Positions 1-64,000 of a stretch of DNA of 64,000 nt are shown here, piece after piece. Each line of letters starts with the position of its first letter. The stretch's first letter is position 1. Source of the stretch: Nitrososphaeraceae archaeon (GTDB taxonomy: Archaea > Thermoproteota > Nitrososphaeria > Nitrososphaerales > Nitrososphaeraceae); the NCBI GenBank assembly GCA_031316115.1, contig JALDRC010000002.1, positions 248,001 to 312,000 of the forward strand. The letters run 5' to 3'. The notes beneath the pieces were generated by a model. The model made no database searches. It was not told where the DNA came from and was given only the letters and a program-made list of their open reading frames with translations. A program made the position numbers and the translations under genes.

Positions 1-66
1 TGGATCACCTGGTCCTGATCCGCAAATAAAGACAGTCCCTTTAGTTAACTTTTTTGTTCCACTCAA
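1..66 (-). CDS. cobA: Uroporphyrinogen-III C-methyltransferase, N-terminal fragment (runs off window)
   Basis: Only the first 22 codons are present, from a TTG at 64-66 to the window edge. They read MSGTKKLTKGTVFICGSGPG followed by DP. The GxGPGDP loop is the SAM-binding signature at the N terminus of uroporphyrinogen-III C-methyltransferases (SUMT), which make precorrin-2 for siroheme and cobalamin. The frame overlaps the 3' end of hemC by 26 bp and is the last visible gene of the tetrapyrrole operon, which fits this role. The TTG start is inferred from the overlap; a start outside this stretch is unlikely because the motif normally lies within about 20 residues of the N terminus. Confidence 0.75.
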   Translation of the reverse strand, partial: MSGTKKLTKGTVFICGSGPGDP

Positions 67-997
67 TTACAGCTTGATCCCATCCTTGTGCTAGTTTAAT
101 TGCTCCCTTTTTTACAAAGTATTTTGCAGCCCTTGTACCCAAACTTTTTGGTGAATTATATTTACCATCAAAATTAAAAAATAATTGAGTAGATCCATCT
201 GCGGAAAACACTTTTGCAAAAAATTTTATGTTATTATTTTGTTTTGAAGAGATAGCATATGCACCTATAGGAAATCTACAACCTCCGCCTATTTTTGAAA
301 TAAACATTCTTTCTACCTCTATTGATTTACGAGATGGTTCATGTTCAAGTACGCTCAAAAATTTAATTAAATTCTTATTAGTTTTCTTACATACAATTGC
401 TAGTGCACCTTGTCCTGGAGCTGGTAAAAATTCATTCAGACCAAGTACTTGACTAACAACATCTGTTTTTGCTAATCTTTTCAATCCTGCTTCTGCAAGG
501 ATAATTGCATCATATTCTCCTTTAGAAATTTTTTCTATTCTTGTGTCGATATTTCCTCTGATTGGTTTGACTTTCAAGTCCTTCCTAAGAAGAACTAGTT
601 GTATTGCTCGGCGAAGACTACTAGTCCCTACTACAGATCCTTGAGGAAGGTTATTTAACTTCATTTTTTTTTTACTTATCAATACATCTTTTATAGACTC
701 TCGTTTTGGAATAGTTGAAATTGTAAGGTTTGTATGAATATTTGTAGGAACATCCTTGATACTATGAATAGCAAAATCTACTTTATTATTTAGAACAGAT
801 TCATCTAGTTCCTTTTCAAATATTCCTTTTCGGTCCATTGAAAATAAAGGGTGTTGTTTATCTAAATCTCCACTAGTTACAATTTTTACAATTTCATATT
901 TGACATCTGGATAAAATTTTGATAATTGATCTAAAATTATTTGTGTCTGCGCAATAGCCAATCTACTACCACGAGTTCCTACTTTAATTAATTTCAT
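41..997 (-). CDS. hemC: Porphobilinogen deaminase (hydroxymethylbilane synthase)
   Basis: Joins four porphobilinogens into hydroxymethylbilane in the cytosol. The 318-residue length is typical. Visible signatures are the N-terminal VGTRGSRLAIAQ, the HSIKDVP segment with the catalytic aspartate near residue 82, the APGQGALA motif near 193-200, and GGGCRFPIG, where Cys240 should carry the dipyrromethane cofactor. It overlaps hemL by 4 bp, which suggests translational coupling, and its own 3' end is overlapped by the SUMT start. A separate uroporphyrinogen-III synthase is not visible here and could lie beyond the left edge. Confidence 0.97.
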   Translation of the reverse strand: MKLIKVGTRGSRLAIAQTQIILDQLSKFYPDVKYEIVKIVTSGDLDKQHPLFSMDRKGIFEKELDESVLNNKVDFAIHSIKDVPTNIHTNLTISTIPKRESIKDVLISKKKMKLNNLPQGSVVGTSSLRRAIQLVLLRKDLKVKPIRGNIDTRIEKISKGEYDAIILAEAGLKRLAKTDVVSQVLGLNEFLPAPGQGALAIVCKKTNKNLIKFLSVLEHEPSRKSIEVERMFISKIGGGCRFPIGAYAISSKQNNNIKFFAKVFSADGSTQLFFNFDGKYNSPKSLGTRAAKYFVKKGAIKLAQGWDQAVIEWNKKVN

Positions 998-2280
998 TTT
1001 TCCTTCATAATTTTTATCAACGAATCTGAATAAACCTCAATAGTTCTTTCGATATTTTCATCAGTGTGAGAATATGAAATAAAGCAAGATTCAAACTGAG
1101 AAGGAGGTATAAATATATTAGAATTTAGAAGATTCAAGAAAAGTTGATCAAATTTTTTTTGATCGGAATTTCTTACATCTAATGGAGAATTTATTCTTTC
1201 ACTACTAAAAAATATTTGAAATAATGAACCTATAGAATTTATAGTAAATAATTGATTAAATTTAGATACATTATCTTTTATCCCGGTAACTAGGGTATCA
1301 CACAATCGCGCTAATTTTGGATAAATTATATTTTGTTTGGTTTTAAGTGTGTCTATTGTAGCTATAGCTGCAGAAACAGAAACAGGATTCCCAGCATACG
1401 TACTGGCCTGATAAACATGTCCTACTGGAGATAATAAATCCATGATTTCATCTTTGCCACAAATCGCAGCAACAGGAAATCCATTTCCCATGGCTTTAGA
1501 AAATGTAGCCAGATCTGGTTTTATACCAAAGAACTCACTTCCACCTCCCAAAGACAACCTAAATCCTGTTATTACTTCATCAAAAATTAAAACTATATTG
1601 TGTTGTTTGGTTATTTGTCTGATACGATTCAAATAATCTTTTTCAGGCAAAATTAGACCATAGTTTCCCAGAACAGGTTCTATTATTAGGCAGCTAATGT
1701 CATTTCCTTCCCTTTTAATAGCGTTTTCGAGATCTTCTAAATCATTATATTTTACCACTACAGTCTGTCGCGAAATTTCATCCAATGATCCTTCTGATGA
1801 AGGAATATATGCTGAACCGGAACCTGCCTTTACTAGAACATAATCATAGGCACCGTGATAACCCCCGTCGAATTTTATTATTTTTTTCTTCTTCGTATAT
1901 GCCCTAGAAAGTCTAATTGCTGTCATTGTTGCTTCAGATCCAGTGTTTACAATCCTCACTTTTTCAGCACAGGGAATAATCTGAGTCAAGATTTCTGCCA
2001 GATGTACTTCTCGTTCTGTTGGAATACAAAACATAGTACCTTCATCTAAACAATTTTGAATAACATTGACTATATCAGAATAAGAGTGTCCTAGAATAAG
2101 AGATCCGTAACCCATACAATAATCTAAAAGGGTTTCGTGGTCTACAGTTACTATACTACTTCCGTAGCCTGACTGAATAAAGAAAGGAAATGGTTTGTAA
2201 AACCTCACAGGACTATTTACACCCCCTGGAATTACCTTTACAGATTTGTTAAATAGGTCACTAGAATTATCTAATTTCAA
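994..2280 (-). CDS. hemL: Glutamate-1-semialdehyde 2,1-aminomutase
   Basis: A PLP enzyme converting glutamate-1-semialdehyde to 5-aminolevulinate, second step of the C5 tetrapyrrole route. The 428 residues match family length. The N terminus has the VIPGGVNSPVR signature; FDEVITGFR (Asp234) holds the PLP-ring aspartate; Lys262 in TFSKAMGNGFP is the expected Schiff-base lysine. It lies 17 bp downstream of hemB and overlaps hemC by 4 bp, inside the operon that starts with precorrin-2 dehydrogenase and hemA. Class-III aminotransferases of other function lack the GGVNSPVR start, so the assignment is firm. Confidence 0.97.
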   Translation of the reverse strand: MKLDNSSDLFNKSVKVIPGGVNSPVRFYKPFPFFIQSGYGSSIVTVDHETLLDYCMGYGSLILGHSYSDIVNVIQNCLDEGTMFCIPTEREVHLAEILTQIIPCAEKVRIVNTGSEATMTAIRLSRAYTKKKKIIKFDGGYHGAYDYVLVKAGSGSAYIPSSEGSLDEISRQTVVVKYNDLEDLENAIKREGNDISCLIIEPVLGNYGLILPEKDYLNRIRQITKQHNIVLIFDEVITGFRLSLGGGSEFFGIKPDLATFSKAMGNGFPVAAICGKDEIMDLLSPVGHVYQASTYAGNPVSVSAAIATIDTLKTKQNIIYPKLARLCDTLVTGIKDNVSKFNQLFTINSIGSLFQIFFSSERINSPLDVRNSDQKKFDQLFLNLLNSNIFIPPSQFESCFISYSHTDENIERTIEVYSDSLIKIMKEK

Positions 2281-2297
2281 TCAATATTTAATTTGAT

Positions 2298-3338
2298 TTA
2301 ATTCTCCTTATAAAATAACTCATTTTTAAGTAAACTCGCAATTTTTTTGGCATAATAGGTGATAATCATATCTGCGCCTGCTCTTTTAATTGAAGTTAGA
2401 AATTCTACCATAACTTCAGTTTCATTTATCCAGCCTTGTTCAGAAGCTGCCTTGATTAAAGCATATTCTCCTGAAACACTATATGCACATATAGGAAGCC
2501 TAATGAAATCCCGTACTTGATTAATTAAGTCCAAATATGGAATAGCAGGTTTAATCATAATCATATCTGCACCTTCACTAATATCTGAATCAATCTCGCG
2601 GATTGCTTCATTAATATTAGTAAATGGCATTTGATATGTTTTCCTGTCTCCGAACTTTGGAGTAGAATCTGCAAAATCTCTGAAAGGATTGTATAGCGGA
2701 GAAGCGAACTTTGCTGAGTAAGATAGTATTAAGGTATCAGAATATCCTTTAATATCAAGCCAATCTCTAATAAAGGAAATTTGACCATCCATCATGGCCG
2801 ATGGAGCTACTATATCTGCGCCAGCTAATGCATGGCTTTCAGCAATTTTTGATAATACGTGATTACTTAAATCATTGTCAATGATTTTATTTTTAACTAT
2901 TCCACAATGTCCATGGGTGGTATATTGACACATACATACGTCAGTTATTATTACTATTTTCTCGCCAAAATTACTGCGTATCTCCTTAATAGCTTTTTGA
3001 ACTATTCCTTTTTGACTATATGCAGACGATGCATATTCATCTTTCTGAGAGGAAACTCCAAACAAAATTATCGATTTTAAACCTGTTTGTAAAAGTGACT
3101 CGATTTCATTTATGATTCTCGATAGTGGTAATCTTTTAATCTCTTCCATTGTACCAATTTTCTTTGGTTCTCTTATCTGATCCTCTACAAATATTGGGTA
3201 AATAAAGTCGGATGGAAAAATTCTAGTTTCCTGGAATAGGTCTCGTATAGCCTGATTTTTTCTTAATCTACGCAGGCGTACATGAGGAAATCCAGAGCCA
3301 TAAGATATATCTTTCTTTGGTTTAATTTGAGGTTTCAT
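2298..3338 (-). CDS. hemB: Delta-aminolevulinic acid dehydratase (porphobilinogen synthase), operon copy
   Basis: Condenses two 5-aminolevulinates to porphobilinogen. 346 residues. The zinc-binding cysteine cluster is present in DVCMCQYTTHGHCG (Cys135, 137, 145), and both Schiff-base lysines are in place: Lys210 in SYSAKFASP and Lys263 in MIMIKPA. The start overlaps the end of hemA by 17 bp. It is one of two complete hemB genes in the window; the other, at 45.9-46.9 kb, stands outside the operon. The metal site is of the zinc-dependent type, not the Mg-type with aspartates. Confidence 0.97.
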   Translation of the reverse strand: MKPQIKPKKDISYGSGFPHVRLRRLRKNQAIRDLFQETRIFPSDFIYPIFVEDQIREPKKIGTMEEIKRLPLSRIINEIESLLQTGLKSIILFGVSSQKDEYASSAYSQKGIVQKAIKEIRSNFGEKIVIITDVCMCQYTTHGHCGIVKNKIIDNDLSNHVLSKIAESHALAGADIVAPSAMMDGQISFIRDWLDIKGYSDTLILSYSAKFASPLYNPFRDFADSTPKFGDRKTYQMPFTNINEAIREIDSDISEGADMIMIKPAIPYLDLINQVRDFIRLPICAYSVSGEYALIKAASEQGWINETEVMVEFLTSIKRAGADMIITYYAKKIASLLKNELFYKEN

Positions 3339-4635
3339 TATCGTAATTAAACAGTTTTGCAGCGATTCTCATAATTTCTTGGGCATCGTTATTTTCGCTT
3401 TGAATTTGGGCACGTAAATTATTCATAGGAGTTGAAATAATACCTTCTAAAAGTGCATGAGAAAATTGTTCGATAATTTTTATTTCGGTAGCATTAAGAT
3501 TTGATCCCAAAATCGACAAGGCTTTCTTCAGCTCTCTCTCCCTTATCTTATCTACATCTCGAAATACTGATACCACCACAGGATCTGCCTCCTTTTTCTT
3601 CAGTAAAGATTCAATGTTTTTTAGTTCATCTTCTATAATAAATTCTGCTGATTGAATTTCCTCAGTTCTATATTTGATATTTCTTTTTACGATATTCCCT
3701 ATTTGGTCCATATTAAATAAATCAATATTAGGTATTGTTGAGCAATTTTCATCTACTGTACGTGGATTAGATAAATCAAAAATCAACATTGGATCATTTC
3801 TTGATTCGGCGGCTTTTTTTATTCGATCATATGTTAGTAAATAATAAGGAGCGATAGTACTCACAAAAATCAGATCCATTTTTCCTAACGATGGAAGAAT
3901 ATCTTCAAAACGTATCGGATTTCCGCCCATAGCTTGTGCAAAAGATTTCGCCCTTTCGAAAGTCCTGCTAGTATTCATGTAGGAAATTCCTCTTTGTTTT
4001 AAAGCCTTTGCAATCAAACTAGCACCTTCTCCGGATCCTATTAATAAAATTTTTTTATTCTGTAGTTTTTCAAGATTTTCTTCGGCTAAGTTCACAGCAA
4101 CGGAACCAACAGAAACTCTTCCTTTATTTATTCCAGTAAGATATCTTACTTTACTTCCAACTTTGATGGACTTTTCAAAAATGGTTGAAAGGACATTACC
4201 AACATATCGATGGGATTTTGACAACTCGTATGTTCTTCTAACTTGCCCTAGAATTTGATCTTCCCCCAACACCAAAGAATCTAATCCTGATACTAACTTG
4301 AGAAGATGTCTAATTACATCTTCTCCTCTTTCTATAATTATTATTTCTGAAAATTTTTCTGTTGATAATCCTGAATGCTTTGCCCAAAAATTCACAATTT
4401 CTTCGATTTCAATATGTTTATCAGGGATTATAAAAATCTCCACTCTATTGCATGTTTGGAGAATCAAACATTCTTTAATATTGAAATTTTCTAGAAGGTA
4501 ATGATAAGTGGTAAATACATCTTTAAATGAAAATTTCTCGAGTAAATGTATAGGAGCTTTTTTGTAAGTAATACGAAAATTGATTATATCTACTAATTTA
4601 CTTACCAGTGTCATGTTTTTTTCGGATCGCTCCAT
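3322..4635 (-). CDS. hemA: Glutamyl-tRNA reductase
   Basis: NADPH-dependent reduction of glutamyl-tRNA(Glu) to glutamate-1-semialdehyde, the committed step of tetrapyrrole synthesis. 437 residues. The nucleophilic cysteine is Cys62 in LQTCNRVEI; then come SGLDSLVLGEDQILGQVR and a nucleotide-binding stretch at KILLIGSGEGASLIAKAL; the C-terminal helical dimerisation domain is present. The start overlaps precorrin-2 dehydrogenase by 25 bp and the end overlaps hemB by 17 bp, so the operon is very tightly packed. GluTR is a common point of heme feedback; nothing in the sequence shows which form applies here. Confidence 0.97.
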   Translation of the reverse strand: MERSEKNMTLVSKLVDIINFRITYKKAPIHLLEKFSFKDVFTTYHYLLENFNIKECLILQTCNRVEIFIIPDKHIEIEEIVNFWAKHSGLSTEKFSEIIIIERGEDVIRHLLKLVSGLDSLVLGEDQILGQVRRTYELSKSHRYVGNVLSTIFEKSIKVGSKVRYLTGINKGRVSVGSVAVNLAEENLEKLQNKKILLIGSGEGASLIAKALKQRGISYMNTSRTFERAKSFAQAMGGNPIRFEDILPSLGKMDLIFVSTIAPYYLLTYDRIKKAAESRNDPMLIFDLSNPRTVDENCSTIPNIDLFNMDQIGNIVKRNIKYRTEEIQSAEFIIEDELKNIESLLKKKEADPVVVSVFRDVDKIRERELKKALSILGSNLNATEIKIIEQFSHALLEGIISTPMNNLRAQIQSENNDAQEIMRIAAKLFNYDNETSN

Positions 4636-5282
4636 TTATTAAGTAATTCTAATGCAAATTTCTTTGCTTCCTCAGTTTTGTTATTTCTAATGAGCTCTTG
4701 AATGTCCTCATTTTTAATCAAAGAATATAAGAATTTCTTTCGTTCGCGTACTGTAGGTATTATAGGTCTGGCTTCTATCCTAGCAAATTCCTGTAGTCTA
4801 GTGTTATCTATGTCTGTTTGCTTAATTGTTCTTCTTAAAATACGTTCTGCCTTAATGCGAAGTTTTCTGGCCATTATAGGACTTTTGCCATATGTGGATA
4901 TCGCTACTTGCATAGTATTTTCAATATTGATAATAGAGGCATAGGAAAAATCACTAACTTCTGGATCATCAGCTGCGTATACGAAAGCTCTAAACATCTT
5001 ACCCTTTTCAACAATCTTTCGGTTTAGGATTTTATCATCAGTAGCAGCTAAAATAAGATATACATCATGATAACTATCTAAGATACTAGTATCGGTTATC
5101 CTTTGTTTTATCAATTCAATTTTACCATTTTCAAATAACTCACGTAAATTCGAGTTTAATTGTTCACAAATAACAGTTATTTTACAATTTTGACCTAATA
5201 AACCACGTACTTTTCTTGAACCCTCGGTTCCACCACCGATTACTAATACTTTTTTGCCAGTCAGGTTTAGGTCGACTATCAA
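4611..5282 (-). CDS. Precorrin-2 dehydrogenase / siroheme synthase N-terminal-type protein
   Basis: Likely oxidises precorrin-2 to sirohydrochlorin with NAD (Met8p/CysG N-terminal family). A Rossmann start, KKVLVIGGGTEGSRKV, occupies residues 10-25. A central segment near residue 120-135 (ISTYGKSPIMARKLR) matches the family's conserved ST.GKSP.la.klR region. 223 residues, so it is the stand-alone dehydrogenase form without a methyltransferase domain; the methyltransferase is the separate gene at the left edge. First gene of the operon; translation starts at a TTG. In archaea such proteins may also take part in the alternative heme route; that is not resolved here. Confidence 0.9.
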   Translation of the reverse strand: MIVDLNLTGKKVLVIGGGTEGSRKVRGLLGQNCKITVICEQLNSNLRELFENGKIELIKQRITDTSILDSYHDVYLILAATDDKILNRKIVEKGKMFRAFVYAADDPEVSDFSYASIINIENTMQVAISTYGKSPIMARKLRIKAERILRRTIKQTDIDNTRLQEFARIEARPIIPTVRERKKFLYSLIKNEDIQELIRNNKTEEAKKFALELLNKWSDPKKT

Positions 5283-5319
5283 TTATTACACCGGGTAGAA
5301 AAAACAATATTGATTACAA

Positions 5320-5328
5320 TATTTAAAT
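5320..5328 (-). promoter_or_regulatory. TATA box of the tetrapyrrole operon
   Basis: On the minus strand this reads ATTTAAATA, 38-46 nt upstream of the TTG start of precorrin-2 dehydrogenase. This predicts a transcript with a leader of roughly 10-17 nt. It is the only good TATA-like element ahead of the six-gene run. Confidence 0.5.
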
Positions 5329-5422
5329 TATTTCAACAAAAGATAGAAACAGAAAAATTATTAATCCAAAGAATAAAGAATATTTGTTATAATACATATA
5401 ATAATTCAAAAAATGATTACAG

Positions 5423-6400
5423 TTGATAAAAATAATTCAAAATAAAAATTTGAACCTTGATTCTATTGAGGAAATTGGTCCTGCCACAAAGGTAAATCTT
5501 ACAAATGCCGGAGTAGGATCTGTGAAAGATCTCGTTGTAAGAGGACCTTATAATATTTCTGAGATAACCGGATTAAGTATCGAAAAAGCAGTTGAACTCT
5601 GTAATAAAGCACGTATAAAGCTAGAAGAATTAGGAGCTTTAGAGAAATCCTTTATCACTGCAACGGAATTATATAATAAAAGACAGAGTATTGCCAGAAT
5701 TTCAACAGGTTCAAGATGTTTAGATGAGTTATTAGGAGGAGGGATAGAAACTGGATCCATCACAGAAATATATGGTGAATTCGGTTCTGGAAAGACTCAG
5801 ATATGTCATACAACTGCAATTTTAGTTCAACAAAGCAAGAAAGATGGAGGACTAGAAGGAAAAGCAATTTATGTGGACACTGAAAATACCTTCAGACCTG
5901 AGAGAATTGTATCGATATCAAAAGCTAGGAATATCGAATATATAAATTCCTTAGAAAATATAATTGTAGCAAAAGTCTTCAATAGCTCTCATCAAGAACT
6001 TGTTATCCAGGAACTTGGGAAAATAATAGAAAATAACAATATAAAATTAGTACTTCTAGATTCAGCTATTTCTCATTTCAGGGCTGAGTTTTTAGGCCGA
6101 GGAACGCTTTCCGAACGCCAACAAAGATTAAACAAATTAATGCACATGCTTATACGAATTGCAGAGATATACAATATTGCTATTATAATAACAAATCAAA
6201 TTCAATCCACTCCAGATATAGTGTTTGGTGATCCTTATCGACCAACAGGGGGAAATGTAATTGCTCATGCCAGTACATATAGAGTATATCTTAAAAAAGC
6301 TGGTAAAAATAGAATAGCAAGGATCGTAGATAGTCCTTATCATGCAGAAATAGAGGCTCTTTTTTCATTAGGTGAAAAAGGAATAACTGATCCTATATGA
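5423..6400 (+). CDS. radA: DNA repair and recombination protein RadA
   Basis: Archaeal RecA/Rad51 recombinase that forms filaments on single-stranded DNA and drives strand exchange. 325 residues. The N-terminal helix-hairpin-helix is at IEEIGPATKVNLTNAG (15-30), Walker A GEFGSGKT at 118-125, and Walker B around KLVLLDSAISHFRAEF; TPDIVFGDPYRPTGGN is the L2-type region. The TTG at 5423 is the first possible in-frame start, because an in-frame stop lies three codons upstream. An ATG at 5413 opens an out-of-frame 10-codon ORF across this start. Divergent from the tetrapyrrole operon. Confidence 0.96.
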   Translation: MIKIIQNKNLNLDSIEEIGPATKVNLTNAGVGSVKDLVVRGPYNISEITGLSIEKAVELCNKARIKLEELGALEKSFITATELYNKRQSIARISTGSRCLDELLGGGIETGSITEIYGEFGSGKTQICHTTAILVQQSKKDGGLEGKAIYVDTENTFRPERIVSISKARNIEYINSLENIIVAKVFNSSHQELVIQELGKIIENNNIKLVLLDSAISHFRAEFLGRGTLSERQQRLNKLMHMLIRIAEIYNIAIIITNQIQSTPDIVFGDPYRPTGGNVIAHASTYRVYLKKAGKNRIARIVDSPYHAEIEALFSLGEKGITDPI

Positions 6401-6445
6401 AAAATAATAGTTAATGTTAAATTATGGAATTAATTTAAAAACTTT

Positions 6446-6727
6446 ATGCCACGTTCACATGGAAGTAAAAGAAAATCAAGATCTGTTTTAACAAAAAATA
6501 ACATACTGCGAGGTATTTCTTATTTATTAATAAATTATAGCGTTGGGGATAAAGTCATAATACATATAGATCCTAGTGAACATAAAACGATGCCTCATAG
6601 AAGGTTTAATGGAAAAATCGGAAGCATTTTAGAAATTGGTAAAAGAATAATAAAAGTTTCGGTTGTAATAGGTAACAAAGAAAAAATTCTGCACACCAAA
6701 AGAAATCATATTAAATTACTAAAATAG
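6446..6727 (+). CDS. rpl21e: 50S ribosomal protein L21e
   Basis: Large-subunit protein shared by archaea and eukaryotes. 93 residues. Starts MPRSHGSKRKSRSVLTKN; the SH3-like core includes VGDKVIIHIDPSEHKTMPHRRFNGKIG split over residues 32-58, followed by a KVSVVIGNKEKILHTKRNHIKLL tail, all diagnostic of L21e. It precedes rpoF by 13 bp, a gene pair conserved across archaea. Confidence 0.96.
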   Translation: MPRSHGSKRKSRSVLTKNNILRGISYLLINYSVGDKVIIHIDPSEHKTMPHRRFNGKIGSILEIGKRIIKVSVVIGNKEKILHTKRNHIKLLK

Positions 6728-6740
6728 AGATGAAATTTAT

Positions 6741-7073
6741 TTGGAAATCTTAAAAAAAGAAGTAATTTCTATAAGCGAAGTAAAGAAAATTCTCGAAAAT
6801 ACAGAATTAGAGAAGATGGATCAGATTCAAAGATGGACTTTTGATTATGTGAATAAATTTGCAAAAACATCCCCTGACATGTCTAGGTCTATTATTAAAG
6901 AATTGGTAGAGAAATGCGATTTAAAAGAAGAAGAGGCTGTAGAAATAACCAATTCTATGCCGACTTCTATTGAAGAATTGAGATCTTTTACATTCGGATG
7001 GAAAAAACTTATTTTGACTGATACTTTGAACAAAATGTTAGAAATAATTAATAAAGATAAGCAAGATAGTTAG
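6741..7073 (+). CDS. rpoF: DNA-directed RNA polymerase subunit F (Rpb4 homologue)
   Basis: Forms the stalk of archaeal RNA polymerase together with RpoE (Rpb7), whose gene is at 23.0 kb. 110 residues, mainly helical, with the family hallmarks ISEVKKILE near the N terminus and an HRDC-like C-terminal half (TSIEELRSFTFGWKK). Translation starts at a TTG 13 bp after rpl21e. Position between L21e and a DUF655 gene is the standard archaeal arrangement and supports the call. Confidence 0.93.
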   Translation: MEILKKEVISISEVKKILENTELEKMDQIQRWTFDYVNKFAKTSPDMSRSIIKELVEKCDLKEEEAVEITNSMPTSIEELRSFTFGWKKLILTDTLNKMLEIINKDKQDS

Positions 7074-7090
7074 GCACAGGATGATTAATA

Positions 7091-7705
7091 GTGTCAGAGC
7101 CAAACTATTATCATAGGTCTAGATCTAATGAGTTTGGCAATGTTGATGGACTTCATTTTCACCGAAAATATGAGGAATTTGCGTATATTATAGATTTCAC
7201 AATAAGTGGGAAATCATTCACAGTAAAAAAAAGAGAAGGGGTAATTATACAGGCTGTAGGTGAAGAAAGACTAACGCTATTAGAACTATTAGGCGATCCG
7301 ACTAAAAGATTTGATATAGGGGAACGAGTATACATTGGAAGAGATGGAAGAGAAAAAATAATTAGTGTTTTAGGAAGGCTTAATTTTAAAGATATCACTC
7401 AAACCTCAAAAAATGAAATTCCATTAGTTATTGAAAAAATAATAGTTACCAATGAAAAGAGATTTGTAGATTATATGAATAGTGCTCAACCAATTACTCC
7501 AAGAATACATGCTTTGGAGTTAATTCCTGGGATAGGAAAGACATATACAAAAAGCATAATCATTGAAAGAGAGAAAAAAAAATTTGACAGTTTCAAGGAT
7601 TTACAGGAAAGGACTGGGATAAAAGAATTACAAAAGCTTATTGCCAAAAGAATAGTAGATGAAATTTCAGGTGAAGCTAGAATGAATCTCTTTGTGAGAA
7701 AATGA
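7091..7705 (+). CDS. DUF655 nucleic-acid-binding protein
   Basis: Conserved archaeal protein of unknown detailed role. 204 residues. The first two thirds are a beta-rich OB-like region (EFAYIIDFTISG to VLGRLNFKD); the C terminus has a helix-hairpin-helix pair around LELIPGIGKTYTKSIIIERE, typical of DNA/RNA backbone binding. Starts at GTG and overlaps the following rsmA by 4 bp, suggesting coupled translation. Location between RNA polymerase subunit F and the rRNA dimethylase argues for a link to transcription or ribosome assembly; this is inference from context. Confidence 0.85.
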   Translation: MSEPNYYHRSRSNEFGNVDGLHFHRKYEEFAYIIDFTISGKSFTVKKREGVIIQAVGEERLTLLELLGDPTKRFDIGERVYIGRDGREKIISVLGRLNFKDITQTSKNEIPLVIEKIIVTNEKRFVDYMNSAQPITPRIHALELIPGIGKTYTKSIIIEREKKKFDSFKDLQERTGIKELQKLIAKRIVDEISGEARMNLFVRK

Positions 7706-8424
7706 ATTATGTCAAATCTTTAGGTCAGCACCATTTAATAGATAAAAGAATCATAACAAAAATCATAGATTATGCTAACATAAATTCAAATGAACGCATA
7801 TGTGAGATGGGACCTGGTAAAGGGGAAATTACATTCGATCTTTGTAAAAAAGGTAAACATGTACAATCATTTGAAATAGATAATCGATTGTACCGAAAAT
7901 TGCTGATAAAAAGCATATGTTATGAAAATTTAGAACTAATAAACCATGATATTCTAAAATACAATAAACCTATGGATTTTGATATTTTTATTTCAAATAT
8001 CCCATATTCCAGAAGTAGAGATATTTTCTCTTGGTTAGCAACTCAAAAATTTAATCGTGCCATAATACTAGTTCAAAGAGAATTTGCTGACAAAATTCAA
8101 TCAAAACCTACAAGTAGAAATTATCGAGCAATTTCAGCAATAACTCAGTATTGTTTTGATATCCAACAGATTCTTTCTGTAGCTAAAACATGCTTTAATC
8201 CGCAACCTTCTGTAGAATCTATAGTGATAAAATTAAATACAAAAGGCGATCCTATTTCAAAAGAATTAATCGCTGCTATACATTATATTTTTTCTTTTAG
8301 AAATAAAAGAGTAAGAAAAATTCAAAAAAAAAAGTTAGATTTTAATTTTGAGAATACAAAAATAAAGGATCTTGAACCTAAAAACATAATACTATTAGCC
8401 AAAACGCTAACTGGGCAAATGTAG
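7702..8424 (+). CDS. rsmA: 16S rRNA dimethyladenosine transferase (KsgA/Dim1)
   Basis: Dimethylates the two adjacent adenosines in the 3'-terminal hairpin of 16S rRNA, a late step of small-subunit assembly. 240 residues. Begins with the family LGQHHLIDKRII segment; the SAM loop is CEMGPGKGEIT; the catalytic NIPYSRSRDI matches the N(L/I)PY motif; the C-terminal small domain includes PQPSVES. Slightly shorter than bacterial KsgA, as usual in archaea. Confidence 0.95.
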   Translation: MNYVKSLGQHHLIDKRIITKIIDYANINSNERICEMGPGKGEITFDLCKKGKHVQSFEIDNRLYRKLLIKSICYENLELINHDILKYNKPMDFDIFISNIPYSRSRDIFSWLATQKFNRAIILVQREFADKIQSKPTSRNYRAISAITQYCFDIQQILSVAKTCFNPQPSVESIVIKLNTKGDPISKELIAAIHYIFSFRNKRVRKIQKKKLDFNFENTKIKDLEPKNIILLAKTLTGQM

Positions 8425-8430
8425 AATTCC

Positions 8431-8958
8431 ATGTATGACCAGTGTGAGGACACATTATTATTAATAGATTCGATTAGCGAATATTCTGGTTCATCTGTTT
8501 TGGAAATAGGTGTTGGTTCAGGAGGAATTTGTCGTAAATTAATAGAAAATTTTAGTTTTGTGGTCGGTACGGATGTTGAAATAGAATCTATAAAATCTTG
8601 TAAAAAAAACATATCCAAAATACACTGGATATGTTGTGATGTAGTTTCGGCAATATGTGGAAAATTTGATTTAATTGTCAGTAATCCACCATATCTTCCT
8701 AATGAGGATATATATGATATTCAAGATAGAACTATTTATGGGGGAAAAGAAGGGATTGAATTAACTTGCCGTTTTATAGAAGATTCAATACCCCTCCTGA
8801 AAATGAATGGTAAAATAATTATAGTATGTTCCTCACTGGCTAATTTAGAATCTCTTGAAAATTTCATTTCTTATAAAAATTTAGAGAAAAAAATAATCAA
8901 TACAAAAAAAATATTTTTTGAAACTCTTTATGTATACGAACTCAAATTTAAATCATGA
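8431..8958 (+). CDS. HemK2/Mtq2-type protein-glutamine methyltransferase
   Basis: SAM-dependent methyltransferase of the HemK2/PrmC class. Known members modify the glutamine of the GGQ motif in translation release factor aRF1. 175 residues. SAM loop VLEIGVGSGGICRKL near residue 25; catalytic VSNPPYLP motif near 86-93. It lacks the N-terminal domain of bacterial PrmC, which fits the archaeal/eukaryotic Mtq2 form. Lies 6 bp after rsmA and ends the five-gene run that began with rpl21e. The substrate is inferred from the family. Confidence 0.87.
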   Translation: MYDQCEDTLLLIDSISEYSGSSVLEIGVGSGGICRKLIENFSFVVGTDVEIESIKSCKKNISKIHWICCDVVSAICGKFDLIVSNPPYLPNEDIYDIQDRTIYGGKEGIELTCRFIEDSIPLLKMNGKIIIVCSSLANLESLENFISYKNLEKKIINTKKIFFETLYVYELKFKS

Positions 8959-8970
8959 AAAAATTCTTAT

Positions 8971-9993
8971 TTATTTTTTAAGAAATTTCGAAGCTTTTTT
9001 AGAAATTTCTTCTGTCATTTTGGAGAGCGAGGCATTACCCCCTAAATCATACGTTACATATTTATTTTCATTAATTACATCTTCAGTTGCGTCAAATATA
9101 GCTTTTGAAATATCTTTTTCGCCTAAAAATTCTACCATCCAAGCGCCAGAGCAAATAGTTGCAACAGGATTCACTTTATCTTGTCCTGCATACTTTGGGG
9201 CACTTCCATGAGCTGGTTCAAACATAGCAAAATTATCCCCATAGTTCCCAGAATACACATTTCCTATAGAACCTACATTTCCTGATGCACATTCTGAAAT
9301 AATATCCATAAATAAGTTAGTGCTTAGTAGAACGCTATCATTAAAACGTTCTGGATTCTTTACCAATTGTTGAGTTACATTATCTATATAATATTCTTCT
9401 ACGTTTATTGAGTTAAATTCACGTTGAAATTTTTCAACACTAGACATAAATATTCCATCAGTTTCTTTGAGAATATTACGTTTAGTTATAGCAAATAATT
9501 TTTTAAATCCTCGATCATTAGCAAGTTGAAATGCTTTTTTTGCCACCCTCTCACATCCTTTTCTTGTAATTTTTCTTATCGCCACAGCAGAATCATCACT
9601 TGTTTTGAACTCTATACCTGCATAAAGTCCTTCTGTAGCTTCTCTTACACAAACAAAGTCCAGTTTTAATTTTGATATTTTATAGGTTTTAATTGGCCTA
9701 ATATTTGCATATAATTCAAATCTTTGTCGAATGCTAACAGCGACACTTCTAGGTGCCTGTGGAATAGGAATTGTAGTTGTAGGACCTTTAAAGCAAGCAT
9801 CACTTTGAGAAAGCATAGTCCAAACTTCATCAGAGATATAGGAATTCGTTTTATTTTTTTCCCAATATTCTGAACCTGCTTCTACTGGAATCATTTCGAT
9901 AGAAGTATTACAATCCGTTAAAACTTTCATCATGGCAGAAACTAATTCTGGTCCTGTCCCGTCCCCTTTTATCACTACGGCCTTTTTACTCAC
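8971..9993 (-). CDS. Isocitrate/isopropylmalate dehydrogenase family protein (beta-decarboxylating)
   Basis: NAD(P)-dependent oxidative decarboxylation of a malate-type substrate. 340 residues. N-terminal VIKGDGTGPELV; substrate arginines in SVAVSIRQRFELYANIRPIK; VREATEGLYAGIE near residue 117, which resembles NAD-type isocitrate or homoisocitrate dehydrogenases more than LeuB; metal-binding aspartates around YIDNVTQQLV; and cofactor loop EPAHGSAPKYAG. leuCD lies 6 kb away on the other strand, so a 3-isopropylmalate role cannot be excluded. Isocitrate is my preferred substrate at moderate certainty. Confidence 0.85.
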   Translation of the reverse strand: MSKKAVVIKGDGTGPELVSAMMKVLTDCNTSIEMIPVEAGSEYWEKNKTNSYISDEVWTMLSQSDACFKGPTTTIPIPQAPRSVAVSIRQRFELYANIRPIKTYKISKLKLDFVCVREATEGLYAGIEFKTSDDSAVAIRKITRKGCERVAKKAFQLANDRGFKKLFAITKRNILKETDGIFMSSVEKFQREFNSINVEEYYIDNVTQQLVKNPERFNDSVLLSTNLFMDIISECASGNVGSIGNVYSGNYGDNFAMFEPAHGSAPKYAGQDKVNPVATICSGAWMVEFLGEKDISKAIFDATEDVINENKYVTYDLGGNASLSKMTEEISKKASKFLKK

Positions 9994-10031
9994 AAATATT
10001 CAAAATTTTCTAAAAGTGATCTCTTTATATT

Positions 10032-10595
10032 TTATTTGGATTTTAACTCCATTTTAACGACCATATCCTTAGTAAATGGAGGCATCAATGTAGAATTTGA
10101 AACTTTTGTGAATTCGTTATTTTCAGAATAATATGAATATTGGATGTCATATTGATCTAGATTTAAAATTTCTTCGGTTAATGCCTTTGTGTTATTATCG
10201 ACAACTGTAATTGTTTTATTATCTTTAGAGTAAATATTCATAAAGTCATCCATTGAAAGTCGAATTGGTCTAATATATTGTACATGCAGATGTTCACCGA
10301 TTTCATCAGTATGAATTATATGCAGACATTCTCTTTCTTCTTTCATTTCTCTTCCAACCGTATCTGGTAATAGTTTCTGCTTTCCATCTACAAAAATTTG
10401 AACAACTGGATATAAATTAAACGTATCCCTATCGTGTGCCTTCAGGCATATGTCTAAAATAGGTGGAGGGGGAGAAAATTGCATTATTATAATGCCAGCT
10501 AGGGTAGCAACACCGATCATTACCGGTGGGATTAAAAGTTGTTTTTTGGTAACTTTCTTTGAAGGTTTTAGTGGCTTGAACCGTCTTTTTGGCAT
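10032..10595 (-). CDS. Membrane-anchored protein of unknown function
   Basis: 187 residues. A very basic N terminus (MPKRRFKPLKPSKKVTKKQ) is followed by one hydrophobic segment at about residues 20-42 and then a soluble domain, predicted outside the membrane, ending VVKMELKSK. A proline run SPPPP follows the membrane segment. The extracytoplasmic part contains HDRD and EIGEHLHVQY stretches that look like a beta-rich domain, but I do not recognise the family. It is 38 bp upstream of the dehydrogenase gene on the same strand. Similar anchored proteins of unknown function are common in thaumarchaea, as I recall. Confidence 0.7.
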   Translation of the reverse strand: MPKRRFKPLKPSKKVTKKQLLIPPVMIGVATLAGIIIMQFSPPPPILDICLKAHDRDTFNLYPVVQIFVDGKQKLLPDTVGREMKEERECLHIIHTDEIGEHLHVQYIRPIRLSMDDFMNIYSKDNKTITVVDNNTKALTEEILNLDQYDIQYSYYSENNEFTKVSNSTLMPPFTKDMVVKMELKSK

Positions 10596-10740
10596 TATGT
10601 ATCTTATTTTCTTTGAATCTAAGTATTAGAGTCTTTCTATCTTTATTTTTTAATGATTTTAATATTCCGACTTTTAATTATAATATTAGGATTGTGGACC
10701 AGGTATTATTTAATAAGAATAACATCGAAAAATATCATGT

Positions 10741-11496
10741 ATGAGAATAGTTCAGATTTCTGATTTGCATATTGGACATCATTTCAAAAAAGAAGTTTTT
10801 GATTTACTGACAGAAGAATTAAACTCTGCAATTAACCCAGATTGTATCATAATAACAGGGGATTTGACTGATGAAGGCTTACTGAGTCAATATGAAACAG
10901 CGAAAAATAGGATAGAGAAATTAAATTGTTCCAACAAAATAATACTTCCTGGTAATCATGACTACAGACACACTGGATATTTATTGTTCAAAAAATTCTT
11001 TCCAGTAAGGAATCAAATACATGAATTCGATGATATTGTTATTTTGACATTAAACACAGCTCGACCAGATAGAGATGAAGGCGAGGTAGGGTATAGACAA
11101 AATTTATGGATGGAAAAAAGTCTGTTTAAAATTCATGATAAAATAAAAGTAGTAGCCATGCATCACCATTTGATAAGTATCCCTGATACAGGAACAGACA
11201 AAGTAATAGTGTATGATGCTGGTGATACCTTAAGATCATGTCTTACCTCTAAAGTTAACCTGGTTCTTTGTGGCCACAAGCATCGACCTTGGATATGGAA
11301 TTTAGGCTCGTTGGAAATAGCTTACGCAGGGACTGCAACTTCTGATAGGTATAGGGGTTTTTTTGACAACTCATATAATATAATCGAGATTCATAACAAT
11401 AAAACTATAAAAATCGAGATAAAGATTGTTGGAGGTAAACGTTTTCCGTTGAACGATTTGGTTCAAAATTATAAACCCTTTTTAGAAATTAGTTAA
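10741..11496 (+). CDS. Metallophosphoesterase (calcineurin-like, Icc/CpdA type)
   Basis: Two-metal phosphodiesterase. All family motifs are in order: ISDLHIGHH (residues 5-13), ITGDLTDEG, LPGNHDYRH, AMHHHL and CGHKHRPW. 251 residues, the size of the Icc/CpdA-type cyclic-nucleotide phosphodiesterase group. No membrane or export signal, so probably cytosolic. The substrate cannot be told from sequence; members cleave cAMP, other nucleotides or phospholipid headgroups. Confidence 0.9.
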   Translation: MRIVQISDLHIGHHFKKEVFDLLTEELNSAINPDCIIITGDLTDEGLLSQYETAKNRIEKLNCSNKIILPGNHDYRHTGYLLFKKFFPVRNQIHEFDDIVILTLNTARPDRDEGEVGYRQNLWMEKSLFKIHDKIKVVAMHHHLISIPDTGTDKVIVYDAGDTLRSCLTSKVNLVLCGHKHRPWIWNLGSLEIAYAGTATSDRYRGFFDNSYNIIEIHNNKTIKIEIKIVGGKRFPLNDLVQNYKPFLEIS

Positions 11497-11559
11497 AATT
11501 TAATACTTAATTTTTAATGAGCAAGATATAAAAGAGATAAAAGAATTTGAAGGAACATT

Positions 11560-12042
11560 TTGATCTATATCCACATAGATGGGGTTTCCAGGGGAAATCC
11601 AGGAGCTTCTGGAATAGGTATTACTATTCATCAAAAAAATAAACTGATTTTAATCTATGGAGAATATGTAGGGATTCTTACTAATATCGAATCAGAATAC
11701 ATAGCTTTAAAAAGAGCCCTAGAAATATGTCTTAAATTTGATAAAAAGAACATTACGATTTTTTCTGATTGTTTACAAGTAGTAAGAGAAAGAAAATCAA
11801 AAACAAGATTAAGGAAAAAGGAATTGAGAATATTAATGCGTCAAATAATCAATCTTGAAAATAAGTTTCAAAATATCGCCTATATGTTTATTCCTCGAGA
11901 AAAAAATTTTTTTGTAGATAAAGTTGCAAATGACGCAGTTAACGATTATTTTAATACACACGACATAATCAAGAATACTGGCAGCAGTGAAGAATCAGAG
12001 TTAATATTGAATAATAGAGATGTAAGAAAGGCATTTGACTGA
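11560..12042 (+). CDS. rnhA: Ribonuclease HI (type 1)
   Basis: Degrades RNA in RNA-DNA hybrids. Acidic active-site residues are visible: Asp7 in IHIDGVSRGNPG, Glu46 in IESEYIALKRAL, Asp70 in IFSDCLQVV, and a C-terminal aspartate in VDKVANDA. 160 residues, as expected for the minimal enzyme. The start codon is TTG at 11560. An archaeal RNase HII would normally coexist; it is not in this window. The C-terminal 25 residues are acidic and probably disordered. Confidence 0.9.
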   Translation: MIYIHIDGVSRGNPGASGIGITIHQKNKLILIYGEYVGILTNIESEYIALKRALEICLKFDKKNITIFSDCLQVVRERKSKTRLRKKELRILMRQIINLENKFQNIAYMFIPREKNFFVDKVANDAVNDYFNTHDIIKNTGSSEESELILNNRDVRKAFD

Positions 12043-12099
12043 GCTGCCCGTATATAAGATTTTTTCTAAAGGTTTATGTAACTAATAAATCGTAGGTAA

Positions 12100-12690
12100 T
12101 TGAAATTGCTAGGAAAACGCGATAAGAGATATAGTTACATCAAAGACATTGTCATAGTTGTGATAGGAGTTGCAATATTTTGGTTTGCTATAAAGGTTTA
12201 CTTTAATGTTGAGAATCCATTTTACGTTGTCTCAAGTGGCAGCATGATTCCTGTTTTAAATGTAGGAGACATACTTGTAGTAAAAGATGGAAACTCATTT
12301 GACAATTTGAAAATAGGGGATATCATCGTATTTGATAGACCTGATGGCGCAGATAGGGTAATAGTTCATCGAATAATTGATATCACAGACAGATTTGGTG
12401 AAAAAATAATTGTTACAAAAGGAGATGCCAATAATGGCATTATCCCAGGAACAGATTTTCCAATCAGGGAAAAAGATTACATAGGAAGTGTATATTTCGT
12501 CATTCCTAAAATCGGCCTATTTTTGAAATACATCAATCCTCCTGTTAACTATATAATAATCGCTGGAATAATAGGAGCTCTCATCTATACAAATCTAAGA
12601 AAGAAAAAAAATAATGAAAATGAAGAGATTGATAACAATGAAAACAACATAAATAATTCTAATAAAGATAAAGATAATGAAAATAAATAA
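12100..12690 (+). CDS. Signal peptidase I (archaeal/Sec11 type)
   Basis: Cleaves signal peptides on the outer face of the membrane. 196 residues. An N-terminal membrane helix (about 15-34) is followed by SSGSM with nucleophile Ser48, and by RVIVHRIID with His90 in place of the bacterial lysine, the archaeal/ER-type Ser-His arrangement. A second membrane helix lies near 150-166. The tail is an unusual run of Asn, Glu, Asp and Lys (NNENEEIDNNENN and onward), about 30 residues, likely disordered. TTG start. Confidence 0.93.
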   Translation: MKLLGKRDKRYSYIKDIVIVVIGVAIFWFAIKVYFNVENPFYVVSSGSMIPVLNVGDILVVKDGNSFDNLKIGDIIVFDRPDGADRVIVHRIIDITDRFGEKIIVTKGDANNGIIPGTDFPIREKDYIGSVYFVIPKIGLFLKYINPPVNYIIIAGIIGALIYTNLRKKKNNENEEIDNNENNINNSNKDKDNENK

Positions 12691-12727
12691 CTATCACTTT
12701 TCTAGGTATGAAAGGTAAGTTTACATC

Positions 12728-13849
12728 CTACAAAGCATTAATTTTCTTGACAATGGTTAATACATCATTATCCAATAATACATGGTCTAACCCGACTTTT
12801 TGGCCTCCAAATTTTACACTGTTTCCCCATACTAATGCAAATTTAAAGTCTCTAAGCATATTACGATGTAACTGAAGGCATATATCCCTAACCTTTGTTC
12901 CCTCTCTTACTATCATTGGTTCTTCATAATCGGTTGCGGCGCCCTTGGGTTTCATATATATCCTAATAAATCCTAGGTTTTCGAAAATGGATTCCTTTAC
13001 TAGTTCAATGTTAATTTCTGAATTGGCAGAGACAGGAATACTGTTATTTGAAAAGTTTTTTAGTATTTTATTTAGGTTTTTACTATCAATTAGGTCTATT
13101 TTATTTATAACTACTATACATTGAGGATATACACGATTACCTATCAATGCATCAATTAAATCATCAATTGTTAAATTTTTCTCTTTTATAGTTATTCTTC
13201 CGTTATGAATTCCATAAATCTTGCACATTTCACGTACTAATGATTCAGATACTTGCGATGTAGATTCAAGACTTACAGAAATACCCCCTTTTTCAGTCCT
13301 GGCGATTTTTACGTTTGGTGGATTTTTATTCACTTTTATACCTATTTCAGATAACTCTCTTACAAGGATATCATAGTGGTTAGGTTGAAAAACATCTACA
13401 ATAATGAGTACTAGGTCGGCATTTCTTGCAATAGATAGAACCTTTTTTCCCATTCCTTTTCCTGATGCGGCACCTTTTATTATACCAGGTAAATCAATTA
13501 TCTGTATTTTTGCTCCCCTATAGTTCATCATTCCTGGTACTGCTGTTAAAGTTGTAAATTGATAAGAACCAGTTTGCGAATTTGCATTTGTTAGACTGTT
13601 TAAAAGCGTTGATTTTCCAACACTTGGAAAGCCTATCAATACCACAGTAGCATCTCCCTCTTTTTTAACATCATATCCACTACTTCCCCTACCGCCAGAA
13701 ACAGTCTTTCCGTGTTTGTTCTCCTCCTGTTCTTTTTTTAATTTTGCAATTTTTGCTTTTAAGACTCCTATGTGGAACTCCGTTGCTTTGTTGATCTGTG
13801 TTTTGTGTATTTCATCTTCTATTGCTTTGATTTTTTCTGGAATTCCCAT
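12728..13849 (-). CDS. DRG-family GTP-binding protein with TGS domain
   Basis: Archaeal homologue of eukaryotic DRG GTPases, linked to ribosome function. 373 residues. An N-terminal coiled region precedes the P-loop GFPSVGKS at 73-80; G2/G3 are TLTAVPGMMNYRGAKIQIID and LPGIIKG; G4 is NKIDL; the HTH/S5-like insertion lies between. A C-terminal TGS domain starts at PMIVREGTKVRDIC. The order and length match DRG rather than Obg or YchF. Convergent with the signal peptidase gene, 37 bp apart. Confidence 0.94.
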   Translation of the reverse strand: MGIPEKIKAIEDEIHKTQINKATEFHIGVLKAKIAKLKKEQEENKHGKTVSGGRGSSGYDVKKEGDATVVLIGFPSVGKSTLLNSLTNANSQTGSYQFTTLTAVPGMMNYRGAKIQIIDLPGIIKGAASGKGMGKKVLSIARNADLVLIIVDVFQPNHYDILVRELSEIGIKVNKNPPNVKIARTEKGGISVSLESTSQVSESLVREMCKIYGIHNGRITIKEKNLTIDDLIDALIGNRVYPQCIVVINKIDLIDSKNLNKILKNFSNNSIPVSANSEINIELVKESIFENLGFIRIYMKPKGAATDYEEPMIVREGTKVRDICLQLHRNMLRDFKFALVWGNSVKFGGQKVGLDHVLLDNDVLTIVKKINAL

Positions 13850-13891
13850 TTTTTATAAGATATATTGTGAAAAAAGAATAAAAAATGTTAT

Positions 13892-14443
13892 CTAAAAAAT
13901 TGTTAAAAATTTTAATAGATGCATTGTTGCAATTACGCATCCTGAAAATATCATTAAAAGCCAGGGCATTGCAGGTAATTTTGGAGAATTGAGAGTAATA
14001 TTGTGGTTATCGATAACATGGGTTATGTAATCCCTAACCTTTGAATTCCATATTTTATATTCAATTTTATGTTTTTGCAATATTGATTCTATCTCATAGA
14101 CAACCGGACATCGTACGGATCTTATATGTTGAATATATTTTCTTGATATTTCTACCTCTCCCTGGAGTGCTATCAAACCTTGGTTTATTTCTAGCAATCG
14201 AATATGCATTTCCCAAGGTTTTTTTAATTTTTTTGCAAATCCATGCCCTATCTGGCCAGGCTTTTTATTCTCAAATTTGACTTTTTTAAAGCCTTCTTCA
14301 ATTAACGTGTTTATTATTTCGTCTTTTTTGATTCTTACCATCAAACTTAAATGATCCAATTGTATGTCTTCTAACTTTATCGAGTCTTGTAATCCCTTTA
14401 AGATTCCTATCTTACGAGGGTAACTGGTAAGGAACTCGGACAT
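13892..14443 (-). CDS. Conserved-looking protein of unknown function with C-terminal membrane segment
   Basis: 183 residues. A mostly soluble region (about 1-150) rich in charged residues contains IGHGFAKKLKKPWEMHIRL and a sequence with one cysteine (SVRCPVVYEIESIL). It ends with one hydrophobic segment near 157-180 (LLMIFSGCVIATMHLL). This suggests a tail-anchored cytosolic domain. I recognise no family. Gene sits between the GTPase and cofE on the same strand with gaps of 42 and 62 bp. Confidence 0.7.
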   Translation of the reverse strand: MSEFLTSYPRKIGILKGLQDSIKLEDIQLDHLSLMVRIKKDEIINTLIEEGFKKVKFENKKPGQIGHGFAKKLKKPWEMHIRLLEINQGLIALQGEVEISRKYIQHIRSVRCPVVYEIESILQKHKIEYKIWNSKVRDYITHVIDNHNITLNSPKLPAMPWLLMIFSGCVIATMHLLKFLTIF

Positions 14444-14505
14444 CTAGTATTTGAATTTTGAGATCGTAGTTATATTAAAATGCTGTGTTAATGAACCTTA
14501 TTTAC

Positions 14506-15255
14506 TTACGAATCTATGCCTCTCAAATAGATATCATTATTATAGTTTATCGATAGATCCTTCCATGTTAACGATCGATCTGTCATTGGGATGTTAGTCC
14601 CTCTAATTACCACAACAGGTACTGATTCATCAGTTTCTCCCATTACAAATGTCCCCATAGTTGCCAAAGCATCTGCATTTGCTTTTAAGGTGTACTTCAT
14701 GATATTGCCGTAGAGGTCTTGACTACCTCGCAAATCTTCAACTGGTTCAATTCCAGCACATCCTACAGCAACACCAATAGTTCCAATTCTAGTTGGCATT
14801 AATCTACTATCTGATATCACAACTCCTATTTTCAGTCCATATTTTATAATAAAATGCATTCTAACTTTTTCTGCTGAAAAAAAAGGATCGTCTGGTAAAC
14901 AAATTATATTGTTTTCAGGAGCATTGGATTTATCTAAACCTGCGTTAGGAGCAAGAACGCCATTTTTAATAGAAAGTAAAAATCCTGGTAATCCACCAAA
15001 TACAACATCCGATTCTCTTAAAACTATCTCTACTACTTTTGGATCCATATAATATTTTTTGGCAAGGATTTTTGCTTCCAAGCTTTCTTTCACACTTGCT
15101 AGGTCTACAAAAGAACCTTCGCTAATAGATACAAATTTGCTTGAAATGACTATTATATCATTTTCCTTAAAAACAAATCCACTTGAAGAAATTGCCTGAG
15201 TTAGATCGAATATTTGTTTTTTTATCTTGATTTTGATTGGGAAAAGTTGGATCAT
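14506..15255 (-). CDS. cofE: Coenzyme F420-0:L-glutamate ligase
   Basis: GTP-dependent addition of glutamates to F420-0, last stage of F420 synthesis. 249 residues. Family motifs: DIIVISSKFVSISEG near the N terminus, ESDVVFGGLPGFLLSIKNGVLAPNAGLDKSN in the middle, and ISDSRLMPTRIGTIGVAVGCAGIEP, which is diagnostic for CofE. It stands apart from cofG and cofH at 49.7-52.1 kb, so the F420 genes are scattered within the window. Confidence 0.95.
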   Translation of the reverse strand: MIQLFPIKIKIKKQIFDLTQAISSSGFVFKENDIIVISSKFVSISEGSFVDLASVKESLEAKILAKKYYMDPKVVEIVLRESDVVFGGLPGFLLSIKNGVLAPNAGLDKSNAPENNIICLPDDPFFSAEKVRMHFIIKYGLKIGVVISDSRLMPTRIGTIGVAVGCAGIEPVEDLRGSQDLYGNIMKYTLKANADALATMGTFVMGETDESVPVVVIRGTNIPMTDRSLTWKDLSINYNNDIYLRGIDS

Positions 15256-15340
15256 TTTTCCTAAAATAATTACTCTAGTTTGATTTTTATCTTTTTAGAA
15301 AGTTTTAATTCCCAGAAAAATAATTTTATATAAATATATT

Positions 15341-16618
15341 ATGGGAATGAATATTACTGAAAAAATATTAGCAAAGGCATCAAATAGAACGAAAGTTTCC
15401 CCTGATGATGTTGTAATAGCTAATATCGATAAGGTTATGATTCATGACGTGTCTGGTCCTGGAGTTATCAAGGTGTTCGAACTATGGGAGAATAAAGGTA
15501 TAAAACTCGAAAAACTTTATGATCCTGAAAAAGTGTGGATCAGTGAAGATCATTTTGTACCTGCTTCGGATAAAGTTTCTGCTAATAACATTTCTTTGTT
15601 ATCTAAGTGGTCCAAGAAATTTAATGTCAAGAAGCATTATAAATATGGCTTAGGACAATACGGGATCTGTCACACTCTGTCACATGAAGAAGGATTAATC
15701 CTTCCGGGGGAGTTGTATGTCGGTGGAGATTCTCATACTAATACTTCTGGTGCTATGGGGGCACTAGCTGTTGGATTAGGACATACAGATATAGCATATG
15801 TATTAATGAATGGTAAGATTTGGTTTAAGATCCCTGAAACTATTTTGTTTAAATTAAGTGGTAAAAAACCTGATTATATCATGGCAAAAGATATTATTTT
15901 AAAAATCATTGGCGAGATAGGAACCGATGGTGCCAACTACAAAGCTATGCAATTCTCTGGGGATGTTATAGAAAAAATGACTATGGAAGAAAGGTTAACA
16001 CTTACCAATATGACAACAGAAGCAGGAGCCAAAAACGGAATAATAGAGCCAGATAACACTACATATGAATATTTAAAATCTAGGACAAACGAGAAATACA
16101 TCCCAGTTTACAGTGATGTTGACGCAGAATATTCTGAGATTTATTCATATGAAATTGGGGATCTAGAACCAATAGTTGCCAAACCATTTTCTCCAAAAAA
16201 TATTTCGGTTGCGAGAGAATTACAAGGAATTGAGCTCGATAAGGCCTACATTGGTTCTTGTACTGGGGCAAAATTAGAAGATTTAAGAAATGCTGCAAAA
16301 ATTATGAAAGGTAAAAAAGTAAAAATAAGAACAGAGGTATTACCTGCTGCACAGTCAATATTTCTAAAGGCAATGAAAGAAGGATTAGTTAATGTTTTCT
16401 TAGAAGCAGGAGCGATAGTAGGTCCCCCTACTTGCGGTGCCTGTTGTGGAGCACATATGGGGGTATTAGCAAAGGATGAGGTTTGTATTAGTACCACAAA
16501 TAGAAATTTTCCAGGGAGAATGGGGCATGTAGAATCAAAAACCTATCTAGCTTCTCCACTAGTCGTAGCTTCTTCAGCTATTAATGGAAAAATAACTGAT
16601 CCAAGGGATGTGGATTAA
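15341..16618 (+). CDS. leuC: 3-isopropylmalate dehydratase large subunit (LeuC/aconitase family)
   Basis: Iron-sulfur hydro-lyase that isomerises 2-isopropylmalate in leucine synthesis; homoaconitase activity is possible in archaea. 425 residues, the short archaeal form. Motifs: HEEGLILPGELYVGGDSHT, and three 4Fe-4S cysteines at 307 (GSCTGAKLEDLRNAA), 365 and 368 (TCGACCGAHMG). leuD follows with no gap. Two ATGs (15341 and 15347) are possible starts, and a strong TATA-like stretch at about 15324-15332 sits so close that leaderless initiation at the second ATG is plausible. Confidence 0.93.
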   Translation: MGMNITEKILAKASNRTKVSPDDVVIANIDKVMIHDVSGPGVIKVFELWENKGIKLEKLYDPEKVWISEDHFVPASDKVSANNISLLSKWSKKFNVKKHYKYGLGQYGICHTLSHEEGLILPGELYVGGDSHTNTSGAMGALAVGLGHTDIAYVLMNGKIWFKIPETILFKLSGKKPDYIMAKDIILKIIGEIGTDGANYKAMQFSGDVIEKMTMEERLTLTNMTTEAGAKNGIIEPDNTTYEYLKSRTNEKYIPVYSDVDAEYSEIYSYEIGDLEPIVAKPFSPKNISVARELQGIELDKAYIGSCTGAKLEDLRNAAKIMKGKKVKIRTEVLPAAQSIFLKAMKEGLVNVFLEAGAIVGPPTCGACCGAHMGVLAKDEVCISTTNRNFPGRMGHVESKTYLASPLVVASSAINGKITDPRDVD

Positions 16619-17122
16619 ATGAAGATTTTGACAGGGAAAGTTATTAAATATGATATAGAAAATATAGATACAGACGTAATCATTCCTGGACCTTACTTGA
16701 AAATACATGATCACAAAGAACTAGGAAAACATTCCATGGAGGGTTTAGATCCGGATTTTTCCTCAAAAGTGAATAAAGGAGACTTTATGGTAACTGGTAA
16801 AAATTTTGGTTGTGGTTCCAGCAGAGAACATGCCCCTATTGCGCTGCATGAAAGTGGGATACAAGCGATTTTAGCTCCTTCATTCGCAAGAATTTTCTAT
16901 AGAAATGCTGTGGATGGTGGATATTTATTACCAATTGAAATTGAACAGGACATTGTCAAAAAAATTCAAGATAGGGATGAACTAGAAATTAATTTGAATG
17001 AAAACAAAATATTCAATAAAACACAAAAGGAAGAATATTTAATCAAACCTTTTCCTGAGTTAATTTCAAAGATTGTAAGTGCAGGTGGATTAATAAATTT
17101 TAAAATAGAAGAACAAAATTGA
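16619..17122 (+). CDS. leuD: 3-isopropylmalate dehydratase small subunit
   Basis: Swivelling domain partner of LeuC. 167 residues, the usual archaeal length. Contains TDVIIPGPYL near the N terminus, GKNFGCGSSREHAP around 58-71 (substrate-binding serine and arginine) and FARIFYRNAVDGGYLLP. Starts directly after the leuC stop codon, so the two are surely co-transcribed and probably translationally coupled. Confidence 0.93.
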   Translation: MKILTGKVIKYDIENIDTDVIIPGPYLKIHDHKELGKHSMEGLDPDFSSKVNKGDFMVTGKNFGCGSSREHAPIALHESGIQAILAPSFARIFYRNAVDGGYLLPIEIEQDIVKKIQDRDELEINLNENKIFNKTQKEEYLIKPFPELISKIVSAGGLINFKIEEQN

Positions 17123-17141
17123 TCTGTTAAATCCGTAATTA

Positions 17142-17160
17142 ATTTTGTTTTTTTAGTTTT
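17142..17160 (+). terminator. Poly-T termination signal after leuCD
   Basis: Twenty bases after the leuD stop the plus strand has a T-rich run (TTTTGTTTTTTTAGTTTTC). Short T-tracts without a hairpin serve as archaeal terminators. Convergent transcripts of leuD and the surface protein meet in this AT-rich spacer. Confidence 0.4.
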
Positions 17161-17292
17161 CTGACATTATAAAAATATGTAATTTATCTATTTTAGTCAT
17201 ACTTTATAATCAAATAACTGATATGTTAGATTAAATATTTTATTTTATTCAAAACAAAAAATGAAGAGTATAAGACTAAGTTGTTAATCTCC

Positions 17293-18087
17293 TTAATCTT
17301 TATCGTCTTTTTTATCGTCTTTTTTATCGTCTTTTTTATCGTCTTTTTTATCGTCTTTTTTATCTCCTTTATCATCTGATCCGTCATCTGCTGTGTCGGC
17401 TGCTGTGGCTTCTTCTATTGGAGCTGGTGCTATAGCATCAAAAGTTTCTACTCCTCTTACGTCACCAGTTACTGTATAAGTTGCAGCAAATGGTTCTCCA
17501 TCAAGAGTATGCAAAGCAAGAGCATTACCAGCGAATGGTAATGATGCAGAATTTATAGGACCGTTATACTGTGGTGCCATCAGACTAATAGCAACGGATC
17601 CTTCTCCCAATGGAGCTGTTGCTAATCCGCCGTAATAGGTATCGATATTAGTAGCATTTCCAAAATTCTGTAAAACAACTACTTCAACTGGTTTACTTGC
17701 TGTATAGGTTAAAGTTCCATCGTAGACAGCTCCATCTGATCTTGGAGGTAAAATCAGAGCTAATTGATGAGCCTCATGGCCTGGAAGAGGATCTTGAGTT
17801 GAAGTAACGGTTCCTTGTTGAGCAAAAGATTCGCCAATTCCAATAGATACAACTTCTGGTTCAGCTACTGGTTCTGAGATTTGTTCGGAAGTAGCGTCAG
17901 AAGCTTCCGTCGCATTTACTGATTCAGTAGTATCAGTAGCATTAACTGATTCAATTCCACTTGTTGCATTAACTGATTCAATTTCACTTTCCTGTGCTTG
18001 AATAGTTCCTGGAATCTGTAATCCAATAGCAAATAATGCTAGTATCAATACAGATATTGTACCAAAATACGTTATCATTTTAGACAT
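17293..18087 (-). CDS. Secreted repeat-rich surface protein
   Basis: 264 residues. Signal peptide at 1-31 (hydrophobic core VLILALFAIGLQIPG, then TIQAQ). The next part has three copies of ESVNAT, each giving an N-glycosylation sequon (NAT). A central domain of about 130 residues (FAQQGTVTSTQDPLPG to TYTVTGDVRGVETFD) is beta-rich and unrecognised. The C terminus is GDKKDDKKDDK-type, six tandem KDDK units. It lacks cysteine and a C-terminal membrane anchor. Probably exported and retained at or released from the cell surface, with a highly charged tail that could bind cations or other surface layers; that role is inference. Confidence 0.75.
   Translation of the reverse strand: MSKMITYFGTISVLILALFAIGLQIPGTIQAQESEIESVNATSGIESVNATDTTESVNATEASDATSEQISEPVAEPEVVSIGIGESFAQQGTVTSTQDPLPGHEAHQLALILPPRSDGAVYDGTLTYTASKPVEVVVLQNFGNATNIDTYYGGLATAPLGEGSVAISLMAPQYNGPINSASLPFAGNALALHTLDGEPFAATYTVTGDVRGVETFDAIAPAPIEEATAADTADDGSDDKGDKKDDKKDDKKDDKKDDKKDDKD
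17299..17361 (-). repeat. 12-bp tandem repeat encoding KDDK units
   Basis: On the plus strand the hexamer atcgtc recurs at 17302, 17314, 17326, 17338 and 17350, exactly every 12 bp within a ttttttatcgtc unit. Near-identity of the DNA, not just the protein, suggests recent slippage expansion. Confidence 0.9.
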
Positions 18088-18110
18088 TGTTAAATGCTCT
18101 GATACATATA

Positions 18111-18118
18111 ATTTAAAT
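18111..18118 (-). promoter_or_regulatory. TATA box of the surface protein gene
   Basis: ATTTAAAT centred about 28 nt upstream of the ATG at 18087, the spacing expected for a leaderless or nearly leaderless archaeal transcript. Confidence 0.55.
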
Positions 18119-18281
18119 ATTTCTTATAGTAAATTTGTTAAATAGATTTAACCACTTTGCTAGGCTCAGAGGGATAACAGATATCTAATCATTTTATAAT
18201 TCATAAACAATTTTCTTCATAGCCATATGAACAACTTCAAAGAGATTAATTAATTTGTCTATTATGATTTTGTATTAATTA

Positions 18282-18452
18282 CTATTTTTCAACAGCTTCA
18301 ATATGGCACTCATGTCCTCTGTGTTCCTTATTTAACAATACTGCTTCCTCATTTGTTATAGGAAATCTCTCAGTATCTAAATTTGATTGACCTTCCTTTT
18401 CTAGTATAACTTTTTTACATTGATCACATACTAGTTGCAGAAATATAGTCAT
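18282..18452 (-). CDS. Small zinc-ribbon-like protein (56 aa)
   Basis: Reads MTIFLQLVCDQCKKVILEKE and ends EHRGHECHIEAVEK. One CxxC (residues 9-12) is paired with a HxCH arrangement near residues 48-51, so a single zinc site is likely. ATG start and clean stop, no longer overlapping ORF on either strand. I do not recognise a family; many thaumarchaeal genomes carry such tiny zinc proteins. Confidence 0.6.
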   Translation of the reverse strand: MTIFLQLVCDQCKKVILEKEGQSNLDTERFPITNEEAVLLNKEHRGHECHIEAVEK

Positions 18453-18528
18453 CTAGAAAGTGAGATATTGATGTAATATAATAGTTATCAAATTCATCAT
18501 TTTTATAAGTAAAGGATTTATCAACTTT

Positions 18529-18690
18529 ATGGATACTAATATTTGTGCTTACTGTGGAAAATCTTTTTGTAATACAGGCTGGCCTCACGTGGAGGGAGAT
18601 TTAAACAGGGGTGTTATGAAAATTGAATTTTTTTGTTCTGAAGAACATAAAGCACTGTTTTTCAGCTCTGAGGATTTGCAAGAAACGTAA
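18529..18690 (+). CDS. Small zinc-binding protein (53 aa)
   Basis: Reads MDTNICAYCGKSFCNTGWPH near its start and FFCSEEHKALFFSSEDL later. The CxxC plus C...H pattern resembles treble-clef or MYM/TRASH-like metal-binding mini-domains. ATG start, TAA stop, in a stretch otherwise lacking ORFs. Function unknown; a metal sensor or partner protein is possible. Confidence 0.6.
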   Translation: MDTNICAYCGKSFCNTGWPHVEGDLNRGVMKIEFFCSEEHKALFFSSEDLQET

Positions 18691-18736
18691 TTCCAAGTTA
18701 ATCTGAAGAGTTCATTCATTTTGAATTTGGTCTTTA

Positions 18737-19018
18737 CTAAATTACTTTTCTGATTAAAGAACGTAATTTTCCAAACATATTATCTTTAATCTTATTTTCG
18801 CCGGTTCCCTCAAAACATTCTTTACACAATGCTTTCAGATTAGCAGGCCTATTGTCTTTTAATGAACCATTAATGTGATTAAAAAAGGGTATTTCTTGAT
18901 TATTAAATTTTTTAGAACAAACTTGACATCGGTATTTAGCTCTTTCTAAAACTGTTTGTTTTATTCCTAAATTAATTTTTTCAATTTTTTTCTTTTTATC
19001 CGAATTGAAATTAAACAT
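18737..19018 (-). CDS. HNH endonuclease-like protein
   Basis: 93 residues. Core motif: CQVCSKKFNNQEIPFFNHIN, then a gap with N-x2-LKALCKECF. The two CxxC pairs hold structural zinc. The asparagine-histidine after the first pair (FFNHINGS) occupies the HNH position, and the second conserved N is in RPANLKALC. So the fold is clearly HNH, but the first catalytic histidine is replaced or shifted (FNH rather than DHI). May be a nicking nuclease or a non-catalytic zinc protein. Stand-alone; no restriction partner adjacent. Confidence 0.75.
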   Translation of the reverse strand: MFNFNSDKKKKIEKINLGIKQTVLERAKYRCQVCSKKFNNQEIPFFNHINGSLKDNRPANLKALCKECFEGTGENKIKDNMFGKLRSLIRKVI

Positions 19019-19200
19019 GATAATATGAGTGAATTTTGTTAGAAATAACTCTTTCCTTGAAAAGATACATATTAGTTACTTCTATTTAAACTACCTATTT
19101 TCTTCAATGAACAGCACAATAATAAAGTATGTAGCATTTGGTAATCGATCGATAAATTCTCATAAGTTATTTTCACCCAAGGTAACCACTAAACCTAGCG

Positions 19201-19578
19201 TCATGAAATTATAAGTTTTCCATGCATTGTTGATGGATGTAATGAGCAATAATATTCAAAAATTCCAGCGGTTTTAGATCCTAGTCCTGTTGTATAATCC
19301 TGGCCAGAGGGTATAAAAGCAGTATTGATATTTAGATCGTCGATAATAAAATCGTGTTTCACAAAATCTTTATTAATAATTGTTAATTTTTTGGGAAAAT
19401 TTTTATCTATATGAATAGTTGGATTAGTTTGGTTGAATAAATTATTTTCAGCAACTAGCAAGAGACCGTCTGCTTGTTTTATTTCCTTTTCTTCCGGGTT
19501 TAACAGATTTCCAATGCCCCATAAGCTTCCAACTACAATAAAACAAATTACAATAATGGCAATTAGGTTATTTAACAA
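19201..19578 (-). CDS. Membrane-anchored cupredoxin
   Basis: Type-1 copper protein, likely an electron carrier or copper-binding protein facing outside. 125 residues. N-terminal membrane segment at about 4-24. All four ligands of a blue copper site are present: His75 (KHDFII), Cys111, His114 and Met118 in YYCSLHPSTMHG. Multiple plastocyanin-like proteins replace cytochromes c in ammonia-oxidising archaea, so this is one of a set. It differs from the second cupredoxin at 54.9 kb, which lacks the cysteine. Confidence 0.85.
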   Translation of the reverse strand: MLNNLIAIIVICFIVVGSLWGIGNLLNPEEKEIKQADGLLLVAENNLFNQTNPTIHIDKNFPKKLTIINKDFVKHDFIIDDLNINTAFIPSGQDYTTGLGSKTAGIFEYYCSLHPSTMHGKLIIS

Positions 19579-19652
19579 TTGTATTTTATTTTATTTTGTA
19601 ACGAAAAGATCAATATAAATATATATTTATACAATTTCATTGGTTTAAATTA

Positions 19653-20489
19653 TTATGTTCCATATTTGATACCAGTTGTTACGATCGACCTTATACATTC
19701 AATAGCTGACAAAATAGCCAAGTAACTTGTTTTCGGGTTTTTTGAACTAGGAATATTCTTAACTTTAAAAATGAATTCTCCAAATTTTCCAGTTACCTTA
19801 ATTTCATGTTTATTTATTAGGATCGAAGGGTCAGCTATAATCATAACTTTTGTCTTTTCCATTCCTAATCCAACTAATGCCAATAAAGCTGCTACATTAA
19901 CATTAGCTGGAAATTGTTCAACTGCTTCTTTTGCTGATCCTTCAAAAATAATAGTTTTTTTGTACAAAGAATCCAAGTCTACATTGGATTTTTCAAAAAA
20001 TGGAGCACCTCGAAGTGATTTAGGATTTTTAGTGGTTGTCAGGGTTACAGAAGTTATAAATTTTTTGACGCTTTTGATTGCATCAATTCCTGCTATTGCC
20101 CCTGATGGAATATAGATATTGTTACTATGATCATTAATAAAGTGAATAACCTCTGAAAAAAAATTTGAATCTGCAAAAGATCCAACACTCATAATAAGAA
20201 CATCTTTTTGTTTTGACAAGATTGATCTAAGATATTCTTTAACTGCAGATTGTGATGCCGATTCGATCACCAGCTCTACTTTTTTAAAAGAATCAGAAGA
20301 AACTAATAGTGAAAAATTGGTGAAAACCTCTGGATTATTATTATTTAAAGTGGCTTTTAAATTTTCAATCTGATGGAGTTTTAAGTCGAAAATCGATATA
20401 ATTTTTACAGAGTCACACATTTCAGTATCTATATAATGCGCTAGTTCACTTCCGATAGCTCCACAACCAATTATGGAAATATTTTTCAT
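19653..20489 (-). CDS. nadX: L-aspartate dehydrogenase
   Basis: Oxidises aspartate to iminoaspartate, first step of NAD synthesis, replacing NadB. 278 residues. Rossmann start ISIIGCGAIGSELAHYID; SVGSFADSNFF and the IYIPSGAIAGIDAIKS signature match AspDH; TTTKNPKSLRGAPFFE and PANVNVAALLALVGLG complete the family pattern. nadA lies 176 bp upstream on the same strand and nadC further on, so the pathway from aspartate to NaMN is in one neighbourhood. Confidence 0.95.
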   Translation of the reverse strand: MKNISIIGCGAIGSELAHYIDTEMCDSVKIISIFDLKLHQIENLKATLNNNNPEVFTNFSLLVSSDSFKKVELVIESASQSAVKEYLRSILSKQKDVLIMSVGSFADSNFFSEVIHFINDHSNNIYIPSGAIAGIDAIKSVKKFITSVTLTTTKNPKSLRGAPFFEKSNVDLDSLYKKTIIFEGSAKEAVEQFPANVNVAALLALVGLGMEKTKVMIIADPSILINKHEIKVTGKFGEFIFKVKNIPSSKNPKTSYLAILSAIECIRSIVTTGIKYGT

Positions 20490-20665
20490 TCTTTAGAATA
20501 TAGATTAATGAATGAAATTAATATATTACTAATAATAAATCAAAAATATAATTAGTGTTGTGATTTATTTTTGTTTTACAAACGCAATCATAAATAAAAC
20601 TACTTTATGGACAAAAATTTTTAAAACATAATTAAATCCAATTAGATAATATTAAAATAAAAATA

Positions 20666-21616
20666 TTACCCAATAGATAACATTTTTTCAATCGCTAATT
20701 TTGCCCTATCAGCCTGTTTTTTAGGTACTTTTACTCTATATACATTATTTAATAGGGAGTTGTAAACTTTTTCTATCGTTATCATTTTCATGTATTTACA
20801 AGTTGCATCATTTTTCAATGGTATGAAATTTTTGTCAGGATTTTCTTTTTGCATTCTATAGAGAATTCCTGTTTCTGTAGCCACTATAAATTCACTAAAA
20901 GTCGAACTTTTTGCATGTTTCATCATACCTTCTGTTGATAAAATGTGACCAGTTTTTAGTAAGTCACCAGTAGCAATATGATACATGGTAGAAGAAGTAC
21001 AACTACATTCTGGATGAACAAGAAATTCAGCATTTTTGTGTTTCTTTAACATTAAATTGATATCCTCAGCTTTTATTCCAGCATGGACGTGACATTCACC
21101 TGGCCATATAAACATATTTTTCCTTTTAGTTACTTCTGATACATATGATCCCAAAAACATATCCGGAAGAAAGAGAATCGTTTTGTCTTCAGGTATGCTG
21201 TTTACAACTTTAACTGCGTTTGACGAAGTACAACAATAGTCAGATAAAGCTTTGACCTCTGCCGAAGTATTAACATAGCTCACTACAAGAGCATCAGGAT
21301 GCTCTTTCTTCCAACTTTCTAGCTCGTTAGCATTAATAGATGAAGCCAAAGAACAACCAGCAGATGGATCTGGTATTAAGACATTCTTGTCAGGACATAT
21401 GATTGATGCAGTCTCTGCCATAAAATGCACACCACAAAAAACAATAGTATCTGCCTTTGTTTTTTCTGCCGATCGTGAAAGAGCTAACGAATCACCTACA
21501 AAATCAGCTACATCTTGCACTTCAGGAAGTTGATAATTGTGCGCAAGTATTACTGCATTATTCTCCTTTTTTAAAGAAAGAATTTCTTCAATATACTGGT
21601 TTTTTGAGAGGTTCAA
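20666..21616 (-). CDS. nadA: Quinolinate synthase A
   Basis: 4Fe-4S enzyme condensing iminoaspartate with dihydroxyacetone phosphate to quinolinate. 316 residues. Motifs: AVILAHNYQLPEVQDVADFVGDSL near the N terminus, FCGVHFMAETA (first cluster cysteine), NTSAEVKALSDYCCTSSNA, WPGECHVHAGI and HPECSCTSSTMYHIATG with further cluster cysteines. An approximately 175-bp gap separates it from nadX. Confidence 0.96.
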   Translation of the reverse strand: MNLSKNQYIEEILSLKKENNAVILAHNYQLPEVQDVADFVGDSLALSRSAEKTKADTIVFCGVHFMAETASIICPDKNVLIPDPSAGCSLASSINANELESWKKEHPDALVVSYVNTSAEVKALSDYCCTSSNAVKVVNSIPEDKTILFLPDMFLGSYVSEVTKRKNMFIWPGECHVHAGIKAEDINLMLKKHKNAEFLVHPECSCTSSTMYHIATGDLLKTGHILSTEGMMKHAKSSTFSEFIVATETGILYRMQKENPDKNFIPLKNDATCKYMKMITIEKVYNSLLNNVYRVKVPKKQADRAKLAIEKMLSIG

Positions 21617-21759
21617 TTCTACTAGGATATTAATATCTATTCTATAGCCATTTAAGTTAGTACAATGTAGGATAACTTTGCCTCAATAATGTTGATAATA
21701 TACAAAGATTGCCACTTTATGGTGTTACATTTATTAATAGACATTCCATTGAGTTATCT

Positions 21760-21939
21760 ATGCCTACACACGGATCGCTTACTAAAGCTGGGAAGGTTAA
21801 GGGTCAGACACCGAAAGTACAGGCTAAGGAAAGATCGAGCTCTATATCTAAGGTAAGAAACAAAGAAAACTACATTAAAAGATTCGAGAAGAGAATACCA
21901 CCTGGACAAAAGAAACCAGAAAGGACAAGAAGACGATAA
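21760..21939 (+). CDS. rps30e: 30S ribosomal protein S30e
   Basis: 59 residues, beginning [20 protein letters not shown] and ending in a basic [13 protein letters not shown]-type tail, as in archaeal S30e. A longer in-frame reading from 21709 adds 17 residues without family support, so the ATG at 21760 is chosen. Lies alone on the plus strand between nadA and nadC. Confidence 0.9.
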
Positions 21940-21958
21940 CAATAAATTTTGCCATTTG

Positions 21959-22828
21959 TTAGTTAGATATTCTCAAACTAAAATCTAATGAAGTTGATGA
22001 ATGGGTTAAATATCCAACAGATATAATGTCTGGTTTATAACTCGCATATTCGGCTATATTTCCATCAGTTATTCCTCCCGAAATCTCAATCTTGACCTTT
22101 TCTCGAAGATTCAATTTTCTTAATTTATTTATTGTTTTACCGACGTTAGATGGAGAAAAGTTATCCAACATTATTATGTCAGCTCCAGCTCTAATAGCTT
22201 CGATAGCCTCAAAAGAATTTTTTACCTCACATTCTATCTTAATGGAAGATCCAACATTTTTCCGTATGAATGGTATTATCTTTGTTATAGATTTTTCAAC
22301 TTGCAAATGATTACTTTTTATTAGAACCATATCATCAAGTCTTAGCCTATGTGAGCTACCACCTCCAGCCATAACGGCTTTTTTATCAAATATTCGTAGA
22401 CCAGGAGCAGTTTTTCTTGTTGCGGATACAATTATAGAAGAATCTATCTTATTTACAATTTCGACAAAGGTTCTAGTGTTAGTAGCGATCCCACTCATCC
22501 TCATAAGCAAATTTAATGCAGTTCTTTCAACCTTTAAAATGTCTGTTGCTTTACCACGTAGTTGTATTACCTTGGTATATGGAGAAATTTCGTGTCCGTC
22601 TTCCTTTGTGTGAATTATATCACATCCGAACATGTCAAATAGTATTTTTACTTCTTCTATTCCGCTAAGAATACCGTTTTTCCTTGATTTATAGATAATA
22701 AATGCAGAGACTAGCTGATTACCACGTTCTAGGTTTTCACTAGTTATATCTCCAGTACCTAAATCCTCTGTTATAAAATTTCGCAGGATTTTTCTTAATT
22801 CTAGATAGTCAAATAGAGGCAGTATCAA
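21959..22828 (-). CDS. nadC: Nicotinate-nucleotide pyrophosphorylase (carboxylating)
   Basis: Converts quinolinate and PRPP to nicotinate mononucleotide. 289 residues. Contains EDLGTGDITSE near residue 20, LLMRMSGIATNTR, SATRKTAPGLRIFDKKAV and GGSSHRLRLDDMVLIKSNH, all diagnostic, then IKIECEVKNSFEAIEAIRAGADIIMLDNFSP. The 5' end overlaps spt4 by 4 bp, so it is the last gene of an rpoE1-spt4-nadC run. Confidence 0.96.
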   Translation of the reverse strand: MILPLFDYLELRKILRNFITEDLGTGDITSENLERGNQLVSAFIIYKSRKNGILSGIEEVKILFDMFGCDIIHTKEDGHEISPYTKVIQLRGKATDILKVERTALNLLMRMSGIATNTRTFVEIVNKIDSSIIVSATRKTAPGLRIFDKKAVMAGGGSSHRLRLDDMVLIKSNHLQVEKSITKIIPFIRKNVGSSIKIECEVKNSFEAIEAIRAGADIIMLDNFSPSNVGKTINKLRKLNLREKVKIEISGGITDGNIAEYASYKPDIISVGYLTHSSTSLDFSLRISN

Positions 22829-23013
22829 GAGACTTTGAGGGCATATTTATGTGCTGTCTTTATTTCCAATGTTTGTGCTATTTGAGATTTTTCAGGATTG
22901 AAAACTATAATTATCCCTGTCCAATCACTAGAAAGATCTGTTGAATGACAAACTGGACAAACTTTACCTATGGTAATTGCCTTACAGTTCTTACAAGCTA
23001 GTTCCTTTGGCAT
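22825..23013 (-). CDS. spt4: Transcription elongation factor Spt4 (RpoE'')
   Basis: Partner of Spt5 at the RNA polymerase clamp. 62 residues with two CxxC pairs forming a zinc ribbon: ACKNCKAITIGKVCPVCHST. Then comes DLSSDWTGIIIVFNPEKSQIAQ, the typical Spt4 core. Directly after the rpoE1 gene (no gap) and overlapping nadC by 4 bp, the standard archaeal gene pair. Confidence 0.94.
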   Translation of the reverse strand: MPKELACKNCKAITIGKVCPVCHSTDLSSDWTGIIIVFNPEKSQIAQTLEIKTAHKYALKVS

Positions 23014-23607
23014 TTACTTTCCTCCTTTTTTCTCCTTAGACGGAGATTGAGCTGGTTGTTTTGCTTTTACAACTTCTTCCATTATCCATTCAAACGAGCC
23101 CAAGAAAGGCTGTCTGCATGTAATTCCTATTTTTCCCATAGAAGATCCTTTGCCCAAACTAACAGCAGTGATTCTAGATCTCATTTTTGAACCAATTCTT
23201 AATGTTTTTGAGGTTTGATTTGCAAGAATTAAGCCTTGTTTAATATCACTTTTCAAATAATCATCAGTTATCTGAGAGAGATGTAATAAAGCGTCAGTAG
23301 GACCTATTCTAACAAAAGCACCAAAATCAGTTATTTCGATTATTTCTCCTTCTACTATTTCTTGAAGTTTAGGAAAAAACGTTAATCCTTTGAATGTAAC
23401 CTTGTGATAGGTTGCTCCATCTCCGCTTACTAATTTTCCTATTGAATCGACATGAGCATCTATGATCATTATGACATACCCCAAGTCTGCATTTATCATA
23501 CTTTCATATTTTTCTTTTAGAATTCCGATCGCGGTGTTTTTAAGTGAATCAGTTAGCCTATTTGGAGGAATTCGAACTATGTCAGTCATGGAAACAATAT
23601 AAAACAT
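23014..23607 (-). CDS. rpoE: DNA-directed RNA polymerase subunit E' (Rpb7 homologue)
   Basis: Stalk subunit of RNA polymerase, pairs with RpoF (6.7 kb). 197 residues. N-terminal RNP-like domain begins MFYIVSMTDIVRIPPNRLTD; the S1/OB domain is at GEIIEITDFGAFVRIGPTDALLHLSQI. A lysine-rich tail follows (AQSPSKEKKGGK). Followed directly by spt4. Confidence 0.95.
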   Translation of the reverse strand: MFYIVSMTDIVRIPPNRLTDSLKNTAIGILKEKYESMINADLGYVIMIIDAHVDSIGKLVSGDGATYHKVTFKGLTFFPKLQEIVEGEIIEITDFGAFVRIGPTDALLHLSQITDDYLKSDIKQGLILANQTSKTLRIGSKMRSRITAVSLGKGSSMGKIGITCRQPFLGSFEWIMEEVVKAKQPAQSPSKEKKGGK

Positions 23608-23755
23608 TCTGGACGATTTAGGATATAATCTATCAATTTATGAACTTTTTGTTTAGCCATTTTACTAGCGAAGAAGAATAAATGAGGTATTTTTTAGCAA
23701 TGATATATAGAAGAAAATTAATATTTAAATATTATTGGATAGTCTTGTTCTCAAG

Positions 23756-24853
23756 ATGGTTACAGTTGATAAAGTTATTTCTTCCTTGAAAAAGGTTGTT
23801 GATCCTGAATTACATAAAGATATAGTATCAATGGGAATGATTAAAGACTTGAATATTAACAATGATAAAGTATCCTTTACTCTTGAACTCACTACACCTG
23901 CATGTCCATTTAATAGCGAAATAGAACAAGATGTTAGGAACGCAATATCTGATTTAGGAGTGCAAAATTTGGATCTAAAAGTTACTGCAAAAGTTATGGA
24001 GGGAAGATCAATATCTTTGGACGAGCTTTTGCCAGGGGTTAAGAATATTATTGCAGTAGCCAGTGGAAAAGGCGGTGTAGGAAAAACCACTGTATCGGTA
24101 AATTTAGCAATTTCGCTTGCCAAAACTGGAGCAAAGATTGGCCTTTTGGATGCTGATATCTACGGACCAAGTGTTCCCTTGATGTTCGGGTTAAAAGATA
24201 CCCCATCGGTGGAGAATAATAAAATTCAACCCCCTATAGCTGAAGGGGTGAAGATAATTTCTATGGGATTTTTCTATGAACAGTCTCAACAGGCTGGAAT
24301 TTATAGAGGTCCTATTATATCTGGAATAATTAAACAATTTTTGACCGATGTAAATTGGGGTGAACTTGATTACCTTATAATTGACCTTCCACCAGGAACA
24401 GGAGATGCGCCATTAACGATAGCACAAACTATTCCTATAACTGGGATATTAGTTGTTACTACCCCACAAGATGTTGCGATGAATGTAGCAGTAAAGGCTA
24501 TCGGAATGTTTAACAAATTAAATGTCCCTATAATAGGAGTGGTAGAAAATATGAGTTACTTAGAATGTCCTAATTGTAAATCACATGTACATATTTTCGG
24601 AACTGGAGGAGCAAAGAAAATAAGCGATGAATTCAAAATCCCACATCTTGGAGAAATCCCATTACATCCTCAAATTATGCAAGGAAGTGATATTGGGAAA
24701 CCTACTGTAAGTTCTGACCCTGATTCTTTACAGAGTCAAGTTTTTTTAAAGATAGCTAAATCTGTAGCTGGCAGAATAAGTGTTATAGCGGCAGAAATGA
24801 TGTTACAAGAAAACCAAGAAGAACAAGCAAACAAAAACGGACAAACAAATTAA
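23756..24853 (+). CDS. Mrp/NBP35-type Fe-S cluster carrier ATPase with DUF59 domain
   Basis: P-loop ATPase that transfers Fe-S clusters to apoproteins. 365 residues from the ATG at 23756; a TTG 21 bp upstream is less likely. An N-terminal MIP18/DUF59 domain (VVDPELHKDIVSMGMI, TTPACP) is followed by the deviant Walker A ASGKGGVGKTTVSVNLA, DADIYGPSVP, IIDLPPGTGD and the cluster-binding CPNC pair in LECPNCKSHVHIFG. The C terminus is a Gln/Asn-rich tail. Same fusion architecture as bacterial ApbC/Mrp. Confidence 0.95.
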   Translation: MVTVDKVISSLKKVVDPELHKDIVSMGMIKDLNINNDKVSFTLELTTPACPFNSEIEQDVRNAISDLGVQNLDLKVTAKVMEGRSISLDELLPGVKNIIAVASGKGGVGKTTVSVNLAISLAKTGAKIGLLDADIYGPSVPLMFGLKDTPSVENNKIQPPIAEGVKIISMGFFYEQSQQAGIYRGPIISGIIKQFLTDVNWGELDYLIIDLPPGTGDAPLTIAQTIPITGILVVTTPQDVAMNVAVKAIGMFNKLNVPIIGVVENMSYLECPNCKSHVHIFGTGGAKKISDEFKIPHLGEIPLHPQIMQGSDIGKPTVSSDPDSLQSQVFLKIAKSVAGRISVIAAEMMLQENQEEQANKNGQTN

Positions 24854-24888
24854 AACTCAACTAACGTTGAAAAAATACGTCGATAGAA

Positions 24889-25437
24889 ATGCCTATCAAC
24901 GAGAAACATATAGAAATTTTAAAAAAACCATTTGGAGATCTAATTTCAAACGAAGATGTTACAAAAAACAAGATTCTGGAAATTATAAATAAACTCACAA
25001 AAGGGAATCAAATTCCTCTGATTACTGTAGGCGATGCCACTACTGAAAAGATATTATCATTTGGGATTTTCCCCCAATTAGCTATAATCGACGGAGTGGA
25101 AAGACGGATCAAACGTTCTGAGGTAAAGAATTTAAAAATAAAAAAGGCTTATTCAAGAAATGAGAAAATAAAGATCTATAAATGCATAAACAAGCAAGGG
25201 AGTATTTCTTCAAAGGCATACAACATAATAAAAACAATCATAACAAAGAAAGAAAAGGCAATATTATGTGTAGATGGAGAAGAGGATCTATTGGCATTAC
25301 CCGTTTTTGTATTGGCCTCTGAAAACTCTTTGATATTATATGGGCAGCCTCTAGAAGGATTAGTGGTAGTCAAGACCGATAAAGAATTAAGGGAAAAAGC
25401 ACAAAATTTGTTAGATGACATAGGTCTAGTTGACTAG
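24889..25437 (+). CDS. GTP-dependent dephospho-CoA kinase (DUF359 family)
   Basis: Last step of CoA synthesis in archaea. 182 residues. Contains ITVGDATTEKILSFGIFPQLAIIDGVERR near residues 45-73 and VDGEEDLLALPVFVLA with GQPLEGLVVV near the end, the signature of the archaeal kinase that uses GTP. It follows mrp by 35 bp. Its stop codon lies inside the 5' stem of a C/D box sRNA on the same strand. Confidence 0.92.
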   Translation: MPINEKHIEILKKPFGDLISNEDVTKNKILEIINKLTKGNQIPLITVGDATTEKILSFGIFPQLAIIDGVERRIKRSEVKNLKIKKAYSRNEKIKIYKCINKQGSISSKAYNIIKTIITKKEKAILCVDGEEDLLALPVFVLASENSLILYGQPLEGLVVVKTDKELREKAQNLLDDIGLVD

Positions 25438-25505
25438 AGGGAATGATGATGTGGTGGCTATATGATTAAATATGAATGATTAACTTTACCACTTTCTGAC
25501 CCTCT
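25436..25505 (+). ncRNA. C/D box small guide RNA (70 nt)
   Basis: A complete archaeal C/D sRNA layout is visible. A 5' stem AGAGGG (25436-25441) pairs perfectly with CCCTCT (25500-25505). C box ATGATGA is at 25443-25449. A 12-nt first guide (25450-25461) precedes D' (ATGA, variant of CTGA) at 25462-25465. C' is a relaxed (A)TGAATGA at 25472-25479. A 16-nt second guide leads to a perfect D box CTGA at 25496-25499. Such RNAs direct 2'-O-methylation by fibrillarin. The 5' stem overlaps the stop codon of the dephospho-CoA kinase gene, so it may be processed from that mRNA. Targets were not identified. Confidence 0.85.
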
Positions 25506-25538
25506 ATACTATAAAATAAAAAACATATTTCCAGTGGT

Positions 25539-25679
25539 TCATTGATCACAGCCGCAACCTTCAAGCTCGTTATCGCTTACAGTGATACGATAAAATTGAA
25601 TACATTTTGAACAAAGACTGTATCCTTCATTCGTCTTAGAATCACAAAATGAGCACTTATTGATTCTATTTTGTGGCAT
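25539..25679 (-). CDS. Small cysteine-rich zinc protein (46 aa)
   Basis: Begins MPQNRINKCSFCDSKTNEGY and continues with SLCSKC, then ends LEGCGCDQ. Two CxxC pairs separated by about 11 residues form a probable zinc ribbon; a CxC near the end could hold another ion. ATG start and TGA stop. No family recognised. Lies just downstream of the C/D sRNA on the opposite strand. Confidence 0.65.
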   Translation of the reverse strand: MPQNRINKCSFCDSKTNEGYSLCSKCIQFYRITVSDNELEGCGCDQ

Positions 25680-25753
25680 AGCTAAAGAGTTATTTTCTTT
25701 CTAATATTATTTTTCTTTATTAAAAGTTAGTTTTCATTTTTAATCAATTAAGT

Positions 25754-25921
25754 TTAACTATATATCAAATCATTAACTTGCTTGTTGTGGCATGAACATT
25801 CACATTTTTTTAATGTTATATCAAAAGAACAGTCATGACCTTCCCCACAAAAGTCATCCATTGGGATTTCTATTGGACAGTCTGGATGTCTGTTTTTATT
25901 GCAGAAATACGAGATTACCAT
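25754..25921 (-). CDS. Small cysteine/histidine-rich protein (55 aa)
   Basis: Contains seven cysteines and several histidines: YFCNKNRHPDCPIEIPMDD, FCGEGHDCSF and KCECSCHNKQ. The density of Cys and His points to a metal-binding mini-protein with one or two sites. ATG start; the next small zinc gene follows after 75 bp on the same strand. No family recognised. Confidence 0.6.
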   Translation of the reverse strand: MVISYFCNKNRHPDCPIEIPMDDFCGEGHDCSFDITLKKCECSCHNKQVNDLIYS

Positions 25922-26074
25922 GTTTATACATAATAGCAGGTAAAATTAAATTCTAACTATAGGATCTAACATATTCTACATTTCATTATTTTTGCTCGAT
26001 AATATAGGATAGGATTAAAAGCAGTGATTTAAGCAAACTTGATAGATTATTCAGCGAATCGTAAAGGATAATCG

Positions 26075-26338
26075 TCAAATATCAATATTGAACAGCTGTG
26101 GTGCATAGATAGAACCCGATCTTACTTTCTTTACCTTGGCAACGGACAAATAGTGAGGCCAAATCGTGATCAATATGGATCCTTCTGGAACCCCCTCAGG
26201 AATTTCAATAACTCTTATATCACTGGCTATTACTCCATGTTCATTTACTAACTTTGATTTGGCTTTCTCTATCAAATCATTTGGCATTCCACTACTATAA
26301 AGGTAAATATCCCCGGTATATTCGATATTCTGTGTCAT
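26075..26338 (-). CDS. Hypothetical protein (87 aa)
   Basis: Compact mixed alpha/beta sequence: IYLYSSGMPNDLIEKAKSKL, then VIEIPEGVPEGSILITIWPH. No cysteine, no membrane segment. ATG start and normal codon use. I do not recognise a family. It stands alone between groups of tiny zinc proteins. Confidence 0.6.
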   Translation of the reverse strand: MTQNIEYTGDIYLYSSGMPNDLIEKAKSKLVNEHGVIASDIRVIEIPEGVPEGSILITIWPHYLSVAKVKKVRSGSIYAPQLFNIDI

Positions 26339-26452
26339 TGAATCTTTTTAATTCAAATGGATAATAAAATTTAATGTTACTTTATTAATTACCAGCAATG
26401 CATTAGATAAATCTTATTTTTGCCTAAAAACAGAGAATACAAAGATACTGTT

Positions 26453-26623
26453 CTACAAGTCATTTATATGATACTTGGTCATACAACCTCTGCATTCATA
26501 TATTTCATCGCCAACCGGTCCAGATACATTGAATCTGACAATAGTAGTACATTTTGGACAACGTCCTTCAACACTTCTAGTTTTTCTTTGAGGTTTTATT
26601 GTACGCCTTTTTCTACTCCCCAT
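26453..26623 (-). CDS. Elf1-like small zinc ribbon protein (56 aa)
   Basis: Begins MGSRKRRTIKPQRKTRSVEG and continues with RCPKC, then YECRGC. The basic N-terminal tail followed by two CxxC pairs about 20 residues apart is the layout of Elf1-type transcription elongation factors and of some ribosomal zinc ribbons. Elf1 is my guess from layout, not a clear match. ATG start; an alternative upstream ATG exists out of frame. Confidence 0.6.
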   Translation of the reverse strand: MGSRKRRTIKPQRKTRSVEGRCPKCTTIVRFNVSGPVGDEIYECRGCMTKYHINDL

Positions 26624-26690
26624 TCTATAATCATTAATAATTTCCTCCTGTTATAAATTTCTTGTATGTGAGTGATTAATATGAGCTTAA

Positions 26691-26700
26691 ATTATAAATA
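26691..26700 (+). promoter_or_regulatory. TATA box of the 94-aa hypothetical gene
   Basis: ATTATAAATA centred about 26 nt before the ATG at 26720, predicting a leaderless transcript. Confidence 0.5.
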
Positions 26701-26719
26701 CGAATAACAAAATACATCT

Positions 26720-27004
26720 ATGACCTTACCTAATAAATGCTCACATAATACTCAACGTATACAATGCAATGTTCCACCATCGTATTTATTTTCAATTCAT
26801 AGCAATGAAGAATTTATGGTAGCAGTATCTTGTGAAGAGCATAAAATGTTAATTGACAAAAAGATAAGATCATTGCAAGAAAAAAATCTACTTCCAAAGG
26901 GAAAAATACAGGTACAAGATATAAAGATTGTAACTACAAATTGTATTAAGCCTACTGAAGTGGATTATCAAGATGTATTCTATAACAGGTCACCAAACCT
27001 TTGA
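26720..27004 (+). CDS. Hypothetical protein (94 aa)
   Basis: MTLPNKCSHNTQRIQCNVPP opens the protein; later VAVSCEEHKMLIDKKIRSLQEK and TTNCIKPTEVDYQDVFY. Cys, His and Cys-x2-H pairs (CSH, IQC, SCEEH) may bind one zinc ion. The last 25 bp overlap the end of the convergent hydroxyacid dehydrogenase gene. Preceded by a good TATA box at leaderless spacing. Family not recognised. Confidence 0.65.
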   Translation: MTLPNKCSHNTQRIQCNVPPSYLFSIHSNEEFMVAVSCEEHKMLIDKKIRSLQEKNLLPKGKIQVQDIKIVTTNCIKPTEVDYQDVFYNRSPNL

Positions 27005-28005
27005 GAAGATTTCTTCTTACTTATCGATCTGAGTAATTGTTTATTAACCAAATATAGAGGGCGTTTCCCTTCAAGAATATTTATTATATTTAGTCCTGCA
27101 ACTTGGGACATTTTAGCTCTTGTTTCTTTACTCGCACTTCCAATATGCGGTAAAATTATCACATTATTTTTATTTAATAATGGATTATTTTTTTTTATGG
27201 GTTCGGTTTCAAAAACATCTAAACCAGCTCCAGAAATCCAGTTCTTATCCAAAGCTATAGTTAGAGATTTTTCATCAATCACTGATCCTCTAGATGTATT
27301 GATTAAAAAAGCGGTTTTTTTCATCATTTTTAACTCATCCATACTAACAAGATGGTAGTTTTCTTTTTGTAGGTTTACATGAATTGAAAGAAAGTCACTA
27401 TTTTGGAATAATTTAACTTTATCTACAAACTTTACCCCGAGTTTTTTTTCTACCTTAGTATTTAATCGATGTCTATTATTATAAATGACTTTCATTTTAA
27501 ATGCTTTAGCTCTTCTAGCTACAGCAAATCCTATATTCCCAAGACCTAAAATTCCTAATGTAGAATTAAATATATTTTTTCCAACAAATAAATTTGGCAT
27601 CCATCCAGATTTCCATTTGTTAGCAACAACATATTTGTGTCCTTCGACTATTCTTCTACCAACTGCTAGAATTAGAGCAAAAGTCAAATCAGCAGTAGCC
27701 TCAGCTAAAATATTTCCTGTATTAGTAACATATATTCCTCTTCTGCTTGCTTCTTCTATATCCACATGTTCATAACCTGTGCTATATGTGCTAATCACTT
27801 TCAGATTATTTCCTGCTTCATCCATTATATCTGAATCAATTTTCTCAGATAAAGTACATAATATTGCATCTACTCCTTTAACTCCTTTAATTAAATCTTG
27901 TTTTGAAGGAGATAGATACGAATTATTAAAAACAATACTATATTTTTGTTTTAGTAAATTCAAACCAGTTTCATCTATTTTTCTAGTAACGAATATTTTA
28001 TACAA
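26980..28005 (-). CDS. D-2-hydroxyacid dehydrogenase (glyoxylate reductase type)
   Basis: NAD(P)-dependent reduction of a 2-oxoacid such as glyoxylate or hydroxypyruvate. 341 residues. Signatures: STYSTGYEHVDIEEASRRGI, Rossmann loop GILGLGNIGFAVARRAK, catalytic arginine in INTSRGSVIDE, glutamate in LDVFETEP and histidine in LPHIGSAS. Phosphoglycerate dehydrogenase is possible, but no ACT domain is present. Convergent overlap of 25 bp with the 94-aa gene. Confidence 0.92.
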   Translation of the reverse strand: MYKIFVTRKIDETGLNLLKQKYSIVFNNSYLSPSKQDLIKGVKGVDAILCTLSEKIDSDIMDEAGNNLKVISTYSTGYEHVDIEEASRRGIYVTNTGNILAEATADLTFALILAVGRRIVEGHKYVVANKWKSGWMPNLFVGKNIFNSTLGILGLGNIGFAVARRAKAFKMKVIYNNRHRLNTKVEKKLGVKFVDKVKLFQNSDFLSIHVNLQKENYHLVSMDELKMMKKTAFLINTSRGSVIDEKSLTIALDKNWISGAGLDVFETEPIKKNNPLLNKNNVIILPHIGSASKETRAKMSQVAGLNIINILEGKRPLYLVNKQLLRSISKKKSSQRFGDLL

Positions 28006-28116
28006 TATTATAATATTTAGTTTATTGCAATATTATAGATTTGCTTTTTTAAGATAAATATTAATGATAGAATAAAACAGATATAATAGTATAACAACAA
28101 ATAATACTAATAAGAT

Positions 28117-29301
28117 TTGAAAAGAGGATCAATTAATTTACCTTTACACGGAGGACACGCACCTCCTTATTTAATTACTCTTATGAAGGAACTTGCATCT
28201 TCAATCTCTAAAATAATAATACAGGAACAAGGTACAATTGAATATTTTAGAAAACTTTCTGATCCTTTGTGGTTTCAAGCTTTTGGTTGTGTTCTGGGAT
28301 TTGATTGGCATTCATCGGGATTAACTACCGTTGTGACGGGTGTATTAAAACAAGCCTTGTCATACGAATTTCATGAAATTTCTATAACAGGAGGAAAAGG
28401 AAAGAATGCGTTGCTACCAAAGTTCGAAATACCAAAGCTTGCTGAAAAAAATTATAATTTATCTTCTCAAAATATAGATAAATTAGTTTATGCTAGTAAA
28501 ATGGCTGCAAAGGTAGATAATTCTGCAATTCAAGATGGCTATGATCTTTATCATCATGTTTTTGTGTTCGATAAGAATTCTAATTGGACAATTATTCAAC
28601 AAGGATTAAATAAAGAGCACAAAATGGCTAGGAGATATCACTGGATATCAGATAATTTGAAGAGTTATCTAATTGAGCCTCACACTGGAATAATAAGTTC
28701 TGAAAGGCTAGATACAGTATTAGACATGACTTCTATGGACTCCGAAGAATGTAGGAAAACTTGTTTGGATCTTTCAAAAAGCGGGGAGAAAATAATAAAA
28801 AGATCAGTGAGACAAATTTTGAGGCCTTCAAATCAATCAAAGTTGGATTTATGGCTTACGGAAGAGAAGAGGTTAAATTTTGATACTAAATCCAATAACG
28901 AATCAACAATCATTGAAGAATATGAAATGCCTAGAAGATTAGATTGGAAAATTTTTGATAGGATCTATGATGTCAAACCTCAAAATTACGAGGAATTGAT
29001 TAATGTTAAAGGAGTAGGAGCAGGGGCTATTAGAGCTTTATCTTTAATAGCAGAGTTATTATATGGAACTAGAGCGTCATGGAAAGATCCTGTAAAATTT
29101 AATTACGCCCATGGAGGAAAAGATGGTGTTCCATATCAGATAGCAAGAAAAACATATGATAAATCAATAATTTATTTAAGCGAGGTCATAAAAGGATCAG
29201 AATTGGATAGAAAAAGAAGATTAAGTGCTTTAATGAGATTATCAAAATATTCAAATGAAATTTTCCGTACTAATGATTATAATTTCATAAGACAAGGTTA
29301 A
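28117..29301 (+). CDS. DUF763 protein
   Basis: 394 residues. Starts (TTG) with KRGSINLPLHGGHAPPYLI, the strongly conserved DUF763 opening, followed by QEQGTIEYFRKLSDPLWFQAFGCVLGFDWHSSG. In the C-terminal half EELINVKGVGAGAIRALSLIAELLYG is a helix-hairpin-helix-like segment, then YAHGGKDGVPYQIARKTYD. Conserved in archaea and some bacteria; role unknown, but the HhH suggests DNA handling. Intact and of normal length. Confidence 0.88.
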   Translation: MKRGSINLPLHGGHAPPYLITLMKELASSISKIIIQEQGTIEYFRKLSDPLWFQAFGCVLGFDWHSSGLTTVVTGVLKQALSYEFHEISITGGKGKNALLPKFEIPKLAEKNYNLSSQNIDKLVYASKMAAKVDNSAIQDGYDLYHHVFVFDKNSNWTIIQQGLNKEHKMARRYHWISDNLKSYLIEPHTGIISSERLDTVLDMTSMDSEECRKTCLDLSKSGEKIIKRSVRQILRPSNQSKLDLWLTEEKRLNFDTKSNNESTIIEEYEMPRRLDWKIFDRIYDVKPQNYEELINVKGVGAGAIRALSLIAELLYGTRASWKDPVKFNYAHGGKDGVPYQIARKTYDKSIIYLSEVIKGSELDRKRRLSALMRLSKYSNEIFRTNDYNFIRQG

Positions 29302-30080
29302 TCATGTAATAAATTCCAAATTATGTTTACTTATATGTTTGAATAATGTAATTACTGGATTTATACAAAATAACAAAAATAATTTAAAAAATGATAATCA
29401 GATTTCTCAAAGATATATCTTTAGAGATATGGTAGATTGGTTTAACATTCCTCCACATATCTAATTTATAGTACACTTGGAAATTAGAATTGACTGTTGT
29501 TTTTCTATTGTGGTCTAAATTTAAATCAAACCTTGGCGAAAATATGAAAATAACCTTCGAAGAATATTCTTAAAATGATCATAGGCCTGTCAAACAACAA
29601 GATGAATTATAGTCGACTTCTCTGGAATATAGAAGAATAAAAGAATTTGTCTAATATTAAATACTGATATCTATTAGTACCACTTTTGTACTTTTTATTA
29701 AATTATATATAGATTTAATTTAACTTTCGAAAATTGATATGGAACATTATATAATAATTACACACCTATCCACTGGAGTACAATGAAATTTCATTTTCCT
29801 GCTAGGATTTATCTCAAACTATTATATTCTATCTATAATCAAAAAATGAAACTTTGATATCGATAAAAGATAATAATAAACATTACGATTTTATAAGGAT
29901 ATCCTACATTTGTTCCATAAATTAACCTAGTTTTCCTTTTGGTCAAATAACTAAAAATATTGATACAAATATTTGATAGTTCAGATGATTAACAACATAT
30001 AATGAGATGAATAGGAGTTAAAGATTGTTAAAAAGTAAAATTAAGCTTTATATCTAATTTGATAACGTTTTATAATTGCC
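29302..30080 (+). other. Intergenic, AT-rich, no feature recognised
   Basis: 779 bp between the DUF763 and methylase genes. No ORF with codon structure, no tRNA, no C/D box pair and no repeat of the IS element was found by eye. Long stretches of A/T only. Confidence 0.5.
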
Positions 30081-30977
30081 TTGCATAACGAATTTTCTAA
30101 TTTATATAAATCCTCCAGTATAGGAATCAATAAATTTCACCCTTTTGTGAAATGGGCAGGAGGGAAAACTCGATTAACATCAGTTATTGAACGACATGTT
30201 CCTAAAAATTTTTCAAATTACTTTGAACCGTTCCTCGGGGGCGGCGCTCTTTTTTTTCATCTTAAAAACACGAGGTACGAAATGAAGGATTTTACTTCAT
30301 ACTTGTCTGATAATAATCCCGAACTAATTAATGCTTATAATATTATCAAGAACAAGCCGCAGAAACTGATAGCTTTGTTAAGAGAATTTGAAAAAAATTA
30401 CTATAATAATCCAAGGGAGTTTTATTATGAACTAAGGAACAATAAACTTTCCGATAAAATCTTCCTAGCGGCAAGATTCATAACATTAAATAAAACATGT
30501 TACAATGGTTTGTATAGAGTAAATAAGAATGGATTGTTTAATGTGCCTTTGGGAAATTATATAAAACCGAAGATCTGCGATGAAGAGAACCTATTAAACA
30601 TTAATGGAATCCTCAAAAATACAAAGACCATAATTCGTTTAGGGGATTTTGAAAATATTTTGGTAAAGAATACAAAATCGAATGACTTCATTTATTTGGA
30701 TCCTCCGTATGATCCCATAGACAGGACATCAAACTTTACTAGTTATACCAATACCGGTTTTAATATAGAACAGCAAAAAAGACTTTCGGATTTATTTCAT
30801 ATCTTGGATTGTAAAGGATGTAAATTATTGCTGAGTAACTCAGATACAGAAACAATCAGAGAGTTGTATAAAGATTTTAGTAACAATATCTTAAAAATCG
30901 AATCTATTAGATCTATTAACAGCAAACCAGAAAAGCGATCAGGGCATGTCGAATTACTTATTAAGAATTATAAATAG
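30081..30977 (+). CDS. dam: DNA adenine-N6 methyltransferase (Dam/D12 class)
   Basis: Transfers methyl from SAM to adenine in DNA. 298 residues. D12-class motifs in order: FVKWAGGKTRL (residues about 22-32), FEPFLGGGALFFHL, AARFITLNKTCYNGLYRVNKNGLFNVPLG and catalytic DPPYDP. Start is TTG at 30081. No restriction endonuclease ORF adjoins, so it looks like an orphan or solitary methylase. GATC is the usual target of this class but is not shown here. Next to gene-poor DNA and 1.3 kb from an IS remnant, so transfer from a mobile element is plausible. Confidence 0.92.
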   Translation: MHNEFSNLYKSSSIGINKFHPFVKWAGGKTRLTSVIERHVPKNFSNYFEPFLGGGALFFHLKNTRYEMKDFTSYLSDNNPELINAYNIIKNKPQKLIALLREFEKNYYNNPREFYYELRNNKLSDKIFLAARFITLNKTCYNGLYRVNKNGLFNVPLGNYIKPKICDEENLLNINGILKNTKTIIRLGDFENILVKNTKSNDFIYLDPPYDPIDRTSNFTSYTNTGFNIEQQKRLSDLFHILDCKGCKLLLSNSDTETIRELYKDFSNNILKIESIRSINSKPEKRSGHVELLIKNYK

Positions 30978-31062
30978 ATCTAAATAATTTTCTAATCTAA
31001 TATTAAAAATATTGTATTCAAATATTAAAAATTTAAATGTAGAATGTTGATCTCATCAATCA

Positions 31063-31566
31063 ATGAAAAAATCGGTTCATTATACCATAATTGTTGTATG
31101 TTTTCTATTACTCCTTGTAACCCAAAACGGGATGTATAGTTCACATGCATTATCTAATCTGCCTAATGAACAAACAACAGGGATAAATGACTTGAAATCC
31201 AAGAAATTTATAGAAGGTGTGGTAGACCAAGTTAATATCTTTTCTGGTGAATTTAATACTCTAGTTCTATCGCAAGTAGGAATGCTAGATAATACAACGA
31301 TTATCAATGAGACAAACAAATATATCAAAAACTTAAACGATATCGTGGAAAATGTTCAGAATTTTTCTGCCTCTAAGGAATACCAGCCTATATTTCAAGC
31401 TTATAAAAATTCTTTAATCAATGAAATTGAAAGTTATAAGCATTACAGCAAATATTTAGAAACATCTAATTCGACAGAAAACAAGATCTCAATAGATCTA
31501 TTGTCAAAGGCTTATGAATTAGAAAGGGAAGCTAGTGTAGAATTTAGCAAGTTAAACCCACAATAG
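31063..31566 (+). CDS. Secreted helical protein of unknown function
   Basis: 167 residues. Signal peptide at 1-30 (TIIVVCFLLLLVTQNGM core, then SSHALS). The mature part is all-helical with repeated aromatic and asparagine positions (DQVNIFSGEFNTLVL, KNLNDIVENVQNFSAS, EIESYKHYSKYLE) and no cysteine. It could be exported or membrane-associated. No family recognised. 85 bp downstream of dam on the same strand, but a functional link is not evident. Confidence 0.7.
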   Translation: MKKSVHYTIIVVCFLLLLVTQNGMYSSHALSNLPNEQTTGINDLKSKKFIEGVVDQVNIFSGEFNTLVLSQVGMLDNTTIINETNKYIKNLNDIVENVQNFSASKEYQPIFQAYKNSLINEIESYKHYSKYLETSNSTENKISIDLLSKAYELEREASVEFSKLNPQ

Positions 31567-32182
31567 TCTTTTCGATATAGTAATATGTGCAAAATAGAGA
31601 GACGAACAGAAATTAGAAAATCATCTTTACATTATCTTGCTTAATCCAGATCTGAAATCAATCCAACACACATGGAAGATACTATATGGAGAGTACATTG
31701 TATATTTGTCAGACAATATTAAAAGTAAGAACAGCCTATGTATTCAATGCAATAATACACGAATATATTGTTATAAAAAAATTAACATTATGAATAACAG
31801 TTAGAGATACAAAGTTAATGACTCTAGTCTATTTGTATTTTTAACTAATATTGGCAACATATTTGTCCACTCAAATTGCTGATCATATATTTTATCCCAT
31901 CCCAACTGGATTTTGTGTTTTTGAAAAAGACCCAAAAATTACTATGTAGAGAATCAAATGTAATATAAATTAGGGAAAGTGTATGACACTTACCTTGTTT
32001 TCTACATTATTCTGCTAGATTAGACTTTAGACTAGATATATGGAAATATTCCAATCTAGTGATATCTTTATTTTCATCAATATATGCCACTGTTGTGTTT
32101 ATGCATGCTGGTGTCACCCTATCTTCAGATAAGAAATAAAAATATATTTAAGGTTTTTTTAAAAAATATTTGAGATAAGGAT
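31567..32182 (+). other. Intergenic, AT-rich, contains a promoter near its end
   Basis: 616 bp without a recognisable gene. A TATA-like TATATTTAA at about 32144-32152 precedes the 37-aa zinc ORF. Otherwise nothing was seen. Confidence 0.5.
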
Positions 32183-32296
32183 ATGAATTGTCCATGCTGT
32201 GGTGGAGAAATGAAGAAAATAGAAAAAGAGAAAATTATCATAATAAAGTGTAATAAATGTGGGCTTAGTAACAATATATTAAAAGAGGATAAATAA
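32183..32296 (+). CDS. Mini zinc-ribbon protein (37 aa)
   Basis: Reads MNCPCCGGEMKKIEKEKIII and then IKCNKCGLSNNILKED. Two CPCC/CNKC-type pairs 20 residues apart make a complete zinc-ribbon fold of minimal size. ATG start. A TATA-like element about 35 nt upstream supports expression. The stop codon is only 3 bp before the left end of the IS6-like element, so the IS may have landed beside the gene or trimmed its 3' end. Too short for certain identification. Confidence 0.6.
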   Translation: MNCPCCGGEMKKIEKEKIIIIKCNKCGLSNNILKEDK

Positions 32297-32299
32297 TTA

Positions 32300-33018
32300 G
32301 GCTCTTAATTTAAGATAATACTCACCTCTTTTTCTAACTCAAAATGATTATTGTTTGCTATAGTATCATTGTATATAGAAATAAAGAATTGTATCTAGTT
32401 ATTAACATGAAATAAATTACATTCCTCTTGTCTACATGGATAGTAATCATCAAAACTTTCTATTCTGTCTTTCAAAAACTGGTTTACTCTTTCCATCAAA
32501 CTTTTCTCTATTGAAGAATGCAAATAGTGTTTTAATCCAATTACGTCACAGGCTTCCTTATACCATGTACCACCATCTGTATAGATGGTATGTTTTCCAT
32601 ATTTTGATACAAGAGAACTGATAAAATTCTCTGCTACAAACATGTTTCTATCTTATGATATATAGATTCCAAGCACAGATCTCTGGACTGGTTCAATACA
32701 TATCCATAACCAAAAATTCTGGTTACCAATCTGAACAATGGTTTCATCTATAATAAAAGCAGTTACTCTTTTTCTTTTGTAGATCTGACAAGAACCAAAT
32801 CTTTGTATCAAATTCCAAACAGAAACATGACTTTGCTTTTCATCTCTAAATATTACTAATGCTTTACATGTATTACTTAAACTCAAACCAAGAAAGTACA
32901 AATACAAAGAATACATCACTATACATGTGGATGTTCTGTTTCTTTCAAATTTGATTTGATTCATATGATAGATAGAATGTTCTTATCTATAGCTGTTTCT
33001 GATTAAATTAACAGAGCC
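32300..33018 (-). mobile_element. IS6-like insertion sequence, copy 1 (decayed, ends intact)
   Basis: About 719 bp bounded by imperfect inverted repeats: left GGCTCTTAATTTAA (from 32300) and, on the other strand, right GGCTCTGTTAATTTAA (ending 33018). The enclosed minus-strand transposase frame is full length but carries two internal stop codons. No exact 8-bp target duplication can be seen at the flanks, which fits age or rearrangement. Two more degraded relatives lie at 55.5 and 57.7 kb in the same orientation. Confidence 0.85.
32305..32964 (-). pseudogene. IS6-like DDE transposase, two in-frame stops
   Basis: A 219-codon frame runs without frameshift through two stop codons: one TAA at 32653-32655 (IYIS, stop, DRNMF; copy 3 has a glutamine codon there) and one TAG at 32395-32397 (HVNN, stop, IQFF, formerly Trp). 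DDE triad: Asp73 (FIIDET), Asp130 (YTDGG) and Glu158 (LMERVNQF), with 27 residues between the last two. The FLGLSLSNT segment resembles haloarchaeal IS6-group transposases as I remember them. Inactive as it stands unless stops are read through. Confidence 0.85.
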
Positions 33019-33523
33019 AGATAATGTGTTTAATATATTACAAAAAATATTTATTACCATATGTCAACAAAATTTTTCTTTGGTGATATGATTAAATCCT
33101 TAACTGGTAACAAAGATATGCGTTATAGAATTCGCAATAAATTATAAGATCGTTGCAATAGTACAAATTTTGATTTAATCCTTTAACAATTTATTACTTA
33201 TCTATTGTTACACAGAATCTATTTCTATCAAATTATTGTTACTTAATTATAATTATCATTATTTTTTAATTTATGAAAATCTGAAAATAATAACCACGAT
33301 CCATATTATTTCTCTGTATGAGTAGTTTTGTTACTATCAATTAGGAAGTTGGGATATTTCTTGATATTATTTTTATTACTGTATATTATAGGTTATCGAT
33401 ACTGTTTGTTAGATTTAGAAGTATTTTATTTTTGTGATATTGGTAATTGACAATGATAGAAGCATCTTTGTATTTAAAGAGATTAAATATGTAATATTAT
33501 GTATTTGAACTATAAAACCATCT
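33019..33523 (+). other. Intergenic, with a possible 28-codon remnant
   Basis: Right of the IS, an ATG at 33061 opens MSTKFFFGDMIKSLTGNKDM and eight more residues before a stop at 33145-33147. It could be the start of a gene broken by decay; otherwise the stretch is AT-rich and empty. Confidence 0.3.
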
Positions 33524-33579
33524 CTGGTCAGATACCCTAGTACTTTCATCACTTATCAGAAAGATGCTCATCATTCCAG
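33524..33579 (-). ncRNA. C/D box small guide RNA (56 nt)
   Basis: On the minus strand: stem CTGG (33576-33579), one base, C box ATGATGA (33568-33574), 8 nt, D' box CTGA (33556-33559), 3 nt, C' box GTGATGA (33546-33552), a 14-nt guide (33532-33545), D box CTGA (33528-33531), stem CCAG (33524-33527). All four boxes are perfect and the end stem pairs, the canonical archaeal 56-nt layout. The guide next to D is AAGTACTAGGGTAT. The first guide is only 8 nt and may not function. Stand-alone in a 783-bp gap; a TATA-like element lies near 33631-33640. Confidence 0.88.
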
Positions 33580-33747
33580 CGCTTAATGATTTTCTCTTCA
33601 AATATGATCTTTAGGCTAGCTCTATATTATCTTTATAAATTGTTCATCTTATCGGTTAAAAATCTGGTTAATTGATTGTAAAAAATTATTAACAACTTAT
33701 TCCATCTATTGTTACTGATTATCTTTTATAAGAAAAATTAAACCTGT
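33580..33747 (+). other. Intergenic spacer ahead of the ATPase cluster
   Basis: AT-rich. It holds the presumed sRNA promoter on the minus strand (ATTTATAAAG near 33631-33640) and presumably the plus-strand promoter for the 215-aa gene. No ORF was seen. Confidence 0.4.
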
Positions 33748-34395
33748 ATGCAAATGTCTTTAGAAGAAAAAATCTTTCAACAAATTTTTTCTTCCGGTGT
33801 AGAGGGAGTAAAAAAAACTATTCTAAAGAAAGAATATCCTGATATCGATATTGATAAAAATCTAGATTATTGGGTAAATAATGGTGAGATAATAATCTCT
33901 AAAAAAGCTAATACCTTTTACTGCTGGCACAAAGATAATTATTTCCAATATCTAATTAATTCAGATCCAAAATACAAATATGTTTATGAGATGTTAAAGG
34001 ATTTAAGAGACTCCTTCCAAAGTTTTTCTACAACTGTGGATAAACAGGTCGAAAAATTAGATAGTAGACTAATATTATTAATGGATTCATTATTAACTAA
34101 CAATACTCAAAAACCTGAAGCATCATGGCCGTCCCCTGTATCTTCACTAGATATAGATACTTTCAAACACGATTTTGATTTATCTATATCTAAACATTCT
34201 GGATCTAGTGGTTGGGTAGAATTACCTACAATAAAGAATGATTTATGCCTTAAATATCAGATAACAGATCATCAATTCTATAATTATGTCGAACAATTAG
34301 TAGATCATTTCAAAGAAGATTATGAGTTATCTTCTGGAGGTGCCGAAGGGATAATCATTAGAGGTCTATTACATGGATTCGTCAGGTGTTTATAA
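33748..34395 (+). CDS. Protein with winged-helix-like ends, first gene of ATPase cluster
   Basis: 215 residues, family not recognised. N-terminal 60 residues (LEEKIFQQIFSSGVEGVKKT, then LDYWVNNGEIIISKKANTFYCW) look like a winged helix with a wing hairpin. The middle (EMLKDLRDSFQSFSTTVDKQVEKLDSRLILLMDSLL) is a predicted coiled coil. The C terminus (WVELPTIKNDLCLKYQITDHQFYNYVEQLVD) looks like a second winged helix. So it could be a dimeric DNA-binding adaptor. It overlaps the ATPase gene by 23 bp, so the two are almost certainly made together. Confidence 0.75.
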   Translation: MQMSLEEKIFQQIFSSGVEGVKKTILKKEYPDIDIDKNLDYWVNNGEIIISKKANTFYCWHKDNYFQYLINSDPKYKYVYEMLKDLRDSFQSFSTTVDKQVEKLDSRLILLMDSLLTNNTQKPEASWPSPVSSLDIDTFKHDFDLSISKHSGSSGWVELPTIKNDLCLKYQITDHQFYNYVEQLVDHFKEDYELSSGGAEGIIIRGLLHGFVRCL

Positions 34396-35998
34396 TTTGT
34401 ATCCGTACAATCTTACCTGCAATCCATTTCCGAGCACTCCTACTCCATCTTTAAATGATGTGAGAATTTTAGGTGGGAAGAAACATATCGACGCCAAAAA
34501 CTCTATTAACTCTTGTGTCAACGAATTATTTCAAAATGTGACACACAATAGTAACAAACAAGAGTTTAGAATAATCACAATAATACAGGATGTTGGTTCA
34601 GGGAAAACTCATATAACTCTTCATCTCAAAATATCTGATCTAACAGAAAAAGCCATTTTTTCATATATTGATTTATCAAAAGTTTATCCTAAAACTATCG
34701 AGAGTATTTATCAATCTATGATTAATGGATTCGAAAAAGAATATATCAATACATTGAGAAAACAAATATTATATTATATTTTGGATAAAAGTAAAGTAGA
34801 TAAGAAACTTGCCAAGAAAATTTTTAAACTAGGGTTATTTGAATCAATATCAGGAAAAGGTTTAGACGCAAAGGCACTTGAGAGTGTAGAAAATAAAATG
34901 GAAATTAGTATTAATGATATAGATTCCTTATTTACTGATAATTTTTCTGCAAACGAAATTACTATAATAAAAAAAATTATACAAAATAGATTTGAAGATA
35001 TTAATTCAATAACACTGTTAGAAATGATAAATACACTTGCTTTATTATCACGACTGAATCTTCTGTTATTTAAAAAACTATCTATATTCCAATTTGATGA
35101 ATTAGATCACGAAAATAATACATTAGCTCTCATAAAGTCAATAATTAATACTCATTTACCTAATACCATATTAATGATGAATATGACTCCTTCTTCTTAC
35201 CATAAAATATCACTTACTGATAGTTCTATATATGATAGACTTGAAAAAGCAAATTTTAAGATAGATCTTGTAGGTTCAAATTCGTTTGATGAAATTACAG
35301 ACATTGTAATGGCTTATATTTTTTCTGATAAAATATCCACAACTTCGCAAATAGTTGAAAACGAACTAATCACTATTTTAAAAGTGCTATACCAAGATTT
35401 TGAATTCAGGAATATTCGTTCAATACTTAATATAATGCACGCTGCTTTCGAAATTGGACTTCAAAAAGGATTATCTTCCATCAATGAAGATTGTATTCAT
35501 GAATCATTAAAGATTGTATATCCGGGAATGAAAATAAAAGGAAGCATAATGAATATATCAATTTCGGAATACATCAAAATAAAAAGTTACTTTAATTTTG
35601 GTAACAACATAGAAGATGAAATTGTTTCTTCTATAAGATCTTTGCTAGATTCATTAGATCAAAATAAATCCCCGATTAATAATAGAAAATTTTCTAAAGA
35701 CATCAATATATCTTATCCAAAACTATCAACAACACCAAAATCTGCAAATACTAATTTATCTACCGCTGTATTATTGGAAGAGCCAGTATCAACAGATTAT
35801 AGTTATGTATATAAAAAAAATGATCAAAATAAATTTGATTCATTACCTCCCAAAAGTTCTAAAACACCAAAAATCTTTCTCGACAATTCTAAGATAATTG
35901 ACTTGCTTTATTATTCTTATAAATTAAAGAAAAATATTAACACAACCGAAGATGATGAAAAAGCACTATTATTAGCAAAGGCTTTAAACCTAAAATAA
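34373..35998 (+). CDS. P-loop (AAA/STAND-like) ATPase of unknown function
   Basis: 541 residues. The opening YPYNLTCNPFPSTPTPSLND resembles the NPFxxTPxP leader of ExeA/ORC-like AAA ATPases. Walker A is QDVGSGKT (72-79), Walker B LSIFQFDELD (about 236-245), and a sensor-like polar residue follows in TILMMNMTPSSYHKI. A helical lid and a probable winged-helix region follow (to about 400), then a serine-rich linker (about 430-500) and a short helical C-terminal tail. Looks intact. It is not Orc1/Cdc6, MCM or a defence ATPase I can name. Overlaps the upstream gene. Confidence 0.8.
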   Translation: MDSSGVYNLYPYNLTCNPFPSTPTPSLNDVRILGGKKHIDAKNSINSCVNELFQNVTHNSNKQEFRIITIIQDVGSGKTHITLHLKISDLTEKAIFSYIDLSKVYPKTIESIYQSMINGFEKEYINTLRKQILYYILDKSKVDKKLAKKIFKLGLFESISGKGLDAKALESVENKMEISINDIDSLFTDNFSANEITIIKKIIQNRFEDINSITLLEMINTLALLSRLNLLLFKKLSIFQFDELDHENNTLALIKSIINTHLPNTILMMNMTPSSYHKISLTDSSIYDRLEKANFKIDLVGSNSFDEITDIVMAYIFSDKISTTSQIVENELITILKVLYQDFEFRNIRSILNIMHAAFEIGLQKGLSSINEDCIHESLKIVYPGMKIKGSIMNISISEYIKIKSYFNFGNNIEDEIVSSIRSLLDSLDQNKSPINNRKFSKDINISYPKLSTTPKSANTNLSTAVLLEEPVSTDYSYVYKKNDQNKFDSLPPKSSKTPKIFLDNSKIIDLLYYSYKLKKNINTTEDDEKALLLAKALNLK

Positions 35999-36066
35999 AT
36001 AATCGGCCTATATCAATACAAAAATTTCTACCAAACAAATAAAAAATACTTTTACATTATATTGTT

Positions 36067-36516
36067 GTGAAATTTAGAAAATTTAATGAACTTGGCGATT
36101 TTTTAGAAAATATACATGAAGAAGGTTTTGGTTTAATAAATTATCAAAATAATAAAATACCTTGTATTTATGTAAAAAGAGAGATGTATGATAATATTCT
36201 TAAGAAAACTTATGGAAAGAAATATGTTGTTGAAGTACTGCTAAATATATTTTACAATGGAAAATACATGTTCGTAGATATTATGCTTGACTTTATGAAC
36301 CTGGGACTTGAAGAAAATTTTTTGATGAATGTAAGAAATATTGAATTCTTTGAATTTTTATATCAACATAGTTTAATATCTATTATTCCGATAGAATATC
36401 TAGGTAATTCATCTTCTGATATTTTTCTTATTCAGCTACCAAAGAAAGATAAAATCAATAATGCTCTGGATATCATTAAATCCAATATGATGAATATCCA
36501 GAACCCACAAAGTTAA
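36067..36516 (+). CDS. Hypothetical protein (149 aa), third gene of ATPase cluster
   Basis: GTG start. Mixed alpha/beta sequence: KFNELGDFLENIHEEGFGLI, then KYVVEVLLNIFYNGKYMFVDIML and FFEFLYQHSLISIIPIEYLG. Rich in Phe, Tyr and Ile and without Cys pairs or membrane helices. No family recognised. It begins 68 bp after the ATPase stop on the same strand and is followed by a small Cys-rich ORF after 8 bp. Confidence 0.65.
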   Translation: MKFRKFNELGDFLENIHEEGFGLINYQNNKIPCIYVKREMYDNILKKTYGKKYVVEVLLNIFYNGKYMFVDIMLDFMNLGLEENFLMNVRNIEFFEFLYQHSLISIIPIEYLGNSSSDIFLIQLPKKDKINNALDIIKSNMMNIQNPQS

Positions 36517-36524
36517 TAATTAAG

Positions 36525-36749
36525 TTGTCACCACTTCATGAATTGGACAAGAAAAAGAAAAATTCTTTATATTCAAATACACAAGATCCTGAGAATTTAG
36601 AGGATTTTGATATTCCTAGAGAAATTGATACTCATTATCAACTTTATGGAAAACATGTTTGGGAAACCGAAAAATCCATTATATGTAATATTTGTAATGG
36701 AGGTGTTGATGAAAACGGACTGTGTGCATGTGGTACTGGCGAAAATTAG
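36525..36749 (+). CDS. Small C-terminal zinc-ribbon protein (74 aa)
   Basis: TTG start, 8 bp after the previous gene. The first 50 residues are polar and probably disordered (LHELDKKKKNSLYSNTQDPE). The end contains IICNICNGGVDENGLCACGTGEN: CxxC then CxC, a likely single zinc site. Last of four same-strand genes before tRNA-Gly. Family not recognised. Confidence 0.6.
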   Translation: MSPLHELDKKKKNSLYSNTQDPENLEDFDIPREIDTHYQLYGKHVWETEKSIICNICNGGVDENGLCACGTGEN

Positions 36750-36777
36750 GATTTATGCTATTACATATTATTAAGAA

Positions 36778-36852
36778 TGCGACGACCGGGATTTGAACCC
36801 GGGTTACCAGATTGGCAATCTGATGTCCTAGACCAAACTGGACGACCGTCGC
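36778..36852 (-). tRNA. trnG: tRNA-Gly (GCC)
   Basis: Minus-strand cloverleaf of 75 nt including discriminator A. Acceptor GCGACGG pairs with TCGTCGC (one G-U); the D arm contains AGTTTGGT; anticodon stem TCAGA/TCTGG encloses loop TTGCCAA with anticodon GCC; the T arm contains GGTTCAAATCC. No intron, no encoded CCA. A TATA box (TTTAAATA on the minus strand, 36877-36884) lies about 28 nt upstream. Confidence 0.97.
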
Positions 36853-36876
36853 ACATAAGAAATCTTCTATTTAGGT

Positions 36877-36884
36877 TATTTAAA
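36877..36884 (-). promoter_or_regulatory. TATA box of tRNA-Gly
   Basis: TTTAAATA centred about 28 nt upstream of the first tRNA base. Confidence 0.6.
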
Positions 36885-36891
36885 CTATTTA

Positions 36892-37527
36892 CTAAGAAAC
36901 GTCTTGAGTTAAGACTATTATAGTTGAATATCCTCTTCTTTCAGAAACAAAATTATTCTCACATTCTTCTAATATTGTCGTGACAGATATAACATCTCTA
37001 TCAAGTCCATTTTTAACATCTAGGATGATATAATCATTTATAACGTCTACTAATTCAAAACTCTCCTTGCTAATATGGTAATTCAGTTGTGAAGAAGAAT
37101 TTACCAACAATGTATTTTTATCATCATATTTTCCTAATCTAATTAATTTTTTTGGTCGGGGTATTGCATTAATCCTTAATTTTATTTCCCCTATTTGATG
37201 ATATGTATATCTATATAAGTTTCCAACATAAATATCAAATTTAAATGGATATCCTGCAGTATTCTCTGCCATTTTATTTATTCCATCATTCATAATTATA
37301 TCGATTTTCTTTATTGAATTTCCATATTTGTAAATCCAATTGCTAGTTTTGGTTCTTGCTTCTCCTATTGCATTTCTTCTTTTAGTATTTTCAAAGTCGT
37401 CAAGATTATATCTCTCAATCCATTTAAGATAATCTTCAGAAAGATCCATTATGAATTGAGAACAAGTTTGTTGATAATTACTAATAGATTCTACGCTGTC
37501 ATTATTATTATTATGACTAAATAACAT
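36892..37527 (-). CDS. Hypothetical protein (211 aa)
   Basis: N-terminal helical part (YQQTCSQFIMDLSEDYLKWI, RNAIGEARTKTSNWIYKYGN) and a beta-rich C-terminal part (FKFDIYVGNLYRYTYHQIGE, SFELVDVINDYIILDVKNGL). No cysteine pairs, signal peptide or membrane segment. No family recognised. Divergent from the 154-aa gene at 37590, with which it shares a 62-bp promoter region. Confidence 0.65.
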   Translation of the reverse strand: MLFSHNNNNDSVESISNYQQTCSQFIMDLSEDYLKWIERYNLDDFENTKRRNAIGEARTKTSNWIYKYGNSIKKIDIIMNDGINKMAENTAGYPFKFDIYVGNLYRYTYHQIGEIKLRINAIPRPKKLIRLGKYDDKNTLLVNSSSQLNYHISKESFELVDVINDYIILDVKNGLDRDVISVTTILEECENNFVSERRGYSTIIVLTQDVS

Positions 37528-37560
37528 TGGTTTTAAGAGTATTTAAAAAAGTAGTATAAT

Positions 37561-37570
37561 ATATAAATAT
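37561..37570 (+). promoter_or_regulatory. TATA box of the 154-aa gene
   Basis: ATATAAATAT centred about 25 nt ahead of the ATG at 37590, leaderless spacing. Confidence 0.5.
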
Positions 37571-37589
37571 ACGCTTAATTTTACTTTGT

Positions 37590-38054
37590 ATGGAATTCTC
37601 AGACTTAATCAATGATTTGAAAAATAATTTTATCCAAAATCAAACAACTCTCCAAAAATTAACCAAACAAAATCCTAATGGAGCATATTTTCAAATCATT
37701 GAAATTGCAAAATTTGTAGGAAAACGACACAACGTGGATTTACAATTGCATTTTCCTGACTCCAGAAAAATACTAGAAATCGAAACTTATGGTGATCAAA
37801 ACATCGGCATAGTGACAGATAAATTTAGAAAAAAATTTAAAATTTCTAAAGACTTAATAAAAATAGAAGCAAAGAAAAAAATTCCAGACGTAACAGTTTT
37901 AGATGCTTATATGTATGAAGACAAAGAAGGTTTAAGATTACAGGTAAAATCTGGACGAATTGAAATACTTCCAGGTTCAGTACATATCTGGTGTATGATA
38001 GATCAGAACATTGAAAACTTTATGAATTGGTTATTAGAATTTGTTCTTAGGTAA
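37590..38054 (+). CDS. Hypothetical protein (154 aa)
   Basis: A likely all-cytosolic alpha/beta protein: FSDLINDLKNNFIQNQTTLQ, AYFQIIEIAKFVGKRHNVDL, then ILEIETYGDQNIGIVTDKFR and KIPDVTVLDAYMYEDKEGLR. It ends with an aromatic stretch (VHIWCMIDQNIENFMNWLLE). I do not recognise it. The FPDSRKILEIETYG part resembles beta-hairpin/nuclease-like cores only loosely. ATG with good promoter. Confidence 0.65.
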   Translation: MEFSDLINDLKNNFIQNQTTLQKLTKQNPNGAYFQIIEIAKFVGKRHNVDLQLHFPDSRKILEIETYGDQNIGIVTDKFRKKFKISKDLIKIEAKKKIPDVTVLDAYMYEDKEGLRLQVKSGRIEILPGSVHIWCMIDQNIENFMNWLLEFVLR

Positions 38055-38413
38055 ATGGTAAAATATTTCAATTCATGTTATAAATGAAAAGTAGAAATGT
38101 TATTTGTGCTTCTTTTACTTCTATATGTTCGATATCATATTTTTGTTGGTTTATTGCAATTTTAAATTATTTTTTCATAGTTAATTGATCTCCGTTTAAT
38201 GAGTTAAACAATGATTTGTATCTTAATATTAATGAGATAATTATTTAAAGTTGATAAGACCGTACAAATAAAAGTAAATTCACTTAACTATTTACCGGAT
38301 CCTCTACTAATATTGAATATCCAAATTTACAGACAAGAATTGTTCTAATCTCTTTTGATAAAACTCCATTTGTTAAAATTAGCATACTAAAAAATGAAGT
38401 AGGGGATTCTAAT
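38055..38413 (+). other. Intergenic, AT-rich, no feature recognised
   Basis: 359 bp between convergent genes. No ORF, RNA or repeat was seen. Confidence 0.5.
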
Positions 38414-39508
38414 TTAATTTACTTTGAGGTCAAAATCCACATTTTCTACAAAAGCTCCAGTACCCATTCCTCTCACGCTATTGACGAGTATTTCCATGGT
38501 TACCCTTCCAGGATTTTCAAAAGTATATTTTTGATTGGCTGTTCCACTTCCAGTAAACTGATTTTTTAAATCTAATAACGCAGTATCATTTGAATCTCGT
38601 AATACTAAGTTATAGCTAACAGTATGAGTTGGAAATTGATCTTTATCGAGAAAATCAATTGTAAACGTAGTCTCGGTTCCAGAAACTATTGGTACTGGGT
38701 TCCAATCCAACTGTACATAATAATCTCCTCTCGCTGTTCTTTCCATTAATGGCGGAGTGACTTGGAATTCTTGTGCTTCTGGTTGTGTTGGTTGTCCTTT
38801 ACCTGTTTCGGTTAATATAAACTGAAACTGTATGGGAGGATTACCAGTGGTTATATCTACAAATGTTTTAGCCATTACCGGATAGGGAAAATCACTCTTT
38901 ATGTAAATATTACTTGAAACTGATTTATAGTATTCAATTCTTGTAGTATCAATAGGCTGTGAAAAAGCTGGAATATTTAATTGTGTTTGACCCACTGGTT
39001 TGATCTCAGCGCCACCTATCGCACCTATTTTTCCCCATGAAGCTGAATTAAGAGATTGTCCAGGCTTTGGAACGTAAGCAGCTAGCCACTGTAAAGAATT
39101 TGCATATGCACTCCTATATTTTCTCATTTCGGGAGGTATATCAGAGGTACCTAGAGCTGTTAAATCCAGCGGACTCAAAATAAAGGTTCCATTTATAACT
39201 TTTCCCTCATCCTCTACAAACACGGGAGCAATCCAATTTCCTTTCTCATCTTGATCCTTAAAATAGATCGTGATATCAAATGGTCTACCATTGTTCGTAT
39301 CAAAGTACTGTATGCTATACTTAACATACATATCTTTTTCAACTCCTTTCCCGACATACCAATCGTTTTGAGCCTGTACGTTCGAAGTAGTGATAAACAG
39401 GATCCCAAGAGTTAAAATCAAACCGGTTAGAATAAATTTAACAAACATTTTTGAATCGTATTTATTTATTGACAGCTCTGTCATGCAATATTTAATAATA
39501 TTTAGCAC
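38414..39508 (-). CDS. Secreted beta-rich protein, probably surface-associated
   Basis: 364 residues from the first ATG. A shorter start at residue 9 (39484) or residue 21 would give a more normal signal peptide (MFVKFILTGLILTLGILFIT, then QAQ). Mature part is beta-rich: DMYVKYSIQYFDTNNGRPFD, RIEYYKSVSSNIYIKSDFPY, and a C-terminal Ig-like part with YYVQLDWNPVPIVSGTETTF, FDKDQFPTHTVSYN-type strands and GRVTMEILVNSVRGMGTG. One cysteine in the pre-signal region only. Thaumarchaeal exported proteins with such domains are common; function unknown. Confidence 0.75.
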   Translation of the reverse strand: MLNIIKYCMTELSINKYDSKMFVKFILTGLILTLGILFITTSNVQAQNDWYVGKGVEKDMYVKYSIQYFDTNNGRPFDITIYFKDQDEKGNWIAPVFVEDEGKVINGTFILSPLDLTALGTSDIPPEMRKYRSAYANSLQWLAAYVPKPGQSLNSASWGKIGAIGGAEIKPVGQTQLNIPAFSQPIDTTRIEYYKSVSSNIYIKSDFPYPVMAKTFVDITTGNPPIQFQFILTETGKGQPTQPEAQEFQVTPPLMERTARGDYYVQLDWNPVPIVSGTETTFTIDFLDKDQFPTHTVSYNLVLRDSNDTALLDLKNQFTGSGTANQKYTFENPGRVTMEILVNSVRGMGTGAFVENVDFDLKVN

Positions 39509-39560
39509 TCATAAATGTTTTTTAATATTATTGAATTAATTAAATATCAAGTTAATAAGA

Positions 39561-39570
39561 ATATAAATAG
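39561..39570 (+). promoter_or_regulatory. TATA box of the 56-aa gene
   Basis: ATATAAATAG centred about 27 nt before the ATG at 39592, predicting a leaderless message. Confidence 0.5.
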
Positions 39571-39591
39571 ATAAAAATATATTAATTTACA

Positions 39592-39762
39592 ATGTGCAAC
39601 TGTCCTTCTGTGCATTTTTATGAAGTGGATTTTAAATTAGCAGGAATGCAGGTGGTTCCAACACATAAAAATTGTGGTGATTCGTTAAACGAAGATCAAT
39701 TTTCTAAATTTGAAAAAGAGCTAATAAAATATTGGAGATTTGACGAGAAAGATAATGCCTAA
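39592..39762 (+). CDS. Small hypothetical protein (56 aa)
   Basis: Begins MCNCPSVHFYEVDFKLAGMQ and continues VVPTHKNCGDSLNEDQFSKF before a Lys/Glu-rich end. CxC, His and C give a possible metal site. ATG at leaderless distance from a clear TATA box, with the ORF covering the whole gap; I therefore regard it as real. No family recognised. Confidence 0.6.
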   Translation: MCNCPSVHFYEVDFKLAGMQVVPTHKNCGDSLNEDQFSKFEKELIKYWRFDEKDNA

Positions 39763-39838
39763 ATATTAAATAATATTTGTAAAAAATTTTAGGCAAATTT
39801 ATTAATCTCGATTTCTATGTCTCTTTAGGTGTATTTGA

Positions 39839-40093
39839 ATGACAAAAATGCTTAATGTAAATATCGATACAAACGGAATAGACTCCCAAGAAGCTAAGGA
39901 TTGGGCAAACGAATTATCAAATGTTTATGCAGATATGGAAATAGATAATGTGAATGTCTCTGGAAATACTATATCCTTTAATGCAGGATTATCTGGAATG
40001 GATGATACAGAACCTGATGATATAAAAATGAAAATAGAAGAATACGTTTCAATGAATGAAGCCTTCCAAGTAAAAAATATCTCAATAAAATAA
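39839..40093 (+). CDS. Hypothetical acidic protein (84 aa)
   Basis: Acidic, with alternating strand-like segments: KMLNVNIDTNGIDSQEAKDW, VSGNTISFNAGLSGMDDTEP, KMKIEEYVSMNEAFQVKNIS. Possibly one small alpha/beta domain; no Cys and no membrane segment. ATG start; no family recognised. Confidence 0.65.
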   Translation: MTKMLNVNIDTNGIDSQEAKDWANELSNVYADMEIDNVNVSGNTISFNAGLSGMDDTEPDDIKMKIEEYVSMNEAFQVKNISIK

Positions 40094-40160
40094 GGATCTA
40101 TATTAACTTTTTATTTTTTTAGTATCTATAAACATTTGTCATAATTGGACTTGATCCATG

Positions 40161-40168
40161 TTTAAATA
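40161..40168 (+). promoter_or_regulatory. TATA box of the 80-aa zinc protein
   Basis: TTTAAATA centred about 28 nt upstream of the ATG at 40192. A second ATATATATA stretch directly before the ATG is too close to serve the same start. Confidence 0.55.
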
Positions 40169-40191
40169 GCAGTTTTCGATATATATATACT

Positions 40192-40434
40192 ATGACTTGT
40201 AAAGGTATTTGCGTAAGACATAAAGCACAAAAACCAGTTGGATCTGGAAGATATGCAAGCGGTCAAAAACGATGTCAAATATGCGAAATTTTTATCAAAT
40301 GGGACGGATTATGGTGCCCGTGCTGCGGATATAGATTGAGAACAAAACCAAGAAATCTTAAATATAAGGCTAAATTACGAGCTAAAACCAAAAAGACAAC
40401 TGAACCTTTGGAAGCACCAGTAATTACGATTTAA
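40192..40434 (+). CDS. Zinc-ribbon protein (80 aa)
   Basis: MTCKGICVRHKAQKPVGSGR opens; then KRCQICEIFIKWDGLWCPCC and a basic RTKPRNLKYKAKLRAKTKK tail. Four cysteines (CQIC, CPCC) form a clear zinc ribbon, and CKGIC with a His may add a second site. Such a protein recurs in ammonia-oxidising archaea as far as I recall. The basic tail suggests nucleic-acid binding. Confidence 0.75.
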   Translation: MTCKGICVRHKAQKPVGSGRYASGQKRCQICEIFIKWDGLWCPCCGYRLRTKPRNLKYKAKLRAKTKKTTEPLEAPVITI

Positions 40435-40540
40435 TTTCCAAATCGATAAATCGTAAAATTTTTTTTGATACAATATTAAATATTTATTTATTTTTAATTT
40501 ATTTGAAATTTTATTCTAAAACGTAATTAGTTGACTAGAT

Positions 40541-40548
40541 TTTTATAC
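40541..40548 (+). promoter_or_regulatory. TATA box of tRNA-Glu
   Basis: TTTTATAC, centred about 27 nt upstream of the first tRNA base. Confidence 0.6.
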
Positions 40549-40571
40549 TATTCCTTTAACTAATTTAATAT

Positions 40572-40647
40572 GCTCCGATGGTGTAGTCCGGTTAAGCATT
40601 TCGCCCTCTCAAGGCGACGATCCCGGGTTCAAATCCCGGTCGGAGCA
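40572..40647 (+). tRNA. trnE: tRNA-Glu (CTC)
   Basis: 76-nt cloverleaf with discriminator A. Acceptor GCTCCGA pairs with TCGGAGC; anticodon stem TCGCC/GGCGA encloses CTCTCAA, anticodon CTC. T arm has GGTTCAAATCC. No intron. Glutamyl-tRNA is also the substrate of HemA, whose gene is at 3.3-4.6 kb. tRNA-Glu with UUC would be expected elsewhere in the genome. Confidence 0.97.
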
Positions 40648-40805
40648 CTATCCATTGTGTTCAGTAGTCCGTTAAATCTCTTCATTTTTATGGATTAATC
40701 TCCAATAATAGGGGGACTATCATACTCATCATCACACTTTAGATAAAATAGTAAACTGATGAATTTAATAAAAAAGATTCCCTAAATTAGAAAGGTATAA
40801 AATAG

Positions 40806-41426
40806 TTAAACTAAACAAATTAACTTGCTATTTTGTTCGAATCTTTTCCTATTGATCTTATAATATATTATTTCTCCTCTTCTTTCTATAACAGCAATTA
40901 TTCCTTCTTTTCCCATGTTCTCTATCGAAGTAATATTTTCCTTTAAATCCTTAGTTCTTAGGTTTAGTCCTTCGTTAATTCCGAAAACAACGTATTTGGC
41001 TGGTTTTTTTTGATATTCTCCTCTTTCATAAACACGAAAGTCTAAACCAAATCCAAATCCTTCTTTAGCTATGTATCCTCTTGTTCTCAGGTCTCTATAA
41101 ATAAGAAATTTTGTGAATATGGACTCATCAGTTTTTAATACAATTTGTGCAAGTTCGGAAAAATCTAGCAATTTATTTTTGTGATTTAAATTTAATCTAT
41201 TGTTGTATAATAAAAAAAGTGCTTCATAAGGCTCAACAAAAAAAATATCGTTTATTTTTTCACCAAATCCTTTATTTCTTAATTGATCTTGTTGTTGTAC
41301 TGAATCAATGACTATTCTTCTATTTTTTTCAAATCTTCCATCAACTGTAAAGTTATATTCTTGTTCAACGTTAACACAGTTGTTTTTATTGGTAAGAACG
41401 CTACCTGACATAAACGAATAAATCAA
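40806..41426 (-). CDS. endA: tRNA-splicing endonuclease subunit (EndA family)
   Basis: 206 residues. The C-terminal catalytic-type domain has FTKFLIYRDLRTRGYIAKEGFGFGLDFRVYERG, the strongly conserved EndA block with Tyr133, and a Lys173 near MGKEGIIAVI. The usual catalytic histidine (in HSKYLV-type sequences) is not present; this protein reads KKPAKYVVF at 140-148. It may therefore be a structural subunit, or the histidine is substituted. An alternative start is residue 6 (MSGSV). Divergent from rpl10e. Confidence 0.88.
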   Translation of the reverse strand: MIYSFMSGSVLTNKNNCVNVEQEYNFTVDGRFEKNRRIVIDSVQQQDQLRNKGFGEKINDIFFVEPYEALFLLYNNRLNLNHKNKLLDFSELAQIVLKTDESIFTKFLIYRDLRTRGYIAKEGFGFGLDFRVYERGEYQKKPAKYVVFGINEGLNLRTKDLKENITSIENMGKEGIIAVIERRGEIIYYKINRKRFEQNSKLICLV

Positions 41427-41461
41427 AGATTATTTTTAATATAAAGGATTCGTGAAGAGTA

Positions 41462-41965
41462 ATGAAAGGATCTAATTATAGAGAACCCAGAGGAATGCCT
41501 TATGTTAGAAGGGAGTACATTTCAGGAAAACCACAATCAAAAATTGCAAAATTTTCTTCTGGTCAAGCAAGTCAAAGTTATGAATATAAACTAGAATTGG
41601 TAGCAACAGAAAAAATCCAAATTCGTCACAATGCACTGGAAGCAGCAAGATTAGCTGCTAGTAAAACCATGGCTCAAGCCGGTGAAACTAGTTTTTTTTC
41701 AAAATTGAAAGTTTATCCTCATGTTCTTTTAAGAGAAAACAAAATGATTGCAACAGCGGGAGCAGATAGGCTCCAAGAAGGAATGAGAAGGGCATTCGGT
41801 AAAGCTACTGGCTTGGCAGCAAGGGTGAAGCCTGGACAAACTATAATAGAAGCATATGTTAATTCTTCAAATTTAGAATTAGCTAAAAATGGTTTTAAAG
41901 TAGCTTCAAGTAAATTAGGTTGTCCTACTGAAACAAGGATTACCAACCTTCAACAAAATAATTGA
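41462..41965 (+). CDS. rpl10e: 50S ribosomal protein L10e (L16 family)
   Basis: 167 residues. MKGSNYREPRGMPYVRREYI and SGKPQSKIAKF open the protein, followed by LVATEKIQIRHNALEAARLAASKTM, LKVYPHVLLRENKM and GADRLQEGMRRAFGKATGLAARVKPGQ, the L10e/L16 core that contacts the tRNA acceptor region. Intact, ATG start. Confidence 0.95.
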   Translation: MKGSNYREPRGMPYVRREYISGKPQSKIAKFSSGQASQSYEYKLELVATEKIQIRHNALEAARLAASKTMAQAGETSFFSKLKVYPHVLLRENKMIATAGADRLQEGMRRAFGKATGLAARVKPGQTIIEAYVNSSNLELAKNGFKVASSKLGCPTETRITNLQQNN

Positions 41966-42347
41966 GATAATCTCTTTCTTTATCTATTAAAGCGAAAATA
42001 GTTGTTCGATATTAGTGGATATTCATTATAGTAGTGTAAAACAATAACAATCTAAAATATATCTTATTTTTTGAGTAAAAGCATAATATTTTCTCTTGAT
42101 TATTACGTTTATATCTTTATAATACACTAAAATGTATTCAAGGATTCTTTTTATTACTTAGAATTTAGATCCAGCTAAACAACCTCATTAGTCTATCTCA
42201 TAGATTTACATATCAAGGATTTTACTAATTTTCGATTCTGTTAAAAAAGGTGATAAGAAAGTTTAGTTGAAGTGTATGAAATTCTTGATCCTATTATAAT
42301 TATCAAAACCTTTATTCTCTAACAGATGATTCTAAGGTTAAAGGGCA
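41966..42347 (+). other. Intergenic, AT-rich, no feature recognised
   Basis: 382 bp between rpl10e and pgk. No ORF or RNA was seen. Confidence 0.5.
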
Positions 42348-43532
42348 ATGATTAAATTCTTAACGGATCTTTCAGATGGAGAATATTTTGGTAAGATCGC
42401 ATTAGTACGTGTAGATTTTAATGTTAGCATAATAAATGGAAATATTGGCGAAGATTATCGGATAAGAATGTCTATTCCTACAATAGATTATCTTATTAAA
42501 AGAAAATGTAAAGTAATACTTATCTCTCATCTAGGCAGACCTAAGGACAAATCATTGAAATATTCGTTATTCCCAGTATCCGTAAGATTATCTGAAATCT
42601 TAAAAACTAATATAAAATTCGTTAATGATTGTATTGGTTTAGACGTTAAAAAGAGTGTTGATAATTTAAATCCTTCTGAAATTTTATTATTAGAAAATCT
42701 TCGCTTTCATAAAGAGGAGGAATTAAATGATCCTGAGTTTTCAAAACAGCTTGCTTCGTTAGCTGATATATACATCAATGATGCATTTAGTACTTCCCAC
42801 AGGAAACATTCATCTACATATGGAGCAGCCACTTTGTTTGATACAAAGTTAGGAGGGTTTAACCTAAAGAAAGAGATAGATTATATGACTATGATCAAAA
42901 GTAATCCTATTAGACCATTTCTAGTAGTAATTGGCGGTGTTAAAATAAAAGATAAGATAGGAGCAATGGAAAATTTGTTGCCAAAGGCAGATAAAATATT
43001 GATAGGTGGAGCTGCTGCGTATACATTTCTAAAAGCAAAAGGAAAAAAAATTGGAAATTCCCCTATAGATGTAGAACATTTGGAATGGGCTAAACGTTCC
43101 CTAGATCGTTACAACGATAAGATTGTTCTGCCAATTGATCACCTGGTCTCCAAATCACCTGATAGTGATTCTGCAATTATTTGTAAAGATGATATTCCTG
43201 ATGGTATGTTTGGTTACGATATTGGAAGTGAAACTATACAAAATTATTCAAATCAAATTGGATCTAATAAGAATGGTAGTATTTTTTGGAATGGTCCTAT
43301 GGGTTTCTTCGAGAAAGATATCTTTGCGAATGGTACAATAAATATTGCCAAAAGTATGGCTTTAGCTTATTGGAGAGGAGCAAAGACATTGATAGGTGGC
43401 GGTGATACTCTAGCAGCTATGAAAAAATCAGGCGTCTCTGAATCTGAAGTAAGTCACGTTTCTACAGGAGGTGGAGCCACACTAAGATATCTAGCAGGAG
43501 ATAAAATGCCTGGTTTGATAATCCTAGAATAA
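42348..43532 (+). CDS. pgk: Phosphoglycerate kinase
   Basis: Reversible phosphate transfer between 1,3-bisphosphoglycerate and ATP. 394 residues. Motifs: VRVDFNVSIINGNIGEDYRI, ISHLGRPKD, LLLENLRFHKEEELND, FINDAFSTSHRKHSS-like segment at residues 141-153, and GIFWNGPMGFFE- and GGGDTLAAMKKSG-type nucleotide-binding parts near the C terminus. In autotrophic AOA it acts in the gluconeogenic direction, next to the gap gene at 56.6 kb. Confidence 0.96.
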   Translation: MIKFLTDLSDGEYFGKIALVRVDFNVSIINGNIGEDYRIRMSIPTIDYLIKRKCKVILISHLGRPKDKSLKYSLFPVSVRLSEILKTNIKFVNDCIGLDVKKSVDNLNPSEILLLENLRFHKEEELNDPEFSKQLASLADIYINDAFSTSHRKHSSTYGAATLFDTKLGGFNLKKEIDYMTMIKSNPIRPFLVVIGGVKIKDKIGAMENLLPKADKILIGGAAAYTFLKAKGKKIGNSPIDVEHLEWAKRSLDRYNDKIVLPIDHLVSKSPDSDSAIICKDDIPDGMFGYDIGSETIQNYSNQIGSNKNGSIFWNGPMGFFEKDIFANGTINIAKSMALAYWRGAKTLIGGGDTLAAMKKSGVSESEVSHVSTGGGATLRYLAGDKMPGLIILE

Positions 43533-43599
43533 ATTATTTCAAATAATTAAGTTAAAACTATATCATGATAATTGAATCGGTTAAAGGGATCAAGTTAGT

Positions 43600-43977
43600 C
43601 TAATTGCTTTGATTACTATATGTGTTGATAAAATCATCCATATTTTCCATGCATTGCAACAACATGCTTTTACTTCTCTTAATTATCCAATAGGGAAATT
43701 CTTCCTCGGTAAAAACATGTTGTTCTCTAAATAAAACTGGAAGATATCCACCATGCGTAAATATCTGTACAACAATATATTTTTCTGATACAGTAGCAAT
43801 TTCCTCTTCGATACATATTTCATTTTCTTCTATCGTTCTTCTATAAAGTACTAATGGATGATTATTTTTGTTACTCAATAATAACATTTTTTGTATCTTT
43901 TCTCTAAATTTTTTAATATAGAATTCGTCTAGTGTAATCTGTGAGCTATGTAAATTCCTTTTTCTCCTTCTCCCCAA
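43600..43977 (-). CDS. Hypothetical protein (125 aa)
   Basis: Very basic N terminus (MGRRRKRNLHSSQITLDEFY) then a mixed core (KKFREKIQKMLLLSNKNNHP, EICIEEEIATVSEKYIVVQI, LPVLFREQHVFTEEEFPYWI). No signal, membrane helix or Cys cluster. The basic start hints at nucleic-acid binding; family not recognised. Confidence 0.65.
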   Translation of the reverse strand: MGRRRKRNLHSSQITLDEFYIKKFREKIQKMLLLSNKNNHPLVLYRRTIEENEICIEEEIATVSEKYIVVQIFTHGGYLPVLFREQHVFTEEEFPYWIIKRSKSMLLQCMENMDDFINTYSNQSN

Positions 43978-44122
43978 TTATAAATTAATAAGTAGCAACT
44001 AAAATAAATATTTGTGTTAATTTTTTTTAGCTAATAGAAAAGAACTTTTATGTTTTTTTTAAAGAAATTAATTTTAAACCTCTTAGTTAAGAATTATTAC
44101 AATAGTGCTTAATTTTTATAAA

Positions 44123-44476
44123 TTAAAGTAGATTAAACATTCCTGTAATTCTGTCTATCATATTAGATGGAGCAGGACCTATTCCAACACAGGTAGGAGT
44201 ACCAGGTTCTAATTGTGTCAATCCTGCATCTCTTACAATTATTACCGGTAATTGGCAGACCTGAGCTTTTTCTTCAATTTCTTCAATTTCTTCCAAACTA
44301 TATACTTTAAGTACTACTTTAGGCTGTCCCGATTGATACCAGGTTTTACACCATGCGGGATTTTTATTTTTGGATCTTTCATAGGCAAGGATAGAAGCAT
44401 GTGCTACTTGAACAGCTAATTTACCAACTCCCATTTTGAGGTCCTTTCGGACTACTATTACCTGCTTCAGATCCAC
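44123..44476 (-). CDS. pth2: Peptidyl-tRNA hydrolase Pth2
   Basis: Releases peptides from stalled peptidyl-tRNA. 117 residues. VVRKDLKMGVGKLAVQVAHAS is the N-terminal signature, VLKVYSLEEIEEIEEKAQ follows, and IIVRDAGLTQLEPGTPTCVGIGPAP gives the catalytic end. Normal archaeal length. Confidence 0.96.
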   Translation of the reverse strand: MDLKQVIVVRKDLKMGVGKLAVQVAHASILAYERSKNKNPAWCKTWYQSGQPKVVLKVYSLEEIEEIEEKAQVCQLPVIIVRDAGLTQLEPGTPTCVGIGPAPSNMIDRITGMFNLL

Positions 44477-44519
44477 GGATTAAGTACATTTTAATTATTA
44501 TAAATATAATGTCATTTTG

Positions 44520-45707
44520 ATGAGTAAAAATATCACCTTTGATGTAGTTGTAGCTGGTGGTAGTGTTTCTGGTCTTCTATGTGCGAGAGAAATTGCAAGA
44601 TCTGGATTGTCTGTTGTAGTTTTAGAAGAGGACAGTGAAATAGGTACGCCTGAACATTGTGGTGGATTGGTTAGTCTTAAGGCCATGGAAAAATTAGGAA
44701 TTCTTCCATCTTCTAGATCAATTTTACATAACATTAACAAAGCCCAACTTTTATCTCATTCTAAAGATTTTGAGTTAAGGGTTCAAAGTGATAAACTCGT
44801 AGTTATGGACAGACGAGAATTTGACAAGCAACTCGCGTTTCAAACACAAAAATTTGGAGCATATATTTTTACTAAAACTCTAGTAATGTCAATAAATTAT
44901 GATAGTATTGATAGAAGGTTCAAGATTAAAACAAATAACGGCTTATTTTCTTCTAATTTTTTTGTTGATGCAAGAGGGATTTCATCTCTTATAAAAACTC
45001 AGAATAGAAGCGGGATATTGCAATCTGCCCAATATGAAATTTATGCAGATTGGATTTCATCTGATAGTATAATAGTAAAATTCGATAGTGAAAAATACCC
45101 TCAATTCTTTGCATGGGTTATTCCAATAGCCAAAGGAAAAGCAAAAATAGGTGTAGCAGGAAGTAAAATTAATACTATACAAACATTAGATTCATTTATT
45201 TCTACTTTTGGTTCTAAATATTCTACTATTAGAAAAATATATGCTCCAATATGGGTAGGCGGACCATTAAAAAATTTTGTCAACGAGTTCTCTTTAGTTG
45301 TCGGTGATGCTGCTGGTCAGACAAAACCAACTACTGCAGGAGGGATCTTTTCCTGTGGAATGGGAGGAGTATTGGCCGGTAAAAGTATTTCTGAATTTAA
45401 AAAAACAAACGACAAGGATGATCTAAATCAATATCAAAAAAAATGGTATTCAATTTTTGGAAAGGAATTTCAACAAATGCTTTTTTTTAGAAAAATTCTA
45501 GAACGACTTGATAATAAATCACTAGACGAAATTTTTTCGCTAGTTTCAAATATTGATTTAAACGAAATCTCAAAATCTGCAAGTTTTGATTTCCATAGTA
45601 TGGCAATTTCACGATTACTTGGAACAAAAAAAACCATGAGATTATTGAGCACTATGTTGGGAAATGAAATAAGACACATACTTCCTACCCGTAGTCCTTA
45701 TACCTAA
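44520..45707 (+). CDS. Geranylgeranyl reductase family FAD-dependent oxidoreductase
   Basis: Saturates isoprenoid chains of archaeal lipids or of quinones. 395 residues. FAD loop VVVAGGSVSGLLCAREIARS at the N terminus, followed by EEDSEIGTPEHCGGLVS, the GGR-type CGG motif; VVGDAAGQTKPTTAGGIFSCGMGG is the second FAD motif. Either ATG (44520) or the preceding TTG (44517) may be the start; ATG chosen. Substrate (membrane lipid or menaquinone side chain) is not determined. Confidence 0.9.
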   Translation: MSKNITFDVVVAGGSVSGLLCAREIARSGLSVVVLEEDSEIGTPEHCGGLVSLKAMEKLGILPSSRSILHNINKAQLLSHSKDFELRVQSDKLVVMDRREFDKQLAFQTQKFGAYIFTKTLVMSINYDSIDRRFKIKTNNGLFSSNFFVDARGISSLIKTQNRSGILQSAQYEIYADWISSDSIIVKFDSEKYPQFFAWVIPIAKGKAKIGVAGSKINTIQTLDSFISTFGSKYSTIRKIYAPIWVGGPLKNFVNEFSLVVGDAAGQTKPTTAGGIFSCGMGGVLAGKSISEFKKTNDKDDLNQYQKKWYSIFGKEFQQMLFFRKILERLDNKSLDEIFSLVSNIDLNEISKSASFDFHSMAISRLLGTKKTMRLLSTMLGNEIRHILPTRSPYT

Positions 45708-45930
45708 ATTTTTTTTATAGCTTATGACAATCTATTTCAAAAGTTCATTATACCGTACCTTGAAAATTCTAATGTATTAATATCAAAAAAGATTTTTCGT
45801 TTTATCCTTATTAAGAAAAAAGGAGAATAAGGTTCTCATTCCCAAGTATAACAATTTGTTAGTAGATTAATTGTTTAATATCTGAAAACAGGTAGGACAA
45901 TCAATCCTATTGTTGGTTAACTTTTAAATA

Positions 45931-46893
45931 TTATCTTCCTATAAATCTAGATAAATCTAGAGATGAATAAGATATTATTTTATTTCCACCTGCTCTTTTT
46001 ATAGCACCTATTAGATTAATTAGATAATAAATTTCATCGATAGCCCCAATGCTTGAGGCAGCTTTTATCATTGAATATTCCCCTGATACAATCTGAACAA
46101 CTATTGGTAATTTGCATGTTTTACTAGTTTGGTATATTAAATCTAAACTCGTAATAGACGGCTTTATCATTACCATATCTACGCCTTCTCTGATATCTGA
46201 ATCAATTTCTCTAATTATCTCTTTCCTGTTACAATATGAAACTTGATAGGAGGATTTATCCAAATTTTTTAAATTTTTCCTCAAAAATGTTTCCATCCTA
46301 AACGGTTTGTAAAGAGAGGATGATAGTTTTGCAGAAAAAGAGAGAATCTTAATTTTCTTGTATCCTTCATTGTTCAGTTTTTCCCTAATAATTTTAACTT
46401 GACCATCCATCATTGAGGAGGGGGCAACGATATCTGCACCTGCTTCAGAATGACTTAATGCAATTTTACAGAGATATTCTAACGTTTCATCATTTTTTAT
46501 TTGATTGTTTTTGGTATCTAGTATTCCGCAATGACCTGATTTATTGTATTGACATATACAAACATCGCTAATTAAACTCAATTTGTCACCGAATGTTGTC
46601 TTTAATAATTTTAATGTTTTTTGTATAATTCCATTATGAGAAAAAGACAAAGAACCTTTTTCATCTCTTTTTTTTGGATCTCCAAATAATATCAATGTTC
46701 TAAGATCCTTTTTCATTAAGTTATCAACATGATCAATGATTTTGTGATATGGAATTTTCGCAATCCCTGGCATAGAAACTAAACTTTTATGTTGATTAGA
46801 TTCGGTTATGAAAATCGGATAGATCAGATCATTTTTGCATATTCCGCAATGGCGAGCTAATTCTAAATAATATTCTTTACTGTTTTTATTCAT
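45931..46893 (-). CDS. Second delta-aminolevulinic acid dehydratase
   Basis: HemB paralogue of 320 residues, outside the tetrapyrrole operon. It retains every essential element: Cys112, 114 and 122 in DVCICQYNKSGHCG; Lys189 in SFSAKLSSSLY; Lys244 in MVMIKPSITS; and the C-terminal VSGEYSMIKAASS. The N terminus is shorter than the operon copy and lacks its RLRRLR segment. It is next to a DedA-family gene and proS, which gives no hint. Expected to be active as porphobilinogen synthase; a regulatory or different oligomer role is open. Confidence 0.93.
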   Translation of the reverse strand: MNKNSKEYYLELARHCGICKNDLIYPIFITESNQHKSLVSMPGIAKIPYHKIIDHVDNLMKKDLRTLILFGDPKKRDEKGSLSFSHNGIIQKTLKLLKTTFGDKLSLISDVCICQYNKSGHCGILDTKNNQIKNDETLEYLCKIALSHSEAGADIVAPSSMMDGQVKIIREKLNNEGYKKIKILSFSAKLSSSLYKPFRMETFLRKNLKNLDKSSYQVSYCNRKEIIREIDSDIREGVDMVMIKPSITSLDLIYQTSKTCKLPIVVQIVSGEYSMIKAASSIGAIDEIYYLINLIGAIKRAGGNKIISYSSLDLSRFIGR

Positions 46894-46943
46894 TTTAATC
46901 TTTTGTGCTCAAAGTTGATCATATATTAGAATTCAGTTATTTT

Positions 46944-47627
46944 TCAGACATTGGGTCTTTCATCATTTTTTTCATCTTCTGTCAGTGTCCAAGGAAACCA
47001 TTTTCCTATAATCTTGCCCCAATCTATTTTTAAATATAGGTAAATTATTATTATTAATATAATGATACTGATCCCCAGTCCAATATAAATATAAGATGGA
47101 TTGGTTTTGTCTGATATCAAGGACTCTATAACTGGTCTTCCTAAAAAAATACTACCAAAAACAATAACTTCACTCAGAATAAACTTACCGGCAAAGGTTG
47201 CACTAGCAAATTTCCATGGACTATACTTTGCAAGACCTAGTGGGATATATACTAAATCGTCAGGAATTGGTGTAACTGCGGCAGCAAATGCACCTGGCCA
47301 CCCGTATTTTGAAACTAGTTTTTGTAACGGTAACATCCTTTTTTTTGTTTTTATGCTAAGTATATTTCTACCATAATAACTTACATAAAATATTATTAAC
47401 TTAGCAATAACTGCACCCACTGCGCTAAATAGTGATACAAGGTGGGGGTCTAGTTGTTGGTTTATCCCCGCTGTAAAAAGAATTGGAAAATACGGAACAG
47501 GTATGAAGACAATTATGCTTGCAAGAAAAGTTATTATGAGGATTCCTATATATCGACCAACATAACCATATTCCTCAACATAACCAAAATCTTGAAGAAA
47601 TGTTACAAGATCGTTTAGATTTTCCAA
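46944..47627 (-). CDS. DedA/VTT-domain membrane protein
   Basis: 227 residues, at least five hydrophobic segments. The central re-entrant region FAAAVTPIPDDLVYIPLGLA with KYSPWKFASATFAGKF is the SNARE-associated/VTT signature (G..aA...P.PD). Ends with a membrane helix and a charged tail (WFPWTLTEDEKNDERPNV). VTT proteins are lipid scramblases or flippases in characterised cases; role in this organism is inferred. Confidence 0.87.
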   Translation of the reverse strand: MENLNDLVTFLQDFGYVEEYGYVGRYIGILIITFLASIIVFIPVPYFPILFTAGINQQLDPHLVSLFSAVGAVIAKLIIFYVSYYGRNILSIKTKKRMLPLQKLVSKYGWPGAFAAAVTPIPDDLVYIPLGLAKYSPWKFASATFAGKFILSEVIVFGSIFLGRPVIESLISDKTNPSYIYIGLGISIIILIIIIYLYLKIDWGKIIGKWFPWTLTEDEKNDERPNV

Positions 47628-47763
47628 TCTTTACTCTATTCCTTATATCTGATCGTTATTTAAGTGAATAATTCACCTTTTGATATTTGATAAAAATTTA
47701 AAATTCATTAATTTGTTCAAGAAAATATAAATTAAATGAAAAATATCCAAATTTATGTCCGAA

Positions 47764-49218
47764 TTAATACGCTTTTGCAAAAATTACATTATATTTTGAC
47801 GATTTTTTGCATTTTATGCAGTAATCTCTCTCACTCCTTTCTGGGCCAAAAGGAATAACTCTAATGTCAGCTCCAGTCTGATTTTTTACATCGAGCTCAC
47901 ACTCTATATTTCCACACCAACTAGTTAATATAAATCCAGAATTTTCTTTCAATTTTCTTCGCATTTCTTCATAATCATAAACTCTAATGATGCTACGATC
48001 ATGAAACCTTGATGCCTTCTCAAGCATTGAATTTTGAATATCATTAAGAATTGTCTTAATACTTTCCAAGAAATTTTGATTTTTATTGATAAACATTTTT
48101 TCCTTTGTATCTCTTCTAACTAGTTCTAACTTTTTCTCATTAATATCTCGTAACCCTAAATTAATACGCAATGGTATGCCCTTTACCTCCCAATCATTAA
48201 ATTTCCAACCAGATGTGTATTCTTCTCGATCATCGAGATGTACTCGCAATCCACCTACACCTAGCTCTCTTTTGAGTCTCTGCGATTCATCGAGAACAAT
48301 ATTCCTATCTTTATTTTTGAAAATAGGTACTATCACAATTTGTATAGGTGCAATATTTGGAGGCAAAATTAAACCCTTATCATCTCCATGAACCATAATC
48401 AATGCACCTATTAATCTCCAAGAAGCTCCCCAGGAGGTTTGCCAAGCAAAATATTGTTTTGAGTCCTTTCCTAGGAATCTTATTTCAAATGGTTTGGAAA
48501 AATTCTGGCCCAGGTTATGTGAAGTAGCCATTTGCAATGCTTTGCCATCTGGCATTATGGATTCCAGTGTGGTAGTATATAAAGCACCTACAAATTTTTC
48601 CTTCTCTGACTTAAAACCTTTGATTGTTGGAATAGCTAGATAATTCTCGATTAAATCCTGATAATATTGTAGAATTAATAAAACTTCATCTTCTGCTTCT
48701 TTATCAGTTTCATGTACAGTATGTCCTTCTTGCCAAAGAAATTCAGAATTTCTGATGAACGGTTTAGTTGATTTTATTTCAGCTCTCAATGCAGAATTCC
48801 AAAAATTTAATTTCAATGGAAGATCGCGATAACTCATTATCCATTTAGAAAAAATACTATACGCAAGTGTCTCAGAGGTCGGACGAACTGCTAAATTATC
48901 TGCTAGCTTATTATCACCTGCCCTCGTTACCCAAAATACTTCTGGAGTGAATCCAGAAAAATGAGCTTTTTCTCTTGAGAGGAGGCTCTCTGGAATTAAT
49001 ATAGGTAAAAAGGCATTCTCATGGTCTGAACTTTTCAGCTTTTTGTCTAGGATTTCTTTTATGTTCTCCCAAATTTTATAACCATAAGGTTTTAAAATTA
49101 TGAATCCCTTCACAGGTGAATAATCAATTAGGCCTGCCTTTGTAACTACTTGTGTATACCATTCGGAAAAATCTTTATCCTTACTAATAGTAACCCCAAT
49201 TTCTTTAAGGTCTGACAA
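47764..49218 (-). CDS. proS: Prolyl-tRNA synthetase (archaeal/eukaryotic type)
   Basis: Class IIa synthetase, 484 residues, the archaeal form without the bacterial insertion domain. N-terminal FSEWYTQVVTKAGLIDYSPVKGFIILKPYGYKIWENI and motif 2 LRAEIKSTKPFIRNSEFLWQEGHT; the anticodon-binding domain holds LRVHLDDREEYTSGWKFNDWEVKGIPLRI; the C-terminal zinc-binding part has GNIECELDVKN with ERDYCIKCKKSSKYN. All essential blocks present. Confidence 0.97.
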   Translation of the reverse strand: MSDLKEIGVTISKDKDFSEWYTQVVTKAGLIDYSPVKGFIILKPYGYKIWENIKEILDKKLKSSDHENAFLPILIPESLLSREKAHFSGFTPEVFWVTRAGDNKLADNLAVRPTSETLAYSIFSKWIMSYRDLPLKLNFWNSALRAEIKSTKPFIRNSEFLWQEGHTVHETDKEAEDEVLLILQYYQDLIENYLAIPTIKGFKSEKEKFVGALYTTTLESIMPDGKALQMATSHNLGQNFSKPFEIRFLGKDSKQYFAWQTSWGASWRLIGALIMVHGDDKGLILPPNIAPIQIVIVPIFKNKDRNIVLDESQRLKRELGVGGLRVHLDDREEYTSGWKFNDWEVKGIPLRINLGLRDINEKKLELVRRDTKEKMFINKNQNFLESIKTILNDIQNSMLEKASRFHDRSIIRVYDYEEMRRKLKENSGFILTSWCGNIECELDVKNQTGADIRVIPFGPERSERDYCIKCKKSSKYNVIFAKAY

Positions 49219-49260
49219 ATTTATCCCTTAATTTTGAATCTATCTATCAAAATATCAGAT

Positions 49261-49572
49261 TTACAAAGGTTCCCCACGACAGTATACCTTGCCAGTTATA
49301 CGACTATGAAAGTTCCTACAAACATAACATTGAATGAATGGAACTTCTTTCATTAATACTGGACAATCAACACATTCTGTTTTCATCCGCTTTAACATCT
49401 TTGGACTCACACCTTTTAATTTCAATTTACCTTTATCATCCATCATTCCAATACTTTTAAGTTCTTTTTTTGTCTCTTCTGTTAATCTAGTTGTTTTTTC
49501 TGATATTTTTATAGGAACTAGAAATTTTGTTGCATTATCAACAGGATCATTGGTATTAGGATTATCCATCAT
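49261..49572 (-). CDS. Small zinc-binding hypothetical protein (103 aa)
   Basis: Helical, charged N-terminal half (KISEKTTRLTEETKKELKSI, LKGVSPKMLKRMKTE) followed by CVDCPVLMKEVPFIQCYVCR and NFHSRITGKVYCRGE. Two CxxC pairs plus a fifth Cys make a likely zinc domain. Lies 42 bp upstream of proS. Appears to be a thaumarchaeal-type protein; no family recognised. Confidence 0.7.
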   Translation of the reverse strand: MMDNPNTNDPVDNATKFLVPIKISEKTTRLTEETKKELKSIGMMDDKGKLKLKGVSPKMLKRMKTECVDCPVLMKEVPFIQCYVCRNFHSRITGKVYCRGEPL

Positions 49573-49677
49573 GTTATCTGTAATCTTATAGAATATATTT
49601 TATTTCCTAATCTTAAAGTAACCAACAAAATAGAATTACTTTTTATATGATTATCTTCATAAAAGATTATCGAAAAA

Positions 49678-50877
49678 TTGAATTCAGAAATGATATCCTG
49701 TCAAAACAGTGTCGTATCTGAAATTCTTATGAAATGTATTTCAGGACGTTCTATAACTAGAAATGAAATTCTTTTGTTATTGAAATCAGATGAAATTGAT
49801 TCTTTACTTTATTCTGCTGCATTAGTTAGGAACATCTATAAAAAAAGGATAATAACCTATTCTAGAAAGATTTTTATCAATATCATCAATTTGTGCAAGG
49901 ATTATTGTGGTTATTGTACTTATCGGAAAGAACCTTCTAGTAAACAAGCTGTTTTAATGAAGCCGAATGAAATTTTAGAACTTGCCTCACTTGGATATAA
50001 ATATAAGTGTACTGAAGCACTGATAGTCTCAGGAGAAAGTCCTGAGAAAAAATATGAAAAAGCTAGAGAATGGCTGTCATCCTTGCATTATAAATCTACC
50101 GTAGAATATGTAGCTGATATTTCTGACAAGATTCTCAGAAAAACAGGATTGTTACCACACTCAAATTTAGGAATATTATCATTAGACGAAATGAGAATGC
50201 TTAAAGATAATAATGTTAGTCTTGGTCTAATGTTAGAGTCCTCAAGCGATAGATTAATGAATAAAGGTATGGCACATGAATATGCACCTAGCAAAAATCC
50301 TAATTTACGATTCAAAACAATAGAAAATGCGGGAAAGTTGAAAATTCCTCTAACCACAGGAATCTTGATAGGAATAGGAGAAACTGCAGAAGAAGTGGTA
50401 GATTCAATTTTATTAATAGGAAATTTACACTCTAGATTTGGTCACATCCAAGAAGTTATCATTCAAAATTTTAGACCTAAGGCCATGACTAAAATGGAAA
50501 ATTCACCACCTGCGGAAATGAATTTTTTTTTAAAAGTTGTGGCTATATCTCGCTTGTTATTGCCAGATATGAATATACAAGTTCCACCTAATTTATCTCC
50601 CTATAACTATGGAACGTTTATAGACGCCGGGATTAATGACTGGGGAGGAATCTCTCCCGTTACTATAGATCATGTTAACCCCGAATATGCTTGGCCAAAT
50701 ATTAGAGAATTAAAACAAAATACTGAATTAAAGAATAAAACTTTAAGGGCGAGATTACCGATATATCCAGAATTCATAAAAGCAGAATTTGTTTCTTCAG
50801 AATTAATTCATCATATAGATGAACTAGCAGATGAAAAAGATGGTTTAGTAAAGGAGGACTACTTAAATGATATTTGA
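49678..50877 (+). CDS. cofG: FO synthase subunit 1 (7,8-didemethyl-8-hydroxy-5-deazariboflavin synthase)
   Basis: Radical SAM enzyme, first half of FO synthesis for coenzyme F420. 399 residues. 4Fe-4S motif in LCKDYCGYCTYRK (CxxxCxxC), then EALIVSGESPEKKYEKAREW, TAEEVVDSILLIG and QNFRPKAMTKMENSP, the CofG pattern. TTG start. Overlaps cofH by 11 bp. Longer than average because of a 40-residue N-terminal extension. Confidence 0.94.
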   Translation: MNSEMISCQNSVVSEILMKCISGRSITRNEILLLLKSDEIDSLLYSAALVRNIYKKRIITYSRKIFINIINLCKDYCGYCTYRKEPSSKQAVLMKPNEILELASLGYKYKCTEALIVSGESPEKKYEKAREWLSSLHYKSTVEYVADISDKILRKTGLLPHSNLGILSLDEMRMLKDNNVSLGLMLESSSDRLMNKGMAHEYAPSKNPNLRFKTIENAGKLKIPLTTGILIGIGETAEEVVDSILLIGNLHSRFGHIQEVIIQNFRPKAMTKMENSPPAEMNFFLKVVAISRLLLPDMNIQVPPNLSPYNYGTFIDAGINDWGGISPVTIDHVNPEYAWPNIRELKQNTELKNKTLRARLPIYPEFIKAEFVSSELIHHIDELADEKDGLVKEDYLNDI

Positions 50878-52129
50878 AAGATTTCAAAAAGAGATGGATC
50901 CAGTGATAAGTGATATTTTAAACAAATCACTTAATGATAAGGAACTTTCTATCTCTGAGATAATAGAACTCGTGGAATGTAACGGAATAAATATGAATTT
51001 GTTAGTAGCTTTTGCTAATTATCTATCTCAAACTAAAAATAAAAATATTGTAACTTATGTATTAAATAGAAATATCAATTTTACAAATGTATGCATTAAG
51101 AGATGTGGTTTTTGTGCTTTTAGTAGGGATTTTAGACAAGAAGAGGGTTATTTTTTACCTATTAAGGAAATAGTTAGACGGGCAAAAGAGGCCTACGATT
51201 TAGGAGCCACAGAAGTTTGCATACAAGCAGGCCTCCCTCCGAAAATGGATGGAAATTTCTATATAGAGATATGTAAATCCATCAAAAAGGTAATTCCTTC
51301 GATTCACATTCATGCATTTTCTCCGGAAGAAATAATGTATGGTGCTTTTCTTTTAAACATCTCAATCAAGGAATATCTGTTGATGTTAAAAGAAGCAGGG
51401 TTAGATAGCATTCCTGGCACTGCTGCAGAAATACTTGACCAAGAAATCAGAAATATAATCTCTCCAGGGAGGATTACAGTGAATAATTGGATAAACACAA
51501 TAAAAACTGCTCACTCCGTTGGAATACCTTCAACAGCTACTATGATGTACGGACATATAGAATCTCCTCTCCATATTGCAAAACACTTCGAAATAATTAA
51601 AAATATACAAAAAGAGACGAAAGGTTTTACTGAATTTGTACCTTTAAGCTTTGTCCACACTGAAGCACCCATGTATAATAGAAATTTAATCGACAAAATC
51701 GATCCTGGTCCAGATGGTATAAATGTAATAAAAATTCACGCAATAGCTAGAATCGCTCTCAATAATTTCATAAATAACATCCAGGTATCTTGGGTAAAAG
51801 AAGGACCGCGAATGACTCAGGTTCTGCTAGAAGGAGGTGCAAATGATATTGGTGGTACATTAATAAATGAAAGTATTTCTACATCCGCAGGTGCTCAATA
51901 CGGACAATTATTTAAACCTAAGGAAATAAGACAGATGATTTTCAATATACAAAAAATACCAGCACAAAGAACATCATTGTATAAAATAATCAAAAGATAT
52001 TCGGAAGATGACTATGATTATTCAGAAAAACTAGATACAGTTAATCCAAATTCTTTCGGTTCATATCAAGAATTAATTAAGCTGGATAACTTTCGTTTTC
52101 AAAGAAAAGATAAATCGGACTATATCTAG
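50867..52129 (+). CDS. cofH: FO synthase subunit 2
   Basis: Second radical SAM half of FO synthesis, joins the tyrosine-derived part with the pyrimidine precursor. 420 residues. Cluster motif VCIKRCGFCAFSRD (CxxxCxxC), then TEVCIQAGLPPKMDGNFY, IHIHAFSPEEI, GLDSIPGTAAEILD and NNIQVSWVKEGPRMTQVLLEGGANDIGGT, all diagnostic of CofH/MqnE-like enzymes. Pairing with cofG makes CofH the certain choice. Confidence 0.95.
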   Translation: MIFERFQKEMDPVISDILNKSLNDKELSISEIIELVECNGINMNLLVAFANYLSQTKNKNIVTYVLNRNINFTNVCIKRCGFCAFSRDFRQEEGYFLPIKEIVRRAKEAYDLGATEVCIQAGLPPKMDGNFYIEICKSIKKVIPSIHIHAFSPEEIMYGAFLLNISIKEYLLMLKEAGLDSIPGTAAEILDQEIRNIISPGRITVNNWINTIKTAHSVGIPSTATMMYGHIESPLHIAKHFEIIKNIQKETKGFTEFVPLSFVHTEAPMYNRNLIDKIDPGPDGINVIKIHAIARIALNNFINNIQVSWVKEGPRMTQVLLEGGANDIGGTLINESISTSAGAQYGQLFKPKEIRQMIFNIQKIPAQRTSLYKIIKRYSEDDYDYSEKLDTVNPNSFGSYQELIKLDNFRFQRKDKSDYI

Positions 52130-52134
52130 ATACC

Positions 52135-52155
52135 ATAGATATCGTAGATATCTAT
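52135..52155. other. Perfect 9-bp inverted repeat between cofH and topoisomerase IB
   Basis: ATAGATATC, three bases, then GATATCTAT: a 9-bp perfect palindrome 6 bp after the cofH stop. It could be a transcript-terminal hairpin or a dimeric regulator site. It is not followed by a poly-T run, so classic terminator function is not assured. Confidence 0.5.
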
Positions 52156-52214
52156 AACCATAAAATTGGTAAGATTTATCAATAGTAGATATTTCCTTAT
52201 TTTTCTATACATAT

Positions 52215-53882
52215 ATGGATAATTCTTTAACAAAATCTTTCAAATGGAAAACCCTACAACATAATGGAGTAGCTTTTCCTCCCATTTATTCATATAAAGG
52301 TCTAAAAATTCGTATAAGAAATGAAATATTACAACTAAATCAGGAACAAGAAGAATTAGTATATGCCTGGGCGAAGAAGAAGGATACACATTATATCAAT
52401 GACTTAATTTTCCAAAAAAATTATCTATATGATCTCAAGAAATTGCTACCAGAAAGATTTCAAGATATGGATAGTATATCTGACATTGATTTTACCGATA
52501 TTTTTCAAAAAGTTGAGGAAGAACAAACAATAAAAACAATAGAAAAGGAAAAACTTAAATTATTACCAAAAGAAGAGAAAAAAAAAATTTCCGAACAAAG
52601 GAAAAAAGAAAGAGAAAGATTAAAACAGATTTATGGAAAAGCAATTGTTGATGGGTTGGAAGTTGAAGTCGGAAATTGGTTAGTTGAACCTCCAGGATTG
52701 TTCATGGGAAGAGGTCTACATCCTCTAAGGGGAAGATGGAAACCTAGAGTTTCTCCCCAAGATGTGATTCTTAATTTAGGTGAAGATTCTCCAGTTCCAG
52801 AAGGAACATGGAAAAAGATTGTTCACGATCACTATTCAACATGGCTTGCAACATGGACAGAATCCTTAACAGGCAAAAGAAAATATGTTTGGCTTCATGA
52901 TTCTGCTTTATTAAGACAAAATAAAGATAGAGAAAAGTATGATAAAGCAAAAAACTTGGAGAAATATGCATCAAAAATTCAAAAATCGATTTTTAGTAAA
53001 ATGGAACATGCAAAAGATATCAATGAGAAAAAAATCGCTACAGTCTGCTATCTGATCTTAAAATTAGCTATGAGAGTAGGAGACGAAAAAGATACCGATG
53101 AGGCTGATACAGTCGGGGCATCCACTTTAAGGGTTGAACACATTAAATTCCCTGAAACCCCTGATGGAAAAAGATTCATGGAATTCAATTTCTTGGGAAA
53201 AGATAGTGTCCCTTGGCAAAAAACAATCCAGATCAATTCATCTGATACTGAAAGTCTTGATAAAAATTTAAGATTCTTTATGAAAAGTAAAAAACATAGT
53301 GATCAGATATTCGACAATATTAACTCTGCAAAAGTGAATTCATTTCTGAGAAATATCGATCCTAAAAATGTTCCTGGACTAACTGCTAAAGTTTTTCGAA
53401 CATTTCTAGCAACAAAAATCGTTAAAGAATCTTTAGGACTTCCTCCGATAGAAGTGAATAAAGAATCGAGCGAAATAAAAAAAATATACGTCGCTAAAAT
53501 TGCAAACTTAAAAGCCGCTATTGAATGCAATCACAAAAAAGGAATTGATAGCAACAATCCAGCTAGTAAGAAAGCTATTGAACGACTTGAAGATTCTTTA
53601 ACGAAAAAGAACGAAAAAATTGCCAAGTTACAACAAGATATTAAATTAAAAAAATGGAAAACCCAAAAGCAAAAAGAAAAGTTAGAAACTGCGATACAGA
53701 AGATAACATATCAGTTGAGACTCCAACAAGAAACCAGGGATTATAATCTTGGCACATCTTTAAGAAACTATATCGATCCTCGTGTTATGAAAAACTGGTT
53801 GGATAACGTGAATCTAGATTGGAAGAAGCTATATCCCTCTACCTTGCAAAGAAAATTCAAATGGATAGAAACAGAGAACTAG
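52215..53882 (+). CDS. DNA topoisomerase IB (eukaryotic-like)
   Basis: Relaxes supercoils by transient nicking; type IB enzymes are a mark of Thaumarchaeota among archaea. 555 residues. The core starts [22 protein letters not shown]. Tower-like positions include [48 protein letters not shown]-type region ([20 protein letters not shown]) carries the catalytic arginine and lysine; FRTFLATKI gives the second Arg, and [14 protein letters not shown] holds the nucleophile Tyr519. A helical linker (about 420-500) resembles the eukaryotic one. Confidence 0.97.
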   Translation: [555 protein letters not shown]

Positions 53883-54910
53883 CAAGATATTCTTAAACCC
53901 CTTTATCTATTGACTAAATATTGCTTTAATTCAAATTACCGTATATTATATGATTTTTTTATACGATAATCTATGAAAATCGATTTTATGTTTAGCTTAA
54001 CCCTCTTGCTCTCATAGGTTATTCTTTTAGTCATGCTAAACGAGATTGTTTGCATTGAGTTTAATTCTACCGGAATACGAAATTTTAGGTTCAACGTACT
54101 TTACATTTATTTTGGATTTAAAAAAATTCCTTTGCGATATTGTTACAATATGAATCGATTTCTATGATTATTAATTTGTCCAATTAATTAATAGTGCAAT
54201 CTTCTTTAGTATTGATCTTAATTTTTTTGTTCCATTTTCTGAATTAACAAGTATTTTCCTTGATTTTGATGGATTCTGCATTGTATCTTCGGCTAATTCT
54301 ATTGATCTTTTTATGTTAAATAAAAAATACCATGATAGTTTTTCCTTCTTCTTGTTAATAGTTGTAGTGCTATTATTTTCTATTTACTGATTCTACATTC
54401 ATCAATAAATAAACAATTTCCATGTGCAAAATCTAAACAGATTAATTTCGTTTAGGAACTCAGGTTAATAAAAGATAAAAATAAATGCTACGAATCAAAT
54501 TCTAACTAAAAGGATATGTAACTATAAATCTCAAAATTCTTTTGTGTTCTGTAATGCAAAAAATGAACCAAATCCCAAGTTCAAACAATAAACTTGCACC
54601 AGCCTTTTGTTTTTAAAATAAAAATATCATTCATAACCATCGTATGTGTTTAGTTTAGTTCTGAATAAGATATTAATGAGAATATCTTTAACAAAAAAAT
54701 GAAAGATCTATTGACAACCTTTCAACAGATCTAAGATAGAACGAGCTTTACAGATCTAGTGTTGAGTTATTATTGGAATAAAGTAACATCTAATGGTTGA
54801 AAAAGATATCCAATAAATAGAGATATAACATTTGGAAATCATTCGTCCATTAAAAAATAAAACTATTATTAAAAGAAAAAAAGAAATAGATGTTTTCTGG
54901 AATAATAATA
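53883..54910 (+). other. Intergenic, AT-rich, nothing recognised
   Basis: 1,028 bp without ORF, RNA or IS relic recognisable by eye. Marks the start of the gene-poor right part. Confidence 0.5.
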
Positions 54911-55357
54911 ATGAATAAAAAATTTATGGCCTACACCATAATGAGTTTGACGATTTTGTTAATCTCATTATCATTTAATGCAAATTTCCTTGGGGCTGAG
55001 TCTGTAAATGGTCAGTCACAGACAAAACATCCAGAATCAGATTCTACTCCGATTGTAGTAGTTCTTCACATAAATGAAGATAAAGATGGAAATCCATTTT
55101 TTAAACCATCTCAATTTACTATAAAAGATGGTGAAGAAGTATTGATTTTAAATAATTCAACAAAAGAACACTCCTTTACAAGTGGAGAAAGTCCAGATGT
55201 ACAAATGGCAGGGACAATATTTGATACGGGAGTAATTAAACCAGGATCATTTGCTGAATATCTTGTTTTAAATTTATCACCTGGTAACTATACTTTCCAT
55301 TCGAGTATGGATCCTGAGAACCTGGTAGGAACGATGACAATTTCATCTCAACAATAA
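54911..55357 (+). CDS. Secreted cupredoxin-fold protein with altered metal site
   Basis: 148 residues from the ATG at 54911 (an upstream ATG would add 7 residues). Signal peptide (LTILLISLSFNANFLGAESVNG) then a cupredoxin sandwich: FFKPSQFTIKDGEEVLILNN, KEHSFTSG (His87) and a C-terminal YTFHSSMDPENLVGTMTI. In a blue copper site the last part would read YxCxxHPxM; here Cys is Phe/His and the His is Met, so type-1 copper is unlikely. May bind Cu differently or none. Probably exported. Confidence 0.8.
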   Translation: MNKKFMAYTIMSLTILLISLSFNANFLGAESVNGQSQTKHPESDSTPIVVVLHINEDKDGNPFFKPSQFTIKDGEEVLILNNSTKEHSFTSGESPDVQMAGTIFDTGVIKPGSFAEYLVLNLSPGNYTFHSSMDPENLVGTMTISSQQ

Positions 55358-55455
55358 CTATTCAAATTTTTTTCTTATTTTAAACTAACAAATCAATATA
55401 ATCTAAATATATCTTATGAATATGCACTTGTGTAGTCTCATTAGACATTCAATTC

Positions 55456-56175
55456 TGCTTTGTTAATTTAAGATAATCCTCACCTCCTTTTCTAACTCAA
55501 AATGATTATTATTTACTCTCATATCATTATACATAGAAACTAAAAAATGTATCCAGTTATATACATGAAATAGATTACACTCTTTTTTGATACAAGGATA
55601 ATAATCATCAAAACCTTCTATTCTAGCTTTCAAAAACTAGTTTACTCTTTCCATCAAACTTTTCTGAATTGTCTATTGTAGATAATGTTTCAATCCAATT
55701 ACGTTACTAACTTCATCAGACCAGGTAACTTCATCTGTATAGAGTGTATGTTTTCCATATTTTGCAACTAAAGATCAAATGAGTTTTTCAGCAACAGACA
55801 TTTTCTTTCCACTGATATATAGATTTCAAGCACAGTAGAGTGAATTGGCTCTATGCAAAACCACAACCAAAAGTGCTGATTATGGATTCAAATAATTGTT
55901 TCATCTATAATAAAATTAGTTACTCTTTTTACTTTTATAGATCTGGTAGGAACCAAACCACTAAAGCCAATTCCAGACAGACAAATAACATCTCTTTTCA
56001 TCTCTACCTATTACTTATGCTTTAGTTGTATTAAGTAACTCAAACCAAGAAAGCACAGATAAAGAGATTACATAACAATATAATTAGATTGCCTATTTCT
56101 TTCAAATCTCTATTTATTCAAAGTATATTTAGCACATTATGAGCTAGATCTTTTGCTGCTTAAATTAACAGAACC
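55456..56175 (-). mobile_element. IS6-like element, copy 2 (decayed)
   Basis: About 720 bp, the same length as copy 1, with end relics: left TGCTTTGTTAATTTAA (from 55456), right AAATTAACAGAACC (to 56175). Both match copy 1 ends with a few changes. Nucleotide similarity to copy 1 is visible throughout, e.g. near 55465-55515 and 55615-55665. It lies 405 bp upstream of the bacterial-type gap gene and in the same orientation as copies 1 and 3. Confidence 0.8.
55463..56121 (-). pseudogene. IS6-like transposase relic, frameshifted and with stops
   Basis: Segments still readable on the minus strand include RVTNFIIDETII, LWFCIEPI and YGKHT, aligned with copy 1. The homologous span is 659 bp against 660 in copy 1, so at least one frameshift is present, and several stop codons are visible. 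No function expected. Confidence 0.8.
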
Positions 56176-56579
56176 TAATTAAATTGGAAAATACTACACC
56201 TGGCACGGAATTGTTGACTATTATTAATAAGATACATTCTATTGGTTAATTATTCTATTGAACTTCTATTCCACAAACTCTTATAATTTAACTGTATGAT
56301 GTTACACTAATTGAAACATCATGTAAAAGAATATGAAATTATCTATCCCATATCCATTCCATCTTAGCACAAGAGGAAATTGGAAATAGTAAAATTAGAA
56401 GATAATTATTTTGTTTATAATAACATCTAGTATATGATCAATAATCCGATGTAAAGAAAAAATTCAAAAAGCCAAATAACTAAAATCAAGAATATGATCT
56501 ATTGACTCCTTCGTTACCTTGCTTTTGCAATATGAAAAAAGGAAAACAAATAAGTAGTAACTTAATATTTAATTTATTA
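56176..56579 (+). other. Intergenic between IS copy 2 and gap
   Basis: 404 bp, AT-rich. An in-frame extension of gap to 56502 lacks GAPDH-family character and is taken as untranslated. No other gene was seen. Confidence 0.5.
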
Positions 56580-57617
56580 ATGAAATTAAACCTAGCTATT
56601 AATGGATTTGGACGAATAGGAAGAAGTTTCCTTCGTGCTTGTCTTAAAGACAAAGAGTTTATGGATGAGATAAATATAGTAGCTATAAACGATCTGACCA
56701 ACTTGAAAAATATCGCACATCTTTTAAAATTTGATACTACCTTTGGAAGATTTGATGGAGTTATAGATATTGATGAAACCAATAATCTATTGATAATAAA
56801 TAACAAGCTTAAAATAAAAATATTTGCAGAAAAAGATCCTCTGAACTTACCATGGAAAGAACTAAACATATATTTTGTAATTGAATCGTCTGGTAAATTT
56901 ACAGATAGAAATGGCGCTCAAAAGCATCTTGACGCAGGAGCAAAAAAAGTGGTCATATCTGCCCCTGCAAAAGGTGTTGATGCGACTATTCTATTAGGAG
57001 TTAATGATTCTAAATATATAGATGAAAGTCACAATATTATATCCATGGCATCATGTACTACAAATTCACTTGCACCTGTTATCAAAGTATTAAACGATAA
57101 ATTCGGGATACAAAATGGCTATATGACAACAACTCATGCTTATACTAATGATCAAAGAGTACTTGATTCTTTTCACAAAGATCTGCGCAGATCTAGATCT
57201 GCGATGATGTCAATTATTCCAACTACAACAGGAGCAGCCAAAGCTATAGGAGAAGTCATACCAGAGTTAAAGGGAAAGATTGATGGTCTAGCATTGAGAG
57301 TTCCTGTAAGTAACGGATCGATTGCGGATATCGTATTAACACTAAATAAGGAAGTTACGAAGGAGGAGGTAAATAATGCCTTAAATGAAGCTTCTAAAAG
57401 TGATTTAAAAGGAATTCTTTATTATACAGAAGAACCGATAGTGTCATCAGATATAATTGGAGATTCTCATTCCTCTATTGTAGATGGATTAAGCACTATG
57501 GTTTTAGGTGAAAAAGGAAGAAATTTAAAGGTTCTATCATGGTATGATAATGAGTGGAGCTTTGTTTGTAGACTTGTTGATTTAATAAAGTTTATTTATA
57601 AAGTTCATAAAAATTGA
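56580..57617 (+). CDS. gap: Glyceraldehyde-3-phosphate dehydrogenase, bacterial/eukaryotic type (class I)
   Basis: 345 residues from the ATG at 56580, chosen because MKLNLAINGFGRIGR begins exactly like class I enzymes. Cofactor part VAINDLTNLKNIAHLLKFDTTFGRF; catalytic Cys159 in SMASCTTNSLAP; His186 in TTTHAYTND; phosphate-binding RSAMMSIIPTTTGAAKA; C-terminal WYDNEWSF. Archaea usually carry the unrelated-looking class II enzyme, so this copy points to acquisition from bacteria. It lies between two decayed IS6-like copies of the same orientation. Function: NAD-linked 1,3-bisphosphoglycerate/G3P interconversion. Confidence 0.95.
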   Translation: MKLNLAINGFGRIGRSFLRACLKDKEFMDEINIVAINDLTNLKNIAHLLKFDTTFGRFDGVIDIDETNNLLIINNKLKIKIFAEKDPLNLPWKELNIYFVIESSGKFTDRNGAQKHLDAGAKKVVISAPAKGVDATILLGVNDSKYIDESHNIISMASCTTNSLAPVIKVLNDKFGIQNGYMTTTHAYTNDQRVLDSFHKDLRRSRSAMMSIIPTTTGAAKAIGEVIPELKGKIDGLALRVPVSNGSIADIVLTLNKEVTKEEVNNALNEASKSDLKGILYYTEEPIVSSDIIGDSHSSIVDGLSTMVLGEKGRNLKVLSWYDNEWSFVCRLVDLIKFIYKVHKN

Positions 57618-57704
57618 AATTACAAATTCAGATTCTAGATCCTGTTTTTTATTCTGAATTGAATGTTTTATATTGATGTGATTTATTACATGTTCACTTA
57701 AGAC

Positions 57705-58400
57705 TTAGATCTGACTTTTAATGGTATCATGTTTTTGATTCTTCTATTGTATAGATAAATGAATGGTTTAATCCAATTGTATACATGTAATAGATTACAA
57801 TTTCCATTTTGGTTTTTGATACCAGGATAATAATCAACAAAGAATTCTCTTCTATCCTTAAAATAATGCAACCTTTTTCAATCAGACTATTTTCCAATGG
57901 TGAATGCATCTTATGTTCTAGATGTAAAAAGTTACGTGCTTGTGGATAACACGTGTCTACGTCAGATAAACAACATGTTTTCTATATTTAGTTGCAGAAG
58001 ATCATAAAATTCTTTCCTACAAACATGTTTCTATATTGCGAAATGCCGATACCAAGCACGGGTGTGTAAACAGGTTCAATACAAATCCATAACTAGAATT
58101 GTTGATTACCGATCTGAATAATAATTTCATCTATAATGAATATAGAGACTCTTCTATACTTGTTATAAAATTGTAAATATTCGAATCTTTGAATCCACTT
58201 ATAAATTGCAACATAACTTGTTTTTTGTCCTTGAACAGTTCAAGTGCTTTAGATAAATTACTTGAATTCAAAGCAAGAAAATACAGATAAAGAGAATGCA
58301 TTAAGACAATAGTGGATGTTCTGTCTCTAAAATCTTAACAATATATGCTGCTAGAATAGAATCTTTAAAACTAAACCTCATCCGTTAAGTTAACACAGAT
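57705..58400 (-). mobile_element. IS6-like element, copy 3 (strongly decayed)
   Basis: About 0.7 kb of homology to copies 1 and 2, in the same orientation. Ends are poorly kept (right end near GTTAAGTTAACACAGA at 58384-58399; left end approximate). Located 88 bp after gap, so copies 2 and 3 flank that gene as direct repeats. Confidence 0.75.
57741..58345 (-). pseudogene. IS6-like transposase relic (copy 3)
   Basis: Readable minus-strand pieces include FIIDEIIIQIGNQQF, LWICIEPV, PVLGIGISQYRNMFVGKNF. Several stops and frameshifts. The ISQ segment shows that the first stop of copy 1 (TAA) replaced a CAA glutamine codon. Confidence 0.78.
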
Positions 58401-58654
58401 TTAACATACAACTTTACTAAGTTAAATTAATCTATTTCTTCTAACTTAATTGGATAGTATATTTGTGCGATTATCAAGATCTTAAAATAAAAACCATTTA
58501 TTTCTAATATTGAATTTAACATGAGTCTATTTTCTCCTAGAAAATATTTATATAATAATTATTCATGAAAAGTAAAGTAAAATTATATAAACATATAAAA
58601 AAAATTCTACTGGTGGATAATCATTATATTAGATCCTGAACAATTATTTTGTAC
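58401..58654 (+). other. Intergenic, AT-rich, no feature recognised
   Basis: Spacer between the IS relic and the CBS gene; nothing was seen. Confidence 0.5.
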
Positions 58655-59110
58655 TCATAAATTTTCTATCAAAGAGTAACGGGACATTGCCATTAATACA
58701 GGATCCCGAGAACCTCTTTCACACATTTTTTTACCAATATCTCCAGCGGTAATAATACCATGCAGTATGTTATCCAATACTACAGGAACTCTTCTTATTC
58801 TATATTTTGTCATTATCCTAGCCGTTTGGTCCAAAAAAAACTCTGGAGAAATAGTAATCAAAGGATGTGACATTATTTCTGAAGTCGTTGTGTTTTTAAC
58901 ATCCTTGTTCTCACAAACAACCTTTCTAACTATGTCTCTTTCAGTAATAATTCCTACAGGTACTTTATTTTCTGTTATAATTATACACCCTACATTTTTT
59001 TGAGTCATTTTTTGACAGATATTATATATATTATCAGAGATATCTGCGGTTTCTAATGGAACGGATGTCATAATGGATTCGACAGTTAGTTTGTTATAAT
59101 TATCGGTCAT
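58655..59110 (-). CDS. CBS-domain pair protein
   Basis: 151 residues made of two CBS domains and almost nothing else: TVESIMTSVPLETADISDNIYNICQKMTQKNVGCIIIT and IVRKVVCENKDVKNTTTSEIMSHPLITISPEFFLDQTARIM, each with the MTxxxxT..... pattern and GIITERDIVRK / GIITAGDIGKK ends. Such proteins bind adenine nucleotides and sense energy state. ATG start; intact. A strictly cytosolic role is likely; partner unknown. Confidence 0.92.
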   Translation of the reverse strand: MTDNYNKLTVESIMTSVPLETADISDNIYNICQKMTQKNVGCIIITENKVPVGIITERDIVRKVVCENKDVKNTTTSEIMSHPLITISPEFFLDQTARIMTKYRIRRVPVVLDNILHGIITAGDIGKKMCERGSRDPVLMAMSRYSLIENL

Positions 59111-59582
59111 AAGTAATTAAATGATTTAAGTATTTTTATCTAATTGGTATACAATGCATGACAAAGTATCATAATTTGAATCAGACTTTTTAATTTTTAA
59201 GTGCAACGTTGATGATTTGTTATAAACTTATTAGAACAATTAAACTAAGTGAACAGAATCTATGTCAAAAATATCTTATTTGATAAAAAACAGTGCTCTA
59301 GTCTCCAAAAAATACCTAATTTTGTCCTACACCAAAGCATTTGATTGTTATTAATTCCATCATCAATCTAATATCTAAATTAAACTAAAATAAAGATGCT
59401 AATTCTGATTAGAAAGAGATTATTTATTATTTCAAGAAGGATGATAATGTTGGGTATTTGCAAAATTATCTACCATACTATAATAATTACTTTATTTCGG
59501 GGAAGGCATTGTTAACTTAACGCTTTTTTTATAGTAAAATAATTAATTCCATAGTTGGAGATAAAAATATTGGACATTGTAG
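59111..59582 (+). other. Intergenic, AT-rich, no feature recognised
   Basis: 472 bp without recognisable ORF or RNA. Confidence 0.5.
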
Positions 59583-59690
59583 AGTGTTGAAAGCTGGAAG
59601 GATTATCCTTCTAAAGAAAATTGGAGAAGAATTGCGAATAAAAATACGGATTTCATAGGTTTTTTACACGATCTGGATCACTTAAAATAA
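59583..59690 (+). pseudogene. Possible gene remnant, 35 codons
   Basis: Between two in-frame stops the plus strand reads SVESWKDYPSKENWRRIANK and NTDFIGFLHDLDHLK, then TAA. The composition (Trp, Arg, Asp, His mixture) is protein-like and unlike surrounding AT-rich noise, but no start codon precedes it. Probably the tail of a degraded gene; family not recognised. Confidence 0.4.
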
Positions 59691-60624
59691 TTAAATTCGG
59701 ATTTGATTGGAAAAAAGGAATAAAATAAATTGATAGTTTAATAACACTAAAATTACTGCTTAGCTAGGCCCTATGAGAATAATCTAATTGAATATCATTT
59801 TATAACAACTTAATATTATTGGTGGAAATGGTGATTTTTGATCTTAATCTTATGAGATAAAGAAATAAATCTTGTATAAACTAGATATCTGAACCCATTG
59901 GGATATTTAATTCCTCATGGATAGAATCAATAAAATACTGATACGATTACTGTGTTATTCCCAAATATTATTGATAATATTGTTATTCAAAGTTTAATAT
60001 TGCAAATAGTAGATCAATTTAGAAAGAAAAAGAACTATGAGTTTTCACTGGTATCACATCAAATCAGAATAAAAATATATATATTTTGAATATATAAGAT
60101 TGAAGCAGGATTATTGTTATACAGTAAGAAAATAATTTAATATCGCTAATTTTTTGAATATCTTATTTTAAGAATTATTGGGAAGCAAAACGTGAAAATT
60201 ATATTCTAAGTGTTATTCATAATACGACAGTCTGTAATCATCTCCTAAACAGTTTATAATGCTTCTAAATAGTTACTAGTAAATCGATTTCTTTTTAATT
60301 GTATTGAAAATAATACCATTAATTAGTAAATAATTTAAGGAACATAGTAGATTTTATTGTCCTGTTTCAGAAACTAATGTAAATACCTTTTGCTAGAATT
60401 CTATAATCAAAATCTGAAATCATTTATATTTTTTAATACTTAATGTTAGTTATATAAGAATGTATCTTTTAATATTAATAAATCTTTCCGTAAATTCTTC
60501 TATAGGATTTATCGTGTGAATTAATTTGTATCAATAAAAAGTAATAAATTTCTATTATAAAAGCATTGTGGTAATTAACTTATACTATTATTTAAATATC
60601 ATTTTATGTGGACATAATTCGATT
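59691..60624 (+). other. Intergenic, AT-rich, nothing recognised
   Basis: 934 bp. No ORF, RNA or IS relic was seen. Confidence 0.5.
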
Positions 60625-61107
60625 ATGCAGATCTTAAAAACAAATAAAGAGGTCACAATTTTGTCCATAATTTTCTTGGCATTAATGATACCAAATGTAG
60701 CGGTTTACTTAGAACATTCATTACTTGAATTTGGTGAGTCAGGGAAATCCGCTGCAAATTCTGAATTTAATAAGAGTACACGTCAACTTGCTGAAGGAAT
60801 ATTTTTTGCTTTAACAGCAGTCGGCTATATTGTATGTACTATATTAATATTTGTTAAACCTAATTTTACAATACCATATTATGTAATATTAGTAGGGACT
60901 GTGGCTATTATGGTTGTTTATTATATGAGAACAATGACTGGCGTTCCAATACCTGGTACAGATCTTATAATTAAAGAATATGCAATTGATTACAGAGATG
61001 TAATAACAAAGATAGCTCAAGTAGCTTTAGTGATACCATTAGCAATGATGCTACAGCGACTATATGATATTAAAAATAAGAAGATAGAAAAAAGTACAAA
61101 TTTATGA
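60625..61107 (+). CDS. Four-helix membrane protein of unknown function
   Basis: 160 residues from the ATG at 60625, chosen over an upstream reading because it begins MQILKTNKEVTILSI right before the first helix. Membrane segments at about 11-29, 55-75, 82-101 and 127-145 (predicted by hydrophobicity). The loop between the first two contains EHSLLEFGESGKSAANSEFN; the loop after the third contains MTGVPIPGTDLIIKEYAIDY. No known transporter motif. Family not recognised. Confidence 0.75.
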   Translation: MQILKTNKEVTILSIIFLALMIPNVAVYLEHSLLEFGESGKSAANSEFNKSTRQLAEGIFFALTAVGYIVCTILIFVKPNFTIPYYVILVGTVAIMVVYYMRTMTGVPIPGTDLIIKEYAIDYRDVITKIAQVALVIPLAMMLQRLYDIKNKKIEKSTNL

Positions 61108-61330
61108 GCGAAATATATAAGAATAGAATATACCTCCTCATACCTTAAAAATGTCATAATTTAGTTGTTGATAATTTCAATTCTATACAATATGAATGAG
61201 GATCTTAGTTAAGTTAGAATATTTTCCTAGCTACAATTTTTTACTATATTTTGTACATTTTAGACATACAATTAAATGAATATACTAAACAAGAATATTA
61301 ATAAAGGAACTTAATTTATAATAAAGTAAT

Positions 61331-61338
61331 GTATATAT
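61331..61338 (+). promoter_or_regulatory. TATA box of the small secreted protein gene
   Basis: GTATATAT centred about 28 nt ahead of the ATG at 61362, typical leaderless spacing. Confidence 0.55.
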
Positions 61339-61361
61339 GCCCCCTATCATAAAATTAATAT

Positions 61362-61592
61362 ATGATAGGAACAAAAAGAAATATTTTAGGGATAAGTCTG
61401 TTTGGAATATTTTTAGCAATATCTATTACATCCCTTCAACAAGTAAATGCTACTGGATGTCCAACAAATTTCGTAGAGGAACATATACAAAATGCAAAGA
61501 AGGCACTTGAAGAGGGTAATACAGAGGAAGTAAAAAACCAACTTGAATTGGCCGAACAAGCAATATCTATGGCACAAGAGGAAGGAGAATAA
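61362..61592 (+). CDS. Small secreted helical protein (76 aa)
   Basis: Signal peptide (ILGISLFGIFLAISITSLQQ, then VNA) and a mature part of about 46 residues: TGCPTNFVEEHIQNAKKALE, then EGNTEEVKNQLELAEQAISM. The latter forms two amphipathic helices of TPR/hairpin-like pattern. One cysteine. Preceded by a clear TATA box, so it is expressed as a leaderless message. Role unknown. Confidence 0.75.
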   Translation: MIGTKRNILGISLFGIFLAISITSLQQVNATGCPTNFVEEHIQNAKKALEEGNTEEVKNQLELAEQAISMAQEEGE

Positions 61593-63262
61593 ATTTATAT
61601 TCTCTTTTATAATTTTTTAATTAATTTATAAAGTATACTTTTATGATTATGAAAATTGATAAAATTGAACTTTTTTATAATTCTTATTTTTTCCTATCTC
61701 AAATAAGTGTATAAATAAATTATATTATTCGATTGAATATATTCAAAACAACACTTAAATCTTCTCATCACTTTAACTTAAGGGAATTTAGTTACTAATT
61801 ATTAAACATATTAATATTCTATGAATTTATATTTTTATAGATTATTGTTAATTTGTTATTTGCTGACATAACAAAGTTATTTTATACTTATAAAATAATA
61901 ATTACTGATTTTGAGATGAAGATAACTAATTACTTGTTTTACAGGAAACGGTATTTTAAAAATGGCAACGAAATCACTAATAAACTAGTTTGGTCGATCT
62001 TACCTAGTCATGAGGTCTTTAAATATTAAATTTTACATCATCAATAATGAGATATAATGCTCAGGTTATACTATTTGCTACTTTAAAAAAATGGTTATTT
62101 TCATCTTCCAATAATGGTTTATTGTAGAATAATGTTAAACATTTATCGATACTTGTAAGATTTATTCTCGAAACATCCTGACAGCCAGCTTTCAACATAA
62201 AGAAATTCTAAGAATGATTCTTCCTAACCAAAGGAAAAGAATTTAGGATTAAATATTTAGAAATTGTCTATGTCATTTTATTATTTATAGTAATCTAATT
62301 CATCTTTTAAAAATATTTTCAATATATAAAAGTGATTTTATCCGTTGTAACCTTAAAATTAATGTTTATTGAAAAAATATCTATTTCATTTTTTTCTTTT
62401 TTTGCTTATGTACTCTTTTTTTAATTTGTATTTAAATCACTGCTTCACTAATTGTTGTTATTTTTTCTGTGTCTAAGCATTATTTATAGATATTTCTACT
62501 AATGTCATTTAACCCATTCAGAGTCGTTAACTTTATTATGTATTGTCATCTACCGTTTCTTTTATTTTACGGATAATTTTTTGTATTGTTCGATGCCTGT
62601 AATTTCTGTTATCTTGTTATTCTTTGAATCATTCTTATATTGGACGTGTTTAATCATTTGTATAATCATATTTTATTTGAGTTATGTCATTCTATCAATT
62701 TTGTTCCTTAATTGTATTTCATTTAATGAATTTGAAGTTCAATCTCGTAATTCCATTGTTGTCTCTCGTATACCCTATTTTAGTACTAAAAGACAGAATA
62801 AAATCAGAATTAATTGAAAAGGTAAAGTAAATTTAAATAAATTATTAGTTATTCATATAAATTTCTTTAAATATACCAGAGAATTGCCTCTATTTTTTAC
62901 TTGATATTTCTTGATGTATTTAATCATATCTTCGAGTGATAATGGGGAATCAAGAGAATCCTAATCTAGCACAGATCGATTTCTTTTATTTACTTTTAAC
63001 TCGCAGCGAAGAATAAAGAACAGGTGGAAGTGTAAATTACTATTTTTATGCATTACAGATATAAAAAATATGTATTATTCACTTAAAATTATTAAAAATA
63101 TACTAATTATCACACAGCTTTTCTAACAAGATTTGACCATTTATTAATTAGATAGTGATTCAAAATCAGCATCTACAAAATAAAAAAATAAAATCTGCTA
63201 TTTGATATCAAATTAAAACGATATCTACTAATAATCTTTTACCTTCAATAATTAAGTTTGAT
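61593..63262 (+). other. Intergenic, AT-rich, nothing recognised
   Basis: 1,670 bp. One 78-codon hydrophobic ORF (62581-62817) is judged spurious. No RNA or IS relic was recognised. Confidence 0.5.
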
Positions 63263-63739
63263 ATGTTAAGTAATGACAAAACATTTACTAAAATTATGGT
63301 TGCAATTGATGGTTCAGAACATTCTTTTAAAGCTTCAGACTATGCGATAGACATAGCAATCAATCAACAACAAACAGATACACACTTGATCGCAGTAACC
63401 GTGATAGAACTTGTAAAACTCAATCTAGGTACATTTCTAGCAGCACCCACCTATGGATTAGAAGATCTTAAAAGACGCAGAGAAGAAGCTGAAAAGTGGT
63501 TAAGAAAAATTGAGAAAACAATTCAAGCTAAAAATAATTACATTAACTTCAAGACAGAAATTCTAGAAAATCCTTCATTAAAAGTTAGTTCTTTGATTCT
63601 AGATTATGCAGAAAAAGAAAATGTAGATCTGATAATCGTAGGGAGTAGAGGGAGACACGGTCTCAGCAGATTATTATTAGGGAGTGTCGCATCAGATATT
63701 GTAACTTATGCACATTGTCTTGTATTAGTAGTAAAATAA
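63263..63739 (+). CDS. Universal stress protein (UspA family)
   Basis: 158 residues, single Usp domain. Opens KIMVAIDGSEHSFKASDYAI and ends with the ATP-binding loop GSRGRHGLSRLLLGSVASDI (G-x2-G-x9-GS pattern), so ATP-binding subtype. A central helix-rich insert (LKRRREEAEKWLRKIEKTIQ) is present. Multiple UspA copies are typical of soil AOA. Last gene of the window. Confidence 0.93.
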   Translation: MLSNDKTFTKIMVAIDGSEHSFKASDYAIDIAINQQQTDTHLIAVTVIELVKLNLGTFLAAPTYGLEDLKRRREEAEKWLRKIEKTIQAKNNYINFKTEILENPSLKVSSLILDYAEKENVDLIIVGSRGRHGLSRLLLGSVASDIVTYAHCLVLVVK

Positions 63740-64000
63740 CAAAAAATAATCTTATAATTTTTGAGATGGAATGACTACTGATTTCAAAAAATTTTAATCA
63801 ACGTATTTTTTTGAATTCTGAATAAAAATTACTAGCATTATATTGACGACAGCTCCTGCCGATAATCAATATCAATATCTTATAACCTTTATAGACCTAC
63901 TTCAAAAATATAGCTTAATTATTTTTATTGTTTGTCTAATCTTAATAATCAATGAATTTGAATTGATTTCTAGTTTGGTAACTAATTTTGTTATTTTTTA

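Follow-up and report, generated by a model that had tools for sequence, protein, structure and literature searches.

A C/D box sRNA with a conserved guide kept behind the predicted dephospho-CoA kinase gene of ammonia-oxidising archaea

C/D box sRNAs are a known class of archaeal RNA, and accelerated evolution of their guides has been stressed (PMC7994747). A described subset overlaps the 3' end of an open reading frame (Tripp et al. 2017, as presented in PMC7994747), so that the sRNA contains the stop codon of the upstream gene, frequently within its C box, and is transcribed with the host gene; both features appear to recur at the locus considered here. According to the same article, 25% of archaeal C/D box sRNA genes hold the stop codon of the upstream gene, almost half of them within the C box (PMC7994747); such overlap is an already described phenomenon. 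Four other archaeal sRNAs, Tte sR114, Iho sR21, Pca sR28 and Sac sR115, are directed at helix 18 of 16S rRNA in the decoding centre (PMC4644070, main text), which is also where the guide analysed below is predicted to pair.

Here we describe an element in a 64,000-nucleotide stretch of DNA (the window) from a Nitrososphaeraceae archaeon. It is a genuine C/D box sRNA, absent from Rfam, unusually well kept and presumably ordinary in mechanism: the RNA class itself is already known, and what we report is one guide RNA held in the same genomic place across ammonia-oxidising archaea. A literature search on the sRNAs of these archaea, with most subscription journals outside its reach, found no paper on this element.

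Anatomy and genomic setting of the sRNA

The initial annotation had called a C/D box sRNA at the end of the dephospho-CoA kinase gene, and the call is borne out by the anatomy of the element (Table 1), its conservation in four families and its conserved guide. The C and D boxes are perfect, as had been claimed. The terminal stem is perfect as well, at 7 bp rather than the 6 bp originally given, and the element is correspondingly longer. Guides had been proposed at 25450-25461 and 25480-25495; the extent of the first (D') stands, while the second (D) begins later once the C' box is aligned with those of relatives. A single nucleotide lies between stem and C box, the spacing expected of kink-turn geometry in C/D RNAs, and across the aligned relatives the internal boxes read NUGA (D') and RUGAUU (C'), both degenerate. 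Boxes, stem and spacing together are those of a C/D box sRNA. Randomised 64-kb windows contain on average 0.1 strict C/D elements whose stem is 4 bp or longer, and one with a stem of 7 bp or more occurred in 0 of 60 such windows.

Table 1. Features of the sRNA locus, in window positions.
Feature	Position	Strand	Basis or remark
Mrp/ApbC-type iron-sulfur carrier	23735-24853	+	PF10609, E 1.2e-101; 35-nt gap to kinase
DUF359 / GTP-dependent dephospho-CoA kinase CDS	24889-25437	+	PF04019, E 1.8e-33; stop TAG 25435-25437
Archaeal C/D box sRNA	25435-25506	+	anatomy, covariance match, Rfam sub-threshold matches
Terminal stem, 5' strand (TAGAGGG)	25435-25441	+	7 bp with 25500-25506; inner pairs conserved
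C box (ATGATGA), perfect	25443-25449	+	sequence and alignment
D' guide (TGTGGTGGCTAT)	25450-25461	+	between C box and D' box
D' box (ATGA)	25462-25465	+	alignment of relatives
C' box (ATGATTA)	25476-25482	+	alignment of relatives; spacer separates D' from C'
D guide (ACTTTACCACTTT), orphan	~25483-25495	+	extent set by aligned C'
D box (CTGA), perfect	25496-25499	+	sequence and alignment
Terminal stem, 3' strand (CCCTCTA)	25500-25506	+	pairs with 25435-25441

A covariance model (R1) scores the window copy at 73.1 bits, this copy being one of the 28 sequences from which the model was built. Rfam 15 has no family that reaches its gathering threshold here, the best being RF00181 (22 bits against 36). 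Of the 17 sub-threshold matches in 25300-25650, however, 16 are C/D-box snoRNA models lying over the sRNA on the + strand, and RF01140 (sR20) is the best archaeal sub-threshold match for two related loci (L100 and L030). The genome also carries the fibrillarin and Nop5 genes that go with C/D box sRNAs, side by side on one contig (C14; fibrillarin, PF01269, E 1.6e-87; Nop, PF01798, E 3.8e-69).

The identification of the upstream coding sequence as a dephospho-CoA kinase is supported by its match to PF04019/DUF359; the best NCBIfam name, NF041125 (GTP-dependent dephospho-CoA kinase), agrees with it at E 1.9e-23 and 82.9 bits, below that model's cut-off of 300. We take TK1697 of Thermococcus kodakarensis to be a DUF359 member as well. 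GTP-dependent dephospho-CoA kinase activity has been demonstrated for that protein (PMC6650551). The Mrp/ApbC-type carrier gene upstream is likely to share the kinase transcript.

The claim that nothing else in the gap behind the kinase is conserved did not hold up. A 46-aa cysteine-rich ORF (25539-25679, - strand), convergent with the sRNA, resembles a Double zinc ribbon (E 0.0092, below cut-off), and a similar small protein is found downstream of the sRNA in another genome (G023). A 55-aa cysteine-rich ORF follows at 25754-25921 (- strand), the first 50 residues of which have no Pfam match.

Conservation across the order

The element lies 3' of the kinase gene in 28 of 30 DUF359 loci, namely the window's own and 29 from relatives. 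The two exceptions are L026 and L027, and the genome of the latter (G015) carries the element on another contig. In the alignment of the 28, the stem core, the boxes and the D' guide core are invariant. The boxes are kept in 28/28, with ATGAAGA as the C box in one, so the C/D reading, which the initial annotation had staked on their not being lost in relatives, stands. Conservation of the stem is confined to its inner 3-4 G-C pairs: the three outer pairs, those that involve the stop codon, are unpaired in 14-20 of the 28 relatives, and covariation at the outer pairs is not above that of shuffles. RNAalifold gave no convincing fold common to the aligned relatives.

A covariance-model search found the element in 113 of the 201 genomes of the order, including, among those listed, 51 of the 52 genomes of the window's family. 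In 98 of the 113 it starts -1 to 28 nt past the PF04019 match on the same strand, and in two it is 405 and 665 nt from the kinase; in 8 the kinase falls outside the matches listed and in 5 it is on another contig. Duplicate loci (L064, identical to L011, and L108, identical to L032) are omitted from the counts. Matches in G041 (E 0.003) and G090 (E 0.007), whose sequences fail the C/D guide pattern, were treated as chance matches.

A scan of genome contigs with a pattern independent of the kinase returned at least 120 stretches. Of the 80 titles listed, 77 bear thaumarchaeal names and the remaining 3 say only 'archaeon'; the genera among them include Nitrosopumilus, Nitrosarchaeum, Nitrosotenuis, Nitrosocosmicus, Nitrososphaera and Nitrosocaldus. 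Among the scan matches listed, 106 of 120 adjoin a DUF359-like upstream ORF, and tblastn placed the kinase upstream in 12 of the remaining 14, the exceptions being L309, in which the end of the locus cuts the kinase side, and L316, in which no kinase was found in the locus. Other families of the order contributed 20 3' flanks of DUF359 genes, and 0 of 20 contain a C/D element, against 2 of 2000 shuffled flanks. In a wider sample of the phylum 72 of 300 genomes match; the strong matches all come from this order except one (G303, E 1.8e-8), in which the element is not adjacent to a kinase.

The D' guide and its predicted rRNA target

We consider it probable that this C/D box sRNA has a housekeeping role in ammonia-oxidising archaea, that it derives from the 3' end of the kinase transcript and that its D' guide directs methylation of 16S C522. 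The sRNA would be produced as the 3' end of that transcript, with the kinase gene serving as transcript donor and not as regulatory partner. L7Ae should bind at both kink motifs, C/D and C'/D', and be joined by Nop5 and fibrillarin, and nucleases would trim the rest. The D' guide (core GGUGGCUGU) would then pair with 16S CAGCCGCCG, and the nucleotide opposite guide position 5, predicted to be C522, would be methylated. An sRNA drifting away from the kinase would gain a promoter of its own or another host gene. Transcription, processing and methylation are steps that we infer.

Guides of this class act by a fixed register, in which guide position 5, counted from the D' box, faces the nucleotide to be methylated. 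In the window, 25450-25459 pairs with 16S AGCCGCCGCG (positions 451-460 of the genome's own 16S rRNA) with three G-U pairs, and G25457 faces the C predicted to be methylated. C522 and G527 are numbered after E. coli, with 16S G530 as the anchor. The initial annotation had proposed a search of both guides for antisense matches to rRNA and tRNA. Taken alone, the window's D' guide pairs with 16S rRNA no better than shuffles (73/300). With relatives pooled, however, the top rRNA place for 28 distinct D' guides is the 16S 530 loop, with a mean score of 24.96 against 19.79 for the next 16S place, and this score is equalled in 0 of 400 column permutations. The target stretch is identical in the 12 of 12 genomes read. 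The predicted outcome is thus 2'-O-methylation at 16S C522, a nucleotide of the decoding-centre 530 loop.

The main alternative is that the D' guide acts chiefly on helix 43 of 23S rRNA, in the GTPase-associated centre, or on 23S and 16S together; the predicted target there would be what we take to be C1075 in E. coli numbering. We hold this to be unlikely, though it has substance. The genome's own 23S rRNA contains GCAGCCACC, which forms 7 Watson-Crick pairs with the window's D' guide; helix 43 is the best 23S place and a close second overall (mean 21.21, equalled in only 4 of 400 permutations); and 113 of 115 guides have U at position 7, a better fit to the 23S A than to 16S. L107 and L110 have a C there, which suits only 16S. 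Guide position 10 is C or U in 115/115, a base that pairs with 16S G527 and never with the 23S C, although the extraction pattern permitted only these two letters at that position whereas the covariance-model search did not. Helix 43 also varies among the 9 carriers read (CAGCCACC in 1, CAGCCAUC in 6, CAGCUAUC in 2) with no change in the guide, whereas the 16S stretch is constant. The extraction pattern left no choice at guide positions 3-6, 8 and 9 and a choice between the two pyrimidines at 7 and 10, so the invariance of the core among the 115 guides comes in part from selection by that pattern; the covariance-model search was free of the constraint, and none of the loci that it passed on failed the pattern.

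Outside the order, C/D-like elements occur in L174 (1-1222), L185 (1-1266) and L182 (1-1264), with no kinase ORF recognised by eye beside them. Their related guides, GAUGGCU in the first two and GGGGUGGCU in L182, would suit the 23S forms over 16S and could possibly represent a one-letter target switch to helix 43.

A more elaborate proposal, which we think improbable, is that the same D' guide marks both 16S C522 and 23S C1075 and that its place behind a CoA-biosynthesis gene ties the ribosome mark to CoA supply in ammonia oxidisers. The wobble-tolerant guide, with U at position 7, G at 8 and a pyrimidine at 10, would on that account be a compromise between the two targets.

For the D guide no supported target was found: permutations equalled the best score in 141/200 cases for the window guide, 106/200 for group f9, 146/200 for g6, 121/200 for g10 and 25/200 for g1 (L106 and L134 omitted). 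The f1 set reached 0/200, though it had been picked for containing CCA, which biases the test, and all non-f9 loci pooled gave 1/200 at a weak score. Matches of D guides to tRNAs extend to 8 bp at most, in a comparison without controls. Of the two guides, then, only D' has a supported antisense match to rRNA, and only on the alignment of relatives. The D guides of L116-L118, L097, L014 and other Nitrososphaeraceae loci have an ACCA motif in common; pairing with the other guide does not account for it, since it is kept in L116-L118, whose D' guide has lost UGGU. The window contains a further C/D box sRNA at 33574-33519 (- strand), in which the C, D', C' and D boxes are all perfect and the stem has 4 bp. 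Its D guide forms 9 contiguous Watson-Crick pairs, an uncontrolled match, with 23S CCCUAGUAC, which we take to lie just before the sarcin-ricin loop.

Source transcript, stop-codon overlap and relation to known sRNAs

The initial annotation left two origins for the sRNA, cutting from the kinase mRNA or an internal promoter, and comparison of attached with detached copies favours the former. We scored 123 loci for the promoter motif T[AT]TTTAT at the right distance from the sRNA; the question of a promoter in detached copies was posed beforehand, and the letters of the motif were fixed after the upstream sequences had been viewed. Where the stem lies within 30 nt of the kinase stop the motif is present in 0 of 110 loci. 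At a distance of 70-803 nt (L256, L252, L317, L333, L266, L225, L269, L226 and L305) it is present in 9 of 9, standing at -27 to -31; the background is 29 in 2400 random slots. Three other detached loci (L259, at 2658 nt from the kinase, L316 and L223) lack it, and L309 falls outside the tally. Because attached copies have no TATA box and nearby detached copies have one, trimming out of the kinase transcript is the most likely origin of the attached sRNA, and the simplest; PMC7994747 describes such an origin for other archaea.

Seven of the nine detached loci share a related promoter and look like one clade, probably a single detachment event. The other two belong to genera otherwise attached: L225 (genome G023) to g12, with 8 of 11 attached, 2 not placed and G023 detached, and L226 (genome G207) to g48, with 5 of 6 attached and G207 detached. 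At least 3 separate detachments are therefore likely. A response-regulator-like ORF (named by eye) ends 61 nt ahead of the sRNA in L259 and L316 and is perhaps its new host gene. Attached and detached copies together provide a natural experiment in the making of such RNAs.

In the window the whole kinase stop codon lies inside the terminal stem of the sRNA. Across 108 loci (L064, L094-L099, L110 and ORFs of fewer than 50 codons omitted) the stop precedes the core stem in 34 and falls within or beside the stem in 53; the C box contains it in 7 loci and the D' box in 14. Counted from the C box, it lies anywhere between -31 and +20. Even among the five loci of the window's genus it falls in the stem only in the window, the four relatives having it 13-14 nt before the C box. 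Since the stop wanders in this way, from ahead of the stem to as far as the D' box, its position inside the stem is incidental. We therefore discarded the view that the codon has a function in the stem, whose outer pairs are likewise unconserved. Where the stop is in the D' box, the kinase frame continues through the C box and the D' guide, giving tails such as DDVVAV; in L014-L018, L023, L024, L028, L106 and L107 about 27 nt serve as both protein code and guide RNA.

That drift also bears on the idea that kinase expression is tied to sRNA maturation, as had been suggested; the means would be a kink-turn in the 3' end of the kinase mRNA that regulates the kinase via L7Ae. The linkage of kinase and sRNA spans four families, and L7Ae is known to bind mRNA kink-turns (PMC5539422). 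Yet the stop position is not conserved, the element is retained at distances of 70-2658 nt from the kinase and also where no kinase precedes it, and the conserved antisense guide is something a bare kink-turn would not need; 3'-overlapping sRNA genes, moreover, had neutral or slight effects on a reporter (PMC7994747). The suggested coupling is not upheld, and we regard such regulation as very improbable. That the element is an inverted repeat, arisen by chance or resembling a terminator, and lacks any C/D function has next to no likelihood: the strand does fold as a hairpin (-19.2 kcal/mol, z -3.4) and its outer pairs do not covary beyond shuffles, as noted above, but box conservation has already refuted it and randomised windows hold no such element.

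Returning to the reading that we favour, of a housekeeping guide RNA cut from the kinase transcript, its retention in place in ammonia-oxidising archaea suggests that the mark predicted for the 530 loop matters to them, because archaeal guides reportedly evolve fast. The covariance model and the single-nucleotide prediction are available for methylation mapping in cultured Nitrosopumilus or Nitrososphaera.

The element shares with other archaeal C/D box sRNAs its two pairs of boxes (C/D and C'/D'), its terminal stem and its size, the register between guide and box and the machinery genes of the genome; it differs in that both the D' guide and the genomic place are kept over four families, with no Rfam 15 family attained. 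Its similarity to sR20 (RF01140) lies mainly in the boxes; the guide differs, and the match is far below the gathering score. The four sRNAs directed at helix 18 target E. coli A535 and G515, whereas C522 is predicted here; the main text of PMC4644070 makes no mention of C498 or C499, its likely numbering for the C522 site. In comparison with the described ORF-3'-overlapping sRNAs, one and the same RNA here has the upstream stop in its stem, C box or D' box depending on the genus, and its nearby detached copies bear a TATA-like box.

Follow-up and report, generated by a model that had tools for sequence, protein, structure and literature searches.

The element at 33524–33579 raises two questions: is this 56-nt stretch on the minus strand a genuine small guide RNA and, if so, which nucleotide would it direct for modification? 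It lies within the window, by which we mean the whole 64,000-nt stretch of DNA that was analyzed, from an archaeal assembly of 3.16 Mb. The original prediction had described it as a stand-alone C/D box sRNA in an otherwise empty spacer, with a possible target in 16S rRNA.

Architecture and conservation of the element

The four exact boxes and the closing CTGG/CCAG stem that were predicted are all present on the minus strand, where the order from 33579 to 33524 is CTGG-A-ATGATGA-GCATCTTT-CTGA-TAA-GTGATGA-AAGTACTAGGGTAT-CTGA-CCAG. The C (RUGAUGA), D′ (CUGA), C′ (UGAUGA), and D (CUGA) boxes occur in the correct order and with the spacing usual for archaeal C/D sRNAs. The terminal stem is likewise as expected for this class, and in relatives it comprises mostly 2–4 pairs when the guide is of the A type and 4–5 when it is of the G type, the two forms being defined below. 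The features of the locus are as follows.

33524..33579, minus strand: whole C/D box sRNA, 56 nt; the CTGG/CCAG stem pairs 33579–33576 with 33527–33524; kept in relatives
33568..33574, minus strand: C box, ATGATGA
33560..33567, minus strand: D′ guide, GCATCTTT, 8 nt
33556..33559, minus strand: D′ box, CTGA
33546..33552, minus strand: C′ box, GTGATGA
33532..33545, minus strand: D guide, AAGTACTAGGGTAT, 14 nt; positions 2–9 from the D box pair with 23S rRNA
33536, minus strand: guide base five before the D box
33528..33531, minus strand: D box, CTGA
33599..33606, minus strand: weak TATA-like word CATATTTG, 25–32 nt before the C box; candidate sRNA promoter
33748..34395, plus strand: neighboring gene, 215 aa, divergent from the sRNA; no Pfam match
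34373..35998, plus strand: second neighboring gene, 541 aa, conserved; it carries a Walker A-like motif, GSGKTH, and matches no family

A C-D′-C′-D arrangement, whether with exact or relaxed boxes, occurs once in the window, at this element, and none of 150 first-order Markov shuffles of the window yields one. Archaeal C/D models of Rfam match the same stretch and strand at scores below their gathering values, the best being snoPyro_CD (27.6 bits vs 45, E 9e-4); at the Rfam cut-offs the element is not captured. On its own, the energy with which the sRNA folds has no diagnostic value (z 0.43).

Of the 37 genomes of its family, the Nitrososphaeraceae, that were searched at the DNA level, 28 contain the element at E < 0.01, a count that includes the window's own genome and leaves out one (G032) in which only the 5′ half matches. 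Across these copies no variation is seen in the D box or in the core of the D guide (ACTAGGGTA, positions 2–10 counted from the D box), while the D′ guide, the D′-C′ spacer, and guide positions 1 and 11–14 vary, which is the pattern expected if a fixed target belongs to the D guide alone. As judged by tblastn, homologues of the 215-aa/541-aa gene pair adjoin the sRNA divergently at almost every Nitrososphaeraceae locus and at 23 of the 26 loci from Nitrosotalea. Since the same divergent position beside the same two genes is found in both groups, the copies look orthologous. The exact boxes, the stem, and this conservation support the identification as a stand-alone C/D box sRNA, and on the evidence of sequence comparison the element is a genuine small guide RNA that ammonia-oxidizing archaea have conserved in evolution.

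The description of the spacer as otherwise empty holds in that no open reading frame of at least 50 aa is listed between 32965 and 33747, but the surroundings are not neutral. On one side, at 32395–32964 on the minus strand, are two adjacent IS6-type transposase fragments that lie in different frames. One of them hits NCBIfam transpos_IS6 (3.5e-13) with a score far under the cut-off, and each has relatives at other places in the genome (L045, L052). On the other is the divergent gene pair (33748–35998, plus strand), a cassette that is retained beside the sRNA across Nitrososphaeraceae and Nitrosotalea. The window also carries a gene for a D12-class N6-adenine DNA methyltransferase at 30081–30977 on the plus strand (Pfam MethyltransfD12, 3.3e-63). 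Our promoter and terminator scan used bacterial-type signals and is uninformative for an archaeon; in the homologues, TATA-like words gather about 28–36 nt before the C box, in agreement with the position of CATATTTG.

The D′ guide is 8 nt long, as noted at the outset, and the suspicion that one half of the RNA is vestigial is strengthened by its variability among relatives and its lack of a convincing target. No rRNA column is shared by its matches in either family, and a pair of weak matches in the window's own genome, at 23S 920–937, is not kept in relatives. This differs from a double guide, in which both guides have rRNA targets, usually within 100 nt. Because the D′ half retains its boxes but has no conserved target, its role is probably structural only, serving particle assembly. 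In the orthologous sRNA of Nitrosotalea (L102–L127), the D′ guide is fairly conserved, as TTGGGTAT or TCGGGTTT, without a strong rRNA match.

Predicted pairing of the D guide with rRNA

The 14-nt D guide is, as claimed, the reverse complement of ATACCCTAGTACTT, and it was from this sequence that a 16S target near E. coli 790 had been proposed, with some doubt as to whether two central bases agree in thaumarchaea. The doubt was justified, as the organism's own 16S reads ATACCCGGGTAG at these positions. Aligned with the own 16S (ATTAGATACCCGGGTAGTCC), the guide can pair along ATACCC, where a mismatch and a G-U pair follow; the duplex therefore breaks after six contiguous pairs, and the proposal fails.

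We scored all aligned 16S and 23S columns against guide positions 2–10, using the rRNA operons of eight Nitrososphaeraceae and nine Nitrosopumilaceae genomes. The best-pairing site is own 23S 2505–2514, UUACCCUAGG, which corresponds to E. coli 2437–2446 in helix 74. In each of the two families, taken separately, it heads the ranking of 16S and 23S positions, with 8 of 9 Watson-Crick pairs in all eight Nitrososphaeraceae genomes and 9 of 9 in all nine Nitrosopumilaceae genomes; the next best joint site averages 7.25 and 6.4, respectively. None of 1000 position-shuffled guides attains the observed score of 17, the best reaching 16.

In this duplex, D guide positions 2–9 pair with UACCCUAG (E. 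coli 2438–2445) on the 3′ strand of helix 74, which leads into the peptidyl-transferase loop. By the D+5 rule, the base predicted to be 2′-O-methylated is own 23S C2509; its E. coli counterpart in the alignment is U2441, which precedes A2451 by ten bases. The base named in the original prediction, the second C of ATACCC, survives as the second C of a UACCC run, though in 23S helix 74 rather than in 16S. The mark would thus most likely fall on large-subunit rRNA near the peptide-bond-forming center and not on small-subunit RNA.

The own-genome duplex comprises eight Watson-Crick pairs flanked by U-U and A-G mismatches, one pair short of the nine given as a working rule for archaeal C/D guides (PMC4644070). 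The orthologues form nine or ten pairs, ten contiguous ones being reached in A-form relatives with A at guide position 1 when the first D-box base is counted. The contiguous rRNA or tRNA match of at least 9 nt that the original prediction had set as its own test is found at helix 74 in the orthologues, and the window's own genome has eight pairs at this site. Nor does energy alone point to this site, as the modeled own-genome duplex is more stable at the sarcin-ricin stem (−15.8 kcal/mol) than at helix 74 (−13.4 kcal/mol). The choice of target rests on comparative evidence. Elsewhere in 23S, positions 921–930 match the D guide well in the own genome (ten pairs, one of them G-U), and this match is not kept in relatives. 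A scan of 30 of the 31 predicted tRNA loci with their flanks gave nothing convincing inside a tRNA, and the six other places in the genome with at most one mismatch to the 12-nt target word all lie outside the rRNA operon.

Covariation of guide and target

In the first 23S sequences compared, the site reads TACCCTAGG in the window's family and TACCCCAGG in most relatives outside it. On the basis of this difference we predicted beforehand that G would replace A at guide position 7 outside the family. A scan of 400 genomes of the order for a C′ box, CTRGGGTAN, and a D box gave matches in 83 genomes and no control matches. The A form of the guide, CTAGGGTA, occurs in 46 genomes, all of them Nitrososphaeraceae, and the G form, CTGGGGTA, in 37, all of them Nitrosopumilaceae (the family that includes Nitrosotalea and Nitrosopumilus); there is no crossover, and many Nitrosopumilaceae genomes have no match to this strict pattern. 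The corresponding 23S base (E. coli position 2443) is U in eight of eight genomes of the window's family, a set that includes one (G012) whose C′ box has diverged, and C in all 12 G-form genomes examined. Almost all G-form guides have C at position 10, which gives nine contiguous pairs.

Modeled energies show that an A-type guide binds a C-type target poorly (−8.8 vs −13.4 kcal/mol), while a G-type guide tolerates a U-type target through a G-U pair. Guide and target covary between two families, as is expected of an archaeal C/D sRNA. Since the A and G forms occupy the same genomic place, the most fitting interpretation is that a single gene underwent a compensatory change. The contrast between the families is close to a single evolutionary event, and the 83 genomes can therefore not be counted as independent events. 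Within the known class of C/D sRNAs, we regard this as an unusually clear case of guide-target co-evolution.

These data allow three other readings of the element to be weighed. Guidance of 16S methylation at the equivalent of E. coli C796 draws on the shared ATACCC, on nine or ten scattered pairs that can be formed, and on a slipped duplex of −15 kcal/mol. In the D+5 register, however, the own 16S offers only the six contiguous pairs described above; in Nitrosopumilaceae, A gives way to G at guide position 7 without any matching change in the 16S (ATACCCGGGTAG in G112); and the joint score falls far short of that of the helix 74 site, so that we regard this reading as scarcely credible. We also consider it very unlikely that the 23S sarcin-ricin stem CCCUAGUAC (own 2718–2726) serves in this genus as an additional or alternative target of the D guide, with methylation of the equivalent of E. 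coli C2651. The site has nine contiguous Watson-Crick pairs, position 5 included, and the best duplex energy in the own genome, yet the three guide bases adjoining the D box are unpaired in it, guide position 11 varies freely, one genome (G010) carries the guide while its 23S reads CCCAUAGUAC, and the site, which relatives do not conserve, scores poorly in the other family.

The third reading concerns function rather than site: instead of guiding methylation, the RNA would mainly help 23S helix 74 to fold, as a chaperone, or would act on its neighbors in cis or by an antisense mechanism. One strand of helix 74 is covered by the guide, the gene keeps a fixed place next to the 215-aa/541-aa gene pair, and chaperone roles have been proposed for archaeal C/D sRNAs (PMC4644070). 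Set against this, the element has its D box and the D+5 G-C pair, the genome encodes the catalytic proteins, the single-base covariation with 23S fits a guide, and the D′ guide offers no match through which a second rRNA strand could be bridged, all of which makes such a role very improbable. The preferred reading is that the element is a functional archaeal C/D sRNA gene whose D guide directs 2′-O-methylation of own 23S C2509 (E. coli 2441) in helix 74, which, judging from the comparative data, we hold to be likely.

The architecture, the conservation, the shared synteny, and the covariation of guide and target between two families are observations, and from them a course of events can be proposed. 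The sRNA would probably be transcribed from its own promoter and bound by L7Ae, Nop5, and fibrillarin; genes for fibrillarin, Nop5, and an L7Ae-family protein are encoded in the same genome. The D guide would pair with helix 74 of the pre-rRNA, and fibrillarin would then methylate the ribose of C2509 according to the D+5 rule. The retention of the guide across two families, its shared genomic position, and the compensatory change argue for lasting selection on one predicted ribose methylation near the peptidyl-transferase center, here in mesophilic ammonia oxidizers.

Relation to known systems and wider distribution

Helix 74 of 23S rRNA is modified in E. coli by RlmKL, which makes m7G2069 and m2G2445. 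The system described here would act on the same helix, next to the peptidyl-transferase center, but differs in that RNA-guided ribose methylation is predicted, as opposed to protein-only methylation of bases at other nucleotides. C/D box sRNAs with domain V targets near this center are well known from the sR families of archaea, as described by Dennis et al. 2015 (PMC4644070) and Breuer et al. 2021 (PMC7994747). The element resembles these families in box consensus, size, terminal stem, and D+5 rule, in its domain V target, and in combining one productive guide with one empty guide. It differs from them in its short, 8-nt D′ guide, in its mesophilic ammonia-oxidizing hosts, which lie outside the seven species surveyed, and in that its guide is retained across two families with a compensatory change, whereas fast turnover of guides has been described. 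The seven-species survey found no methylation site common to all species (PMC7994747). The literature that we searched contained no dedicated study of thaumarchaeal C/D sRNAs. The analysis yields a methylation prediction at single-nucleotide resolution together with an example of guide and target co-evolving.

A slightly tighter pattern, run against species genomes, gave 88 stretches. Among the 80 of these that were listed, 74 are archaeal records and six are bacterial, the latter without upstream boxes and reflecting the chance level. Matches with C/D architecture were also seen in Diapherotrites (L153, L174), in Geothermarchaeota-type archaea (L155, L198), and in a Thermococci archaeon (L165). 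The box architecture is shared with the Pyrococcus C/D box RNAs of Rfam RF00095 (snoPyro_CD), whose cut-off is passed by L153 and L165, in contrast to the window's copy. In the genome of L198 the 23S reads TACCCCAGG and the guide has G, as predicted. In the archaeon SpSt-1190 (L207), the guide core ACCCTAGGGTAT seems to be the D′ guide of a C/D-like RNA, and the only 23S-like site found in that genome, TACCCCGGGG, is mismatched to it, making this a possible exception. That a single sRNA lineage, kept beside one gene pair in Nitrososphaeraceae and Nitrosotalea and with its guide core present in other archaeal phyla as well, tracked the single-base change in helix 74 by a compensatory change of guide is conceivable, though we lean slightly against it. 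If it did, ribose methylation at E. coli 2441 would be widely retained among archaea and not confined to hyperthermophiles.

Finally, in the 23S genes of three Nitrosotalea-type genomes (L130, L135, L136), the alignment to the window's own gene breaks at about own position 2006, where approximately 345–690 extra bases are present. Judging from this break, the extra bases are likely a 23S rRNA intron.
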